Of a stretch of DNA of 55,331 bases, positions 1-55,331 are shown piece after piece. Origin of the DNA: a bacterium (GTDB lineage Bacteria > Actinomycetota > Acidimicrobiia > Spongiisociales > UBA5794); NCBI GenBank assembly GCA_024228555.1, contig JAAETI010000199.1, positions 1 through 55,331 on the forward strand, written 5' to 3'. Every line of letters begins with the position of its first letter. Position 1 is the stretch's first letter. The translations under genes and the position numbers were made by a program. The notes under the pieces are model-generated. The model saw nothing but the letters and a program-made list of their open reading frames with translations. It was not told the DNA's origin and did not search any database.

Positions 1-398
1 AGCATGTGGGCCTCATCCAAGATGTAGATCTTCCGGGAACCGCCGGCGACCGCCACGGTGCCGACGTTGGCCCTGATCTCACGGACATCTTCGACCTTGT
101 TGTGCGAAGCCGCATCCAACTCGATTACGTCTAATGAGTTGCCTTCAGTGACCGCGACACACGAGGCACACTCGTTGCACGGCTCCCCGTCATCAGCACG
201 GTTCGCACAGTTGAGCGCCTTCGCCAGAAGACGGGCAGTGGTGGTCTTGCCGGTACCTCGAGGACCGGCAAATAAGTAGGCATGGGCGACCTTGCTTTCG
301 ACGACCTCACGGGCCAGCGTCGTCGTGACATGATCCTGTCCGACCATCTCATTGAAGTTCTGCGGACGGTACTTGCGGTATAGCGCCTGATAATCCAT
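1..398 (-). CDS. dnaX: DNA polymerase III subunit gamma/tau, N-terminal part (cut by window edge)
   Basis: This is the clamp-loader ATPase of the replicative polymerase, which uses ATP to open and place the sliding clamp. Translating the minus strand from the ATG at 398 gives a protein starting MDYQALYRKYRP, the usual DnaX opening. It continues through a Walker A motif GPRGTGKTTT, a cysteine-rich zinc module (CANRADDGEPCNECASC) and a Walker B/sensor segment ending in DEAH near position 10. The C-terminal two thirds lie outside the window. No strong Shine-Dalgarno precedes the ATG. The gene is divergent from the DUF3152 gene. Family assignment is near certain; whether a tau form is made cannot be judged here. 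Confidence 0.95.
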   Translation of the reverse strand, partial: MDYQALYRKYRPQNFNEMVGQDHVTTTLAREVVESKVAHAYLFAGPRGTGKTTTARLLAKALNCANRADDGEPCNECASCVAVTEGNSLDVIELDAASHNKVEDVREIRANVGTVAVAGGSRKIYILDEAHM

Positions 399-509
399 TG
401 CGAGCGATGGTACCCGAGCCCACCGACATCCCGCCCGGAAATGACACGCATGTCATTTGTTTGGGCTTACCCTCCTGGCGTGAGTACTTCCCAAGGAGCC
501 TGCTGAACC

Positions 510-1409
510 ATGTCAGCTCAGGTTCGCCCGCATCGCAGGCATCAGGCAATCGACCCAGACAACGCATCCCCACGCCCGCGTCCTACGTCGGGCCGGGTTG
601 TTTGGAGAACAGCATTCTTCTCCGCAGCCGTCGTATTCGTAATCTCATCTACATCCGCAATCGCAGGATTCGAGGAGCCGATTGGACCGCCTGGATCCCA
701 GCCAATCGCCACCACCACCACTACCACTACCACTACCGCCGCCCCTACTGCACAACCCATCCGAATTGAACTCCCCCCGACGGCTGCCGAATGCGATCCG
801 TCAGGACCTGTCTCATGTGACACCGATCTCCCCCCGAGCCCCGCTATCGACAGCGACACGCTCACGGCATGCAGCCTGGGCACCCAGCACCAGCCGACAG
901 GGGAACTCATCATCGCGACAGCGGCGGAGGGAGCGCCCGCTGGGGCCATACGATTCCGTGTCGAGATAGAGGCCGGACTCGCCATCGACCATGACTGCTT
1001 TGCCGAAACTGCGCTTTCGATCCTTACAGATGATCGCGGTTGGACGTCAAGCGCTGACGTCGACTTTGCCAGGGTCGACGATGACACCTACGACTTCCGG
1101 CTCGTGCTTGCCTCACCAGCGACCACAGACACCCTCTGCTACCCCGCTCGGACCGCCGGTCGCTATTCATGCCGCAACGGAGAAAAAGTCATTATCAACC
1201 TCATGAGATGGACGTCAGGTACCGATGACTACAACGACAATCTCACGACCTATCGCCAATACCTCCTCAACCACGAGGTAGGGCACTTTCTGGGCAAAGG
1301 GCACTTGCAGTGCTCAGCACCCGGAGAATTGGCCCCCGTGATGATGCAGCAAACTAAAGGACTTGGGGAATGCCTCCCCAACGGATGGCCGACGGAGGTC
1401 GAGAAATGA
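510..1409 (+). CDS. Secreted or membrane-anchored DUF3152 protein, matrixin-like zinc metalloprotease fold
   Basis: A 299-residue protein with a basic N-terminus, one hydrophobic segment at about residues 33-52 (signal peptide or anchor), a Thr-rich linker at about residues 68-77 and a C-terminal globular domain. Around residue 255 it has HEVGHFLGKGH, a metzincin-type zinc motif (HExGHxxGxxH). It then has PVMMQQT and a terminal GWP, which together match the actinobacterial DUF3152 family. Function is unproven in that family; extracytoplasmic peptidase activity is inferred from the zinc motif. An AAGGAG lies 11 nt before the ATG. Its stop codon overlaps the next start as ATGA at 1406-1409, so the two genes are probably translated together. 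Confidence 0.85.
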   Translation: MSAQVRPHRRHQAIDPDNASPRPRPTSGRVVWRTAFFSAAVVFVISSTSAIAGFEEPIGPPGSQPIATTTTTTTTTAAPTAQPIRIELPPTAAECDPSGPVSCDTDLPPSPAIDSDTLTACSLGTQHQPTGELIIATAAEGAPAGAIRFRVEIEAGLAIDHDCFAETALSILTDDRGWTSSADVDFARVDDDTYDFRLVLASPATTDTLCYPARTAGRYSCRNGEKVIINLMRWTSGTDDYNDNLTTYRQYLLNHEVGHFLGKGHLQCSAPGELAPVMMQQTKGLGECLPNGWPTEVEK

Positions 1410-1987
1410 GAATCCGCCTGGGAATCGATCTGGACGGTGTTGTCGCCAACTTCATCGATGGCTGGATGATGCGGTACAACATGGACTTCGGAACCAAGCT
1501 CACCGAGGAGCAGGTCTATCATTGGGATGCGGCAAGCGATCTCACCCACTTCGACGACATGTCGGACTTCTGGCAGTGGGCTGGCGCATCCGGCAACGGA
1601 CCAACTGTCTTCCGCAATCTCGCTCCATATCCCGGCGCCCTCAACACTCTGGACGAGTTGGCGACGTGCCATGACATCGTGATCCTGACCATGAAACCAG
1701 ATTGGGCCAGCCGCGATACGTTTTCGTGGATCGCCGATAATCGGATCCCGACTCGAGAAGTCCACCTGATCACAAAGAAGTGGAAGATCGATTGCGACAT
1801 ATACCTAGACGATTCGCCCTTCGTCCTTCCCGAACTCGTCGCAAACCGACCTGACTCGATTGTGTGTCGGTATGTGCGCCCCTGGAACGAACCGGTCGAA
1901 GGGGCTGTCGATGTTCACGACTGGGATGAGTTCTTGGCGTTGGTCTGCCGCGAGAACGGTGACCGCGACTGCGCGGAACGCCACTGA
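1406..1987 (+). CDS. HAD-fold 5'(3')-deoxyribonucleotidase-like protein (NT5C family)
   Basis: A 193-residue haloacid dehalogenase superfamily phosphatase. The N-terminal motif GIDLDGVVANF gives the nucleophile Asp8 and acid/base Asp10. Motif II is the ILTMKP segment, motif III lies around KKWKID, and motif IV is YLDDSP. Length and layout fit the NT5C/5'-nucleotidase type C family, which dephosphorylates (deoxy)nucleoside monophosphates. The start ATG at 1406 overlaps the previous stop (ATGA), and a longer in-frame reading from 1370 would lie inside the DUF3152 gene. The last 73 nt run antisense over the end of the MFS gene on the other strand, an unusually long convergent overlap. Substrate is not predictable. 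Confidence 0.8.
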   Translation: MRIRLGIDLDGVVANFIDGWMMRYNMDFGTKLTEEQVYHWDAASDLTHFDDMSDFWQWAGASGNGPTVFRNLAPYPGALNTLDELATCHDIVILTMKPDWASRDTFSWIADNRIPTREVHLITKKWKIDCDIYLDDSPFVLPELVANRPDSIVCRYVRPWNEPVEGAVDVHDWDEFLALVCRENGDRDCAERH

Positions 1988-3138
1988 CCGTTCGAATAGG
2001 CGTGTCGATCCACCACCAGGTGGAGCAGCGCCATCAGAACCGCAGTCACCACCAGAAACGGTCCTAGCGCTTCCAAGCCGTTGGCATCGATGAACCCTGA
2101 GGCGATCCACGGCACGGCAGCAGTCCCGACACTCGCTGCCGCGACCTGATAACCGATAATCGCAGGCGCTCGGTCTGCCCCCACCCAGAGCGGAGTCAAC
2201 GCAACCAGGGTCGGGAAGACACCCGCGATGCTGAGGCCGAGCAACGGGAGACTCAGCACACCAAGGCCCGATGGATCCCGCCAGAAGACAATGGCGCCGA
2301 TGACCGAGCCAGCCATGCTCAGGTGAAGGATGGATCGACCGGTGATGCGATCGCCAATCACGCCGAGTAGCAGCCTTCCCCCTGTCAGTCCGCCCCAATA
2401 GAGAGCGACCCAGATCCCGGCGGCAAATTCAGCTACGTTCCGCCCCTCTGTGAGCACCGAATAGGCAAATTGCCCGGCCGTGATCTCAAACCCCACGTTC
2501 AGAAGGAACAAACCAAGCACGCCTGCGATGGAGCCACCAACTCGACCGTCGCTGACCGCCACCGTCTTCTCCTCAGGTGGGTCCGGCCAATACCGGCGCA
2601 GCACGAATACGACTGCAAGCAGGGCGGCCTCAGCTATGGCCAACACCAGGTATGTCCAACGCCACGACAGCCCGCGAGCAAGTAGCGATGCCACCAGAAT
2701 GGGACCCGTTGTCGCCCCAAGCCCAAAGCTCGCATGCAAGAGATTCATGGTGCGAGTGCCGTGATGCAACGCCACGTACGCATTGATCACCGCATCCACC
2801 AGCCCACCTGTGAAGCCAAGGCCGATCGCAGCCATCAACAACATTGGCCACGATTGGGCCAATCCATAGCCCATCAGCGAAACGGTGCCCAGGAGCAATG
2901 TTGCACTCAGGAGGTTGCCGATGCCCAACGCACTGGTCAAGCGGCCTGCGAACAGCCCCGCCACGAAATAGCCACCGGTCCCAATCGCCAGCAGCAAACC
3001 CAAATCGGACACGGGTCTGGAAAGATCCACCCGTATCGAAGGCCAGGCGACACCAAGCACCCCTGCGGACAAGCCGAGGGTCACAAAGATCAGAAACACG
3101 ACTTTGATCAACCGGCGCGACGGCGCTGTGACAGACAT
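1915..3138 (-). CDS. MFS transporter
   Basis: A 407-residue membrane protein with about 12 hydrophobic segments beginning at residue 10 and an MFS loop 2-3 region (YFVAGLFAGRLTSALG). It shows the two-half symmetry and length of major facilitator permeases. No substrate-specific motif is recognisable; the closest style is the fucose/sugar or drug MFS branches. The C-terminal tail (about 35 residues after the last helix) is polar and Ser/Gln-rich. That tail is encoded in the 73-nt overlap with the convergent nucleotidase gene, so it may be a non-conserved extension produced by loss of an earlier stop. It stands alone and is divergent from phnD. Confidence 0.85.
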   Translation of the reverse strand: MSVTAPSRRLIKVVFLIFVTLGLSAGVLGVAWPSIRVDLSRPVSDLGLLLAIGTGGYFVAGLFAGRLTSALGIGNLLSATLLLGTVSLMGYGLAQSWPMLLMAAIGLGFTGGLVDAVINAYVALHHGTRTMNLLHASFGLGATTGPILVASLLARGLSWRWTYLVLAIAEAALLAVVFVLRRYWPDPPEEKTVAVSDGRVGGSIAGVLGLFLLNVGFEITAGQFAYSVLTEGRNVAEFAAGIWVALYWGGLTGGRLLLGVIGDRITGRSILHLSMAGSVIGAIVFWRDPSGLGVLSLPLLGLSIAGVFPTLVALTPLWVGADRAPAIIGYQVAAASVGTAAVPWIASGFIDANGLEALGPFLVVTAVLMALLHLVVDRHAYSNGQWRSAQSRSPFSRQTNAKNSSQS

Positions 3139-3296
3139 CGCAGGAGGTTACCGCCCACTGGTCACGACCGATCCACCGTCGCCTACGGGTCGCGAAAACC
3201 CGGCATCTCGAATGGGCGCAAATGTGCCACGGGTCTAAAGTTGTGCTGTACCGCGAGTGAGTTACACAAGGGCTATCCAAAGGGAGTGCATTCGCA

Positions 3297-4421
3297 ATGA
3301 CTGTTCGCAAGATATTGGCGCTGCTTGCCGTATTGGCACTGTTCGTGGCCGCCTGTGGAGACAGTGATGACTCCTCAGACACAACCGAACCAGCAGCAAC
3401 TGAAACAACCGCAGCACCCACAACCGCTGCACCTGCAACTACGGCGGCGCCGGCAACGACGACCGCCGCACCAGCACCGACTATCGGCACGGCCGATAAT
3501 CCGATCGAGGTCCTATTCGTTCCTTCGGTGAGCGCTGAAGAGATCGTCGCCGGTGGTGAGCTTCTCAAGGAAGCTCTGAATGCCACCACGGGGCTCGAGT
3601 TCAACGTCTCCGTTGGTACGTCATACGCATCAACAATCGAAGAGATGTGTGCATCACCTGAAAACACTGTCGGGTTTATCCCTGCACAGGGTTACGTCCT
3701 CGCCAGCGACCTTTGCGGCGTTGACATCCAGCTGAAGTCGCTCCGGTTCGGTTATACCGAGTACTGGACTCAGTTCATCGTGCCTCGCGAGAGCGATGCT
3801 AATGACATCTTCGACTTCGCCGGGGCCAAGTGGGCATATCCGGACGCAACATCGACTTCCGGCTTCCTGGTGCCGTCAGGCGTCTTCCAGAAGGCTGGAA
3901 TCAAGGTCGGCGAGTCCTTCGAGGCTGGCGGTCACTCGGCCGTCGTACGTGCTGTCTACAACGGTGAGGCCGATTTTGGCACCACGTTCTTCAGCCCGAC
4001 CATTGATGCCGATCGCAACGTGATCTGGGATGGAACCCCTGAGGGTGCCGACATCACCGCAGATGCCGTCGAGACCTGTGTCCTTGATGCAGACGGTCAG
4101 ATCGAGTGCAGCGGTGAGTATCCCCGTGATGCTCGACGCAACATTCGCGAAGAGAACCCGGATGTAATCCAGAAGGTCAAGATCGTGACTCTGTCCGATC
4201 CGATCCCAAATGACGGCATGGCCTTTGGTCCCGAATTCCCCGACGATCTCAAGACCCAGATCGTCGATGCAATGATGGCGTTCGCTGAAAGCGATCCTGA
4301 GACATTCGCAACTGCGTTTGATGCATACAGCTGGAGCGGTGTCGCTCCGACCGAGGACTCGGATTTCGATTCGATCCGTGCATTGCTGCAGGCTCTTGGG
4401 TTCTCGCTCGAGGATTTCTAG
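3297..4421 (+). CDS. phnD: Phosphonate/phosphate ABC transporter substrate-binding lipoprotein (PhnD-like)
   Basis: A 374-residue lipoprotein. Its signal peptide ends in the lipobox FVAAC (Cys20) and is followed by a long Thr/Ala/Pro linker to about residue 62, typical of surface tethering in actinobacteria. The rest is a PhnD-type periplasmic-binding fold: IEVLFVPSVSAEEIV at the start, the helix GAKWAYPDATSTSG, then AVYNGEADFG. It delivers phosphonate, phosphite or phosphate to the PhnCE permease encoded downstream. A GGGAG lies about 11 nt upstream of the ATG. A strong terminator separates it from phnC, which would make binding protein more abundant than the membrane complex. No C-P lyase genes are present here, so the ligand may be simple oxyanions. 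Confidence 0.92.
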   Translation: MTVRKILALLAVLALFVAACGDSDDSSDTTEPAATETTAAPTTAAPATTAAPATTTAAPAPTIGTADNPIEVLFVPSVSAEEIVAGGELLKEALNATTGLEFNVSVGTSYASTIEEMCASPENTVGFIPAQGYVLASDLCGVDIQLKSLRFGYTEYWTQFIVPRESDANDIFDFAGAKWAYPDATSTSGFLVPSGVFQKAGIKVGESFEAGGHSAVVRAVYNGEADFGTTFFSPTIDADRNVIWDGTPEGADITADAVETCVLDADGQIECSGEYPRDARRNIREENPDVIQKVKIVTLSDPIPNDGMAFGPEFPDDLKTQIVDAMMAFAESDPETFATAFDAYSWSGVAPTEDSDFDSIRALLQALGFSLEDF

Positions 4422-4461
4422 AACTTGACCAGCTTGGCGTCAGCCAGGCAAAGCAATGACC

Positions 4462-4501
4462 CGATACGGGCGGAGTTCATACTCCGCCCGTATCGCTTTT
4501 C
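4462..4501 (+). terminator. Intrinsic terminator between phnD and phnC
   Basis: A perfect 14-bp stem (CGATACGGGCGGAG with its complement) closes a six-base TTCATA loop at 4476-4481 and is followed by CTTTTCT. It lies inside the transport operon, 41 nt after the phnD stop, so it probably works as a partial terminator that lowers phnCE expression relative to phnD. Confidence 0.88.
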
Positions 4502-4548
4502 TAGGCCCCACTAGCTTGAATGTATCCAACGCGTGAGGAAGGTCGTCT

Positions 4549-5301
4549 GTGCTCAAGGTCGAACACCTGACCAAGGTCTATGAAGGGGGCACGCTCGCCC
4601 TCGAAGATGTGTCCTTCGAAGTGAAGGACGGAGAATTCTTGGCCGTCATCGGTCTCAGCGGATCCGGCAAATCAACTCTGCTGCGCTGCATAAACAGGCT
4701 CATCGAGCCGACCGAAGGGCGCATCACATGGAACGGTGTCGATGTCACCAACGCTTCGCAGGAGGACCTACGTCGCATCAGGCGCCGGATCGGGATGGTC
4801 TTTCAGCACTTCAACCTGGTCAACCGCTCCAAGGTGACCACGAATGTTCTATCGGGAAGGCTTGGCTACACCAACCCGGCGTACTCGCTGATCAACCGCT
4901 TCTCCAACGACGACCGCGCCAGGGCACAGGCACAGTTGGAACGCGTCGGTCTCACCGATCGGGATGACCACCGCGCAGATGCGTTGAGCGGCGGCCAGCA
5001 ACAGCGGGTGGGCATCGCAAGAGCAATGATTCAAGAGCCGGAGATGATCCTCGCCGACGAGCCGGTTGCCAGCCTCGACCCGGTACTGGCCCACTCCATC
5101 ATGCAGTACCTCGAGCAGATCAACCAGGAGGACAAAGTCACGGTGCTGTGCAGTCTTCACTTCCTCGATCTCGTCGAGAAGTACTCACAGCGTGTGATCG
5201 CCCTCAATGACGGGCGTCTCGTATTCGAGGGCACTGCCAAGGAACTCGACGACGAGCGATTCAAGGACATCTACGGTCGGGAGGCTGAGCGCATTGGCTG
5301 A
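4549..5301 (+). CDS. phnC: Phosphonate-type ABC transporter ATPase (PhnC-like)
   Basis: A 250-residue ABC ATPase starting at GTG 4549 with a GAGGAAGG Shine-Dalgarno just upstream. Walker A is GLSGSGKST at residues 35-43, the Q-loop is MVFQHFNL, the signature is LSGGQQQRVGIARAM near residue 146 and Walker B is MILADEPVASLDP near residue 165. An H-loop His follows in CSLHFLD. Length and the RSKVTTNVLSGRLG segment fit PhnC. It powers import by the PhnE permease, whose TTG start overlaps its 3' end by 8 nt. Confidence 0.93.
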   Translation: MLKVEHLTKVYEGGTLALEDVSFEVKDGEFLAVIGLSGSGKSTLLRCINRLIEPTEGRITWNGVDVTNASQEDLRRIRRRIGMVFQHFNLVNRSKVTTNVLSGRLGYTNPAYSLINRFSNDDRARAQAQLERVGLTDRDDHRADALSGGQQQRVGIARAMIQEPEMILADEPVASLDPVLAHSIMQYLEQINQEDKVTVLCSLHFLDLVEKYSQRVIALNDGRLVFEGTAKELDDERFKDIYGREAERIG

Positions 5302-7495
5302 GAAGAAAAGCAAATCGCGACGTCGCCTCTGGATCATCCTCGGTCTGGTCGGAGCGTTCCTTCTTTATGGATACGCCGTTCAGGAGACCGACGTCGACTT
5401 GGCAGAAGTCCAAAGCGAAACACGCCGGGCCAGCTTGGTCCGCATCATGCGCAACTTGGCGCAGCCCAACCTCATCACCTTCGATGATGCCGAGGTAGTC
5501 ATCTCAGCCGACGTGCTGGTCCCCTGCCCAGCCAGTGGAGTAGGCCCCGAGGCCGACACCTCTGGTGCCGCATACATTGTTGTCGAGCCATCGTGCGCCG
5601 ACCCTGGCGACGCAGTCACCATCACCGGGGTTGGGTTCGAAGCCGAGGCGCGGGGCAACACGACGTTCCGGCCAGATTCAGAGTTCGATGTGACCAGACA
5701 ACTAGAAGGCTTCACGCCGGACAGCGACGGCAATTTCACAATCACTGCGGAGCTACCGAATCGGACTTCCGAGAAGCCCCAACAGATCGAGGCAACCACA
5801 CGAGTCCAGGTTGGGTCCTGGCTCAATCGAGAGGTGGTGTGGACCGACATCAACGCCAATGGGCTGCGTGATGAGCAGGCGATGCCCGAGAGCGGAACTC
5901 TCGAGATGGACGTTCCTTCTCTGCTGACGATACCGGGAGCGGGTCTGGTCCTTGTCGAAGACGGCGAGTCGGTCCAGACGCTTGCGCTTGGTGATGACTT
6001 CGTCGCCACCAGCGGTCCCGCCGAGGACCTCAACATGTCGGCTGGGGTCGTCGCAGAATCGGACTTCGAGGTGGTTAGCGCAAAGCAGGATGGAACCGTT
6101 GTCTTGAGCGGTCCCGGAGGCGCGGATCTCACGGGGGTGGAGATACTGCTGTATGACCCCGCCAACGGCAACCGCGGGGCCACCCATTCCACCGCAGACC
6201 AGTTTGCGCACTCCCCGCGCATTTCCGACAACGCCAAGGAGACATGGGACAAGATCATCGAGACAGTGTTCATGGCCTTCCTGGCCACAACGCTTGGTCT
6301 CCTGATCGCGCTTCCAATGTCGTTCCTGGCAGCGCGCAACCTGATGAAGGACATCAGAACCACGGTCACGAACCTGTCGCTCAACCTGCTGGCAATCCCG
6401 ATTGGAGGACTGATTGGTCTCTACCTGAGTCGATGGGCGAGGAGTTGGGCGAGCAATCTCGAAAGCGACTGGTTCAGGTTTGCCCTTGTCGTCCTGATTC
6501 CGCTTGGACTGATATACGCCTTGCGAGCAATCCTCAAGGAAGAGGACGCAGAAGCACCGACCAGCCGCGAACGGGCAGTGCAAACGGCCGTGTTCATCGC
6601 TGCCGGCTTTGTGGTGGCTCTCTGGGGCTTCATCCTTGCCGCATTCCTCATCAATGCCGGCACCTCGATGGGATGGGGCTTCATCGGCAATTTCGTAGCA
6701 ATCATTGGTGAGGTCATCCGACTGTTGCTACCGGTCTTTGCGATCGCCGGTGCCATCGGGATGATGATGAACCTCGGATCGAAGCTTGGCTTTGCGCTGA
6801 ACGATCGGCTCGAAGGCGCTGCGATACGTGCGGTCAATCTTCCGCTGGCGGCAGCCGCCGGTGCCATCATCGCCATGATGATCGGGGCCGTCATCGACTG
6901 GTTCTATCAGTTCGAAAATCTTTGGACCAGTCGCTACATACCCGCCATCATTGGTGCCCTGATCGGTATCTACCTGGCCGCCCGGGTGAAGAAGTCCGAA
7001 GGTGTTGGGGTCGGCATGATCGTCTACTACATGGCGCGGACCCTATTCAACACGCTGCGGTCGATCGAGCCACTGGTCATGGTCATTGTCTTCGTTGTAT
7101 GGGTCGGCTTCGGTCCATTTGCCGGGTCGCTGGCCCTGTCGCTACACACCGCGGCAGCCCTCTCCAAGCTCTACTCGGAGCAGGTGGAAAGCGTGGCAAG
7201 CGGCCCGATCGAAGCGGTCCGGGCCACGGGTGCGACGAGGATGCAGACCATCATCTACGGTGTGGTGCCGCAGATCGTGCCGCCGTATCTGTCGTTCACG
7301 ATGTACCGCTGGGACATCAACGTTCGCATGTCGACCATCATCGGCTTCGCCGGCGGTGGTGGTATCGGGTTCCTGTTGCAACAGAACATCAACCTGCTGC
7401 AGTACAGGGATGCAGCAGCTCAGATGCTGGCCATCGCCATCGTGGTGGCAACCATGGACTGGATCAGCGCCCGTCTCCGCGAACGTCTCGTCTAG
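5294..7495 (+). CDS. phnE: Phosphonate-type ABC transporter permease PhnE with a large extracytoplasmic insertion
   Basis: The transmembrane subunit of the PhnCDE importer. I place the start at TTG 5294 (MAEKKSKSRRR), which overlaps phnC by 8 nt; longer readings lie inside phnC. The protein is about 733 residues, while PhnE proteins are usually 260-300. Residues 9-26 form a first helix. Residues of about 27-315 are hydrophilic and include an Ig/IPT-like stretch (DPGDAVTITGVGF). From about residue 316 there are at least ten hydrophobic segments. The permease EAA loop (EAVRATGATRMQTIIYG) sits near residue 640. The insertion may form an outward-facing module that meets the lipoprotein PhnD; that is inference. 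The downstream dgt gene starts 15 nt later, so it is probably in the same transcript. Confidence 0.88.
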   Translation: MAEKKSKSRRRLWIILGLVGAFLLYGYAVQETDVDLAEVQSETRRASLVRIMRNLAQPNLITFDDAEVVISADVLVPCPASGVGPEADTSGAAYIVVEPSCADPGDAVTITGVGFEAEARGNTTFRPDSEFDVTRQLEGFTPDSDGNFTITAELPNRTSEKPQQIEATTRVQVGSWLNREVVWTDINANGLRDEQAMPESGTLEMDVPSLLTIPGAGLVLVEDGESVQTLALGDDFVATSGPAEDLNMSAGVVAESDFEVVSAKQDGTVVLSGPGGADLTGVEILLYDPANGNRGATHSTADQFAHSPRISDNAKETWDKIIETVFMAFLATTLGLLIALPMSFLAARNLMKDIRTTVTNLSLNLLAIPIGGLIGLYLSRWARSWASNLESDWFRFALVVLIPLGLIYALRAILKEEDAEAPTSRERAVQTAVFIAAGFVVALWGFILAAFLINAGTSMGWGFIGNFVAIIGEVIRLLLPVFAIAGAIGMMMNLGSKLGFALNDRLEGAAIRAVNLPLAAAAGAIIAMMIGAVIDWFYQFENLWTSRYIPAIIGALIGIYLAARVKKSEGVGVGMIVYYMARTLFNTLRSIEPLVMVIVFVVWVGFGPFAGSLALSLHTAAALSKLYSEQVESVASGPIEAVRATGATRMQTIIYGVVPQIVPPYLSFTMYRWDINVRMSTIIGFAGGGGIGFLLQQNINLLQYRDAAAQMLAIAIVVATMDWISARLRERLV

Positions 7496-7510
7496 GCGGT
7501 CACCGACAGC

Positions 7511-8509
7511 ATGAGCGAATTCATCCGCAGAACGCGGGAGGATACCGAGCGTCTCGAACACAAGACGCTGGCCCCTGCCGCCACCAGGTCCGTTGATTCG
7601 AGAGGACGTCGGCTTCCCGAGCTCGACGACGCCTATCGGACCGCATTTCAGCGTGACCGCGATCGGATCATCCACTCCAAGGCGTTTCGGCGCCTCAAGC
7701 ACAAGACTCAGGTGTTCATCAATCCTGAGGGTGACCACTATGTGACGAGGCTCACCCATACTCTTCAGGTGACTCAGATTGGCCGGTCGATCGCCCGCAA
7801 CCTGTCGCTGAATGAGGATCTGGCGGAGGCGATCTGTCTTGCTCACGATGTCGGTCACTCCCCGTTTGGTCATACCGGCGAGGACGCATTGAGCGAGTTC
7901 GTCGAGGACGAGTGGCTCCACTCAGCCCAGGGCGTGCGCATTTACGAGGTGTTAGAACCAGCAAACCTGAGCTGGGAGGTACTCGACGGTGTCCGCGCCC
8001 ACTCGTGGAAGATCCCGGAGCCACCGGCGACGCCGGAGGGTTACATCTGCCGCTTTGCGGACCGGTTTGCCTACCTGACGCACGACGTGGATGACGCCCT
8101 GCGCGCCGGCGTTATCGAGCGCATCGACCTCCCCGCAGCAGCGTTGGCCCGCTTTGGCGAACCTGGTGGAGAATGGTTGGCTTCGATGATCCGGGCGGTC
8201 GTCAATGAATCTCTGGTGCGCGGCGCAGTGACTATGGATGAGGAGTCCCTCGAGGTCATGAATGAGCTGCGCGACTTCATGTTCCAGAACGTCTATCTGC
8301 GGGCCGGCACCGATGGGCAGCGGAGGACCGTCATGGCGATCGTGCGTGATCTCGTCAACTACTTCGTCGACCATGCATCTGAGATTCCCGATACCTACCG
8401 CCATACCGAGGCCGACACCCTGACCCAGGTCATCGACTACGTCGCAGGCATGACCGATCGCTACGCCATCAGCGTCCACGACCAGCTATACCGCCCCCGC
8501 CTCTTCTAG
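7511..8509 (+). CDS. dgt: Deoxyguanosinetriphosphate triphosphohydrolase-like protein (dGTPase)
   Basis: A 332-residue HD-domain phosphohydrolase of the Dgt/SAMHD1 class, which cleaves dNTPs to deoxynucleosides and triphosphate. Visible features are FRRLKHKTQVF near residue 60, the first metal His in RLTHTLQV (H83), the HD doublet in AHDVGHSPFGH (H112-D113), and a later metal Asp in THDVDDA. It matches the short Dgt-like form common in actinobacteria. It follows phnE by 15 nt with no terminator, and the link to transport is probably only transcriptional. Tandem repeats follow the stop codon. Confidence 0.9.
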   Translation: MSEFIRRTREDTERLEHKTLAPAATRSVDSRGRRLPELDDAYRTAFQRDRDRIIHSKAFRRLKHKTQVFINPEGDHYVTRLTHTLQVTQIGRSIARNLSLNEDLAEAICLAHDVGHSPFGHTGEDALSEFVEDEWLHSAQGVRIYEVLEPANLSWEVLDGVRAHSWKIPEPPATPEGYICRFADRFAYLTHDVDDALRAGVIERIDLPAAALARFGEPGGEWLASMIRAVVNESLVRGAVTMDEESLEVMNELRDFMFQNVYLRAGTDGQRRTVMAIVRDLVNYFVDHASEIPDTYRHTEADTLTQVIDYVAGMTDRYAISVHDQLYRPRLF

Positions 8510-8538
8510 CGCCCGCTTCCAGCCCGTTCCGGAAATGC

Positions 8539-8628
8539 CCCGAGGCTCCGCTTGGGGAGCTCCCGAGGCTCCGCTTGGGGAACTCCCGAGCTCGGCCTTG
8601 GGAGCTCGCAAGCTCGGCCTTGGGAGCT
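8539..8628. repeat. Four tandem 22-23 bp repeats with internal dyad, between convergent genes
   Basis: Copies lie at 8539-8561, 8562-8584, 8585-8606 and 8607-8628. The first two read CCCGAGGCTCCGCTTGGGG plus AGCT or AACT; the last two are variants ending CTCGGCCTTGGGAGCT. Each unit can fold on itself (CCGAG with CTTGG, allowing a G-U pair). The array fills the gap between the converging dgt and exporter genes, where it may act as a bidirectional terminator or simply be slippage-prone DNA. There is no T-tract. Confidence 0.75.
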
Positions 8629-8633
8629 CGCAG

Positions 8634-9542
8634 TTACCGCTGCCTCAGCGGTAGCCGTCGCCCCTGGGCGATCAGACCCACACCAACCAGGATGATCGGC
8701 AAAGCCAGCACGCTGCGGAAGCTCACCGTCTCGTTGCCAAGGGAAACGCCAAGCAACACGGCCACCGCCGGGTTTACGTAGGCGTAGCTGGTGGCCAGGG
8801 CCGGTCGCACATTGCGCAGCAGGTACATGTAGGCCGAAAAGGCAATCATCGACCCGAACAGGATCAAGTAGCCAAGGGCCAGCCAGGACGCCAATTGGGG
8901 ACTGCCATCGAATCGTTCTCCAAACACCGGAGCCAGTACAGCAAGCAAGACACCACCGGTCAGCATCTCGGTTGCCGTCGCCATCGCACCATCGGGGAGG
9001 TCGAGACGCTTCGACCACACCGAGCCCAACGCCCACAAGACGGGCGAGATGAGGATGAGAACAGCGCCGAGCGCACTTACCGCCAGGTCCCCTGCGGTCG
9101 CCAGAATCGCCACGCCAACAAACCCGACCGCGATTCCTGCAGCTTCACGGACCGTCGTGCCCTCACCAAATAGCCGCGACCACACTGCCGCCCACAGCGG
9201 AACCGCCGCTATCGCAGTGGCGGCAACGCCAGACCCGATCCCGGCATCCTCGGCGACCGTTACCAAGCCGACACCACCGACCATCATCAACGCACCGATC
9301 ATGATTGCGTTGATCCATTGTTGCCGTGACGGGGCTTGGCCACCCCGGACCCGGAGCCATCCGTACATGAGACCACCAGCCACCAGGAACCGGATAGCGC
9401 TCATGGTCAGCGGGGCAAACCCGTCCTCGACGGCGACTCGAATCGCCAGGTACGTCGATCCCCAGATCACGTAGACCGCAAACAGGGCCGCCACCAAAAT
9501 GACGGCGTCGTTGGTCGGCTTGGTATTGGAGTTCACAGACAT
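8634..9542 (-). CDS. EamA-family (drug/metabolite) transporter
   Basis: A 302-residue inner-membrane protein with ten predicted helices arranged as two EamA repeats. The first repeat begins VIWGSTYLAIR and the second near GAVLILISPVLWALGSVWSKR. It resembles the YedA/RhaT branch that exports amino acids or other small metabolites. The nearby Lrp/AsnC-type regulator, which reads away on the other strand, is a plausible controller because Lrp-type proteins often sit beside amino-acid exporters; that link is inference. The start ATG at 9542 gives MSVNSNTK before the first helix. Confidence 0.85.
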   Translation of the reverse strand: MSVNSNTKPTNDAVILVAALFAVYVIWGSTYLAIRVAVEDGFAPLTMSAIRFLVAGGLMYGWLRVRGGQAPSRQQWINAIMIGALMMVGGVGLVTVAEDAGIGSGVAATAIAAVPLWAAVWSRLFGEGTTVREAAGIAVGFVGVAILATAGDLAVSALGAVLILISPVLWALGSVWSKRLDLPDGAMATATEMLTGGVLLAVLAPVFGERFDGSPQLASWLALGYLILFGSMIAFSAYMYLLRNVRPALATSYAYVNPAVAVLLGVSLGNETVSFRSVLALPIILVGVGLIAQGRRLPLRQR

Positions 9543-9615
9543 GACAACACCACAGTCTGTCGTTGAGTTGCGTCAGCTATGCGAATTCAGACAGACACAG
9601 CAGCGGGAGTTCGAC

Positions 9616-9882
9616 TTATGAGTTGCCGTCAACACCGATTGCGGCGATACGAAGCCTGCGCAGGTCCGACTCGGACACGGCGACACGCGGGGCGCTCAGT
9701 TGTGGAGCTGGGGTGACCGAACACAACATGCGCTCCTCGGCGATCTCGTGACGCACATCGTCGAGGTCGCTCCGGGCTGCAGCGAGCTCGGTGACGCGAT
9801 GCGGATCACGAGGGGCATCCTGGTATTGAACCCAACGGCCCAACAACCGGCTGAAGAGCTGGGAGAAGCGTTCTGTGATCAT
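9616..9882 (-). CDS. Small hypothetical protein
   Basis: An 88-residue reading frame when started at the ATG at 9882 (MITERFSQLFSRLLGR); an 18-residue longer reading from 9936 is less likely because it starts in the presumed regulatory gap. It is amphipathic at the N-terminus and rich in Arg/Asp/Glu, with a likely central helix (RSDLDDVRHEIAEERM). No signal peptide or known domain is recognised. It lies between the exporter and the divergent Lrp-type regulator. It could be a real small gene or a chance frame; codon usage looks reasonable but was not measured. Confidence 0.5.
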   Translation of the reverse strand: MITERFSQLFSRLLGRWVQYQDAPRDPHRVTELAAARSDLDDVRHEIAEERMLCSVTPAPQLSAPRVAVSESDLRRLRIAAIGVDGNS

Positions 9883-9997
9883 CGTGTCGCCTTTCTCTGT
9901 CCCCCGCACACGTGGTGCGTTACAGACATTGTGCACCAGATCCCGGTTCAGGTGTAAGCGTTATCGGGCTTCACATGCATGCTCTACACTCGATTCC

Positions 9998-10429
9998 ATG
10001 GAAATCGACACGATTGACGACGCAATCCTTCACCAACTGCAGATCGACGGTCGAATGTCCTATCGGGCTTTGGGCGATCAGATTGGGTTGAGCCCAACCG
10101 CAGCCGCAGCTCGCATCGATCGGTTGGTTGCGGAAGGGGTCATCGAACGGTTCCAAGCCCGGATCAACCACCGCGCCCTCGGCAACACCATCCATGCCAT
10201 CGTCGACATACGATTCAACAAGACCCAATACGGCGACGACTTTCTACCGCTGCTCGACAGCCTCCCCGCAGTGACTGTGGCCCGATTCGTTACGGGGCCA
10301 TTCGACTGCTCACTCGAGGTGTGGGTGCCGTCGTCGGACGATCTAAGCCAGCTGCTTGTAGATCTCAAGAAGACCGGCGATGTGGCCGAGATGCAAACTC
10401 GGCTCGTGCTGATGGTCGCAAAAACATAA
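9998..10429 (+). CDS. Lrp/AsnC family transcriptional regulator
   Basis: A 143-residue protein with an N-terminal winged helix (DDAILHQLQIDGRMSYRALG followed by a recognition helix in GLSPTAAAARIDRL) and a C-terminal RAM domain for effector binding and oligomer assembly. I start at the ATG at 9998; an upstream in-frame ATG at 9875 would add 41 residues unlike the family. The gene is divergent from the small protein and the EamA exporter, the usual position of an Lrp-type regulator relative to its target. The ligand is probably an amino acid, by family only. Confidence 0.9.
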   Translation: MEIDTIDDAILHQLQIDGRMSYRALGDQIGLSPTAAAARIDRLVAEGVIERFQARINHRALGNTIHAIVDIRFNKTQYGDDFLPLLDSLPAVTVARFVTGPFDCSLEVWVPSSDDLSQLLVDLKKTGDVAEMQTRLVLMVAKT

Positions 10430-10662
10430 ACCGCAAAAGGACCAATGGCGAGGGGCCAACCGAATGCCCAATTCGAATCCAGTTCGATACCGCGCGTCGC
10501 GGCTGACTCAAGAGCCCGCCCCTGGCACATGGGGGAGATTCTCGAAGACCGATCGGTCAGTTTCCTCAAGCGATTCCCCGACCTCGTCTTCGTCGTGCTC
10601 GTCGCACAGATTGCCCACACGCCCGCTGAGCCATGACCATGACGGGACCGCTCCCAACAATG

Positions 10663-13600
10663 TCAAGCCAATAGTCGGGCGTGGTGCCCCTGGAGCGGTT
10701 CGACCTCGAGAACCATCTCATGACCGGAGCGCAGACTCCTAGCTACGGCGTGGCCACCCTGAATGGTGGTGACGCAGGGGACGTGATGTCGGGTGGCGGC
10801 ACGGCGGATCAGGCCACCGTCGCCACGAGCCCGGCGCCCCTGTGGTGTGTTGATGACAATGCTGATCAGCCCATCTTCGATCAGCCGGACTGGGTCCCAA
10901 GGCCCTTCGCCAACCTTGTCGACGCGGCTGGCCGCAACGCCGGCAGCCTGCAGTGCCGCAGCCGTTCCTTCGGTGGCGACGATGCGAAAACCCAGGTCGG
11001 CGAAGATCTGGCCGGTCTCCACGCCGAGGCCCTTGTCACGGTCTGCCACGGAGAGAAACAAGGTCCCCTTTGTCGCGACTATGGCCCCTGCAGCCAGCAA
11101 TGCCTTCCCATAGGCAGCTCCAAGCGAAGCGGAGATGCCCATGACCTCGCCGGTCGATCGCATCTCCGGTCCAAGGATCGTGTCCTCTTCGGGGAACCGC
11201 GACCAGGGGAGCACAGCTTCCTTGACTGCTGTGTGTTGCGGCACGGTCGGCGAACCCGAGGACAGCGAGCCATCACGTCGCAGCTCCGCGATGGTCTCAC
11301 CCATCATCACCCGCGTTGCGATCTTGGCCAGCGGCACTCCGGTTGCCTTCGAGACGAATGGGACAGTCCGCGACGCCCGTGGGTTGGCCTCGAGAACGAA
11401 GACGGAATCACCCTGGACTGCAAACTGGATGTTGAGGAGACCCCGCACGCCGAGTCCTCGGGCCAGCGCCTCGGTCTGTTCGAGAATGATCCGATGCGCA
11501 ATCGGTTGCAGCGTCGGCGGAGGGATTACACAGGCCGAGTCACCGGAGTGGACACCGGCCTCCTCCACGTGCTCCATGATCCCCCCGACGAAGAGGTCGG
11601 TGCCGTCGAACACGGCATCGATGTCGACCTCGATCGCACTCTCGAGGAACCGATCGATGAGCAGCGGGCTGGCGCTCATGTCTATCGGTTCGCCACGGAG
11701 CGGGTCGGCGATCTCGGCGAGGTACTCATGGAGTTCGGCGACGGAGTACAGGATCCGCATCGCCCTCCCCCCGAGCACGTAGGAGGGCCGGACCAGCACA
11801 GGGAAGCCGATTCGTCCGGCAATCGCGACGGCCTCGCCGCTTGACGTAGCGGTGCCATTCGGAGGTTGGGGCACGCCAATCCGGCTGCAGAGTTCTGCAA
11901 AGCGCTTCCGATCTTCAGCCAGATCGATGACGTCAGGCGTCGTCCCTGCGATCGGCACCCCTGCCGCGGCAAGGTCATCAGCGAGACCCAGCGGGGTTTG
12001 GCCACCGAGTTGGACGATCACCGAGTGCGGCTGCTCCTTGGCGATGACCGCAAGCACGTCGTCAGCCGTCAGCGGCTCGAAGTACAACCGTGTCGACGTG
12101 TCATAGTCGGTCGAGACGGTCTCCGGGTTGCAGTTGATCATCACCGCGTCATACCCCGCCTCCTGAAGCGCCTGCGAGGCGTGGACACAGCAGTAGTCGA
12201 ATTCGATTCCCTGCCCGATGCGGTTGGGCCCGGATCCCAGGACAACCACGGTTCGGTCGCCGGGTGGCGGCGCTTCATCCTCCTCTTCCCACGTGCTGTA
12301 GAAGTAGGGCGTCGTCGCTTCGAACTCGGCTGCGCAGGTGTCGACGGTCTTGAACGTCGGCTCCACCGACCAGCCGGCGAACAGGCGGCGAACCGCGGGA
12401 ACGTCAAGGCCCCACAGATAGCCAAGTTGGGCGGCACCGTACCCGAACCGGCGCGCCGCTAGGCCGATCTCCGGCCCCGGCTGCTCGGTGTCGAGTGTCT
12501 TTCGCAACGCAACTGTCGCCTCGATCTGGTCGAGGAACCAAGGATCGATGCCAGTGGCGGTCATGTCCGCCGGCGTCAACCCACGCCGCAGCAACTCGGC
12601 GATCCCGAATAGACGATCGGGGGACGAAGTCGCAACAGCCTCCAGCAGGGATTTGGTGGAGGCAGCCAAGAACGGTTCCTCTCCACGGTCCGCGTTGAGG
12701 CCCGCCCGGCCCACCTCGAGGCTGCGGATCGCCTTCTGCAACGCCTCGGGAAACGTGCGACCGATCGCCATCGCCTCACCGACGCTCTGCATGGACGTCC
12801 CCAGCACAGGAGTGATGGACGGGAACTTTGCGAAGTCGAAGCGCGGAACCTTGACCACGACGTAGTCCAGCACGGGCTCAAAGGAGGCCGGAGTCACCCC
12901 GGTGATGTCGTTAGTGATCTCTGCGAGGGTGTAGCCGACAGCAAGCTGCGCTGCGATCTTGGCGATGGGGAACCCAGTCGCCTTCGAGGCCAGCGCCGAG
13001 GAGCGTGAGACGCGAGGGTTCATTTCGATGATGATCCGGCGCCCGGTAGCGGGGTCAACGGCGAACTGCACATTGGAGCCCCCGGTGTCGACCCCGATGG
13101 TCCGGAGGCAGGCAAGGGCGTCGTCCCGCATCTGCTGGTATTCGAGGTCGGAGAGGGTCATCGCCGGAGCCACAGTGATCGAATCACCGGTATGCACACC
13201 GATCGGATCGAGGTTCTCGATCGAGCAGACAATGACGGCATTGTCCGCGCTGTCCCGCATCACCTCGAGTTCGTACTCCTTCCAGCCGAGGATCGACTCC
13301 TCGATCAGCACTTCCCCCAAGGGTGAAGCCGCCAGGCCTGTGGCAACCACAGATTCGAGCTGCTCACGGTTGTGGGCGATACCGGTCCCGCCGCCGCCGA
13401 GGATGAAACTAGGACGGATCATCACCGGATAGCCGAGCTCGTCGGCAGCAACGATCGCCCCGTCCAGAGCATTGACATAGCGGGCCTGGGCCGTCTCGAG
13501 CCCAATGCCATCCATTAGTTCCTTGAAGCGGCCCCGGTCCTCAGCAGCGTCGATCGCATCCGGCGTGGCCCCGATCATCTCGACACCGAACTTGTCCAAA

Positions 13601-13920
13601 ACCCCGCGGCTGACCAGCTCCATGGCGGTGTTCAGCGCGGTCTGACCCCCCAGCGTCGGCAACATCGCATCGGGCCGCTCCTGCTCGATGATGGCAGCGA
13701 CCACCTCGGGTGTGATCGGCTCGATATATGTGGCGTCGGCGAAGCCGGGGTCGGTCATGATCGTCGCTGGGTTCGAGTTGACGAGGATTACTCGGTAGCC
13801 GTCCTGGCGGAGAACCCGAACCGCTTGTGTGCCCGAGTAGTCAAACTCGCAGCCTTGCCCGATGATGATCGGACCAGACCCGATGATCAGGATCGATTCG
13901 ATGTCGTTGCGGCGGGGCAT
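10663..13920 (-). CDS. carB: Carbamoyl-phosphate synthase large subunit
   Basis: A full-length 1085-residue CarB, which makes carbamoyl phosphate from bicarbonate, ammonia delivered by CarA, and two ATP, feeding pyrimidine and arginine synthesis. The two homologous ATP-grasp halves are evident: [21 protein letters not shown] near residue 10 and [20 protein letters not shown] near residue 560. Each is followed by a glycine-rich loop (ILGGGGTGI and VLGGRAM). The last 150 or so residues form the MGS-like allosteric domain. The ATG overlaps the carA stop as TGATG at 13918-13922, ensuring coupled synthesis. No other pyrimidine gene is adjacent. Confidence 0.97.
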
Positions 13921-15038
13921 CAGCTTCGCCCCGCGATGACGGCCTCGGCAAAGTTGTCAAAGAGGTGTTTGGCATCGTTGGGTCCGGGTGCGGCTTCTGG
14001 GTGGTACTGCACCGAGAAGGCAGCGGCGTCGGTGCAGGAAAGGCCTTCGACTGTGTTGTCGTTGAGGTTGATATGGGTGATGTCGACCCTCCCGAATTCG
14101 CTCTCGAACCCATCCGGAATGGCTCCCGCAACGTGTACGGCAAAACCGTGGTTCTGCGCAGTGATTTGCACCGCCCCGTCGACCATACGCTGCACTGGGT
14201 GGTTGCCACCGTGATGACCGAATGGGAGCTTGAAGGTCCTCGCTCCCAAAGCCAAACCCAGCACCTGGTGCCCGAGGCAGATACCGAACAACGGTCGCGT
14301 CCCGAGCAGCGAGCGCAGCGTGGCCACGACGTCGGTCAGTGGCTCCGGGTCACCAGGCCCGTTCGAGACGAAGACACCATCCGGTTCCAGATCGAGAATC
14401 TCAGCCGCACCGGTGCCCGCCGGCACTACGCGTGTGGCCAGCCCCCTCTCGGCAAGTTCTTCGACGATCCGTCTCTTGATGCCGAGATCGATCGCAACCA
14501 CCGTGCCTCGGAGTGGGCCTTTCGGTTCAACTACGTACGGGCGACTCGTGGTCACCGTGGTAGCCAGGTTGAGGCCTTCCATGGGCGGGGCCGCCGCCGC
14601 CATCTCACACAGCTCGGCCTCGGTCCCGTCAGTTGCAATCACACCGGGCATCGCACCATGAGTGCGGATATGCCGGGTAAGGCGTCGCGTGTCGACGTCG
14701 GTCAACGCCACCAGTCCTCTGGCTTCGAGCCAGCCGGGCAAGGAACCTTCGGCCCGCCAGTTCGAGGGCCGCACGGTCATCGACCGAGTCACCAACCCGC
14801 TGGCAAAGGTCCGCGCAGCCTGCTCGTCCGCTTCGGCCACCCCATAGTTGCCGATATGCGGTGACGTAAGAGCGACGATCTGCCGTGCATACGAGGGATC
14901 GGTGACGATCTCTTGGTACCCCGTCATCGACGTGTTGAATACGACTTCACCGACTGCTCGACCGGGCGCTCCGACCGAGGTACCGGAAAACGTGGTTCCA
15001 TCCGCAAGTACCAGAACACCCTTGGCATGTCTACGCAT
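13920..15038 (-). CDS. carA: Carbamoyl-phosphate synthase small subunit (glutamine amidotransferase)
   Basis: A 372-residue CarA. The N-terminal domain opens [17 protein letters not shown]. The C-terminal class I glutamine amidotransferase contains the nucleophile Cys in [13 protein letters not shown] and the His/Glu pair in [10 protein letters not shown]. It hydrolyses glutamine and channels ammonia to CarB. It is the first gene of a two-gene operon. On the minus strand a TATAGT at 15095-15090 is a possible -10 element about 52 nt before the ATG, but no convincing -35 accompanies it, and I found no leader peptide or attenuator. Confidence 0.96.
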
Positions 15039-15142
15039 ATCCCGTCCTTTCCGGCCTCACGGGACCGGGTTTAAAGGTTGGTGGCGCGCACTATAGCAAC
15101 GGCTGCAAGAGACTCACAGTGGACGGTTTCGGGCTACTACGG

Positions 15143-15748
15143 TCAGGCAACCGGCTGTCTGATGATCGTCTTTAGCTTGGCCGGATCCGCCTTCCTGGGG
15201 TCACCGAGGTATATCTCGTGATGGAGACCACTTAGCGACAGACCCTGCTCAGTGATGAAAGCATGCAGCATCTCGATGGTCGGTGCTTCTTCGGCATAAG
15301 GACCGATGTGCATCACTTGAGCACTCGTACCTTCGTGATAGATGTCGTATCGCACCTCATCGCCTGCAACTAGCTTCTTGCCGGCAGCGACTCGGGGAAT
15401 GACTTCGTCGGCCATAGCTGCGGTTGCTAGCTCGGGGAGCCCGATCATCATCCGCCACTTCCAGGCAGATTTGTCACCGCTCACATACGAACTCATGTCG
15501 TCGGCCCACCACAGCCCTTCGAGAGGGAGCACCGTGTAGCCGTCGCCTGTCTCTTGCTTGATTACGGCTCGGATGCCGTAGGCGATGGGGTACAACGCCT
15601 GCACCGCGTCCTTGTAGCGCTGCCCGGCTGGAGTCCCCTCGCCGTCGATCATCAGGAACGGCCGCGGGGGTACGTCGACCAGGCCCGGTTGGCCAACCTT
15701 TGCGGTGTAGTGCTCGCGATATACCTTCTTGAGGTCGATAGACGCCAT
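15143..15748 (-). CDS. GyrI-like small-molecule-binding protein
   Basis: A 201-residue stand-alone protein of the GyrI-like (SOUL/AraC effector-binding) superfamily. Recognisable segments are RPFLMIDGEGTPAG near residue 28, YGIRAVIKQETGDGYTVLPLEGLWW, and the C-terminal HHEIYLGDPRKADPAKLKTI that closes this family. No DNA-binding domain or signal is present. It starts 2 nt after the stop of the MerR-GyrI regulator gene, so the two form an operon. A likely role is binding, sequestering or hydrolysing the same hydrophobic or cationic compound that the regulator senses; that is inference from context. Confidence 0.85.
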   Translation of the reverse strand: MASIDLKKVYREHYTAKVGQPGLVDVPPRPFLMIDGEGTPAGQRYKDAVQALYPIAYGIRAVIKQETGDGYTVLPLEGLWWADDMSSYVSGDKSAWKWRMMIGLPELATAAMADEVIPRVAAGKKLVAGDEVRYDIYHEGTSAQVMHIGPYAEEAPTIEMLHAFITEQGLSLSGLHHEIYLGDPRKADPAKLKTIIRQPVA

Positions 15749-15750
15749 GG

Positions 15751-16566
15751 CTATGCCACCGGGAGTCTGATCTCGGTGATCGGACCACCGGGATCATCGG
15801 GAGCAATGAGATAGGCCTCCTGCGCCGGCCCAGCGATCCGCAGCTCGTTATCGGAAATCCAGTTTCCGATTGCCGCATACGACTCGTGAAGAGTGTCATA
15901 AGGACCGTCGTGGATGATCACAGCTGCCTTCCCGCCGGGAATTGAACGCTGGACAAAGGACCGTCCGCCCGGCGTGTCGGGGACCGCTTCGAGCTGGGTC
16001 GCAACGGGGAAGGCGACCTCAACATCGAGCTCGGTCGGTTTGAATTCGGGATCGTGATAGACGGAGAAGCAAGGTGCGATCGGCATGATGCCCGCAGGCA
16101 TCAGTGCGGCGTAACCGTCGCCGATCATCGTCCCGACATCCCGCGGGTCCGCCAGGACCTCCCTTAGCGAGACGACTCGCTGCGGCTCCATTTCCTTCAA
16201 TACAACATCATGGCTGGGCATCATTCCCTCACTCTCGATCAGACGGAGCCGGTTCTCCACCCGGGACAACCGAGCCTGCTCCTCAGTGACCAACTGGCTG
16301 ATCTCAGCCTGTTTGAGCCGAAGCATCCCTCGCAGTTCCGCGGCTGACAGCTCATCGTTGAGGATTGCCGTGATCTCGTCGAGCGACAATCCCAAATCCT
16401 TGAGTGCAAGGATGCGGTTGAGCCGTGGTAGCTGGGTAACTGCGTAGTAGCGGTAGCCGGTGTCCGGGTCGATGCTGTCGGGCGGGAGCAGTCCTCGATC
16501 GCCGTAGTAGCGGAGCGCCGAAACCGGCACTCTCGAGATCGTCGAGAACTCACCTATCCGATACAC
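15751..16566 (-). CDS. MerR family regulator with C-terminal GyrI-like effector domain (BmrR-like)
   Basis: A winged-helix MerR N-terminus (YRIGEFSTISRVPVSALRYY, then GLLPPDSIDPDTGYRYY), a long dimerisation helix to about residue 115, and a GyrI-like ligand domain to the C-terminus. This architecture is that of multidrug sensors such as BmrR. The start is decided by the ribosome site: GGAGGT at 16576-16571 touches an upstream in-frame GTG (16572) but sits 4 nt before the GTG at 16566, so I choose the latter (271 residues). A MerR-type promoter lies just upstream, so it probably activates its own operon with the GyrI-like gene. Confidence 0.9.
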   Translation of the reverse strand: MYRIGEFSTISRVPVSALRYYGDRGLLPPDSIDPDTGYRYYAVTQLPRLNRILALKDLGLSLDEITAILNDELSAAELRGMLRLKQAEISQLVTEEQARLSRVENRLRLIESEGMMPSHDVVLKEMEPQRVVSLREVLADPRDVGTMIGDGYAALMPAGIMPIAPCFSVYHDPEFKPTELDVEVAFPVATQLEAVPDTPGGRSFVQRSIPGGKAAVIIHDGPYDTLHESYAAIGNWISDNELRIAGPAQEAYLIAPDDPGGPITEIRLPVA

Positions 16567-16611
16567 AAGCACCTCCGTCGATTTCTTCCTGTATTCAGGC
16601 CTTCTCGGTCA

Positions 16612-16642
16612 AGTATGCAGTCTCTAGCTACTTGAGAGTCAA
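16612..16642 (-). promoter_or_regulatory. MerR-type promoter with over-long spacer
   Basis: Read on the minus strand, TTGACT (16642-16637) and CATACT (16617-16612) are separated by exactly 19 nt, longer than the usual 17. The spacer holds an imperfect dyad, TCTCAAGTAGCTAGAGA. A 19-20 bp spacer with a central dyad is the hallmark of promoters that MerR proteins activate by DNA distortion. It sits about 50 nt before the MerR gene start, so autoregulation is the simplest reading. Confidence 0.8.
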
Positions 16643-16653
16643 GGGCTGATTTC

Positions 16654-17064
16654 CTAGCCGACCACCGTTCCGACCAGCACGAGCAAGACGACGTTGAGGG
16701 CTGTCCAGACCACGCACGAGACCAGATAGCGCCGCAACCAATCTCCCCATCCGGGCGAGAAGTAGGCGAGTCGGGAACCAAGCAAATACCAGAGTGGCAA
16801 CGATGTCAACAAGCCCGCGACGACCACGAGCAGCCGGCCCGCCTCGATGAAATCAGCAGTGAATATCCAAGCTGTTGGAGCTGCGACCAAGAACAACATC
16901 GTTGCCAAGATCGAGGCGGCAACGTCGGCCATGTTCCCAACGCGATCGAAGTCGATGCTGAGGGCGTAGGTAGCCAATAGAAGTGGATAGGCGAACGCGG
17001 CCAGGCCCCCGACCCAACGAGGCAGGCCCCCGATTCGCGTCGAGAAGTTGATGCCGGTTGTCAC
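16654..17064 (-). CDS. Small integral membrane protein, unknown function
   Basis: A 136-residue protein with four clear hydrophobic stretches at about residues 15-36, 46-67, 76-97 and 112-134, and short polar loops. No family is recognised. It lies upstream of the MerR promoter in the same orientation and ends about 12 nt before that promoter's -35, so it is a separate unit. It could be a DoxX- or DUF-type membrane protein, but no motif supports a choice. Confidence 0.65.
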   Translation of the reverse strand: MTTGINFSTRIGGLPRWVGGLAAFAYPLLLATYALSIDFDRVGNMADVAASILATMLFLVAAPTAWIFTADFIEAGRLLVVVAGLLTSLPLWYLLGSRLAYFSPGWGDWLRRYLVSCVVWTALNVVLLVLVGTVVG

Positions 17065-17134
17065 CGGGGCAGCCTACCGCTTCCCGGCACAAGCGATTGA
17101 GTAGCATCTGGTCCAGTCAAACCAGGAGCTTGCA

Positions 17135-17353
17135 TTGGGTGAATTCATCGAGTCGGGGGCTGTAAAAGTCATCGAGGTCATCGGGATCTCCAAGGATGGA
17201 TTCGAGGCTGCGGTCGACAATGCTGTTGAAAAGGCATCCGAGAGCATTGCCGGCATAACCGGTGTAGAAGTGCAGAACCTCAGCGCCAGGGTCAACGAGG
17301 GCAAAGTCGTTCAATACCGCGCCAACGTGAAACTGGCTTTCGCTGTTCGATAG
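17135..17353 (+). CDS. Dodecin (flavin-binding protein)
   Basis: A 72-residue protein matching dodecin in length and layout. A first strand VKVIEVIGISKDG leads into the helix GFEAAVDNAVEKASESI, then strands GVEVQNLSARVNEGKVVQYR and ANVKLAFAV. Dodecins assemble as hollow dodecamers that bind and buffer flavins. The tryptophan that stacks on flavin in halophile dodecin is not at the usual place here (GITGVEV instead of a Trp-containing loop), so ligand handling may differ. The start is TTG at 17135, preceded by AGGAG at 17124-17128. A PspC gene follows 14 nt later. Confidence 0.87.
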   Translation: MGEFIESGAVKVIEVIGISKDGFEAAVDNAVEKASESIAGITGVEVQNLSARVNEGKVVQYRANVKLAFAVR

Positions 17354-17367
17354 AGGGGGCAGCTCTG

Positions 17368-17760
17368 ATGCAGGGATCACCCGACGGGCAGGCACGCCTC
17401 ACTAGAAGCCGTACCAATCGCAAACTGGGCGGCGTTGCCGGTGGCTTGGCCGAGTACCTCAATATCGATCCGACGCTGATCCGGATCGTGTGGCTGATCC
17501 TGCTCGTCATGGGTCCGGGGTTCATCCTGTACATCGTGGCGTGGATCGCTGTGCCCGAGGCGGACGAAGACGTCCAACCGCAACCGATCCGCAGTTCCCC
17601 GACCAGCGCATCGGGCCAGCTGATCATGGGTGGCCTGCTCGTCGCCATCGGTGGTGCGCTGATGGCGGACCGCTATCTACCGTGGATGAAGGATCTGATC
17701 CTGCCGGTCACGCTGGTCGCAGTGGGAACAGGCGTGGTCGTCTACTCCCTACGCAACTAG
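17368..17760 (+). CDS. PspC-domain membrane protein
   Basis: A 130-residue protein with an N-terminal PspC domain: RSRTNRKLGGVAGGLAEYLN followed by the hydrophobic IDPTLIRIVWLILLVMG and AWIAVPE. Two further C-terminal helices complete it. PspC proteins respond to envelope stress in enterobacteria; in actinobacteria the domain is often found in small standalone membrane proteins of unclear role. It is co-directional with dodecin, 14 nt downstream, and preceded by a purine-rich GAGGGGG ribosome site. Confidence 0.88.
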   Translation: MQGSPDGQARLTRSRTNRKLGGVAGGLAEYLNIDPTLIRIVWLILLVMGPGFILYIVAWIAVPEADEDVQPQPIRSSPTSASGQLIMGGLLVAIGGALMADRYLPWMKDLILPVTLVAVGTGVVVYSLRN

Positions 17761-17853
17761 TCGCCGGCGCGGTAACTAACACATTGTCCACAAGATCCTC
17801 GGAGTACGGGCTTGCGGATTGCGACGTGGCCATCTGGTGGGCATGCTGGGGCA

Positions 17854-18375
17854 ATGGAATTCGATCAACCCGACGAAGACGCTTATGGACGTGTCACCAA
17901 TCCGGAGCGATATCAGGTTGTCGCGGAGGCAGCAACTGCCCTCGTCGGCAGCCTGGTCGATGCATTCGATGTCGTGCAATCATCGGGAGACTCCGCTGTG
18001 GACTTCCCGAACTGGCGAGACGCACCCCCGAAGACAATCCGTCTCGTGCCCAACGCGGGGGCTCCGCTTGCGTTCGCGATCACAGACTTCCCCGTAGTGG
18101 GTGTCCGATTCGGCGAATGGGGAAAAGAGACCTTCCCTTCATGCGGTTGTGATGCCTGCGACGAGCAACCATCAGACGTGATGCGCAGAATGAACGATCT
18201 AGTTGAAGCCGCGGTCGACGGAAGATACGAGGAGGAGTTGACCAAGCGGATGTTTCGTATCTCCTTCACCGGCAGTTGGGGTAGGCAATCCAGCGAACGA
18301 CGACTCAAGCGCCGAGAGTGGCGGGACTACGGGCAGCCCGGCCTACACAAGTGGCCCCGCTGGCCCAGGCGATGA
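17854..18375 (+). CDS. Hypothetical protein resembling the actinobacterial DUF6226 family
   Basis: A 173-residue soluble protein. I start it at the ATG at 17854 (MEFDQPDEDAYGRVTNPERY), because the opening YGRVTNPERY and the closing RREWRDYGQPGLHKWPRW are the parts I associate with DUF6226; the assignment rests on memory of that pattern only. A CGCDAC motif near residue 95 could bind a metal, though only two cysteines are close together. No catalytic motif is recognised. It is a monocistronic gene about 90 nt downstream of pspC. Confidence 0.65.
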   Translation: MEFDQPDEDAYGRVTNPERYQVVAEAATALVGSLVDAFDVVQSSGDSAVDFPNWRDAPPKTIRLVPNAGAPLAFAITDFPVVGVRFGEWGKETFPSCGCDACDEQPSDVMRRMNDLVEAAVDGRYEEELTKRMFRISFTGSWGRQSSERRLKRREWRDYGQPGLHKWPRWPRR

Positions 18376-18465
18376 GCGCCTGGGACAGCTGAGTGCTGAG
18401 ATCAGCCCCAAGTCCCTACCGGCCGCTAAGAGGGATCGTAATCCGGATCGGGGCTGGATTGTGAG

Positions 18466-19314
18466 CTATCTGAGCTCGGCGTACAGGTCGAATCGCATAT
18501 TCCCGGGCTGGGTCGGCTCGAGGACTTCTTCGAACCATCTATGGGACGGGTGAATCTCGAGATCGTTGCGCTTCACCATCTCGTCGAGCCGGTTCCAGCC
18601 TTCGGTGATCCAAGAGCCCGAGGGGTCATCCTCAAAGGACCCCTCGATGCCGGTCACCACGAACGTCCCAGCTTCGATTGAGGCCACCTGCGTATCGTCG
18701 TCGAACGGCAGCACTTGCTCCGGCACAGTCACCATCACTCGATACCCGTAGTTGTCCGGTTCGTGAGCCAGCCGACCATCTGCATCGATGTTGTGGCCGA
18801 AGACCCGATGCGATCCGGCGGCTTCAGGGTGACGCTCCACCCAGGCCTCCATTTCTCGAGTTGCCGAATCCTCGGGCTCGGGCTTGAAGCCATCGAAATA
18901 CACCACGGTCATCTTCGGCAGGGATTTCGTCAGAACACCCATCATTACTTCTCCTACTAGATCAACTTCGCCTACTCGCCGCGCCAAGGGGCCCTCGGCG
19001 CGATACTGACTCGGCGTCATGCCGAACTCCTTCTTGAACGCCCGGCTAAAGGCCTCATGGCTGTCGTAGCCCGACCTAAGTGCGATGGCCAAGATCGACG
19101 TACCGCTCACCGCCAGATCGTCCATCGCAATAGACAAGCGACGTCGTCTCACATACTCGCCAAAGCGGTATCCGGTAAGCGCTGGAAAGTAGCGATGGAA
19201 AGTGCGCAGCGACATACCCGCAGACCGCGCTGCCTCCCTCGCTGTAACACCCTCCGTGAGATTCGCCTCAGTCAGATCGATCGCGTCTTGGACCTGTTCG
19301 TAAATGGTCAGCAT
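18466..19314 (-). CDS. AraC-family regulator with C-terminal GyrI-like effector domain
   Basis: A 282-residue protein with two helix-turn-helix motifs at the N-terminus (GVTAREAARSAGMSLRTFHR and SILAIALRSGYDSHEAFSRA, then EFGMTPSQYRA) and a GyrI-like domain from about residue 130. This is the Rob/SoxS-like order fused to a drug-binding module, so it probably senses a hydrophobic compound. It is divergent from a cation transporter-like gene starting 117 nt away, which is a possible target. Confidence 0.88.
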   Translation of the reverse strand: MLTIYEQVQDAIDLTEANLTEGVTAREAARSAGMSLRTFHRYFPALTGYRFGEYVRRRRLSIAMDDLAVSGTSILAIALRSGYDSHEAFSRAFKKEFGMTPSQYRAEGPLARRVGEVDLVGEVMMGVLTKSLPKMTVVYFDGFKPEPEDSATREMEAWVERHPEAAGSHRVFGHNIDADGRLAHEPDNYGYRVMVTVPEQVLPFDDDTQVASIEAGTFVVTGIEGSFEDDPSGSWITEGWNRLDEMVKRNDLEIHPSHRWFEEVLEPTQPGNMRFDLYAELR

Positions 19315-19430
19315 GTGAGGATTCTACGAAAGCAAAGCCTCCACTTCTTGATCGAAAGTGCAAACCGTGCGCCACTGTTCTATGCGACACAGCGCACATG
19401 AGCGACGAGCGAACCGCGTAGGATGGCGAG

Positions 19431-20069
19431 ATGGCAGATAGCTTGATAGTCCTTGATCGCACCGCCGCGCTCCGGCGGGCAAAGGTGCTCAATCGACTCA
19501 CGATCGGGTGGAACCTAGTTGAAGGCATTGTGGCCGTGTGGGCCGGGTGGCTGGCGGGCTCAGTGAGCCTCATTGGATTTGGCCTCGACTCGGGAATCGA
19601 AGTGTCGGCGGCGCTGATCCTGGCCTGGCGACTGGCCAAGGATCGGGCGGGAGAATGTAGCCAAGAGGCGGATCGGCGAGCGCAGCGCTTGGTGGCGATC
19701 AGCTTTGGTGTTTTGGCCGCATATGTCAGCTACGAAGCAGTAGCTGATCTTGTCGCCGGGAACCAGCCCGACGTCAGCATTGTCGGCATAGTGCTGGCAG
19801 CTCTGTCACTGGCGGTGATGCCGGTGCTCGCTCGGGCCAAAGCACGGCTGGCACCGGTGCTGGGATCGCGGGCAGCACAAGCAGAGGCGTCCCAGACCGA
19901 CGTATGTGCCTGGCTTTCGGCCGCCGTGCTCATCGGGTTGGGCGCAAACGCAGCTTTCGGATGGTGGTGGGCAGATCCACTGGCCGCACTCGTCATCGCC
20001 GGCATCGCCGCCTGGATGGCCACGGTGACATGGAAAGCGGACTCACTCGAGGACACCTGCTGCGGCTGA
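19431..20069 (+). CDS. Cation efflux (CDF)-like transporter, short form
   Basis: A 212-residue membrane protein with about six helices. The GFGLDSGIEVSAALIL segment corresponds to the second-helix metal site of cation diffusion facilitators (usually HxxxD, here with Asp and Glu). AEASQTDVCAWLSAAVL corresponds to the fifth-helix site. The usual C-terminal cytoplasmic domain is absent; the protein ends DTCCG, a possible metal-binding tail. Zn, Co or Fe export is plausible from family only. It is divergent from the AraC-GyrI gene and convergent with the amidohydrolase gene, 8 nt apart. Confidence 0.78.
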   Translation: MADSLIVLDRTAALRRAKVLNRLTIGWNLVEGIVAVWAGWLAGSVSLIGFGLDSGIEVSAALILAWRLAKDRAGECSQEADRRAQRLVAISFGVLAAYVSYEAVADLVAGNQPDVSIVGIVLAALSLAVMPVLARAKARLAPVLGSRAAQAEASQTDVCAWLSAAVLIGLGANAAFGWWWADPLAALVIAGIAAWMATVTWKADSLEDTCCG

Positions 20070-20077
20070 CCGTTGTC

Positions 20078-21313
20078 CTAATCCGGAACGATGGCCTGTG
20101 CTTTCACAGCTTCACGATCGACCAGATTCCCATGGCTGATCACGGCACGGGGCGCCGCATGAAAGCGCAACGCCTCGGCGAGGCTCTCACCCTCGACCAC
20201 AACCAGGTTGGCGGGATTCCCCACCTCGAGGCGGTGACCTTCGAGACCGATCGCTGCTGCCGGGTTGACCGTCACCATGTCGTAGATGAACTCCAGCTGC
20301 GGCTCCGCCATCAGCCAGAGCAGGTGGGCACCCAAGAACGCCACTTCAAGCATGTTGTTTCGGCCAAAGGCGTAATACGCATCGGAAATGTCGTCTTGGC
20401 CGAGGCTCACGTTCACGCCCGCTGCAGCCAGTTCGGTAACTCTTGCATGGAGTGGCCCGGTGTGCGGATCAGAGACGACCGCAACGCCCGCCTCCAAGAG
20501 GAGTGCCGCAAGCCTCTCGAAGTACGGATCCGGGTAGAGCTGCATGGCACGGGCATGGTGCGCCAGCGCACGACCCTTCCATCCAACACGGAGCGCCTCA
20601 GTTGCCATCATCTCGAGCGTTCGCAGCCCTGGATCGCCTGCATCGTCAAGCAGCATCGAAACCGGCGCATCGTTGGCAACGGCAATCTCGAACACAACCC
20701 GGACGTGCTCGGCCATGTCGGCCTCGGTGAACTCGATCCAAGGAATCCCACCAACAACATCGGCCCCCAACTCCATCGAACGCCTGAGAAGATCTTCGGT
20801 CCCCGGCTCGCGCACAATCCCATCCTGCGCAAACGCAACCACTTGAACATCGACAACCCCGGCGAACTCCTCACGAAGGGCCACCAGCACCTCGACGCCA
20901 CGGGTGCCCGCCTTCGAATCAACATCAGCCAGCGCCCTGATATGAGTGTTGCCGTAGTAGGCGGCCATTGCCAACGCCCGCCGTCCAGCAGCCAGCATGA
21001 CATCCGGGTCCTGGGTGTCTTTGACCGCGGCCGCGGTTTCGATGGCCGCCATCGCCTTACCCATCCCGCTGCCGTGATAGTCGCCCAATGCGGCATCTCC
21101 GAGTTGGCGAAGCGTGAACACCTTGTCCAGGTGCAGATGTGTGTTCACAAACGACTCGGTAACCAGATTGCCCGCGGCGTCAATGACAGTGTCACCCTCT
21201 GCAGCCCCGCCGGCGGGCACGACGGCGGCAACCACCCCGTCACGGACCGTGATGTCGACCAGGGATTGGCGCCCCCGCAACCCGGCGGAACGAACGATCA
21301 ACGACTCACTCAT
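20078..21313 (-). CDS. Amidohydrolase of the cytosine deaminase / AtzC-like branch
   Basis: A 411-residue TIM-barrel metal-dependent hydrolase. The first metal motif is THLHLDK (H59, H61), GGIPWIEF follows near residue 190, the later His pair is AHHARAM (H252-H253), and the catalytic Asp lies in SLGQDDISD near residue 308. In cytosine deaminase a metal/catalytic HCDE motif precedes these; here the aligned segment is MLLDDAGD, so His becomes Leu221 and Glu becomes Asp224. The enzyme therefore belongs to a divergent subgroup with an altered metal centre. It presumably removes an amine from a cyclic substrate, which cannot be named. Confidence 0.8.
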   Translation of the reverse strand: MSESLIVRSAGLRGRQSLVDITVRDGVVAAVVPAGGAAEGDTVIDAAGNLVTESFVNTHLHLDKVFTLRQLGDAALGDYHGSGMGKAMAAIETAAAVKDTQDPDVMLAAGRRALAMAAYYGNTHIRALADVDSKAGTRGVEVLVALREEFAGVVDVQVVAFAQDGIVREPGTEDLLRRSMELGADVVGGIPWIEFTEADMAEHVRVVFEIAVANDAPVSMLLDDAGDPGLRTLEMMATEALRVGWKGRALAHHARAMQLYPDPYFERLAALLLEAGVAVVSDPHTGPLHARVTELAAAGVNVSLGQDDISDAYYAFGRNNMLEVAFLGAHLLWLMAEPQLEFIYDMVTVNPAAAIGLEGHRLEVGNPANLVVVEGESLAEALRFHAAPRAVISHGNLVDREAVKAQAIVPD

Positions 21314-21443
21314 GTTGGCTCCTATACCGTCGGATGGCTCGATGATACGTCCTGGGAATCCCGCGCCGTCGTGACCTTTGGCACTAGAACCCCAAATGGG
21401 GGCGGCGGATCATGGTTGCATAATCCGTGAGAGGAGAACTGGC

Positions 21444-21680
21444 ATGCCCGAGACAGTCTCGATGTCCATTGAGCTCGACGAAACCGCCAAAGGGGTCAAT
21501 GCGACCGGAAGGTTTGAGCTCTCCGGCAAGACCTACCGAGCGAGTGCCCATGCCCCAGAGAACCACCGCGACCACAGAATCGCCCACGACCTTGCCGTCG
21601 CCAGAGTGATGCGGAACCTGGAGCTCGAGCTCATGGAGTGGATCCACGAGCATATCGATCGCTACATCGCCGACGAGTAG
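21444..21680 (+). CDS. Small dsRBD-fold-like protein, DUF1876 type
   Basis: A 78-residue protein started at ATG 21444, with GAGGAG eight nt upstream at 21431-21436. The pattern is two or three strands (VSMSIELDETAKGVNATGRF) followed by an NHRDHRIAHDLAVARVMRNL helix, which resembles the DUF1876 family of actinobacteria (small alpha/beta proteins of unknown function). The assignment is by overall pattern and is moderate. It converges on the GNAT gene, with the two stop codons adjacent. Confidence 0.65.
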   Translation: MPETVSMSIELDETAKGVNATGRFELSGKTYRASAHAPENHRDHRIAHDLAVARVMRNLELELMEWIHEHIDRYIADE

Positions 21681-22199
21681 TCAGCTCAGCTCCAACACGT
21701 AACCGATCTCGTCGACACCGCTACCCGGCCAATCGCTGCGAATCCATGGCTGGACTACCCAACCGCGACGCTCGTACATCCTCCGTGCCCAGGTGTTGTC
21801 CACCAGGACCCAGAGCCGCGCCTTTCGATAGCCCTCTTTGTGAAATGTATCGATCACACGGTCGTACAGCAGTGATCCGATGCCACGGCCAAACCAATCC
21901 GGGACCACATACAGCTTCAGCAGGATGCAGTCGGTTCCTTTGTCGACGTCGTCATCGGGTCCGAACGCAACGGCAGCGACAAACTCGCCGTCTACGGATG
22001 CCGCAAGAACGGATCGATTCGCTTCGGCGATTAGGTCTCCCCACTCGCCCTCCAACTCCTCCTGGGTGGGTTTTGGCAGCGAAGCAGGAAAGATGCCCGC
22101 AAATGCGGATAGAGCGCTGCGAAGTTGCACACTGGCCACATCCGGAATCTCAGCGACCGTCACGGTCCGAATCCGAATCTCAGGCTCGCCGCTGGTCAC
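21681..22199 (-). CDS. GNAT-family N-acetyltransferase
   Basis: A 172-residue GCN5-related acetyltransferase. The acetyl-CoA loop is VVPDWFGRGIGSLLYDR, preceded by strand LLKLYVV, and the C-terminal NTWARRMYERRGW segment is typical. The substrate is unknown; the acceptor may be a protein N-terminus, polyamine or antibiotic. The GTG start at 22199 overlaps the stop of the upstream peptidoglycan-binding frame as GTGA. The same frame stays open upstream to about 22310 and encodes a plausible Lys/Asp-rich linker, so the start may be further upstream or the two genes may once have been one. Confidence 0.82.
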   Translation of the reverse strand: MTSGEPEIRIRTVTVAEIPDVASVQLRSALSAFAGIFPASLPKPTQEELEGEWGDLIAEANRSVLAASVDGEFVAAVAFGPDDDVDKGTDCILLKLYVVPDWFGRGIGSLLYDRVIDTFHKEGYRKARLWVLVDNTWARRMYERRGWVVQPWIRSDWPGSGVDEIGYVLELS

Positions 22200-22477
22200 G
22201 TCGACCTGGAGCGGCGAGGCATCGTCACCCTTGACCTTGTCCTTGCCGGCGGCGGTCGATCGGGACAGCGCATCAGCCTGAGTCTTGCCGGCATCTCGAG
22301 GGTTTGGGGGCTACAAATGCCATCAGCGGCGATTCCCGCCTTCTCCTGAAACGCTTCCAGCGCAGCGTTGGTCTCGAGGCCGAAGACGCCATCGGCGCCA
22401 CCCGGATCGAAACCCACCGCGGCAAGACGCCTCTTCAACTTTGCTACCTCGTCACCACTCGAGCCAGTTTTGAACAT
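22196..22477 (-). CDS. Short peptidoglycan-binding domain protein (PG_binding_1), possibly frameshifted at its 3' end
   Basis: A 93-residue frame whose first 60 residues form a peptidoglycan-binding domain (SSGDEVAKLKRRLAAVGFDP, GVFGLETNAALEAFQEKAG, then DGICSPQTLE). No signal peptide is visible. After residue 61 the sequence turns abruptly Arg/Pro-rich (MPARLRLMRCPDRPPPARTR), as expected of out-of-frame reading. The overlapping frame instead reads NPRDAGKTQADALSRSTAAG and runs on into the GNAT domain. I infer either a sequencing or evolutionary frameshift that separated a PG-binding/GNAT fusion, or two coupled genes. Confidence 0.6.
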   Translation of the reverse strand: MFKTGSSGDEVAKLKRRLAAVGFDPGGADGVFGLETNAALEAFQEKAGIAADGICSPQTLEMPARLRLMRCPDRPPPARTRSRVTMPRRSRST

Positions 22478-22549
22478 GATGTTGTCCTTCCCTCCGCGCT
22501 CGCAATTGGATCGTAGCCGCGCAAAATCTGGGTCCGTTATGGTGCTGTC

Positions 22550-23260
22550 ATGAAGCGACTCTCCCTCCTCCTGCTGGTACCGCTGACCCTCGCCACCGCC
22601 TGCGGTAACAGTGAGGAACCGGCATCTACCCTGCCCCCCGACGCCGCAGTGGTATTGGAAGCCAGCGCCCAGGCAATGGGCTCCGTGGAGTCGGTGCGCT
22701 TCCTGATCGAGCGCAGCGGGGCGCCGGTCTACATCGACAACCTCGACACCTTGAACTTCGCCCTAGCTGAGGGCCAGTTCGCTGCACCGTCGTCGGCGAA
22801 TGCGGTCGTGACGCTTGCAGTCGGCAACATCAACGCCCAGATAGGTGCCATCGCCATCGACGGCCAAACCTGGCTGACCAACCCCATAACGGGGGAATGG
22901 GACGAAGCCCCTTCCGGCTACGACTTTGACCCGGCGACGCTGTTCGATCCGGAACTCGGGTGGCGTCCGCTACTCGCCGATGGACTCAGCGGTGTTGAGT
23001 GGATTGGAGAGGAGACCAGGAATTCAGAACCCCGCTATCACATACGTGCCGTCGCCGATGAGGACCGCGTCGCCCTGATCCTTGCCGGGCTCATCAGGAA
23101 GCAACCGGTCGACCTCGACGTGTGGATCGATCCAGCAAGTGGCTACGTTCGCGAGGCAGAACTCTCCACGGTGTACGAGGGTCAAACTAGTGACTGGTAC
23201 ATAGAGTTCTCCGAATTCGATGTCCCGATCGAGATCGAACCGCCCGACATCGAGAGTTGA
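22550..23260 (+). CDS. LprG/LppX-like lipoprotein
   Basis: A 236-residue lipoprotein with lipobox LATAC (Cys18). The body fits the LppX/LprAFG family: a half-barrel with a hydrophobic cavity, starting VVLEASAQAMGSVESVRFLIE and including TWLTNPITGEWDE and the C-terminal DVWIDPASGYVREAEL. In mycobacteria LprG carries triacylated lipids and is encoded just before the Rv1410c/P55 MFS transporter. The same arrangement occurs here, with a 7-nt gap, so a shared lipid export role is a reasonable inference. Confidence 0.82.
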   Translation: MKRLSLLLLVPLTLATACGNSEEPASTLPPDAAVVLEASAQAMGSVESVRFLIERSGAPVYIDNLDTLNFALAEGQFAAPSSANAVVTLAVGNINAQIGAIAIDGQTWLTNPITGEWDEAPSGYDFDPATLFDPELGWRPLLADGLSGVEWIGEETRNSEPRYHIRAVADEDRVALILAGLIRKQPVDLDVWIDPASGYVREAELSTVYEGQTSDWYIEFSEFDVPIEIEPPDIES

Positions 23261-23267
23261 TACCGAA

Positions 23268-25472
23268 ATGAAGCGACGCGAGGCATCACCACGTGCCGTT
23301 CTGATCGTTGTCGCGTTCGGCATCTTCATAGCCGCCGATGATCTGACCGTGGTCACGACCATGTTGCGCCCGATCATCAACGATCTCGGGATCGTTCTCC
23401 CCGACGGTATCGACGATGCGGCTTGGATCGTCAACGCCTACCTCATCGCCTATGTCGCAGTCATGCCGTTCATGGGACGCCTCAGCGATGTCCTCGGGCG
23501 CCGCCGTGTCTACATCGCCGCGATGACTCTCTTTCTCGCAGGCTCGATCATCATCCCGATGACAAGCAGCCTGGGCCCATTCCTGTTCGGACGGGTGCTG
23601 ACGGCAATGGGTGGCGGGGCACTGGTCCCAATTGGTATGGCGGCGGTCAGCGACGCTTATGCGGAAAGGAAGAGGGCGCGCGCACTCGGCGTGTTGGCCG
23701 CGATCGACACGCTGGGCTGGGTATGGGGACCCCTCTATGGAGCGATGATCGTCCGCTTCCTCACCTGGAGATGGCAGTTCCACTTCAACATCCCGCTCGC
23801 CATTATCGGAATCGTCGCGGCCTGGTATGTCCTCGAAGATGCAACAGCCGACCAGCGCAAAGCCAGAATCGACTGGACCGGAGCCGCGCTGCTGACAACG
23901 GCCCTGGTGAGCCTCAATCTCGCACTGCTCGGCAGCGCCGAAATCCAGAGCGTGACCGGTCTCGATGAGCTGACCGGCCGATCCGGGTCTGGACTGGTCT
24001 GGCTATATCCAGTCGCGTTGGTGGCTGGAGTTGGGTTTGTGTTCTGGCAGCGCCGTGTCGATCACCCGCTGATCGACCCCGCTCTGTTCCGAGGACGCAA
24101 TCTGGTGGCCGCCGTTGCAGTGAACTTCTTCGTTGGGGCGACTCTGGTGATCGCCATGGTCAACGTTCCGCTGATCATCAACGTCGTGGAGTTGAACCTG
24201 GAACGGGCCGCCGTAACCACAGGGTGGGTGCTCAGCTCGCTGACGGCGTTCATGTCTCTCGCCTCATACGTCGGGGGGCGGATAACCGAAAGCCGGTGGT
24301 ACCGGCCTCCCGTTCTGATCGGCCTAGCTCTGTCCGCGATTGCATTCTTCATGATGGGCTACGGCTGGGAAGTGAGTACCAGCTATTCGACCATCGCCAT
24401 CTTTCTGGCAATCCTCGGCACCGGCTTTGGCCTGACCATGGCACCGACTACGGCTGCGGTGGTTGATGCTGCGCCTGCGGACAGGCGCGGCACGGCAGCC
24501 AGTCTCGTCATGGTTGTTCGCCTGATTGGCCTCTCGGTTGGCTTGTCCAGCCTCACCGCCTGGGGGTTGCACCGTTTCAATCAACTCCGAACCGAAATTG
24601 ACCTGCCCGCCATTACCGATCCTGACTACGCCAAGGCAGCCACGGCCGCATCCGCCGAGCTGACTACGGCTGCAATGACCGAAACCTTCGTCGCCGCGGG
24701 CGTTCTGATCATCGTCGCTTTCCTCATTGCAACGATGATGAAACGAACTTCCGCCAAGCCCGAACCCGAAACCGACCCGGCAGCCCAGGGGGTGCCCATG
24801 AATCAGTTCATAAGCCGCAACATGACACCCATCGTGCTCGGCACAGCTGCGTTGCTGGTTGCGCTAGCCGCGGCCACCTTCTTCATGGCAAGCAGGGTCA
24901 GCAGCCTGTCCGATGATCTCGAGGCCGCTCAGAGCCAACAAGCCGAGCTCGAAGCCAACATCGCACGGGTCGAGGGCGGTGCGGCACTCTATGCATCGCA
25001 GGTGACTGCATTCCAGGAGCAACTGGGTGGGCTTGGCCCAACCATTGACTCGGCACTCGGAGAAGCGGTAACCGGAATCGATGAATTCCGCACCTCCACC
25101 ATCCGGTTCGATGTCAGCATCAACGAGGTTGTCCCCATCAATGCTGATGTCGTGCTCGACAGAACCGTCCAGGTGCCTATCAAGACGACGATCCCAATTG
25201 ATGAGTCATTCGATACGACCATCACGATCAATGGTCCCTTTGGCATCGATATCCCCTTGGATATCACCGTCCCCATCCAGCTGGATCTACCGATCGACCT
25301 GGACGTTGCGATCCCGATCAACGAAACCATCCCCGTCAACACTGAAGTACCCGTGAACCTGGACGTACCGATCGTGATCGATATCGCGGAGACCGACCTC
25401 GCTGCTCTTGCAGATGCGCTTGCTCAGGGTCTGGAGTCCTTTCGCGAAATGGCGTCGCAGCTCGGCGGCTAG
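23268..25472 (+). CDS. P55-like 14-helix MFS exporter fused to a coiled-coil/beta-repeat C-terminal domain
   Basis: A 734-residue protein from the ATG at 23268. Residues of about 10-500 are an MFS exporter (LRPIINDLGIVLPD near residue 40, then AYVAVMPFMGRLSDVLGRRR) similar in order to mycobacterial P55, which works with LprG. From about residue 511 a second module begins: MNQFISRNMTPIVLGTAALL (helix), a coiled coil (SLSDDLEAAQSQQAELEANI), and a beta-rich run of VPI/IPI repeats to about residue 705. An internal ATG at 24798, with AGGGGGT five nt upstream, suggests this module was or still is a separate translation unit. No stop lies between the parts. Confidence 0.85.
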   Translation: MKRREASPRAVLIVVAFGIFIAADDLTVVTTMLRPIINDLGIVLPDGIDDAAWIVNAYLIAYVAVMPFMGRLSDVLGRRRVYIAAMTLFLAGSIIIPMTSSLGPFLFGRVLTAMGGGALVPIGMAAVSDAYAERKRARALGVLAAIDTLGWVWGPLYGAMIVRFLTWRWQFHFNIPLAIIGIVAAWYVLEDATADQRKARIDWTGAALLTTALVSLNLALLGSAEIQSVTGLDELTGRSGSGLVWLYPVALVAGVGFVFWQRRVDHPLIDPALFRGRNLVAAVAVNFFVGATLVIAMVNVPLIINVVELNLERAAVTTGWVLSSLTAFMSLASYVGGRITESRWYRPPVLIGLALSAIAFFMMGYGWEVSTSYSTIAIFLAILGTGFGLTMAPTTAAVVDAAPADRRGTAASLVMVVRLIGLSVGLSSLTAWGLHRFNQLRTEIDLPAITDPDYAKAATAASAELTTAAMTETFVAAGVLIIVAFLIATMMKRTSAKPEPETDPAAQGVPMNQFISRNMTPIVLGTAALLVALAAATFFMASRVSSLSDDLEAAQSQQAELEANIARVEGGAALYASQVTAFQEQLGGLGPTIDSALGEAVTGIDEFRTSTIRFDVSINEVVPINADVVLDRTVQVPIKTTIPIDESFDTTITINGPFGIDIPLDITVPIQLDLPIDLDVAIPINETIPVNTEVPVNLDVPIVIDIAETDLAALADALAQGLESFREMASQLGG

Positions 25473-25479
25473 GGCTGGC

Positions 25480-25613
25480 AAGCCGACAAGATCGAGCAGC
25501 TTGGGGAGAATCTCCTCTGCGGACGTTGCCCCAGACTCGGCACCGAGAAACTTGGCACGCTCATCGCCCTTGATAGCGGAGCCGCCAAGGAAGATCGGCA
25601 CATCAACTGGCAT
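25480..25613 (-). pseudogene. Possible remnant of a B12-binding domain protein (C-terminal fragment)
   Basis: In the gap between the MFS stop and the surface-protein stop, the minus strand reads DVPIFLGGSAIKGDERAKFL followed by GAESGATSAEEILPKLLDL. The first part resembles the last strand and helix (GGxxV...A..LGA) of cobalamin-binding modules in MerR-B12 or methyltransferase corrinoid proteins. Nothing upstream completes the domain, and the frame then runs into the MFS gene. I read it as a decayed fragment; chance similarity is possible. Confidence 0.3.
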
Positions 25614-25636
25614 CGACGTGCACCAAGTGGGGTTCG

Positions 25637-28600
25637 CTAGGTAGCCGGCCAGATCCGAAGTGCAATACGACGCCCCCGCAAGTCGGCGGCTACGTACTCG
25701 ACCTCTTGACCCTCGGTGAGCGTCTCCATCTCGTCCAAGGCCTGGCCATGCACAAACACTTCGCCGTCACCTTCGGTAGGAGCCAGCATGCCCAGTCCGT
25801 GAATAGTGTCGAAAGACTTCACGATTCCGCGTTCATGGTGTTTGGCTGCGGCTGCGGGGAGATAGGAGATACGTCCCACGGTGAGAGCAAGCAGCAACGC
25901 TATCGCCAGCAGCAGGAGCGGTAGGCCGAGCCCAGACAACGATGAGATGCCGCTGCCGGAGGCGGCGACAACTGCTCTGGGGATGGCGGCAGCAAACCCC
26001 TCGTCATCCTCCGCCGGGGGCTCCCATAGTGCGCTGGTGGCAACGACCACTTCGACCCGAGGGCTGTCATCGATCCCCGGGACCACAACAGTCTCGGCCG
26101 CGATCACGGTGAGCACAACAGTGGCAGTGGACTCCTCGCCGAGCGCATCGGTCGCCACGTAAATGAACTTGTCTCCACCAACGAATCCTTCGTCTGGTTG
26201 ATACGTGAAGGAACCATCGCTGTTGAGAACGAGTACCCCGTGGTCTGGATCAGACACAACAGAAACCGACAGTTCCTCGTTGTCGGGGTCCGAGTCGTTT
26301 CGAAGCACGCCAGGAGTATCGACAGTCAGAATTTCGCCCTCATCCAATTCATACTCGTCTGGCGAGGCAGTTGGCGGATTGTTCTCGGTGCGGATCTCGA
26401 TTGTGACGATCGCCTCGGCTTCAAATTCACCGTCGCTGACCATGAAGGTGAACGTGTCGCCGTCATCGCCACCTTCGGTGAGATATACCCGATCCGGTCC
26501 TTCCCCTTCGAGGACACCAAAGACTGGTTCATCCAGGATCGTGTATTCGAGTTCATCCCCGTCCGGATCCTCGGCGATCAGGATCAAAGGTGTCTCTTGA
26601 TCAACGAACGCGATGAACTCGAAGTCGGTTGCCGTTGGCGGCCGGTTGGTGTCATCCACCCGCCATTGGAACGACACCTTGTTCGACTTGACCGGCTTGC
26701 CGTTGTCCGTCGCAGTAACTGTCACCGTATAGGGAGAGGCCGCCGCCGCTTCGTAATCGACCGCACCTGAGATCACACCCGAGGACGGGTTGATCGAAAG
26801 ACCGCCGGGCAGACCGCTGGCGGAGAACTGCAGCGAATCCGTGTCATCTGGATCGCTGGCCGCAACCTTCAGCGAGACCGAATCCCCTTCGGCCGAGCGC
26901 TGGTCGGCAAGGCTCGTGACCTCGGGCGCAGCGTTGATTTTGGGAACGACAATGGTCACGAGTTGTGTGTCCGACAGTCGAGGCGACCCGGAGTCGGAGA
27001 CACCAACGTTTATCCGGTAGGTAGCGGCGTGCTGATCTTCGGTCGGCTTCCAGGTGAATCTCCCCGTATCGGGATCGATCGCGGCGCCTGTTGGAACGGG
27101 GTCGATGCCGTCGGCTAGCCAGTAATTGAGCGTATCTGCGCTATCGGCATCGGTGGCGGTTGCGGTGAACGTCACCGGGTCCCCGCTCTCCGGATTCTGA
27201 TCCGCAATCTGGCCGAGTACCGGGGCGTGATTGCCCCTCGTGACCTGCCATGCGAAGGTCTTGACGGTCTTGGCTTGCGGCGTACCGTTGTCCCTCACAG
27301 TCATAGTCGCCGTTCCGGTGCCTTGCGATGCCCCAGTCGGGATAGTGCCGCTGATCAGGCCCGAAGTCCGGTTGATTGCAACCCCAGGGGGCATACCGGT
27401 TGCCGCAAACGTCAGAGCGTTGGGAGGAATATCGGCGTCGATTGCCACAACGGGGTACGACATCGTGTCACCGGCACCCAACGCCTGATCGGGGATGTAT
27501 GCCACCTCAGGAGGGGCATTCACCTCAACAACAGTGACGTTGAACGACCGGACTACCGAGGCAGGCGGGCTTGCCGAATCCTTGACCTTGACCTTGAACC
27601 CGTAGGTACCGGGCCCATTCGACTCAGTGGGGGTCCACTTGATCACGCCGCTCGAGTTGATCGTTGCGCCGGACGGCGAACTGGTCAGGCTGTAGTTGAG
27701 CGAATCACCCGGCAGATCTGGATCGTCGGCATCGACCACGATTTGGAGGGCTACCTCCTCCTCGGCCGTTGCGTTGGCGATCGCCGACATCGTCGGGGAA
27801 CGATTCAGATCATCGATCGACCATATGAAGGACTCGGTATCTTCACCACCCTCCCCATCGGCGACCTTCACCACAGTCGTATATGGCGAGGCAGCGGCAG
27901 TCGTGTAGCCGAGGGTTCCGGAAACAGACCCGGTGTTCGTGTTGATGGAGATACCCGGGGGCAAACCGCTGGCGCTGAAGCTCAGATCGTCATCGTTGGG
28001 ATCAGTCGCAGCAACCCTGAAGCTGACCGAATCTGCCTCCGTGTCGTTGCGGTCGGGCAATGAGGTCGTGATCGTGGGACTGGCGTTACTGGACAGCGCT
28101 ACCTGGACGTTGTCGACGTAGAAGTACCCGCCAAACTCACCGTTGCCAAAGAAGCCGAGCTTGAGAGAAGAGCCAGCATATGCGGACACATCGATGCTCT
28201 GCGCAACGTTGCCGGAGTCGCTGGTATTGAGTTGATAGGTCCTGAGCGTGTTCCACGACCAACCGTCGGTGGAAGCTCGCACCATCATCGTGCCATTGCC
28301 GTCACCGTCGTACTGGCGGCGGAATGAGAACGTGAGAGTTGCGGCAGTCGATCCCGTCAGGTCAACGTCACGGAAAGCACCCCGTCCCGCTACATCGCCG
28401 GGCCCGATCCTGAGGCAATTACTGGCCGCACAACGTGAATTCGACACGACCTGAAACTCACCGGTCGTTGGTCCGTTGGTCAATGGCACTTCCAGCCAGC
28501 TGCCACCCCAGGACACCGAACCATCGTTTCCCGAGTAGCTGACCGAGCTGAACTCGTCACGGACGTAGCCGTTCGAGCCTGCTTGAGCTGGGACCAGGAC

Positions 28601-28654
28601 AGCCAAGAACAGCACCGTTGTGAGGGCGAGAGCGGTCGCGCGGAGCACGATCAT
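25637..28654 (-). CDS. Large surface protein: cadherin/He_PIG-like repeats, one helix, cytoplasmic cold-shock-like domain
   Basis: A 1005-residue type I membrane protein. A signal peptide (cleavage near AQA, residue 25) is followed by a beta-sandwich of about 165 residues. Next come repeated Ig/cadherin-like units with recurrent DPDxDxLxF..GLPPGISI..TGxIsG patterns (about residues 193-690), then Cadherin_5/VCBS-like units ending QPDEGFVGGDKFIYVATDAL. One helix (about residues 908-928) precedes a 64-residue tail, RGIVKSFDTIHGLGMLAP...VFVHG, that matches the cold-shock domain. RNP1 aromatics are replaced (GLGML for GFGFI), while VFVH of RNP2 is kept. The start ATG overlaps the histidine kinase stop (ATGA, 28651-28654). 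Confidence 0.9.
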   Translation of the reverse strand: MIVLRATALALTTVLFLAVLVPAQAGSNGYVRDEFSSVSYSGNDGSVSWGGSWLEVPLTNGPTTGEFQVVSNSRCAASNCLRIGPGDVAGRGAFRDVDLTGSTAATLTFSFRRQYDGDGNGTMMVRASTDGWSWNTLRTYQLNTSDSGNVAQSIDVSAYAGSSLKLGFFGNGEFGGYFYVDNVQVALSSNASPTITTSLPDRNDTEADSVSFRVAATDPNDDDLSFSASGLPPGISINTNTGSVSGTLGYTTAAASPYTTVVKVADGEGGEDTESFIWSIDDLNRSPTMSAIANATAEEEVALQIVVDADDPDLPGDSLNYSLTSSPSGATINSSGVIKWTPTESNGPGTYGFKVKVKDSASPPASVVRSFNVTVVEVNAPPEVAYIPDQALGAGDTMSYPVVAIDADIPPNALTFAATGMPPGVAINRTSGLISGTIPTGASQGTGTATMTVRDNGTPQAKTVKTFAWQVTRGNHAPVLGQIADQNPESGDPVTFTATATDADSADTLNYWLADGIDPVPTGAAIDPDTGRFTWKPTEDQHAATYRINVGVSDSGSPRLSDTQLVTIVVPKINAAPEVTSLADQRSAEGDSVSLKVAASDPDDTDSLQFSASGLPGGLSINPSSGVISGAVDYEAAAASPYTVTVTATDNGKPVKSNKVSFQWRVDDTNRPPTATDFEFIAFVDQETPLILIAEDPDGDELEYTILDEPVFGVLEGEGPDRVYLTEGGDDGDTFTFMVSDGEFEAEAIVTIEIRTENNPPTASPDEYELDEGEILTVDTPGVLRNDSDPDNEELSVSVVSDPDHGVLVLNSDGSFTYQPDEGFVGGDKFIYVATDALGEESTATVVLTVIAAETVVVPGIDDSPRVEVVVATSALWEPPAEDDEGFAAAIPRAVVAASGSGISSLSGLGLPLLLLAIALLLALTVGRISYLPAAAAKHHERGIVKSFDTIHGLGMLAPTEGDGEVFVHGQALDEMETLTEGQEVEYVAADLRGRRIALRIWPAT

Positions 28655-30033
28655 TCCGGAGCCGCAGCAAGCAGTTCGTCGTCGACGTCAGCTGGAGGAC
28701 TGCCCTGCACCATTGGGAGCGACAGGACAAACCCGGTCCGGCCCGGCACCCTGTCGTATTCGAGGTTGCCCTCCATCGAGTTCGCCAACAGGTGGGCAAC
28801 GGCTAAACCGAGTCCGACTGATCCGGCAGTGAGCGGCGCGTCTCCCTGATGCACAAAGCGTGAGAACAGACGGGACTCAACGTTCTCCGGCACGCCCGGC
28901 CCGTCGTCTTCCACCGACACGACATAGTTGTTGCCTGCGACATCGCCGTAGACACGGATGGTATCGCCACCATGTTGAATCGCGTTCGAAACTAGGTTGC
29001 GCAGGATTTGGCGGATCCGGAGCTGATCACCAAGCACGGTCCCCGGCCCGTAGGTGCCACCGATTTCAGTACCGCGGCGCCGGAACGGCGCCATCACGGT
29101 GTCTAATTCCTGTTCCACATCGACCGGCACCGACTCCATAGCGAGCGGGGCATCAGAATCGTGGGCCGCGACCAACAAGTCCTCAACCATCCTGGCCAAC
29201 TCGGCAGACTCTGTGTTGATCAGACCGACAAGGTCACCGGCAGCGGCAGGATCGACAAACCCCTGGTCAAGAAGGACCTCCGAGAACCCATAGATCGACG
29301 TAAGGGGGGTGCGGAGCTCGTGAGAGATGTTGGCGATGAACTGATCCTTGGCCCTCCCCACCGACTTCTCAGCTTCCAGCCGAGCATCGAGATGGGCCTC
29401 AGCTACTTCAATCTGGTTTCTGGTAGACATGCGATAGGCAACAATGGCGCCCAGCGGCAGTAGGAATGCCGTAAGGAACCCCGCTATCTGCGCCGCCCGG
29501 CCAACCAGATTCTGGGCATCGTCGACAGCTTTGGCGCGTTCATTCCGCTCAACCGTCACAACTCCGGCAAGCTCCTCAGCGGCAGGGACCAGCGTGGTAA
29601 CAAGCTCCTGTGATGCAGCGGTCGGTTCCCCCGCAATAGCAAGGTTGATGACGTCGGAGGCTGCCTCCTCCCACGCCCAGAAAGCGGGAGTCAGCGCGTT
29701 TGACGTCTCTTCGTCAAGAGAATCAAAGCGGGACATGAGAGCCGCAATGGCTCGCTCGACTTCGGTAGCAGCAGCAGCGACGGAGTCATCGCTTGCGGTT
29801 CCGAGTTCTCTGTCCTGTGCGAGCAGGACGAGCTGACCGATCGATTTCATCGCAACGTCTTGTGCCACCAACGTCATATCGGCGGTGTGCAGAGCGGCAG
29901 CCTCTTCGAGAGTCTCGCCCGCATTACGAGAATTCGTAAATGCCAGCGCCGCAAACGCGAGTATGAGACCACCAACAATGGCAGCCCCGATCCAACCAAG
30001 CACACGCGACTGGTTTTCTGGTGTCGTAGCCAT
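28651..30033 (-). CDS. Membrane sensor histidine kinase
   Basis: A 460-residue kinase. Helix 1 spans residues 12-33, a helical extracytoplasmic sensor of about 145 residues resembles a four-helix-bundle ligand domain, and helix 2 spans about 181-201. The HisKA H-box is FIANISHELRTPLTSIYGF (His238). The N-box has NLVSNAIQHGG, G1 is EDDGPGVP and G2 is GSVGLGLAVAH. No response regulator gene is adjacent, so it is an orphan. Its stop overlaps the start of the large surface protein by 4 nt, which implies joint translation and a shared task, perhaps sensing contact or envelope state. Confidence 0.92.
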   Translation of the reverse strand: MATTPENQSRVLGWIGAAIVGGLILAFAALAFTNSRNAGETLEEAAALHTADMTLVAQDVAMKSIGQLVLLAQDRELGTASDDSVAAAATEVERAIAALMSRFDSLDEETSNALTPAFWAWEEAASDVINLAIAGEPTAASQELVTTLVPAAEELAGVVTVERNERAKAVDDAQNLVGRAAQIAGFLTAFLLPLGAIVAYRMSTRNQIEVAEAHLDARLEAEKSVGRAKDQFIANISHELRTPLTSIYGFSEVLLDQGFVDPAAAGDLVGLINTESAELARMVEDLLVAAHDSDAPLAMESVPVDVEQELDTVMAPFRRRGTEIGGTYGPGTVLGDQLRIRQILRNLVSNAIQHGGDTIRVYGDVAGNNYVVSVEDDGPGVPENVESRLFSRFVHQGDAPLTAGSVGLGLAVAHLLANSMEGNLEYDRVPGRTGFVLSLPMVQGSPPADVDDELLAAAPE

Positions 30034-30105
30034 ACAACTTTTCCCTTGACCTGCCGTTTATCGGCAGGGACTATCTACAGCTAAACCCACAATCACACGC
30101 CGTCC

Positions 30106-32160
30106 CTACCCCGGGAAATCAGGGTGGCCGAGGTTGTGAAGGAAGAAGGCATAGATGTCGGCGGCTTCATCGATGAGCTTGGCGGTGGGCTTGCCCAGCC
30201 CGTGACCCGCACGTTTGTCGACCCGGAGCAACGCGGGACCCGATTCCCCAACCGCATCCTGCAGTTCAGCGATGAATTTGTAGGAATGGAGCGGCACGAC
30301 ACGATCATCGGAGTCACCAGTCGCTATCAACGTCGGTGGGTACGTTGCCGGTTCCACGTTGTGAAGAGGCGAGTACTCAAAAAGGAAGTCGAAGTCCTCG
30401 TAGCTCTCCTCGGCATCGCCGTACTCGGGTTTCCAGTAGCGGCCGGCGGAGAACAGCTGATAACGGAGCATGTCGGTGACCGGCACCATGCCGACTACGG
30501 CACCGAACAGGTCCGGTCTTTGCAGCAAGCAAGCGGTAACCAGCAGACCCCCGTTGGATCGACCGTAGATGCCGAGATTCCTCGATGATGTGTACCCGGC
30601 GGTAATCAGGTGCTCAGCGGCCGCAATGAAGTCGTCGAAGACGTTCTGCTTCTTGCCGAGCATGCCGGCACGGTGCCAGTCCTTGCCGAATTCGCCGCCA
30701 CCGCGCAGATTGGCGACGGCAAAGACGCCACCCGCCTCTATGAACCCCAATCGATCCGGGGCGTACAGCGGAGTCATGCTGATATCGAAACCGCCGTACC
30801 CATAGAGAATCGTTGGCGTTGCCCCATCGGGAATGAGGTCGCTGCGGTGGGTCACAAACATCGGAATGGGTGTCCCATCGAGCGACTCGGCCCATGTCTG
30901 AATGGTGGTGAACGCATCCGGATCGAGCGATGACTCTGATCCCGAGAACAGCTCGAGCGTTTCTTGGTCAAAATCGTAGCGAAGCACTGTTGGAGGCTGG
31001 ACAAACGACTGGAAGCCGACGAACAGCTCACGATGGTTCGGCTTGCCCGAGATCTGGGTGATCGTGCCCATCGTCGGCAGCTCGAGATCCTTGAGATGCA
31101 ATCCATCGAGGTCATAGATCGCTACGACGTGATGAGCGTTGTGCAATGAGCCGGTCACCAAGGAGCCGGCGACGATTGTGGCGAATTCGAGCGGGTCCCC
31201 GCCTTCAGGGATGATCTCGCGCCACGCAGTCGGCTCCGGGTGGTCGAGGTCGATGGCAATAAGTCGACCCAGCGGTGTATCGAGGTCGGTGATCAGATAG
31301 AGCCAACCCGCATGATGACCGACTAGGTGATACTTGGCGTCGAAGCCATCGAGAAGCCGGACAAAATCGCCATCATTGCCTAGTCGCCGGTAGTAGACAC
31401 GATTGCGGGTATCGGTTCCCTGCCAAACATGCAACGTGAGCAGTTCACCATCGTCGCTGACCATTGGGTTGAACCCAAGATCTGGCGCATCTGGTCGCTC
31501 GTAGACGAGTTTGTCAGACTCCTGGTCGGTGCCTAGCTGATGCAGATAAACACGATGATGAGTACTGGGAGGTGCGTCGGGAAACTCACCGGGAGCCGGG
31601 TAGCGGCTGTAGAAGAACGAATCACCGTCCGGATGCCAGGCGAACGGTGTGAATTTGATCCAGTTCAGTTCGTCATCGAGGTGCTCCCCGGACGCAACGT
31701 CGAGAACCCTTCCAACCCGCCAATCGCTCCCCGCCTCAGCAACGGTGTAGGCCAGCAAACGCCCGTCCTTGGTGAAGGACTGGGTCATCAACGCGACGGT
31801 ACCGTCCTCTGACATCGCATTGGGGTCAAGGACAACAGAATCCCCGCCACCGTCGACCTTGCGCTTGTACAAGACCGGCTGCGCCTGCAGTCCATTGTTG
31901 TGCGAGTAGAAGTACCAGTCACCGCGCCGCACCGGCGCTGACTGCCTCGGGAAGTCCCACAATTGCTCGAATCGTTGCCGAATCCGATCGCGCTGGGGAA
32001 TGGCGCCGAGGACGGAAAGTGTCAGCTTATTCTGCTCATCGACCCAGGCTCGGGTTTCCGCTGAATCCGTCTCTTCCAACCACCGAAAGGGGTCCGAAAC
32101 GAGGGTTCCGTGATAGCTGTCAACGTCATCATCACGTCGAGATATCGGGTATTCGATCAT
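30106..32160 (-). CDS. Prolyl oligopeptidase family serine peptidase (S9A)
   Basis: A 684-residue protein from the ATG at 32160, preceded by AAGGAG six nt upstream; a longer reading from 32238 would add 26 residues without a ribosome site. The N-terminal strand DPFRWLEETDSAETRAWVDE and a seven-bladed propeller precede the alpha/beta hydrolase domain. The nucleophile is the Ser in GRSNGGLLV, the Asp lies in ATGDSDDRV and the His in RAGHGLGK. It cleaves short proline-containing peptides. No signal peptide is seen, so it is probably cytoplasmic. Confidence 0.93.
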   Translation of the reverse strand: MIEYPISRRDDDVDSYHGTLVSDPFRWLEETDSAETRAWVDEQNKLTLSVLGAIPQRDRIRQRFEQLWDFPRQSAPVRRGDWYFYSHNNGLQAQPVLYKRKVDGGGDSVVLDPNAMSEDGTVALMTQSFTKDGRLLAYTVAEAGSDWRVGRVLDVASGEHLDDELNWIKFTPFAWHPDGDSFFYSRYPAPGEFPDAPPSTHHRVYLHQLGTDQESDKLVYERPDAPDLGFNPMVSDDGELLTLHVWQGTDTRNRVYYRRLGNDGDFVRLLDGFDAKYHLVGHHAGWLYLITDLDTPLGRLIAIDLDHPEPTAWREIIPEGGDPLEFATIVAGSLVTGSLHNAHHVVAIYDLDGLHLKDLELPTMGTITQISGKPNHRELFVGFQSFVQPPTVLRYDFDQETLELFSGSESSLDPDAFTTIQTWAESLDGTPIPMFVTHRSDLIPDGATPTILYGYGGFDISMTPLYAPDRLGFIEAGGVFAVANLRGGGEFGKDWHRAGMLGKKQNVFDDFIAAAEHLITAGYTSSRNLGIYGRSNGGLLVTACLLQRPDLFGAVVGMVPVTDMLRYQLFSAGRYWKPEYGDAEESYEDFDFLFEYSPLHNVEPATYPPTLIATGDSDDRVVPLHSYKFIAELQDAVGESGPALLRVDKRAGHGLGKPTAKLIDEAADIYAFFLHNLGHPDFPG

Positions 32161-32275
32161 CAGAACTCCTTCGCCAACGACGTGTTGCGCAAGTCTCGAC
32201 ATAGCAATCGCAAGGACTGCAAAGCCATGAGGCCGCAAACGCCATACCGTGATCGTAAGCCCTCAGAAGGAAACA

Positions 32276-32767
32276 ATGATGTCAAACACCCATTACCAGG
32301 TCATGCCGATTGGTCGCGTTGCCATCGACAACGGCGGTTTCTCGATCGTCGTAGCCGAGCCGTACCGGCCGGCTCTGGAAGGTCTTGCGGGGTTCTCGCA
32401 CTTGAATATCCTGTGGTGGTGCCACCACCTCGATGACCCCGTCTACCGAGAGATGGTGGTCGCCGACAAGCCTTACAAAGCAGGACCAGACCAGATCGGC
32501 ATCTTCGCCACCCGGTCTCCGGCCCGGCCTAACCCGATCGCCATCACCGCGGTCCCAGTTCTCGGTTTGGACGTTGCCAGCGGGGTTGTCCAGATCGCCT
32601 ATATCGATGCCGAGCCGGACACACCGGTTCTCGATATCAAACCATATCTGCCGGCGGTTGACCGCATCAAGGAGACCACCAGCCCTGCCTGGTGTTCCGG
32701 TTGGCCATCATGGTACGAAGACTCTGCAACGTTTGACTGGGGTGCGGTGTTCGAGAACGCTCAATAG
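32276..32767 (+). CDS. TrmO/TsaA-like tRNA t6A methyltransferase family protein
   Basis: A 163-residue beta-barrel protein of the TrmO (YaeB, formerly TsaA/VirR) family. The hallmark GIFATRSPARPNPIAITAV is present, preceded by HLNILWWCHHLD and followed by DIKPYLPAVD. In E. coli TrmO methylates N6-threonylcarbamoyladenosine in tRNA with S-adenosylmethionine. Short bacterial forms like this one may have other substrates. The start is taken at ATG 32276 (AAGGAA five nt upstream); the adjacent ATG at 32279 is equally possible. Its end overlaps the convergent AraC-GyrI gene by 7 nt. Confidence 0.85.
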   Translation: MMSNTHYQVMPIGRVAIDNGGFSIVVAEPYRPALEGLAGFSHLNILWWCHHLDDPVYREMVVADKPYKAGPDQIGIFATRSPARPNPIAITAVPVLGLDVASGVVQIAYIDAEPDTPVLDIKPYLPAVDRIKETTSPAWCSGWPSWYEDSATFDWGAVFENAQ

Positions 32768-33756
32768 GCTCGGAGCGGTCTTACAGGTAGGTAGATGTCG
32801 ACGATTTCCTTGTCGGGGGAGGTCGTCGACACTCCTATCGGAAACCGCTCGAAAGGCAATCGATCATCGGGTTCGTACCCGCTGTCAGGGAGCCAGCCGC
32901 CTGCGAGCGCAAACCAGGCCTTGGAATAGTCGGTCTCGCCGAGCTCGAACCTTGCCACCGCACATTGACCTCCGGGCAACCGCATGCGACCGATTTCGCC
33001 TGCAGCGGAGGTTGCGGCCGGGACATCAATGCATGCGCTCACCCGCAGCTTCTCATCATCGGTGATGCTGGGATTGTCGTGATAGACGGCAAGCACCCAG
33101 GAGTCGTCATTGACCAGTTCCCGCGGACCCGCCCATGTCATCAGTCGACTGAAGATGTCGGCAAAGAACTCGCCGAGACCCTGGTAGCGGCCGGTGCGGC
33201 GCACATATGCGACTTCGAGACTGGGGACTTCGACCACTTGCACCGTCGTCCGTGGCAGATCCGCACATCGGATGTCCCACTTCATGGAACGCGTTTCGGG
33301 ATCCCAACCTGACTCGGCGATCCCGTAGTCCTCGCCGATGACACCAACATTCCCCAACAAGTCGCGGACGCTTTCTGCGGGCTGACGACGATGGAAACCA
33401 GTCTCCCTCCACTCAGTAGCAGTCATGCCGAACAGATCCCGGAATGACCGAGCAAATGACGATGGATTGTGGAGGCCACAGTCTCCCGCGACCTCTGTAA
33501 CGCTTCGGCTTGGCTGCTGAACCAATAGCGTCGCTGCCCGCTCGAGACGCAGTCTGTTGATGAACCGGCTGAGTGTTTCCCCCACCAGAACACCAAACAC
33601 CCGATGGAAGTGAAAAGGCGAGAAGTGGGCGACGCCGGCCAACTCGTCGAGCGTCATCTCCTCATCGAGATGCTTTTCGATATGGTCAATCACCGCGTTG
33701 ACCCGCTCGACATAGAGCGGCCGCTGCGAACTTGCCTCCACACTTGACCCTGTCAT
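32761..33756 (-). CDS. AraC-family regulator with GyrI-like domain
   Basis: A 331-residue regulator. The N-terminal double helix-turn-helix has EMTLDELAGVAHFSPFHFHR and SVTEVAGDCGLHNPSSFARS, and the C-terminal GyrI-like effector domain covers about residues 170-331 (TTVQVVEVPSLEVAYVRRTG, GRYQGLG). The long DNA-binding half plus effector module is the Rob-like class. The protein lies downstream of a decayed kinase gene and ends in a 7-nt overlap with trmO-like. No regulatory target is evident. Confidence 0.88.
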   Translation of the reverse strand: MTGSSVEASSQRPLYVERVNAVIDHIEKHLDEEMTLDELAGVAHFSPFHFHRVFGVLVGETLSRFINRLRLERAATLLVQQPSRSVTEVAGDCGLHNPSSFARSFRDLFGMTATEWRETGFHRRQPAESVRDLLGNVGVIGEDYGIAESGWDPETRSMKWDIRCADLPRTTVQVVEVPSLEVAYVRRTGRYQGLGEFFADIFSRLMTWAGPRELVNDDSWVLAVYHDNPSITDDEKLRVSACIDVPAATSAAGEIGRMRLPGGQCAVARFELGETDYSKAWFALAGGWLPDSGYEPDDRLPFERFPIGVSTTSPDKEIVDIYLPVRPLRAY

Positions 33757-33769
33757 GACCCCAGAATAG

Positions 33770-34407
33770 CTAGGGACGGCTGCCGGCTATTGGTCGGGAG
33801 AGCTGTCCGCTCTTGCGATATGAACCCGCACCGGCAACGGGCAATCGGAGCCGGAAGCAGATCCACCCATCGGTGAACTCGTAGTCGAGAGTGCCACCCA
33901 TCAGTTCGGCAAGGGTTCTCGAAACGGTCAGGCCAAGCCCAACCGAAGAAGGCTGCCCAGCGGGGTTGTGAGCCCGGTTGCACGGCTCGAATACCTTGCC
34001 AATCGAGTCGTCAGGAATCCCCTCCCCATCATCAAGAATCTCCACACAAGCCCAGTCACCCTCAGTGCTAACTCGGGCTTGTACGTTGGGCCAACATATC
34101 GCTTCGCATTGACGAGCAGGTTGTGCAGTATCTGGCGAACCCGAGCGGGATCAGCTCATCCTTTGACCGCACCAGATTCTCGAGAGCCTCGCCAGCCGCA
34201 CGGAGTTCGGTGACGTCAACTACGTGGGGGATGAACAGCTGCGGCGCGCACGTAGTGGTCCCAGACATTCGCTCTGAGCATGGAGTCGCCTTCGCTAAAA
34301 CCGGGGATGCTCCTCAGGGCATCGTTGCCGGCTTCATCGCTACTCGTGTCTCCAAGTTGTTCAGCCATCGCTCCAGCGCACTGGCTGCGGCGATGCCAAT
34401 CTGCCAA
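33770..34407 (-). pseudogene. Decayed PAS-type sensor histidine kinase (frameshifts and loss of the phospho-acceptor domain)
   Basis: Kinase pieces occur in several minus-strand frames. A PAS-end/linker segment VVDVTELRAAGEALENLVRS ends in KDELI at about 34145. In another frame DPARVRQILHNLLVNAKRYV (N-box) follows immediately. In a third, EILDDGEGIPDDSIGKVFEP (G1), then SSVGLGLTVSRTLAELMGG (G2) to 33770. The H-box region that should lie between KDELI and DPARV is missing, so the gene cannot make an active kinase. An N-terminal remnant (PGFSEGDSMLRANVWDHYV) extends to about 34400. The family resembles actinobacterial soluble PAS kinases. Confidence 0.75.
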
Positions 34408-34710
34408 ACGTTGATCAACTCACTGATTCCGTCCGCACAGCGGGCGACGGTGTTGCCCTCGACGGGCTGGTGGGAAGCACTGGGGGCGTTGTCATCCAAA
34501 CGGCCTTCGGCCGGGCAACGGACGTGTGGTCGTATGGGACGGCATACATCATCGGTGGTGCCATACCTGGTGGTGGCACCAATGCTCATGAGCATTGGTA
34601 AGATGCATCTTGCTGCGGATGAGACCAACTCGGTAGCCGCGGACTAAGCGAAGCCACTTCCCGGTAGTCGCGACAGCATGAGCACAATGGCTACCACGAA
34701 AAGGAGCCCG

Positions 34711-36501
34711 ATGTCACGTTTCGTCGCCACCACAATTGCTGTTTGCATGCTCGTCGTTGTCCCGATCGGAGAGACTCCAGCGGATGCAACAGCACGATGT
34801 AACGCACTACCCGCCGCGGCGGGACCGACGGTAGCGGTCAGCACGGAACCCGAATTGCAGAACGCGGTTGCCAGCCTCGTCTCCGGAACCACCATTCTTG
34901 TTGCCGACGGCACCTATCAGCTCACCAACACTCTCAATTTCCGGGGCGTCACCGATGTTGCGATCCGCGGCGCCAGCGGCAACCGCGATGCCGTAATCAT
35001 CGAGGGTCGGGGCATGAGCAACACCAGCTACGGGAACGTGCCGCATACGATGGCGGTCTACGACGCCTCCGACGTCGTAATCGCGGACCTCACTCTGCGC
35101 GATGCCCACTTTCACCTCATCCAGATTCACGGGGAAGCCGATGCCGACGGCGTCCACTTGTACAACCTGCATCTCGTCGACGCCGGAGAGCAATTCGTCA
35201 AGGGCTCGACTGCCGGCAACCCAGGACCGTATGCCGACGACGGCATCGTGGAATGTTCGCTGTTTGAGTACACCGATCGTGCCCGTAGCGACTACACCAA
35301 CGCAGTTGACGTGCTGGCAGGGTCGGGTTGGATCATCCGTGACAACGTCTTTCGCCGGATTCGGGCTCCACAAGGTGAGCTGGCCGGCCCTGCCATCCTG
35401 ATGTGGCGCAATTCGATCGACACAGTTGTCGAGCGCAATCTGTTTGTGGAATGCGACCGGGCGATCGCCCTCGGGCTGTCGTCACCGGACTCCAATTCCC
35501 GGGACGGGGAAACCACCTACGACCATCAGGGCGGTGTCATCCGCAACAACATGATTTACCGCGAAGGCCCCGGCGACATCGGGATCTCGGTCAACTACGC
35601 CCGGGATGTCGAGATCTCCCACAACACAGTCATCCTCAACGGAACATTCCCGTGGGGGGCGATTGAGTACAGGTTCGGGTCAACCACCGCCCGAATCTTC
35701 AACAACCTGACAGATGCACCAATCTTGCAACGCAACGGCGCCGCAGCAAGCCAGGCTGGCAACCTCACCAATGCCTCGCTCAGTTGGTTTGTCGACCCGG
35801 CCTCGGCAGACCTCCACCTGATGGGAACCGCAGTTGCCGCCATCGATTCTGTATATACCCTCGCCACAGTCACCGATGACTTCGATGGCCACTCCCGACC
35901 GGTCGGAGCTGGCACCGATGCAGGTGCAGACGAGTATGCGTCGGCGGGCAGCGCTCACCCCTCGGGATTCTTGGATGTCCCACCCGGCCACCTCTTCGAG
36001 CAGGACATCACCTGGCTGGCAGATGAGGCGATAACGCTTGGTTGCAACCCGCCGGTGAACGACCTCTACTGCCCCGACCGTCCGGTCACCCGAGAGCAGA
36101 TGGCGACATTCCTCGTGCGAGCCCTCGACCTGCCCCCGACAAGCAATGCGCCATTCTCAGACACCGCCGGGTCGGTTCATTTCGCCGACATCAACGCACT
36201 TGCCGCAGCCGGGATCACCCTCGGGTGCAACCCACCGGCAAACGACCGTTACTGCCCCGCGGCCTCGGTCAACCGGGGCGAGATGGCGGCCTTTCTGGTC
36301 CGTGCGCTTGATCTGACCGACGATGGCGGCGGCAACTCCTTTGTCGACGATGACGGATCTGTTTTCGAGATGGACATTGCCAAATTGGCCGCAGCGGAGA
36401 TCACCCTCGGGTGCAACCCACCGGTCAACAACCGGTTCTGTCCGACCGATACGGTCAGCCGGGCACAAATGGCAGCGTTCCTACACCGTGGGCTCGGCTA
36501 G
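34711..36501 (+). CDS. Secreted beta-helix (pectate-lyase-like) protein with three C-terminal SLH-like domains
   Basis: A 596-residue protein from ATG 34711 (AAGGAG at 34700-34705, five nt before). A signal peptide covers residues 1-30. A parallel right-handed beta-helix follows (about 40-410), with turns such as NAVDVLAGSGWIIRDNVFRR and GDIGISVNYARDVEISHNTV. The last 160 residues are three SLH-like repeats with the signature ITLGCNPPVND.YCP...VTREQMATFLVRAL. The helix probably binds or cleaves polysaccharide, and the repeats attach it to the cell surface. Catalytic residues cannot be assigned. Confidence 0.88.
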   Translation: MSRFVATTIAVCMLVVVPIGETPADATARCNALPAAAGPTVAVSTEPELQNAVASLVSGTTILVADGTYQLTNTLNFRGVTDVAIRGASGNRDAVIIEGRGMSNTSYGNVPHTMAVYDASDVVIADLTLRDAHFHLIQIHGEADADGVHLYNLHLVDAGEQFVKGSTAGNPGPYADDGIVECSLFEYTDRARSDYTNAVDVLAGSGWIIRDNVFRRIRAPQGELAGPAILMWRNSIDTVVERNLFVECDRAIALGLSSPDSNSRDGETTYDHQGGVIRNNMIYREGPGDIGISVNYARDVEISHNTVILNGTFPWGAIEYRFGSTTARIFNNLTDAPILQRNGAAASQAGNLTNASLSWFVDPASADLHLMGTAVAAIDSVYTLATVTDDFDGHSRPVGAGTDAGADEYASAGSAHPSGFLDVPPGHLFEQDITWLADEAITLGCNPPVNDLYCPDRPVTREQMATFLVRALDLPPTSNAPFSDTAGSVHFADINALAAAGITLGCNPPANDRYCPAASVNRGEMAAFLVRALDLTDDGGGNSFVDDDGSVFEMDIAKLAAAEITLGCNPPVNNRFCPTDTVSRAQMAAFLHRGLG

Positions 36502-37431
36502 TCACCCCCACCAGCGAAGCACTCGCAACGCACGAAGGGTGTTCCACCGACTCGGCTTCCGGCCGGTCTCCATGTCGAACCAGACTCTGCCTCCGTGCTT
36601 GTGTTGCACCGGCCAGAGGCCATCCGATCGCTTCTTGTCTCTGAGGACAGCGATGGCATCACCAAATCGTGGATCGGTCGGGGCGGTGACGGCCTGGAAG
36701 TAGTCGAGCCCGCGCAGGATGTCGTAGTGCCATCGTGGAGGAAACGAGAGCTTTGTGAACACGGGGTTGGCGACACTCCCGTCGCGATGTGACTTGTAGA
36801 GACGATGGGCAAGGAAGAACTCACGACCCCGGTTCATGGCCGCGGTGACTTCGGGCAGACCCGGGTTGCTCCGGTCTATCTCGGCAAGGGCCTCCAAGAC
36901 GGCTATCGACGTGTGAAACGAGCTGTGCTTATGTCCGCTTCTCACGTTCTCGCAATTCCATCCACCGTCTTCGAGCTGGTTGTCCAACAGCCACTGCTCG
37001 GCGGGGGCAACCCGAGGGTCGTCGTATCCGAAATAGCAAGCCAGGGCCACATACATAGCGGTGACGCAGGCTTCCGCTCCGGGAACGGTCTTGGCCGGCG
37101 TGAGCCCGCCGTCGAAGTAAGTCGTGCCTTCCCAGAGCTGCTCGAGCCCACGCAGCGCTGCCGATGAGCCCGGTTCGAGGCCACAGCGGTAGAGCAGAAG
37201 AAGCGTATAGGTGGTCGATTTCCACTTTGGGGAGTACAACCCGTCCGCCCAAGTGCCTCTCTGGTCTTGGGCCTCGAGCAATTGCCTCCCCCACCCGGAG
37301 GTCGCAATCGCTTGTCTGTCAGCGGCGTAGTCACGGGAATCGAGCAGATCGCGCTTGGTCTGCCACCTGATCGACGGGTCACCTTCGAGCAGCCAGTCGA
37401 TGGTGGTCTTGGCGATGTCCATGAGATCCAT
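36502..37431 (-). CDS. Alpha/alpha-toroid protein (prenyltransferase / squalene-oxidase repeat fold)
   Basis: A 309-residue soluble protein with repeated LxxLxxxxLxDGGWxC-type helices, for example EDGGWNCENVRSGHKHSSFH and KRSDGLWPVQ. The repeats match the barrel shared by terpene cyclases and protein prenyltransferases. The DxDD motif of squalene-hopene cyclases is not seen, and no membrane-inserting region is visible, so enzymatic activity is uncertain. It converges on the beta-helix gene with adjacent stop codons. The function is unknown; soluble actinobacterial relatives exist by family pattern. Confidence 0.72.
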   Translation of the reverse strand: MDLMDIAKTTIDWLLEGDPSIRWQTKRDLLDSRDYAADRQAIATSGWGRQLLEAQDQRGTWADGLYSPKWKSTTYTLLLLYRCGLEPGSSAALRGLEQLWEGTTYFDGGLTPAKTVPGAEACVTAMYVALACYFGYDDPRVAPAEQWLLDNQLEDGGWNCENVRSGHKHSSFHTSIAVLEALAEIDRSNPGLPEVTAAMNRGREFFLAHRLYKSHRDGSVANPVFTKLSFPPRWHYDILRGLDYFQAVTAPTDPRFGDAIAVLRDKKRSDGLWPVQHKHGGRVWFDMETGRKPSRWNTLRALRVLRWWG

Positions 37432-37504
37432 CGTACAGAGATATGATGGATAAACCTACAGCAAGGCACTTCAAGTTATGGCCCTGGCTGCCGACATTGA
37501 CCCT

Positions 37505-37729
37505 ATGGAACACGAGTATCAGAACATGGGTGTCGACGAGCGAATCCGTCACCACGAGGAACTGTGTGAAGAGGGCTACGAGTGGTGTCCGGAGTGTGGC
37601 GAAGCGCTCGTGTGGGAGATTCCCGCTCGGTCCAGCACCGATCATGCTTCGGGGAGAGCACCGATCGTTACCGGCGATTGCCCACCGCTGACCCGAGACC
37701 AACTACTGGTTACGACACCGGTCAGCTAG
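37505..37729 (+). CDS. Small hypothetical protein with a CPxC motif
   Basis: A 74-residue frame from the ATG at 37505. It has an acidic N-terminal helix (DERIRHHEELCEEGYEW) and the knuckle CPECGEALVWE, half of a zinc ribbon; an upstream Cys at about residue 20 could be a third ligand. No ribosome site is obvious before the ATG. The frame is divergent from the toroid gene. It could be a genuine small zinc protein or a chance frame. Confidence 0.4.
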   Translation: MEHEYQNMGVDERIRHHEELCEEGYEWCPECGEALVWEIPARSSTDHASGRAPIVTGDCPPLTRDQLLVTTPVS

Positions 37730-37747
37730 CCGCAGCCACACAAGAAG

Positions 37748-37766
37748 ACCTCCCGAAGGAGGTTAT
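37748..37766 (+). terminator. Weak inverted repeat after the small zinc-knuckle gene
   Basis: ACCTCC, CGAA loop, GGAGGT, then TATT. A six-base perfect stem with a stable tetraloop lies 19 nt after the stop of the 74-residue frame. The T-tract is poor, so termination is only possible, not secure. Confidence 0.3.
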
Positions 37767-38035
37767 TCCTGCTGATTCGCACGCAGGGCGCTTCACAGAA
37801 AGCCGTGCGTCTGGTTTGCACCTGAAGCCTGGCCGGGAGGGAGGGGGAGTGGTCCGTTCACACCCTGCGTACGAAAGCTTGATATTCGATTGTCTACCTG
37901 CGGAATGCTGGGCGACAAACCCGCCCGGGGTCTCCGCTCAGCGGCAACAATTCCCGCTTGGTGATTACACAATGCGGGATCGGAATGAGGGTCACCCTAA
38001 GGACATCTAAGAGTTCGATGAGAGTTGCTGGTTCG
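37767..38035. other. Non-coding gap of about 270 bases
   Basis: Between the weak stem-loop and the end of the response regulator gene I find no credible gene. There is a purine-rich run (GGGAGGGAGGGGGAG near 37834-37848) and a few short dyads, none matching a known RNA or operator that I can name. Confidence 0.5.
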
Positions 38036-38683
38036 CTACTGAACTAGCCCATTCTTGACGGCAAGCACCGCAGCCTGAGTCCGGTCGGCCACCTGTAGTT
38101 TGGCCAGAACGGCGCTCACATAGTTGCGCACGGTGCCTTCGGACAAGAACAGCTGTGCAGCTATCTCGTTGTTGCTCAGCCCCTTGCCGAGCAGGCGAAG
38201 TACATCCAACTCACGATCACTGAGACTGTCGGCAACGGTACTGTCAGGACCCTCTCCCGCCATCGCCACCCTGGCAAAGAGATCACCGGCAACCGTTGGG
38301 TCGACGTGGGTCTTGCCTGCGGCCGTCCCTCTGATGGCACTCACCAGCTGTTCGCGGGGTGCGTCCTTGAGCATGTACCCGGCGGCACCTGCCCGGATCG
38401 CATCGACCACCCATTCTTCAGCGTCGTAGGTGGTCAGGACCAGAACCTTGACCTCGGGGTGCTGGGCTGCAATTTCCCGCGTGGCCTGGACGCCATTCTT
38501 GATGGGCATGTTGAGATCCATCAACACGACATGGGGGTTCATGGCGGAAACGGCTTCCACAGCTTCGGCGCCGTTGCCCACAACACCGACAACTTCGATA
38601 CCGGGAACGTTACCCAAGATGGCGCGCAACCCTTCGCGAACGACCTCCTGGTCGTCGCAGATCAGAAGGCGGATTACTTCCAT
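38036..38683 (-). CDS. NarL/LuxR-type response regulator
   Basis: A 215-residue two-component regulator. The receiver domain has the acidic pair in LLICDDQEVVREGL, phospho-acceptor Asp56 in VVLMDLNMP, Thr in VLVLTTYD and Lys in YMLKDA. The C-terminal LuxR-type helix-turn-helix has LSDRELDVLRLLGKGLSNNE and FLSEGTVRNYVSAVLAKLQ. Its start overlaps the kinase gene by 10 nt, so the pair is co-translated and almost surely cognate. The lipoprotein gene on the opposite strand beyond the kinase is a possible target. Confidence 0.95.
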   Translation of the reverse strand: MEVIRLLICDDQEVVREGLRAILGNVPGIEVVGVVGNGAEAVEAVSAMNPHVVLMDLNMPIKNGVQATREIAAQHPEVKVLVLTTYDAEEWVVDAIRAGAAGYMLKDAPREQLVSAIRGTAAGKTHVDPTVAGDLFARVAMAGEGPDSTVADSLSDRELDVLRLLGKGLSNNEIAAQLFLSEGTVRNYVSAVLAKLQVADRTQAAVLAVKNGLVQ

Positions 38684-39894
38684 GGGCTCACCTCGAACGT
38701 CACGGTAGTGCCCATGTTGTGTGCGCTGGTGATGTCGAGGGTCCCACCGACCATCTCGGCACGCTCCTCCATCCCGACGATCCCGATATGACCATCGGGA
38801 ACAAGAGCAACCGTATCGAAACCAACACCATCATCAACTATCTCGAGACGGACCTTTCCGGCCTTGCGATGCAGGTCGATCGACACCTGCTCCGCTTGTG
38901 AGTGACGGGCCACATTGGTCAGCGTCTCGTCCACAATGCGATAGACCGTGTTTTCCAGTTCCGGGTCCAAGTCGCCGACCTTGTCCGCAATCGCAACCGT
39001 CACCTCTACCCCGCTCCGCTCCGCGGCCTTGTCGGCCAATTCCTGGACGGCGTCCACAAGGCCAAGCTCCTCGAGCGGCGCGGCCCGCAGCGTCTGAATC
39101 GCCCGCCGCGCTTCGCCAAGGCCACAGCGAGCGTCTGCGAGTGCCCGATCAAGCATGCCTTGCGCCTTTGCTGGGTCGTCATCCCACAATGCCTTTGTCG
39201 CCTCCAGTTGCACCGCAATACCCGACAGGCTGTGGGCCAGGGTGTCGTGCAACTCGCGGGCAAGACGGTTCCGTTCGCGACTGGTGGCGAGATGCTCCAG
39301 GGTGGTCGAGTGGGTCGCCAGGCCGCGGCGAGCCTCCTTCTGTGCGCCAACGAGCTTTACGATGAAAGCGCCAACAAAAGCATAGAGCAGGCCCCTGAGG
39401 ACGAGCAGACCAGTCAGCGCGGCGACATCCGCGTTCTCTCCCGCCACAAGCGGCACCAGTCCCCCGATGTCAAGCAGGGTGGTTGCGACCGCAAAGAAGA
39501 GAACCGCCCGGTAGCGGTACTGCCATGCCGTGAGTAGGAGTGGGACGAACAGCAGGAAGAAAGGCATCCAGATGTCAGCGACTGCCTCGTTGACACTCAT
39601 GCCGGCGGCGAGCCGACCTTCTGTATTGGCTGCGCTCTCGGCGATCGGAGCGATGCTGGCCAGTACCAGGGTCGTCGGAAGGAAGGCCCGCCCCATCTTC
39701 CTCTGAATCCACGGCCAGCTGATCAACACCATCAGGATGCCGAAAAAGAAGATGCCGGCTTCGGGGAATCTTGGGTTCGACGGGTCGGGGTTCTGCTGAT
39801 TTGACCAAGCCACCAGCATCAGCAGGCCAAGGCGAACACCGACATACCAGCGGAATACCCGCAGCAGGCCAGGTTCGATGTTGGAGCTTCTCAT
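38674..39894 (-). CDS. NarL-partner sensor histidine kinase (HisKA_3)
   Basis: A 406-residue kinase with five or six N-terminal helices (residues 14-185) and almost no extracytoplasmic domain, like intramembrane-sensing DesK/LiaS kinases. The H-box is RNRLARELHDTLAHSLSGIA (His216). The catalytic domain has DETLTNVARHS (N-box) and VDDGVGFD. Such kinases with NarL-type partners often monitor membrane or cell-wall state. It is the first gene of a two-gene operon. Confidence 0.94.
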   Translation of the reverse strand: MRSSNIEPGLLRVFRWYVGVRLGLLMLVAWSNQQNPDPSNPRFPEAGIFFFGILMVLISWPWIQRKMGRAFLPTTLVLASIAPIAESAANTEGRLAAGMSVNEAVADIWMPFFLLFVPLLLTAWQYRYRAVLFFAVATTLLDIGGLVPLVAGENADVAALTGLLVLRGLLYAFVGAFIVKLVGAQKEARRGLATHSTTLEHLATSRERNRLARELHDTLAHSLSGIAVQLEATKALWDDDPAKAQGMLDRALADARCGLGEARRAIQTLRAAPLEELGLVDAVQELADKAAERSGVEVTVAIADKVGDLDPELENTVYRIVDETLTNVARHSQAEQVSIDLHRKAGKVRLEIVDDGVGFDTVALVPDGHIGIVGMEERAEMVGGTLDITSAHNMGTTVTFEVSPWK

Positions 39895-40050
39895 GGGTGC
39901 ATTATCGGGGATCGGCCCATTACGGCCCAGTGATTCGTGTCACAACGATGTGTGATTGGCGTAACGGCCGGAGATGATCGCCGCTACTACGCAGCAGCTC
40001 GCGGATGTCGTCAAATGAGGAGACAATCAATCCCACTACGGAGGTGGATC

Positions 40051-40536
40051 GTGAACAGGATGATGATGTTAGTGGCAGCGTTTGCCCTCGTCACCGGAGC
40101 TTGCAGCATTGACGTTGAGCGCAATGCCGATGGCTCGCTCGAGATTGAGACAGTCCTCACCGAGGAGAGCGTCAAGAACGAGATCGCCAAGGGAATCGAT
40201 GACCCGCAGGTCAACTTCCTGACGATCGATATGAAGCCCGGCTACGCCCTTGTCGATATGGAGCGTGACCGTGACAGCGGCATAGGCGTAGATGCCATTT
40301 CGTTCCGGGTCGATCTCCGGGTCGAGGATGGGCACCTGGCCGTTGATGTGACCGAGGCGGTGTGGAACGACTTCCCGATCCCACAGGAACTGGTTGATAT
40401 CTGGAACGAGGAGATTGCAGCCGATCTCGAGGCTGAAGGGAAGAAGGACCCGGACAGCACCCTCGTCGCCGTCAGCCTCTCGGAGGATGCTCTGACCATG
40501 CAGTGGCACGTCGAAACCGCGCAGAGCCAGGGGTAG
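40051..40536 (+). CDS. Small lipoprotein, unknown function
   Basis: A 161-residue lipoprotein. I start it at GTG 40051, preceded by GGAGGT five nt upstream; a longer reading from 39937 has no ribosome site. The lipobox LVTGAC places Cys at residue 18. The mature part is acidic and may form an alpha/beta fold (IDVERNADGSLEIETVLTEE, then DPQVNFLTIDM). It is divergent from the two-component operon, so it may be controlled by it. A strong terminator follows. Confidence 0.75.
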   Translation: MNRMMMLVAAFALVTGACSIDVERNADGSLEIETVLTEESVKNEIAKGIDDPQVNFLTIDMKPGYALVDMERDRDSGIGVDAISFRVDLRVEDGHLAVDVTEAVWNDFPIPQELVDIWNEEIAADLEAEGKKDPDSTLVAVSLSEDALTMQWHVETAQSQG

Positions 40537-40566
40537 CCGATACCAGAGCCCGGTTGGGGGGCTAAC

Positions 40567-40608
40567 AAGGCGGGTGGTCCAGCCGGACCACCCGCCTTCT
40601 CTGTTCTT
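40567..40608 (+). terminator. Strong intrinsic terminator after the small lipoprotein gene
   Basis: A perfect 14-bp stem (AAGGCGGGTGGTCC with its complement) and a four-base AGCC loop are followed by CTCTGTTCTTG. It ends exactly where the first 37-bp flanking repeat begins, and it may also stop transcription arriving from the AbiEi-DUF559 gene on the opposite strand. Confidence 0.88.
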
Positions 40609-40645
40609 GCGTACATCGCCGCGACATAGGTCAAGGTTTCTACGC
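40609..40645. repeat. 37-bp flanking repeat, copy A (downstream side of the AbiEi-DUF559 gene)
   Basis: Aligned base for base with copy B at 41609-41645: 28 of 37 identical, same orientation, exactly 1000 bp apart. Both copies begin GCGTA and end TACGC (an inverted pair) and share GCCGCGACATA in the middle, where GAC...GTC can pair around the CTAT/TTAT stretch. Copy A covers the stop codon of the AbiEi-DUF559 gene (stop at 40640-40642). Confidence 0.8.
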
Positions 40646-41560
40646 TTGTTCGAGAGCCGCAGCCACTTCGGTGCACACTTGCGAGGGACGTTCATGAACA
40701 TCCCACCACGTGTATCGAAGAACCGTCCAGCCGAGGACGACCGCCCGATTCTGCTTGGAGCGGTCACGGCGGAAGGTCATGCGATCAAGATGGTGAGCCT
40801 CGCTGTCGAGTTCTATCAGGAGACGCTCCAGTGGGTAGGCGAAGTCAGCTCGGCAAACAAACCGCCCGTCTGCCTCTTTCACGACGTACTGAGGTTGTGG
40901 CGGACGAATCCCCTCATCATCCAGCAGATTCCGGAAGTCGTCCTCCAGAGCACTCTCGGTTGACGTATCCCATCGCCGTCTCTTCTCAATAACGGGACGG
41001 ATGACACCCACACCACGCCTACCCCTCCGCGCTACACGCATCAGCAGTTGCTCAACCTCAGCAAGCGTGAACAGGCCATGGCGAATCCCCCGCTCAAAAG
41101 CAGCCTCAACGATCCACTTGTTCGAGGCACCGAGATCCACGACAGTCCGAGCCGGAGAAGTCACAGCCAACCCGTCATGATGAACGATATCTTCGAGCAT
41201 TAGATCCAGAGACTCGTGCACAGTGACACCGATTCTCTTGACACGATCCCATCGGGTAGTCACCACCTCAATGCTGCGTATCCCGCGGTCCGTGAGCCCC
41301 CAGAGCTCCGCCGCTGTTTGGTGCGACACGGCAGCCAGCGATGGCATCGACTTCACTGCAGCCGAGATCCGCTGCCGCACCGATTCGACGCTGCCTATCA
41401 CCGCATATACCCCAGGAGCCAACTGGCGATACATGCCAATACCAACGCGGTAGCGCAGGACCCCGTCCGAGATTCCGAATGACTGCGCGTCGGTACGGGA
41501 GAAGACGCCGTGCTGACTAGCTGCACAAACCCCCAACGCTTCGTGGTTGTGTTCTGCCAT
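40640..41560 (-). CDS. AbiEi-like winged-helix plus DUF559 (Vsr-fold) nuclease-like protein
   Basis: A 306-residue protein from the ATG at 41560 (MAEHNHEALGVCAASQHGVF). The N-terminal region resembles AbiEi antitoxins: a helix-turn-helix (SRTDAQSFGISDGVLRYRVG), then MYRQLAPGVYAV and later TSPARTVVDLGA. The C-terminal DUF559 domain is a Vsr/restriction-nuclease-like fold, with acidic residues in SALEDDFRN, RADFAYP and LLIELDSEAHH, and a final WTVLRYTWWDV. No AbiEii toxin is next to it, so it is a solitary form common in actinobacteria and of unknown function. It is bracketed by 37-bp direct repeats. Confidence 0.8.
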   Translation of the reverse strand: MAEHNHEALGVCAASQHGVFSRTDAQSFGISDGVLRYRVGIGMYRQLAPGVYAVIGSVESVRQRISAAVKSMPSLAAVSHQTAAELWGLTDRGIRSIEVVTTRWDRVKRIGVTVHESLDLMLEDIVHHDGLAVTSPARTVVDLGASNKWIVEAAFERGIRHGLFTLAEVEQLLMRVARRGRRGVGVIRPVIEKRRRWDTSTESALEDDFRNLLDDEGIRPPQPQYVVKEADGRFVCRADFAYPLERLLIELDSEAHHLDRMTFRRDRSKQNRAVVLGWTVLRYTWWDVHERPSQVCTEVAAALEQA

Positions 41561-41608
41561 GACACAACCATGCACCCCGACGACGTCAGTAGCAATACCT
41601 GTGAACAT

Positions 41609-41645
41609 GCGTATTCTGCCGCGACATAAGTCGAGAAATCTACGC
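41609..41645. repeat. 37-bp flanking repeat, copy B (upstream side of the AbiEi-DUF559 gene)
   Basis: The partner of copy A. It lies 49 nt before the chosen ATG of the AbiEi-DUF559 gene, between that gene and the end of the winged-helix gene at 41660. Mismatches to copy A are grouped at positions 6-9 and 29-31 and at two single sites, so the ends and the core are conserved. Position suggests a promoter, a protein-binding element or the edge of a mobile cassette. Confidence 0.8.
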
Positions 41646-41659
41646 AAGAACGGTCTGGG

Positions 41660-42703
41660 TCAGCGTTTGGAGAGCGGGGCTAGGAAACGGTTGCGGGACG
41701 AGTCGAGCAGGTCGGCGGGTTCGTCGACGGGGATAACGGTGACCTGGTCGGTGCCGATCAGATTGCCGATACGTCCCGCTTGAACCTCAACGTCGTTCCA
41801 TAGTCGTTTTGGCCAATCGAGGAACGGGGCGACCTTGACAGAAAGCGGATCATCGCTCCCGCCAAGATCCCACTGTCCGACAACCTTTCCTTTGTCAAGC
41901 ACCACCGATGTCGCATTTCCAAAACGGTCATGGATCAAGGGTCCATAGGCCGGGTCGAACAACCGGTCACGATTGCGATACGCCACCATCAGCACGTCCC
42001 ACACCGGAAGCAGCCTCACCCCTTTGAGACGGTGCATCGCCTTTCCATCTGCTTCGAGATCGACACCGTCAGCCACAGCAATCGTCTGTGCCTTCGTCCA
42101 CCCGGTCCACCATTTCACATCGTCGATGGTGACCGGGCCGTAGGCCCCGACATAGAGCTCGACCAGCTTGCGCATCGCCGCTGTCTCATCGAGGTCATCA
42201 GGTGACGGGCCGGGCACCCAGTCCTGCCACCGGGCATAAAGGAACCTGTCCGACCTCCACGTCCCGGTTGTCACCGTCCTCACCACCTGGAACTGCGAAC
42301 CGGCCAAACCCATCAGGACGTTGAACAAATCACCCAGCTTGCCCTCTGGATCGACCTGGCTGCGAATCTGCACCGCGGGCATCGGTCCGTCCGCAAGAAC
42401 CACGTTGAGATCAGCCGCAAACTCCTCGTAGAACGGCTCAGCGCGGCGACGGTACGAATTCATCTTGCGAACCAGGCTCTTGGTGGCTGCAGCGATGGTG
42501 GGGACCAGATCTGCGGAGAACGTATGCACCGAGTAGCGCATCGCCCGTATGCGAACCAACTCACGAGCGGCGACGGCGGCGTTGAACTGATCGATGGTGA
42601 AGTCGGGGATGCGGGCGAGCGCCGAGAGGTAACAGGTCGGTGCGGTGCCATAGACGCCGACCGCCCCGTCAACCGCACTCACGAGGTCGACGTCTGCCTT
42701 CAT
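41660..42703 (-). CDS. Winged-helix DNA-binding protein of the HTH_42 / AlkZ-like family
   Basis: A 347-residue protein from ATG 42703 (MKADVDLVSAVDG), with GAGG ten nt upstream; an upstream GTG reading from 42733 is less likely. It fits the HTH_42 superfamily, three tandem winged helices with C-terminal barrel segments, which includes bacterial AlkZ/YcaQ DNA glycosylases for crosslinks and bulky lesions. Segments seen: TCYLSALARIPDFTIDQF, GPVTIDDVKWWTGWTKAQTI, and FGNATSVVLDKGKVVGQWDL. The catalytic glutamine motif of AlkZ was not confidently located, so glycosylase activity is unproven. Confidence 0.78.
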   Translation of the reverse strand: MKADVDLVSAVDGAVGVYGTAPTCYLSALARIPDFTIDQFNAAVAARELVRIRAMRYSVHTFSADLVPTIAAATKSLVRKMNSYRRRAEPFYEEFAADLNVVLADGPMPAVQIRSQVDPEGKLGDLFNVLMGLAGSQFQVVRTVTTGTWRSDRFLYARWQDWVPGPSPDDLDETAAMRKLVELYVGAYGPVTIDDVKWWTGWTKAQTIAVADGVDLEADGKAMHRLKGVRLLPVWDVLMVAYRNRDRLFDPAYGPLIHDRFGNATSVVLDKGKVVGQWDLGGSDDPLSVKVAPFLDWPKRLWNDVEVQAGRIGNLIGTDQVTVIPVDEPADLLDSSRNRFLAPLSKR

Positions 42704-42751
42704 ACTGGTGTCATCCTCGCAGAAACAGATCACACCCGTGAATCTGACCCG

Positions 42752-42788
42752 TTGACAGACTAGAATCCCGTTCTAGAATGCTATTCTA
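42752..42788 (+). promoter_or_regulatory. Promoter and overlapping palindromic operators of the TetR gene
   Basis: TTGACA at 42752-42757 and TAGAAT at 42774-42779 (16-nt spacer) form a near-consensus promoter. Two palindromes overlap it: CTAGAA-N5-TTCTAG (42760-42776) and TAGAAT-GCT-ATTCTA (42774-42788), sharing a half-site at 42774-42776. The second palindrome ends one base before the ATG at 42789. TetR dimers bound here would block the -10, so autorepression is likely. The ATG follows the -10 by nine bases with no ribosome site, so the mRNA may be leaderless. Confidence 0.85.
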
Positions 42789-43409
42789 ATGTCACTGCCG
42801 ATCACCGAAGCCCCAACCCGACGAGTCTCAATCCTCAATGCTGCATTGAATGCATTCACCACCGCCGGCTACGGGGCAACCTCAATCGAAGACATCTGCA
42901 GGGGGGCACCCGCAAGCGTTGGAAGCTTCTATCACCACTTCGGGGGCAAGGAAGGCGTGGCTGCGGTGCTGTATGTGGAAGCCGTCGATCGCTTTCAAGC
43001 AAGTATGCGGGCAGCGCTCGCCGAACCTCTATCGCCACGAGCGATGGTCTCTGTGCTTGTGAGCAGCCATCTCACCTGGGTCCGCGACAATGAACCGTGG
43101 GCCCGCTACCTCCTACAGATGGGGAGTGCCCCGGCCACCGCTGCCGCCCAGCCAGGGGTCACCAACAGCAATCGTGCCCTGTTCGATGCGGTGGCCGCTT
43201 GGTCGGCACCGCTTGTCGACCAAGGCGTGATAGTGCCGCTCAGCCCAGCAGCCCTTGCCGCCCAAATCCTTGGCCCCAGCTACTTCGCCTCCCGCGCATG
43301 GCTGGCCGGTGGACCCGAAATCACCGATCGGCTGATCCAGCAGTTCAGCGAATCGGCATGGCGTGCAATCGAGACCCCAGGAGCAGCAAGTGCATCTCGC
43401 CTTCGATGA
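42789..43409 (+). CDS. TetR family transcriptional regulator
   Basis: A 206-residue regulator with an N-terminal helix-turn-helix (RRVSILNAALNAFTTAGYGA, then a recognition segment ASVGSFYHHFGGKEGV) and a divergent C-terminal ligand domain. Overlapping palindromes sit on its promoter. The SRPBCC gene overlaps its last 20 nt and is its probable operon partner. The winged-helix gene on the other strand starts 86 nt away and may share the operators. The ligand is unknown. Confidence 0.93.
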   Translation: MSLPITEAPTRRVSILNAALNAFTTAGYGATSIEDICRGAPASVGSFYHHFGGKEGVAAVLYVEAVDRFQASMRAALAEPLSPRAMVSVLVSSHLTWVRDNEPWARYLLQMGSAPATAAAQPGVTNSNRALFDAVAAWSAPLVDQGVIVPLSPAALAAQILGPSYFASRAWLAGGPEITDRLIQQFSESAWRAIETPGAASASRLR

Positions 43410-43797
43410 GACGTTTGCGATAACCCCGGCCGAGGCATACGACTTCTACAAGACGCCTGCGGATTGGCCCCGACTGTTCAAAGCCTTCACCAAGGTGACC
43501 GATCGTGGAGACGGTTGGTACACAGTGTGGATAAAACGCACCCCGATACCCCTCATCGCCAAGATCACCGTCGACGAACCCGACGAGCGGGTCGCGTGGG
43601 ACTTCCGCGGCACCTGGAGCGGCGATGGAGCAGTTCGATTCGAGCTGACCGATACCGGGACCCGAATCACCGGACACGAGACCATCGCTCTCCCCCGGCT
43701 GCTGCAATTCATGGAACGCCATCTGGAATCGGGTTTTGCGGCTGTCTGGGAAGGCGGCTGGAGACGTCTCCGCAAACGACGCACCGACGCCAAATAA
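43390..43797 (+). CDS. SRPBCC (START/Bet v 1-like) family protein
   Basis: A 135-residue ligand-binding fold from GTG 43390 (AGGAG at 43378-43383, upstream); an earlier GTG at 43363 has no ribosome site. Pattern: MHLAFDETFAITPAEAYDFY, then DWPRLFKAFTKV, RVAWDFRGTWSGDGAVRFEL and a long C-terminal helix FMERHLESGFAAVWEGGW. SRPBCC proteins bind hydrophobic ligands or catalyse aromatic-ring chemistry, but no catalytic residues can be assigned. It overlaps the TetR gene by 20 nt, so it may bind or process the TetR effector. Confidence 0.8.
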   Translation: MHLAFDETFAITPAEAYDFYKTPADWPRLFKAFTKVTDRGDGWYTVWIKRTPIPLIAKITVDEPDERVAWDFRGTWSGDGAVRFELTDTGTRITGHETIALPRLLQFMERHLESGFAAVWEGGWRRLRKRRTDAK

Positions 43798-43820
43798 CCA
43801 GGAACCGGCGACCCCGGGCG

Positions 43821-45374
43821 ATGCGTTTTATAGATATGCGCTGCATACTCACGGCTCTGATCCTGATCCTGGCTGCTTGCAGCAGCCCGGAGACCGAGGA
43901 CTCGCCAACCACATCAACAACGGTGCCCGCCGCGGCAACGACCACAACGTCGACCACCGTGGCCCCGACACCGCCGCCGGTCACCACACCGCCAACGACC
44001 ACAACAACGAGCGCTCCTGAGCCGACACCATCGTCGCCAGCCCTGACGCCCTTGCCGTTGCCGGTCGAAGAGTTGCCACACACGATTGACAACATGACGT
44101 TGACCGGCGCCGGCCTGCTCTATGCCGGCAATGTCAGCCCAACACCTCGGGACCATCCCAATGAGGGTGCGCTCTGGCACTACAACGGTGTCGACTGGGT
44201 GCGCACGGTCATCGCCGACATCGCTCCGCCTGAGGAGTTCGGATCACATCCACAGATCACCAATCTCGTCGTATGGGAGGGTGGCTACCTGGGATTCATC
44301 CAGCCCGATTGGATCAGCGAGGACACGGCACCGGCGCTGCCATCGGTCCTGAAGTCGGCGGACGGCCGTACCTGGACGACAGAACCACTCTTCCACCGCA
44401 CCACAGCCGGCAGCCCCCTGACCGGGGTCCTGCCCACACCGGAATCGCCACCTTGGCCCGGCGCTGCAGGCATCTCAGCCGTCACCACGACCGAAGACGA
44501 GATCATCGCCGTCGGTTGGATCGTTACCGCTCCTGGAGAGTCGACCGCCACCGTGTGGCGATCAAGCGACACTGCGACATGGACCGTTGCCGCTCTCTCC
44601 AACGTCCAGTGGCCAAATGAATGGGCACACAACATCGCGATCGGCGAATCAGGCTGGCTGGTGTCTGGAGCCGGACCAGTCCACGCCACCACCCTCCTGT
44701 GGTACTCAGCCGATGGTGAGGAGTGGACATTCATCGGCGACGCTTTCCAGGATGAGAATGATGAAGTCTGGTGGTCGTTCAGCCAGCTCGCCTCTGGCGC
44801 CAACGGGCTCGTGATTACCGCAGGCGATCTCTTTGCCGAGTACGCAGAGCAGATGTGGCAGTCAAGCGATGGAATCACCTGGTACCCAGTCGGCGACCGA
44901 ACCGCGGGATCCCTGGCCTTGGTTTCAGACGGCTCAACGATCACTCGGATGACTCGCGGTGCGAACGCAACTGTCGTGAGCTCATCGCGGGACGGAGAGA
45001 CCTGGAATCTGACCTCCTCGTTCGATATCGAGACCGACCTAGAGCGGACATGGCGACACCAGCTCAATCTAGGCCTCCTGGACAGCACAGTCATCGTCAC
45101 CGAATTGAGGAATACCGAGGACTACACCGAGACCTCCGCTGGTATCTGGGTCAACGCTCCAACGATGGACGTCGTGTTGGTCGAGCCAGATGACGTCCTC
45201 AATATCCGCAACGGGCCGATGGCGGACATCATCGGTGCCTTGGATCCGGCCGCGACCGGTATCCAAACCACGGGACGCAGTGACAACGCTGCAGGTTCTC
45301 GGTGGCTCGAGATCCTTGTCGACGGTCGGCTGGGCTGGGTCAACTCGGTCTACCTGGCGGAACCAGCTCCCTAG
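43821..45374 (+). CDS. Lipoprotein with BNR-like repeats and a C-terminal SH3-type domain
   Basis: A 517-residue lipoprotein. The lipobox ILAAC places Cys near residue 20, and ATG 43836 is an alternative start. A Thr/Pro linker follows to about residue 80. At least five S.DG..W motifs (SADGRTWTTE, SSDTATWTVA, SADGEEWTFI, SSDGITWYPV, SRDGETWNLT) are Asp-box/BNR-like and suggest a beta-propeller. The C-terminus is an SH3-like domain (VLNIRNGPMADIIGAL, then WLEILVDGRLGWVNSVYL), of the kind that binds cell-wall peptides. The stop TAG shares CTAG with the convergent gene's stop at 45371-45374. Confidence 0.82.
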   Translation: MRFIDMRCILTALILILAACSSPETEDSPTTSTTVPAAATTTTSTTVAPTPPPVTTPPTTTTTSAPEPTPSSPALTPLPLPVEELPHTIDNMTLTGAGLLYAGNVSPTPRDHPNEGALWHYNGVDWVRTVIADIAPPEEFGSHPQITNLVVWEGGYLGFIQPDWISEDTAPALPSVLKSADGRTWTTEPLFHRTTAGSPLTGVLPTPESPPWPGAAGISAVTTTEDEIIAVGWIVTAPGESTATVWRSSDTATWTVAALSNVQWPNEWAHNIAIGESGWLVSGAGPVHATTLLWYSADGEEWTFIGDAFQDENDEVWWSFSQLASGANGLVITAGDLFAEYAEQMWQSSDGITWYPVGDRTAGSLALVSDGSTITRMTRGANATVVSSSRDGETWNLTSSFDIETDLERTWRHQLNLGLLDSTVIVTELRNTEDYTETSAGIWVNAPTMDVVLVEPDDVLNIRNGPMADIIGALDPAATGIQTTGRSDNAAGSRWLEILVDGRLGWVNSVYLAEPAP

Positions 45375-46147
45375 ACCGCCAGCAGGTAGTCCAACGCCGC
45401 CACCCAGAAGGCCTCGTACTGGTCCCACTGCACGAGATTGCAGCCCCAGTGCGGGGCCGGGTCCGATGTGAATGCCAGCGTCGCCCCCGAACCGTGCTGC
45501 ATGGTTGCGAGCAGCGGGTCACCGGTCTCGGCCACTGATACGTGAACGGTCGCATCGTCCCTAGCCATCACCCGGTTGTATCCGAGCAGGGGAGGCATCG
45601 CATCAAACCCGATCGCCTGGAAAGCATCTCCAGCGGCTCGAGCCCGGAAGCCCTCGGTGCTCTCGACGAGATCCTCTGTCTCCAAGCACGTCACCGGGAG
45701 TATCTCGGCGAGCCGGGACCGCCCCCAACCGCCCTTCCCCATCTCGCCACTGAAGGACAGCCAGCCACCCATGAACATCACGCGCATACCAGATGCGACA
45801 GCCTCGACGGTAAGCCTGATCCGGTCCGGATAGGTGATGATCCCTTCGCCAAATACCTTGCGATCGAAGAACTGTGGCGCCAGCTGAAAGTTCTTCAGCT
45901 CCACATCGGAGAACACAATCACGTCGTAGTCCGCCAGCGCCTGCTCATACTCGCCTGGCTTCATGGCGTAGAAATCCCAGGTCGGCATGGTGTCACAGCT
46001 GTGATCGCCGGATGACTCGATGGCATCACGGAGGTAGTGGTCGTAGCGATAGGTTTCGAGCCCCTTGAAGGCATAGTTGAAGGGCGTTTCGGCAAACACA
46101 GGCCCGAGCGCAATAGCCCAATCACCGACATAAAGAACCTTTGCCAT
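45371..46147 (-). CDS. Glutamine-amidotransferase-like protein (GATase1_like)
   Basis: A 258-residue alpha/beta protein of the putative GATase1-like family. It begins KVLYVGDWAIALGPVF, has a second strand DYDVIVFSDVE near residue 75 and a turn VASGMRVMFMGGWLSFSGEM, where class I amidotransferases have the nucleophile elbow. No Cys is at that elbow, so classical glutaminase activity is doubtful; sugar-locus relatives may be hydrolases or binding proteins. It is the last gene of the carbohydrate operon, three nt after the preceding stop codon. Confidence 0.78.
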   Translation of the reverse strand: MAKVLYVGDWAIALGPVFAETPFNYAFKGLETYRYDHYLRDAIESSGDHSCDTMPTWDFYAMKPGEYEQALADYDVIVFSDVELKNFQLAPQFFDRKVFGEGIITYPDRIRLTVEAVASGMRVMFMGGWLSFSGEMGKGGWGRSRLAEILPVTCLETEDLVESTEGFRARAAGDAFQAIGFDAMPPLLGYNRVMARDDATVHVSVAETGDPLLATMQHGSGATLAFTSDPAPHWGCNLVQWDQYEAFWVAALDYLLAV

Positions 46148-46150
46148 CGT

Positions 46151-46957
46151 CTACTCCTTGCGTTCGCTAACAGATCCCGTCGAGAAATGGATGAATGGGA
46201 ATAGCTCGGGGATGTGGGAATCCCACACACCGTGAGCACTTAGAGTCCAACCGCTGGAGTCGTCCGGACCCTCCTTGTACTGGTTGAAACGTGAGAAGCT
46301 CATCCGCCACACGTCGCCGTCGGCAGGAGGCACCGCTCGCCCATTGGCAAGGGGCCTGAGCCCATCCCACGGGAACGCCAGTTCCACGGTCCATCCGCGA
46401 TCCCGGTTGGTGGGATCGTTGATGACTCCGTCGATGACGACAGCACTGCGCAGCCCCGGATAGTCCCATTCCCAGAACCCAGTCCGGGCACCACGCGGAT
46501 GGGAAGTGAACCCCACACCGTTGAACGATCGAGCGCCAGGGACATCACGCGAGTACTCGGGCAAGTCACTGAAGCCTGCTCTGTCGTAGGCCTCATCCCA
46601 AACAAAGAACACCTCATAAATCGTCCCAAAGGCGTTGATCTCAAACTCGTAGTAGCAGTCATCGCCCGTGATGAAGACCTCGACATCGTTGTCCTCGTAT
46701 ATCAGAGAATCCCGTTCGGTAAGGGTCGCCGCAACCGCTGGTTCCTCAATCCAGAAACCGACGTACAGGTTCTCGTCATCCCAAAGCACCGCAACCCTGG
46801 TGTCGTAAGCAACCCGCTCGCCACTGACCAGATCAACGAACCGGGAGCTGCGGGGAGCATCCGTCCAGCAGGTCTTGCTGAGATCGCCATCGATAGCCGG
46901 TGGCGTGTCGACTCGCACGGCGGTGTAGTGGGCCACGCTTTCTGCGGGCCATGGCAA
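46151..46957 (-). CDS. Carbohydrate-binding-module family 9-like protein
   Basis: A protein of about 268 residues with a CBM9-like (DOMON-type) fold. Segments seen are RVDTPPAIDGDLSKTCW, RVAVLWDDENLYVGFWIEE and RDSLIYEDNDVEVFITG, the usual order of this module. I set the start at TTG 46957 (GGGGG three nt upstream), but TTG 46981, which overlaps the preceding stop, is equally possible. No signal peptide is visible, which is unusual for a polysaccharide-binding module; it may act on intracellular sugar intermediates or have an unrecognised export signal. Confidence 0.75.
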   Translation of the reverse strand: MPWPAESVAHYTAVRVDTPPAIDGDLSKTCWTDAPRSSRFVDLVSGERVAYDTRVAVLWDDENLYVGFWIEEPAVAATLTERDSLIYEDNDVEVFITGDDCYYEFEINAFGTIYEVFFVWDEAYDRAGFSDLPEYSRDVPGARSFNGVGFTSHPRGARTGFWEWDYPGLRSAVVIDGVINDPTNRDRGWTVELAFPWDGLRPLANGRAVPPADGDVWRMSFSRFNQYKEGPDDSSGWTLSAHGVWDSHIPELFPFIHFSTGSVSERKE

Positions 46958-46973
46958 CGACCCCCGATTCGGC

Positions 46974-47954
46974 TCAGACAACGACCGGCTGTCCTCTCTC
47001 GGCCGAGCGATAGGCCGCCAGCGCAACCTCAGTCGCCCGCAACCCGTCGAACCCAGTAACAGCAACGGGGTGGTCACCACGAACGGCCCCAACAAAGTGG
47101 TCGATCATCAGCTGGTTCGTGTCAGAACCCCAATCGACCCACGATGTCTGCCCGTTCGACCAAACATCGAACCGTTGCGCAAAGGCATCCACCGTGAAGA
47201 CGCCCTCGGTGCCAACGGCCTCGATTTCCAGGCCACCCCAGGTTGGGTAGTTGTCGGGTCGGCTCCACGAGCAATCGATGGTCGCAAAGACGCCGCTCTC
47301 AAAACCAACGGTGACCAGACCACCGGTCTCGACAGCCACCTCGGGGTGCAAGATCCGGTTCGTTTCGGCGTACACCTCATCTGGTTCGTTGCCCAGCCAC
47401 CAACGCATTACATCAGCAAGATGGACCGTATGGTCCATAACTGCGCCACCACCGGCGAGTTTCAAGTCGGCAAACCATGGGGCGTATCCGGTCGGAAGAT
47501 GACCGCGGTTGGTCCCAGTGATCGCCAGAACCTCGCCGATTCTCCCCTCCCGAATCCACTCCGCACCTGTGGCAAGCGAGGGGCTGAATCGCATAGGGAA
47601 AGCCGTCATCAGGTGCACGCCGGCTGCGGCACACACATCAACAATCCGCTGCGCATCATCGACATTGGTGGCCAATGGCTTCTCGCAGAGGACATGGACA
47701 CCGGCGGCGGCCATTCTCTCGACAGTCGGGAGATGGGCGTTGGTTGGCGAGCAGACGATGCCAAAGTCGACACCCGCCGCGATCAACTCATCATCGGATG
47801 CGTAGCCGAATGCGTGATGCCGTTTTGTCCAGTCAGCAAGCATGAACCGATCGGTCTCGGCAGCACCGACGAATTCGACGCCGCGGGCGGCACGCAAGTT
47901 CTCAACGTAGGACTCGGAGTGGACATGGCCGACGCCAAAGATCCCTGCTCTCAT
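46974..47954 (-). CDS. Gfo/Idh/MocA family NAD(P)-dependent oxidoreductase 2
   Basis: A 326-residue enzyme with an N-terminal Rossmann fold (RAGIFGVGHVHSESYVENL), the EKP motif (VLCEKPLATNVDDAQRIVD) that places the catalytic Lys, and the C-terminal sheet domain (GGGAVMDHTVHLADVMRWW) with the conserved DxxxH pattern. It oxidises, reduces or epimerises a sugar or cyclitol using NAD(P). The first glycine loop is GVGHVH rather than GxGxxG. Its ATG overlaps the stop of the other dehydrogenase (ATGA, 47951-47954). Confidence 0.92.
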   Translation of the reverse strand: MRAGIFGVGHVHSESYVENLRAARGVEFVGAAETDRFMLADWTKRHHAFGYASDDELIAAGVDFGIVCSPTNAHLPTVERMAAAGVHVLCEKPLATNVDDAQRIVDVCAAAGVHLMTAFPMRFSPSLATGAEWIREGRIGEVLAITGTNRGHLPTGYAPWFADLKLAGGGAVMDHTVHLADVMRWWLGNEPDEVYAETNRILHPEVAVETGGLVTVGFESGVFATIDCSWSRPDNYPTWGGLEIEAVGTEGVFTVDAFAQRFDVWSNGQTSWVDWGSDTNQLMIDHFVGAVRGDHPVAVTGFDGLRATEVALAAYRSAERGQPVVV

Positions 47955-48931
47955 GAGGCGCCTCCCAGTGTTACCGCCTGGCAGGTGTCAATCGATTGCA
48001 GGATCGCCTCGCAGACCTCGACCGCGGCCGCCGCATCTGTCGCGCTAACGATCGGATCCGCCAACCCATGCAGAACGGCAGAGAAGTGCTTCATCTGAGT
48101 GACGTAGGGCGACTCGGCAAGCGTCGTCGGCGGCTGCGGAACCGCTGAGACGTCGTCGGACTCGGGGACGAGTGCACTGAACGGCTCGCTGGCGTGCAGC
48201 GTCAGCAACCCCTCCGAGCCGGCGATCTCCAAAGACGTACGGAACGAACCCTCGGGAAAAGCCCACGAGCCCTGTACATGCGACAGCGCACCACCGCGAT
48301 GCCGCAACGTGGCGAGCACATGTCCGCCCGAACCCGTCGGCTCAGCACGACGGGCATAGACCCGTTCGACATCGCCTGCCACCCAGCGGGCGTAGTCAAC
48401 ATCGTGGATCATCAGATCGAGGACAACACCGCCCGACCGCTCGTGGTCGCCAAACCAAGACCCATCGCCAACTGGGAAGTAGGTCGATCGATCAAGCCGC
48501 ACCGTGGCAACGTCACCAAGTTCTCCGGCAACCACCCGGTCCCTCGCCACCGAGTACTCGGGAAAGAAGCGGACAACGTGCGCAACCAGGAGCAAGACTC
48601 CCGCGGCTTCGCAAATCGCCACCGCCTCTTGGGCTTCCTTGGCGGTCCGTCCCAGCGGTTTCTCGCACACAACTGAAACCCCTGATGCCGCGGCGACTTC
48701 GACGTAGCCGAGATGGGTATCGGTTGGGCTGCAGATATCAACGACGTCGACCGCCGCCAGCAGCTCCTCGTACGAATCGCTCAGCTCGGCGCCGAGATCG
48801 GCAGCCAGGCTGCCGGCGCGAGTTGAACCAGTCGCAAGGATGTGAGTTACGCGGTCCCCGGCTTCGTTCCATCCTGCAGCGTGCGTTGCCGCCATGTTTC
48901 CTGCGCCAACGATACCGACCCGCAGTGTCAC
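47951..48931 (-). CDS. Gfo/Idh/MocA family NAD(P)-dependent oxidoreductase 1
   Basis: A 326-residue enzyme from GTG 48931, which overlaps the upstream permease stop (GTGA). Features: Rossmann loop VGIVGAGNMAATHAAGW, EKP motif VVCEKPLGRTAKEAQEA, and C-terminal domain GGVVLDLMIHDVDYARWV with the catalytic Asp/His pair. It is about as long as, but clearly different from, its neighbour, so the two probably do successive steps such as 3-keto formation and reduction. That pairing is known for inositol and rare-sugar pathways; here it is inference. Confidence 0.92.
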   Translation of the reverse strand: MTLRVGIVGAGNMAATHAAGWNEAGDRVTHILATGSTRAGSLAADLGAELSDSYEELLAAVDVVDICSPTDTHLGYVEVAAASGVSVVCEKPLGRTAKEAQEAVAICEAAGVLLLVAHVVRFFPEYSVARDRVVAGELGDVATVRLDRSTYFPVGDGSWFGDHERSGGVVLDLMIHDVDYARWVAGDVERVYARRAEPTGSGGHVLATLRHRGGALSHVQGSWAFPEGSFRTSLEIAGSEGLLTLHASEPFSALVPESDDVSAVPQPPTTLAESPYVTQMKHFSAVLHGLADPIVSATDAAAAVEVCEAILQSIDTCQAVTLGGAS

Positions 48932-49791
48932 TTGATGGCACCCGACATGATCCCACGCAACATCTGTCGGGAGAAGATCAGATAGAGGATCAGGATCGGA
49001 ATCATCGCCAAGGTCAAGGCGGCCAGAACCGATGGCCAGTCGGATACGAACTGACCGAGGAACACCTGGGCTCCCAACGTCACCGTTTTGGTGGACTCGC
49101 CGGGAGCAAGGATCAATGGGAACCACAGGTCGTTCCACACGGGAAGCATCGTGAAGACACCGACTGCAGCCAAGCCGGGACGGATGAGCGGCATCGCAAG
49201 CCAGAAAATCCGATACTCACCCGCACCGTCAATACGCGCTGCGTCCTTGAGTGATTGTGGGACCTGTCTGAAGAACTGGCTGAGGATGAAGACGGCAAGC
49301 GGTAAGCCCATCGCCGTGTAGACCAAAATGAGAGACAAGTGGGTGTTGACCAGACCCAACTTCACCATCAGCTTCAGGATCGAGACAGTGCCGAGCCGGA
49401 TCGGGATCATTACCCCGACGGCCAGGTACAGACCCATCATCGTGTTGCCTGTGAAGTTGTACTCGGCGAGGGCGTGTGCCGCCATCGCCCCGAACAAGAT
49501 CACTGCAGCCACGGTGACAACCGTGATCACGATGCTGTTCAGGAAGTACTTCTCAAAAGCCGCACGATCGAACACCGTCTCGTAGCCCTTGAGACTGAAG
49601 GTCTCAGAAGTGGGGAACGCAAAGGGTGAATCAAAAATGGCCCGACGAGACTTCAGCGAGTTCATGACGATCAACAACACCGGGCCTAGCGCAACCATCG
49701 TGTAGACGAACAGCGCAATGTGGATGCCGGCGATCGAAACCCTCGGTCGCTTCCGACCCCTATTGGCTGTGGTGGCGGTTGTTGCGGTCAT
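48928..49791 (-). CDS. Carbohydrate ABC transporter permease (MalG type)
   Basis: A 287-residue inner-membrane protein of the CUT1 family with six helices. The EAA loop is DAARIDGAGEYRIFWLAMPL, facing an ATPase. The N-terminus (about 20 residues) is Thr-rich. It starts ATG 49791, overlapping the stop of the other permease (ATGA), and its own stop overlaps the next gene (GTGA). No ATPase gene is in this operon, so a shared MsiK-type ATPase encoded elsewhere is likely, as in other actinobacterial CUT1 systems. Confidence 0.94.
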   Translation of the reverse strand: MTATTATTANRGRKRPRVSIAGIHIALFVYTMVALGPVLLIVMNSLKSRRAIFDSPFAFPTSETFSLKGYETVFDRAAFEKYFLNSIVITVVTVAAVILFGAMAAHALAEYNFTGNTMMGLYLAVGVMIPIRLGTVSILKLMVKLGLVNTHLSLILVYTAMGLPLAVFILSQFFRQVPQSLKDAARIDGAGEYRIFWLAMPLIRPGLAAVGVFTMLPVWNDLWFPLILAPGESTKTVTLGAQVFLGQFVSDWPSVLAALTLAMIPILILYLIFSRQMLRGIMSGAIK

Positions 49792-50708
49792 AGTTCGTAC
49801 GTCGTTACTCGGCGTTGGAACCCGAACAGATAGACGAGCACCCCGATCAGAATCACGACAAACATGGCGGTGGCGACCGTCGCCCCCACCGCGGTCGAGC
49901 CGATCTGGAGTTGCTGGCCGAAGAAACTGCGGTAGAACAGGGTGCCCATGATGTCGGTGGAGAACTCGGGACCGGCCAGCGCCCCCTGCACGCTATAGAT
50001 GAGGTCGAAGGCGTTGAGATTGGCGATATAGGTGATGATCGAGATGATGCCGATCATCGGGAGCATCAGCGGGAAGGTGATCTTCCAGAAGATCTTCCAC
50101 CCGCTGGCACCATCAACACGGGCGGCTTCGAGGAGTTCCTCGGGGATGCCGACCAGCGTTGCGTAGAAGAACATCATTGGAATGCCGAGGTACTGCCACA
50201 CCGACATCAGCGACAAGGTCGGTAGGGCGGTTGCGGTCTTGCCAAGTAGGGGGGTTTCGATGATGCCCCACAGTGGCGACAAGATGAGCTGCCAGATGAA
50301 ACCGACGATGACAACTGACAGCAACGTCGGCGCAAAGATCAAGGTCCGGTAAATCCCCTGGCCCCGCAGACCCGGCTGAGTGAGTAGAACGGCGATCAAC
50401 AGACCCATCGGGTTCTGCACAAAGAAGTGGAACGCAAAGAACATGAAGTTGTTGCCGAGAGCATTAAAGAAGGTGTTCGACAGGTTTCCGCCGGGGAACA
50501 ATTCGCGGATGTTCTCCAAGCCGACAAACACACCCTCATCAGAGAGCAAGCTGAGCCGGAGTGAGTCCAGCAGCGGATACACCATGAACGCCGTGTAGAT
50601 GATGACGGCCGGAGCGAGAAAAACAATGACATGCCGGGGGACCCGCCAACGCTTGGCGGATCCCCCGGTCACTGTCTTGACCGCTTTGGGAACGGTCGTT
50701 TGAGTCAT
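49788..50708 (-). CDS. Carbohydrate ABC transporter permease (MalF type)
   Basis: A 306-residue inner-membrane permease with six helices. The EAA loop is EAARVDGASGWKIFWKITFP. The first 30 residues are hydrophilic and end KRWRVPRHVIVFLAPAVIIY into helix 1. It follows the binding-protein gene by 35 nt, in which a weak CCCC...GGGG stem-loop at 50734-50752 may protect the upstream message. It pairs with the MalG-type subunit encoded next. Confidence 0.94.
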   Translation of the reverse strand: MTQTTVPKAVKTVTGGSAKRWRVPRHVIVFLAPAVIIYTAFMVYPLLDSLRLSLLSDEGVFVGLENIRELFPGGNLSNTFFNALGNNFMFFAFHFFVQNPMGLLIAVLLTQPGLRGQGIYRTLIFAPTLLSVVIVGFIWQLILSPLWGIIETPLLGKTATALPTLSLMSVWQYLGIPMMFFYATLVGIPEELLEAARVDGASGWKIFWKITFPLMLPMIGIISIITYIANLNAFDLIYSVQGALAGPEFSTDIMGTLFYRSFFGQQLQIGSTAVGATVATAMFVVILIGVLVYLFGFQRRVTTYEL

Positions 50709-50743
50709 GTGACGACTCTAGTAATTGGCATCAACCCCTGCCT

Positions 50744-52060
50744 CTACGGGGTGTACCAGCTGTCGAGACCGTCCTGGAGACGCTGAGCGGCGTCGGCAGG
50801 AGTGAGGGTTCCATTGAGCACCGAAGCGCTCACGGCCCACATTTCGTTCTCGAGGTTTGGCTCGCCACGGGACAGGATCTGATACGAGTTGCGGATGGTC
50901 GACTCGCACTCACCACGCCAGGACACAAACTCTTGGGCCAGCGGATCGTCAAGCGACACCGGCTCATTGGCCAGGCTGAAGAAGCCAGGCAGGGCGTTTG
51001 CGTACAGCGACGAGAACTCGGGCGAAGCTACCCAATCGAGGAACACCTTTGCTGCATCAGCGTTTGCAGATGCTGCGTTCATGCCAAGGGCAATGTCGGT
51101 GTGGTCCGAGATGTAGCAAGTGTCGCCGGCACTCTTGACCGGTGGCGAGAATGCACCCATCGCAAAATCGGCTTGCTCGTTGAACAGACCAATCTCCCAG
51201 GAACCCGACGGATATATCGCCGCACGGCCCAGGGTGAACAGGTTCTGCGAGTCCGGGTAGGTGATGGCTTCGTAGCCGTTGGGCATGTAGTCGGCCCACT
51301 GTGCCAGCGAAGCGAGCGTATCGACATACGCTGCATCGGTGAGCTTCTGGCTGCCGTCGATCAAGGCGTTACGCCCTTCCTCACCGGCCCAGTAGTTCGG
51401 TCCGATGTTCTGGAAGCCCATCGTGGCTGCTTCCCACTGGTCCGCAGATCCCATAGCGAGACCCTCGTAGTTGCCATCGGCTGCGACCGCATCGAGCACT
51501 GCGTAGAACTCGTCTTCAGTGGTCGGCTCGCTGAGTCCGAGCTCGTCGAAGATGTCCGCGTTGTAGATGAAGCCGTGGATGACAGAAGCCATCGGCACAC
51601 AGAAGACGTCCGAGCCGTCATCGGTGATCCAAGCGCTCTTGGCCACATCGCCAAAGTTGGCCATCCCGCCCAGATCGTTGAGCGAAGCCAGATGGCCCTG
51701 ATCGAACAGCTCTAGCGAAGCATCGAACGGACGACATGTGATCAGGTCGCCGGCAGTTCCGCCTTCAAGCCGTGTTGACAGCACTGCGTTGTACTCCGCA
51801 GGGGCCGTTGGTGAGAACGTGACTGTGATGCCGGGGTTGGCAGCCTCGAATGCTGGGATGAGTGAGTCTTCCCAGATTGCGAGATCGTCATTACGCCAGC
51901 TCTCGATGACGAGTTCGCCAGTCACGCCTGCGGCGGCCGTTGTCTCAGTCCCACCAGCGTCGCCGGCGGTTGTCGTGGCAGCGTCGTCATCGTCTCCGCC
52001 ACAAGCCGCAACGACCATGGCAAAAGCGAGTAGAACGGTTGCCCATTTGACTCTCTTCAT
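50744..52060 (-). CDS. Carbohydrate ABC transporter substrate-binding lipoprotein (CUT1 type)
   Basis: A 438-residue lipoprotein with lipobox VVAAC (Cys20) and an Asp/Thr/Ala linker to about residue 45. The body is a type 2 periplasmic-binding fold: ELVIESWRNDDLAIWEDSLI, NPGITVTFSPTAPAEYNAVL and GRAAIYPSGSWEIGLFN, the last a signature of CUT1 sugar-binding proteins. It captures the sugar for the two permeases. AAAGGAGGAGAAGG precedes the ATG by three nt. It is the first gene of the operon, and the palindrome at 52155-52171 lies about 95 nt upstream. Confidence 0.94.
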   Translation of the reverse strand: MKRVKWATVLLAFAMVVAACGGDDDDAATTTAGDAGGTETTAAAGVTGELVIESWRNDDLAIWEDSLIPAFEAANPGITVTFSPTAPAEYNAVLSTRLEGGTAGDLITCRPFDASLELFDQGHLASLNDLGGMANFGDVAKSAWITDDGSDVFCVPMASVIHGFIYNADIFDELGLSEPTTEDEFYAVLDAVAADGNYEGLAMGSADQWEAATMGFQNIGPNYWAGEEGRNALIDGSQKLTDAAYVDTLASLAQWADYMPNGYEAITYPDSQNLFTLGRAAIYPSGSWEIGLFNEQADFAMGAFSPPVKSAGDTCYISDHTDIALGMNAASANADAAKVFLDWVASPEFSSLYANALPGFFSLANEPVSLDDPLAQEFVSWRGECESTIRNSYQILSRGEPNLENEMWAVSASVLNGTLTPADAAQRLQDGLDSWYTP

Positions 52061-52154
52061 AAATCCTTCTCCTCCTTTGACCTGTGGAAGGTCACCCTCA
52101 TCATCGCACGTGATATGGCAGAGAAGTCATTTGACGTGGACGACGAGGACTTAG

Positions 52155-52171
52155 TATGTTTGATAAACATA
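52155..52171. promoter_or_regulatory. 17-bp perfect palindrome: probable ROK repressor operator
   Basis: TATGTTT-GAT-AAACATA, with 7-bp perfect arms. It sits in the divergent gap between the binding-protein gene (start 52060) and the ROK repressor gene. It covers the candidate -10 (TATGTT at 52155-52160, 18 nt after TTGACG at 52131) and the first annotated ATG at 52156. This is where an autoregulating repressor would bind to control both arms. Confidence 0.82.
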
Positions 52172-53370
52172 GTTACAGAGAGAGGGATCCGCAAATTTCT
52201 GCACGACTCAGGGTGCAACACAAAGCAACCCGTCACGACCAGCGCAGTCAGAACCTCCGCCTCGTCCTGCAGTGCATCCTTGGCGAGGGCTCGATCAGTC
52301 GCGCCGACATCGCCCGCGCCACCGGTCTCACCCCTGCAACCATCTCTCAACTTGTGTCCCAGCTGGAACGCGATGGACTAGTCGAAGAGCTCGGCACCGG
52401 ACCATCCGCAGGCGGCAAACCACCAACGCTCTACGGGGTAAATGCCGCGGCGCGCAACATCGTCGTTGTTGACCTCAGCGACAGCGAGCGTGTCGCATCC
52501 GTGCTCGACCTGAAGGGCACTCCGAGCTATCAAACGACCACTACATCGGACTCGCTGCAGGGCGAAGAAGGAATCAAAGCCCTCTATAGGACGATTGACG
52601 ATCTCACCGAGCAGACCCCCGCCCCGGTGCTGGGAATCGGCATCGGCACCCCCGGTGTCGTCGACAGCTCCGGGACTGTGATCGAAGCGTCCTACCTCGA
52701 CTGGCACGACGTACCGCTCGGTGCCCTCCTCTCCGAGCGGTACTCGTTGCCCGTCCATGTAATCAACAACAGTCGCGCCGCTGCCCTCGCCGAGTACTCG
52801 TACGGCGAGCACGAAGCGGAGAACCTACTGGTGGTCAAAGTCGGTAACGGCGTTGGCGCCGGCGTCCTGCTCGACGGACGCATCCACGGTGGCGAGGACT
52901 CGGCTGCCGGAGAGATCGGGCACGTCGTGGTGAACCCGGGCGGACTCCCCTGCTACTGCGGCAAGACCGGTTGCCTGGAAACGATGGCCGCAGCCCCCCG
53001 CCTCGTCGAAGCGCTCGAACCTCACCTCGACACCACAAGCGGGACCATCCGCAAAATCTTCAGCGCGGCAGGAGCTGCAGCTGCCGACGGCAACGAAGCG
53101 ATCCAAGAGATCATCAACAACACCGCACGCAATCTGGCAACCGTACTCGCCACAACCATCGCGGTACTGGACATTCACCGGGTAGTAATCACAGGGGTCG
53201 TCTCCGAGTTTGGCGATCCCTTCCTGGACCGGCTCCGGGACGAGATAGACGACGCCGTTCTCTCAACCCTCGCTTCGAAACTCGAGCTTTGTTATGGCCG
53301 CACCGGGGACCAAGCCGTCCGCATGGGAGCAGCCGCACTCGTCGTAAGTCAGGAACTAGGAGTCGTCTGA
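52156..53370 (+). CDS. ROK family transcriptional repressor
   Basis: A 404-residue NagC/XylR-type repressor. The N-terminal winged helix is GSISRADIARATGLTPATIS with the wing GLVEELGTG. The ROK sugar-binding/kinase fold follows (LGIGIGTPGVVDSSGTV), then the zinc motif CYCGKTGCLET near residue 275. The ATG at 52156 lies inside the operator palindrome and close to a possible -10, so the true start may be GTG 52213 (VQHKATRHDQ), which would give 385 residues. Its stop overlaps the next start (TGATG), and it probably senses the same sugar or its phosphate. Confidence 0.92.
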   Translation: MFDKHSYRERDPQISARLRVQHKATRHDQRSQNLRLVLQCILGEGSISRADIARATGLTPATISQLVSQLERDGLVEELGTGPSAGGKPPTLYGVNAAARNIVVVDLSDSERVASVLDLKGTPSYQTTTTSDSLQGEEGIKALYRTIDDLTEQTPAPVLGIGIGTPGVVDSSGTVIEASYLDWHDVPLGALLSERYSLPVHVINNSRAAALAEYSYGEHEAENLLVVKVGNGVGAGVLLDGRIHGGEDSAAGEIGHVVVNPGGLPCYCGKTGCLETMAAAPRLVEALEPHLDTTSGTIRKIFSAAGAAAADGNEAIQEIINNTARNLATVLATTIAVLDIHRVVITGVVSEFGDPFLDRLRDEIDDAVLSTLASKLELCYGRTGDQAVRMGAAALVVSQELGVV

Positions 53371-54767
53371 TGACTGTCACAAGCTCAAATCTGGTTGCCC
53401 CGCAGGTGACCCCGCCGCTCGATCCAGGGTTCCGCCCCGCAGTTCTGGCAAATCGGGCGTTTCGCAGGGCCGTTGCAGAATCGGGAGAAGGGACTCAGCT
53501 CCGCATTGGCCTGACCCGCCCCGGTGGGGCTATCTCAACGTACGAAACCACGGTCTACCGCGGCGACAGCGTCCGTGCAAATGAAAATCTCGATTACGTC
53601 GAACGGCTGCTCAAGTTCCTGCTGTGGCAGCGTGGTGCCGCCTCGGTGCAGATTGCAGGCTCCGCAGAGGTCGCCGCACACCTGCAATCGGTCTACTCCG
53701 CAACCGGGGCAAGAGCGTTTGACGTGGATTTCATGACGCGGGTGTACGAGACCCCATTTGCGATCGAGCTCGTCGCCAGTGTTCCCGACAGCCAAGAACC
53801 GACAGTCGAATTGGGTCGCCATCTCGAGGGCAATCGCATCGGGTTCGATCTCGGCGCCAGCGACTACAAGATCAGCGCAGTTATCGACGGCGAGCCTGTC
53901 TACACCGATGAATTCCCGTGGATGCCCCGCGATGCCACCGAGCTCGCCTATCACTACGACCGCATCACTGATGGCTTGAATCGCGCCGCAGAGTATCTCC
54001 CGCGTGTTGACGCAATCGGCGGCTCCTCGGCAGGTGTCTGGATCGACGACAGGGTGCGAGTAGCTTCGCTGTTCCGAGGATTATCGAAGGAGGAATTCGA
54101 TAGCTCGGCGACCAATCTATTTGTCAGAATCCGAGATGAGTGGCAAGTCCCGCTCAATGTCGTCAACGACGGAGAAGTCACAGCACTTGCCGGTTCGATG
54201 AGCCTTGAAGCGGATGGGGTGCTCGGCGTCGCAATGGGCTCGAGCGAGGCTGTCGGCTACGTGACAACAGATGGCACGATCACGCGCTGGCTCAACGAAC
54301 TGGCATTCGCTCCGTTTGACTACCAGGAGGATGCTCCAGTCGACGAGTGGTCTGGCGACGTTGGCTGTGGGGTTCAATACTTCTGCCAAACGGGCGTCAT
54401 TCGTCTCGCCACCAAGGCAGGGATCGAGCTCGATCCCGACAAGACGCCCGCACAGAAGCTGGTGACAGTTCAGGATCTGATGGCAGCAGGTGACGCCAGA
54501 GTTCCTGCGATCTACGAGACGATCGGTATCTGGTTTGGATACGCCCTCGCCCACTACGCAGACTTCTACGAAATCGACCACGTGCTGGTGCTGGGCCGAG
54601 TCACCTCGGGACGTGGTGGCGAGATCATTGTCGAACGAGCACGCAACATCCTGGCCACCTACTTCCCAGAGCTTTCGATGGAGCTCCACGTACCCGACGA
54701 GCGGATGAAGCGGGTGGGCCAGTCGGTGGCAGCCGCCAGCCTGCCGCAGCTAGGAGGAGCGAGTTAG
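53370..54767 (+). CDS. ROK-type sugar kinase-like protein
   Basis: A 465-residue ASKHA-fold protein from ATG 53370 (TGATG overlap; AGGAACTAGGAG upstream). Sequence around residue 155 (RIGFDLGASDYKISAVIDG) is the phosphate-1 loop, VDAIGGSSAGVWIDD precedes the phosphate-2 region VLGVAMGSSEAVGYV, and VLVLGRVTSGRGGEI is the adenosine segment. The canonical ROK zinc cysteine cluster is absent and the N-terminal 150 residues are unlike typical ROK kinases. It probably phosphorylates the imported sugar; regulatory activity alone is possible. Confidence 0.82.
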   Translation: MTVTSSNLVAPQVTPPLDPGFRPAVLANRAFRRAVAESGEGTQLRIGLTRPGGAISTYETTVYRGDSVRANENLDYVERLLKFLLWQRGAASVQIAGSAEVAAHLQSVYSATGARAFDVDFMTRVYETPFAIELVASVPDSQEPTVELGRHLEGNRIGFDLGASDYKISAVIDGEPVYTDEFPWMPRDATELAYHYDRITDGLNRAAEYLPRVDAIGGSSAGVWIDDRVRVASLFRGLSKEEFDSSATNLFVRIRDEWQVPLNVVNDGEVTALAGSMSLEADGVLGVAMGSSEAVGYVTTDGTITRWLNELAFAPFDYQEDAPVDEWSGDVGCGVQYFCQTGVIRLATKAGIELDPDKTPAQKLVTVQDLMAAGDARVPAIYETIGIWFGYALAHYADFYEIDHVLVLGRVTSGRGGEIIVERARNILATYFPELSMELHVPDERMKRVGQSVAAASLPQLGGAS

Positions 54768-54769
54768 CC

Positions 54770-55331
54770 ATGGACTTCACCAATCCCGGCGCCCAGATCT
54801 ACGTTCCCGACGGAACCGACGCTGCCGCCGCATTACAGCGCACCACCCACCTAGCCATCGGTGCGCACCAAGACGACATCCCCATCATGGCCTACGACGG
54901 GATCCTGCAGTGCTTTGGCCATGACGACAAGTGGTTCACCGGGATCACCGTCACCGACGGTGCGGGCAGCCCCCGCTCCGACCTCTACGGCAACTACACC
55001 GATGCGCAAATGCGCAAAGTACGGATTGTCGAAGAGAAGAAGGCGGCCTTTGTCGGCGACTACAGCGCCGCCCTCCTGCTCGACTACTCGAGCGCAGTGG
55101 CCAAGAACGCCAATGAGGACCAGATCGTCCACGAACTGGCCAACCTGATCGACCAAGCCCGCCCCTCTGTTGTCTACACCCACAATCTCGCCGACAAACA
55201 CGACACCCATGTCGCCGTCACGCTGCGCACCCTCGCTGCGATACGGCGTCGCCCCGACAACACGCGCCCGGCAGCGGTGTTCGGCTGCGAGGTCTGGAGG
55301 GACCTCGATTGGATGACCGACAACGACAAGG
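54770..55331 (+). CDS. PIG-L family N-acetyl-sugar deacetylase, N-terminal part (cut by window edge)
   Basis: At least 187 residues from ATG 54770, two nt after the preceding stop; TAGGAGGAGC lies upstream. The zinc/catalytic motif reads AIGAHQDDIPIMAYDGI (family norm AHPDDxE; Pro is Gln and the Glu is replaced). The second zinc motif is HNLADKHDTHVAV, and a Rossmann-like region holds PSVVYTHNL. Such enzymes remove acetyl groups from GlcNAc-type sugars. In this locus it would act on the imported sugar inside the cell. The substitutions need a check, as they may alter metal binding. Confidence 0.85.
   Translation, partial: MDFTNPGAQIYVPDGTDAAAALQRTTHLAIGAHQDDIPIMAYDGILQCFGHDDKWFTGITVTDGAGSPRSDLYGNYTDAQMRKVRIVEEKKAAFVGDYSAALLLDYSSAVAKNANEDQIVHELANLIDQARPSVVYTHNLADKHDTHVAVTLRTLAAIRRRPDNTRPAAVFGCEVWRDLDWMTDNDK

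Follow-up and report, generated by a model that had tools for sequence, protein, structure and literature searches.

Why should a bacterial surface protein built of cadherin-like repeats end inside the cell in a cold-shock domain (CSD), and why should it be encoded together with a sensor histidine kinase? Both questions are posed by two adjoining minus-strand genes in the 55,331-nucleotide stretch of DNA analyzed here (the window), for which the initial annotation had suggested that both proteins are produced jointly and that the tail might convey an outside signal to RNA or DNA. Both open reading frames are indeed present, and the shared ATGA is real (Table 1); the interpretation placed on them is, overall, partly supported by what follows.

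Table 1. Features of the kinase/surface-protein locus and its upstream neighbor; residues are those of the surface protein.
Feature	Position	Strand	Basis
Prolyl oligopeptidase gene	30106..32238	(-)	Pfam S9; 72 bases upstream of kinase, same strand
Sensor histidine kinase, 460 aa	28651..30033	(-)	ORF and Pfam, AlphaFold model, family alignment
ATGA, kinase stop/surface-protein start overlap	28651..28654	(-)	Read from sequence
CSD-tailed surface protein, 1005 aa	25637..28654	(-)	ORF, Pfam
Signal peptide MIVLRATALALTTVLFLAVLVPAQA, residues 1-25	28580..28654	(-)	Read from translation by inspection
N-terminal beta domain, ~residues 26-190	28085..28579	(-)	NCBIfam NF038128 5.5e-5, below cut-off
Ig/cadherin-like repeat region, ~residues 191-865	26060..28084	(-)	Pfam He_PIG, Big_9, Cadherin_4
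Juxtamembrane helix, TM helix and basic stop-transfer, ~residues 892-940	25835..25980	(-)	Hydropathy in orthologs, AlphaFold model
Cold-shock domain, residues 942-1002	25649..25831	(-)	Pfam CSD, AlphaFold model vs CspA, residue check

The kinase carries the H-box and the N and G boxes of a HisKA-type sensor kinase, with FIANISHELRTPL present, in a HisKA domain (residues 228-287, Pfam 3.4e-15) and a HATPase_c domain (335-441, 1.1e-20). Its two transmembrane helices (~15-33 and ~181-199) enclose an extracellular four-helix bundle (~35-180) that AlphaFold models at pLDDT above 90 over most of its length. A HAMP domain was detected neither by Pfam nor in the AlphaFold model, where one continuous helix leads from TM2 into the HisKA dimer helix, and the matches to the complete kinase model in a fold search were for the most part catalytic cores. 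In an orthologous kinase from another genome (G003, L042:9251-10588), SIRQLSVPV stands where SHELRTP is expected, so that the phospho-acceptor H-box is gone, and the F-box region is shortened. This kinase still has HATPase_c and its place before a CSD-tailed gene; it is a natural pseudokinase, and phosphotransfer is therefore dispensable there.

The surface protein has the architecture of a cadherin/Ig-like bacterial adhesin, namely a signal peptide recognized by inspection, tandem repeats (He_PIG 2.3e-57, Big_9 4.6e-46, Cadherin_4 1.9e-27) and a membrane anchor. The repeats, to which some 880 extracellular residues had been assigned, are present but cover about 700 residues, not all 880, and their type suggests an adhesive role. 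The single membrane helix that had been proposed is found by hydropathy in orthologs as one C-terminal helix (~907-925) with a basic stop-transfer segment. The N-terminal beta domain weakly resembles choice-of-anchor J (23.4 bits against the 30-bit cut-off of NF038128), and is common to the short-tailed relatives described below, as judged from matches to their N-termini.

That the tail reads as a cold-shock domain, as first suspected, was confirmed in two ways. First, it belongs to Pfam CSD (PF00313; 35.8 bits, E 7.6e-9, cut-off 27 bits), scoring under every CSP equivalog cut-off; the scores of some orthologs fall just under the Pfam cut-off (26.8 and 25.8 bits). Second, AlphaFold predicts the last 125 residues as a helix spanning the juxtamembrane and TM segments, followed by a five-stranded beta-barrel of the CSD type (strands 59-69, 74-79, 86-89, 104-112 and 115-123; pLDDT mostly above 90), for which Foldseek returned CspA, CRHSP-24 and CspE as the best PDB matches. 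Compared with CspA (2l15), the model gave a TM score of 0.86 by target at 31% identity over 68 aligned columns, so that the fold is of the cold-shock type; another OB type is ruled out, since the top structural matches are CSPs and Pfam agrees. Because the protein has a signal peptide and a single stop-transfer helix, the CSD is expected to be cytoplasmic.

To see how widely this architecture occurs, we searched 395 genomes of the class (order included) and 396 of the phylum with a profile of the juxtamembrane, TM and CSD segments. It recovered 19 CSD-tailed surface proteins (112-165 bits) in 14 genomes, all within three families of one order; no CSD tail from outside the order was among the matches listed from these genomes, the next best being ordinary CSPs that score about 60 bits at most and align essentially over the CSD part only. 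The named relatives are metagenome-assembled genomes of Acidimicrobiia/Acidimicrobiaceae. Full-length orthologs of the window protein occur in six other genomes (40-54% identity, CSD in all), and the window's own genome holds a second CSD pair, on contig C489, with a surface protein of 2183 aa. Ectodomains vary among the members, two of which contain YCF48-like BNR repeats. The surface gene of genome G042 (L080:8790-14580) is split into two frames by a frameshift inside YCF48-like repeats, which is either genuine or due to faulty assembly; it was counted as one interrupted gene and left unmended.

The association with the kinase, which the initial annotation had noted at this one locus, holds wherever it can be read. 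A kinase of the same family lies directly upstream of the CSD-tailed gene in all 16 readable cases, the other three of the 19 ending at a contig edge; in the other direction, a CSD-tailed gene comes after 16 of the 23 kinases with scores above 185 bits, the remaining seven running into contig ends, and this 16/16 in both directions rules out chance pairing. Neither of the outcomes that the initial annotation had named as refuting it, a tail of some other fold or homologues whose two genes are never adjacent, was thus observed. In 15 of the 16 pairs the genes overlap or lie at most 4 bases apart (ATGA in eight, GTGA in one), the exception being L077 with a 73-base gap. Kinase and tail trees mirror each other (r 0.82, Mantel p 1e-4), the correlation being highest for the sensor and TM2 region of the kinase (0.825) and lower for the catalytic core (0.73), and where genomes hold two modules, kinase and tail select the same paralogue pairing in six of six genome pairs. 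Since linked inheritance alone could produce such a correlation, these comparisons establish co-inheritance and not contact: as judged from their sequences, the kinase and surface-protein genes remain linked and evolve in parallel.

The kinase had also been described as an orphan with no adjacent response regulator. This is accurate for the window, where the nearest regulator is of the LuxR type (38036-38683), 8 kb away and beside its own HisKA_3 kinase, but it fails as a family property, in that 11 of the 19 modules have a receiver-only (CheY-like) gene next to them, which would complete a two-component system there. Among these is the second module of the window's genome, on C489, in which a receiver search of that genome placed the gene directly behind the surface gene. 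The module receivers (L006:11575-11988, L075, L076, L077, L081, L082, L084 and others) lie mostly downstream on the same strand, twice downstream on the opposite strand and once upstream of the kinase, and on a tree they cluster together, apart from most other regulators of the window's genome. No receiver was found beside the module in any locus of the window's seven-member ortholog group or in L045, all of which were scanned. A decayed receiver suspected by eye at 25613-25287(-) ("MPVDVPIFLGGSAIKGDERAKFLGAE...") gave nothing above chance with a receiver profile or tblastn. In G042 (L080), three receivers stand in a row, one of them on the opposite strand.

The CSD version proves to be one branch of a wider family. 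In a kinase tree from a quick search, whose root was not inferred, the kinases of CSD-tailed proteins form a single clade (support 98) within a larger set of kinase/surface-protein pairs, CSD and short tails are each confined to one side of a branch (98 and 99), and the tail types require two changes, with none of 200 shuffles giving so low a number. Other kinases of this family, with lower scores and spread over the order, likewise precede signal-peptide proteins, mostly with a -4 overlap, whose ectodomains have the N-terminal domain in common or are otherwise beta-rich. Ten complete partners of this kind possess a juxtamembrane helix and TM segment like those of the CSD-tailed proteins and end 6-19 residues later, with no CSD; pairing with the kinase therefore does not need the CSD. 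Two partners in family f8 carry instead a different tail of ~220 aa with no Pfam match. The juxtamembrane/TM segment is thus the constant element, onto which the CSD has been placed as an added, exchangeable tail. The ~220-aa cytoplasmic region (L148:1877-6622, L149:3496-11646 and L087, from f8 and, in a long protein, from G003) is possibly an SH3-like domain plus another domain of no known type. Weak matches to the kinase sensor were seen outside the order (L157 in G327, from another order, and G575:C50:17058-17597); in G327, the gene that comes next, at -4, encodes a secreted protein of more than 2200 aa, so that the general kinase/surface-protein pairing may extend beyond its CSD version.

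The model that we favor, with confidence a little better than even, is that of a lineage-restricted, envelope-sensing two-component module in which the surface protein serves as the ectodomain partner of the kinase. The two proteins would be made together and associate in the membrane, where the surface protein would pack its TM/juxtamembrane helix against the bundle and TM helices of the kinase. Contact of the ectodomain with a neighboring cell, matrix or wall could then alter helix packing and, with it, kinase activity; phosphate would pass to the stand-alone receiver or, in the window's branch, to a receiver encoded elsewhere, and the receiver, because it has no DNA-binding domain, would act through protein binding. 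The CSD, which would derive from a nucleic-acid-binding CSD, might serve in the cytoplasm as a platform on which the receiver, the kinase or some other protein docks; this role is the least certain part of the model, and our confidence in it is lower than in the frame as a whole. The model is weakened by the lack of a receiver in the window's branch and of the H-box in L042.

Information could conceivably flow in the opposite direction, the kinase sensing the envelope by its own bundle and, via the receiver and the CSD tail, tuning how the surface protein is placed, turned over or made to adhere, in which case gene order would reflect co-regulation. The kinase does own a complete extracellular sensor, adjacency and parallel divergence are compatible with either direction, and a receiver that binds proteins would find a natural target in an adhesin with a tail. 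However, the short-tailed partners keep the pairing with just 6-19 residues inside the cell, which leaves little to act upon, and we regard this direction as rather unlikely.

Whether the tail could instead act on nucleic acid, as the initial annotation had thought possible, depends on its binding face. A CSD binds nucleic acid through conserved aromatic residues (RNP1/RNP2) of a basic face, against which the bases stack (PMC7825780). When these positions were counted by CspB numbering in the 19 members, the window CSD was found to have lost most of them (W8S, F15L, F17M and F30G; F27 and H29 are kept), and its 75-residue tail is net acidic (charge -5), with similar erosion in its orthologs. 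The tail thus lacks the basic surface with exposed RNP1/RNP2 aromatics of a functional nucleic-acid-binding CSP; with the stacking residues mostly lost and the charge acidic, binding of RNA or DNA by the window copy is doubtful. In families f5 and f7, on the other hand, members retain W8, F/Y15, F/Y17, F27 and H29 on net positive tails (+3 to +9); f1 members retain part of the set, and F30 is replaced in all 19. Accordingly, the f5/f7 tails may still bind RNA and the window copy probably does not; we read the window's branch as having retained the fold while its ligand changed or weakened. Small divergent cold-shock-like proteins (for instance L005, G000:C243:55050-55238) are also encoded in most genomes of the order, with scores near or below the Pfam cut-off; another of them, L071, likewise has no W8.

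These observations bear on the proposal that the tail, tethered at the membrane or freed by intramembrane proteolysis, binds single-stranded nucleic acid, such that adhesion or stretch would alter the translation, decay or localization of RNA near the membrane, the same cue being read a second time by the kinase. The modeled CspA fold and the intact, positively charged f5/f7 tails speak for it, but the substitutions in the window and its orthologs, together with the universal loss of F30, speak against it. The genome does encode three rhomboid proteases, which are found in nearly every genome and are thus uninformative on proteolytic release. We consider this proposal unlikely, and for the window's own copy outside-to-RNA/DNA signaling appears less probable than protein docking. 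Equally, we would give only a slim chance to the broader idea of a transmembrane receptor class, in which an adhesin with an RNA-binding CSD as effector would relay contact or stretch both to the kinase/receiver pathway and directly to RNA at the membrane; if true, it would represent the bacterial counterpart of adhesion receptors whose tail acts on nucleic acid.

The erosion of the binding face might also mean that the CSD, joined in a single fusion event to a short-tailed ancestor of the surface gene, is by now a drifting, functionless passenger, which would agree with relatives managing without it. This seems to us very improbable. The domain is kept in 19 of 19 members across three families, positions of the tail are conserved (for example RGRRIAL among genus orthologs), and purifying selection acts on the CSD codons to the same degree as on the rest of the protein (dN/dS about 0.13-0.29, a rough estimate with synonymous sites near saturation).

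LuxP-LuxQ, TorT-TorS and CpxP-CpxA are two-component systems in which an accessory sensor protein works outside the cytoplasm, and sensors of the TorS type are helical bundles. The module described here resembles them in combining a sensor kinase with a separate extracytoplasmic protein encoded nearby, but differs in that the partner is translationally coupled to the kinase, membrane-anchored, 1000-2300 residues long and Ig/cadherin-like, with a folded cytoplasmic domain, and in that the evidence here consists of adjacency, overlap and parallel divergence. The window tail shares the five-stranded fold and Pfam CSD membership with the CspA/CspB family; unlike those proteins, it sits at the C terminus of a type I membrane protein, on the cytoplasmic side, and has lost most binding-face residues. 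Adhesins with the same He_PIG/Big_9/Cadherin_4 repeat composition usually end in a sorting signal or a short tail, whereas here a folded domain lies inside the cell, and in the literature searched we found no report of a folded domain of nucleic-acid-binding type in that position. Like regulators of the CheY/DivK/Spo0F type, the receivers of the modules consist of a receiver domain only and show the conserved Asp and Lys regions, but they stand beside a kinase and an adhesin, and are missing from the window's own branch. A full-text literature search, partial in that it covered few subscription papers, yielded no description of the combination of this kinase with a CSD-tailed adhesin. The arrangement of a kinase with an accessory surface protein is known in kind, while the CSD-tailed adhesin appears to be new, and together they apparently constitute an undescribed, conserved outside-to-inside signaling set.

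Giant Ig/cadherin-like surface proteins are numerous in bacteria, and their link to signaling is unexplained. Here, gene order ties such proteins, whose cytoplasmic tails are of three kinds, one of them a cold-shock fold, to one kinase family across an entire order, and often a dedicated receiver is added. This amounts to a natural experiment on the ways in which adhesins can inform the cytoplasm, and the coexistence of eroded and intact CSDs makes it possible to ask what job a cold-shock fold performs at the inner face of the membrane.

Two neighbors of the pair deserve mention. The order of prolyl oligopeptidase and kinase genes, judged by ORF position and length, recurs in four genus relatives (L039-L042), so that the peptidase may belong to the operon there; it is apparently a conserved neighbor within the genus, and outside the genus is no part of the module. 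At 23220-25472, the window also encodes an MFS transporter (residues 31-441) with an unusual C-terminal extension of short repeated strands in which V/I-P-I motifs abound (VPINADVVLDRTVQVPIKTTIPID...).
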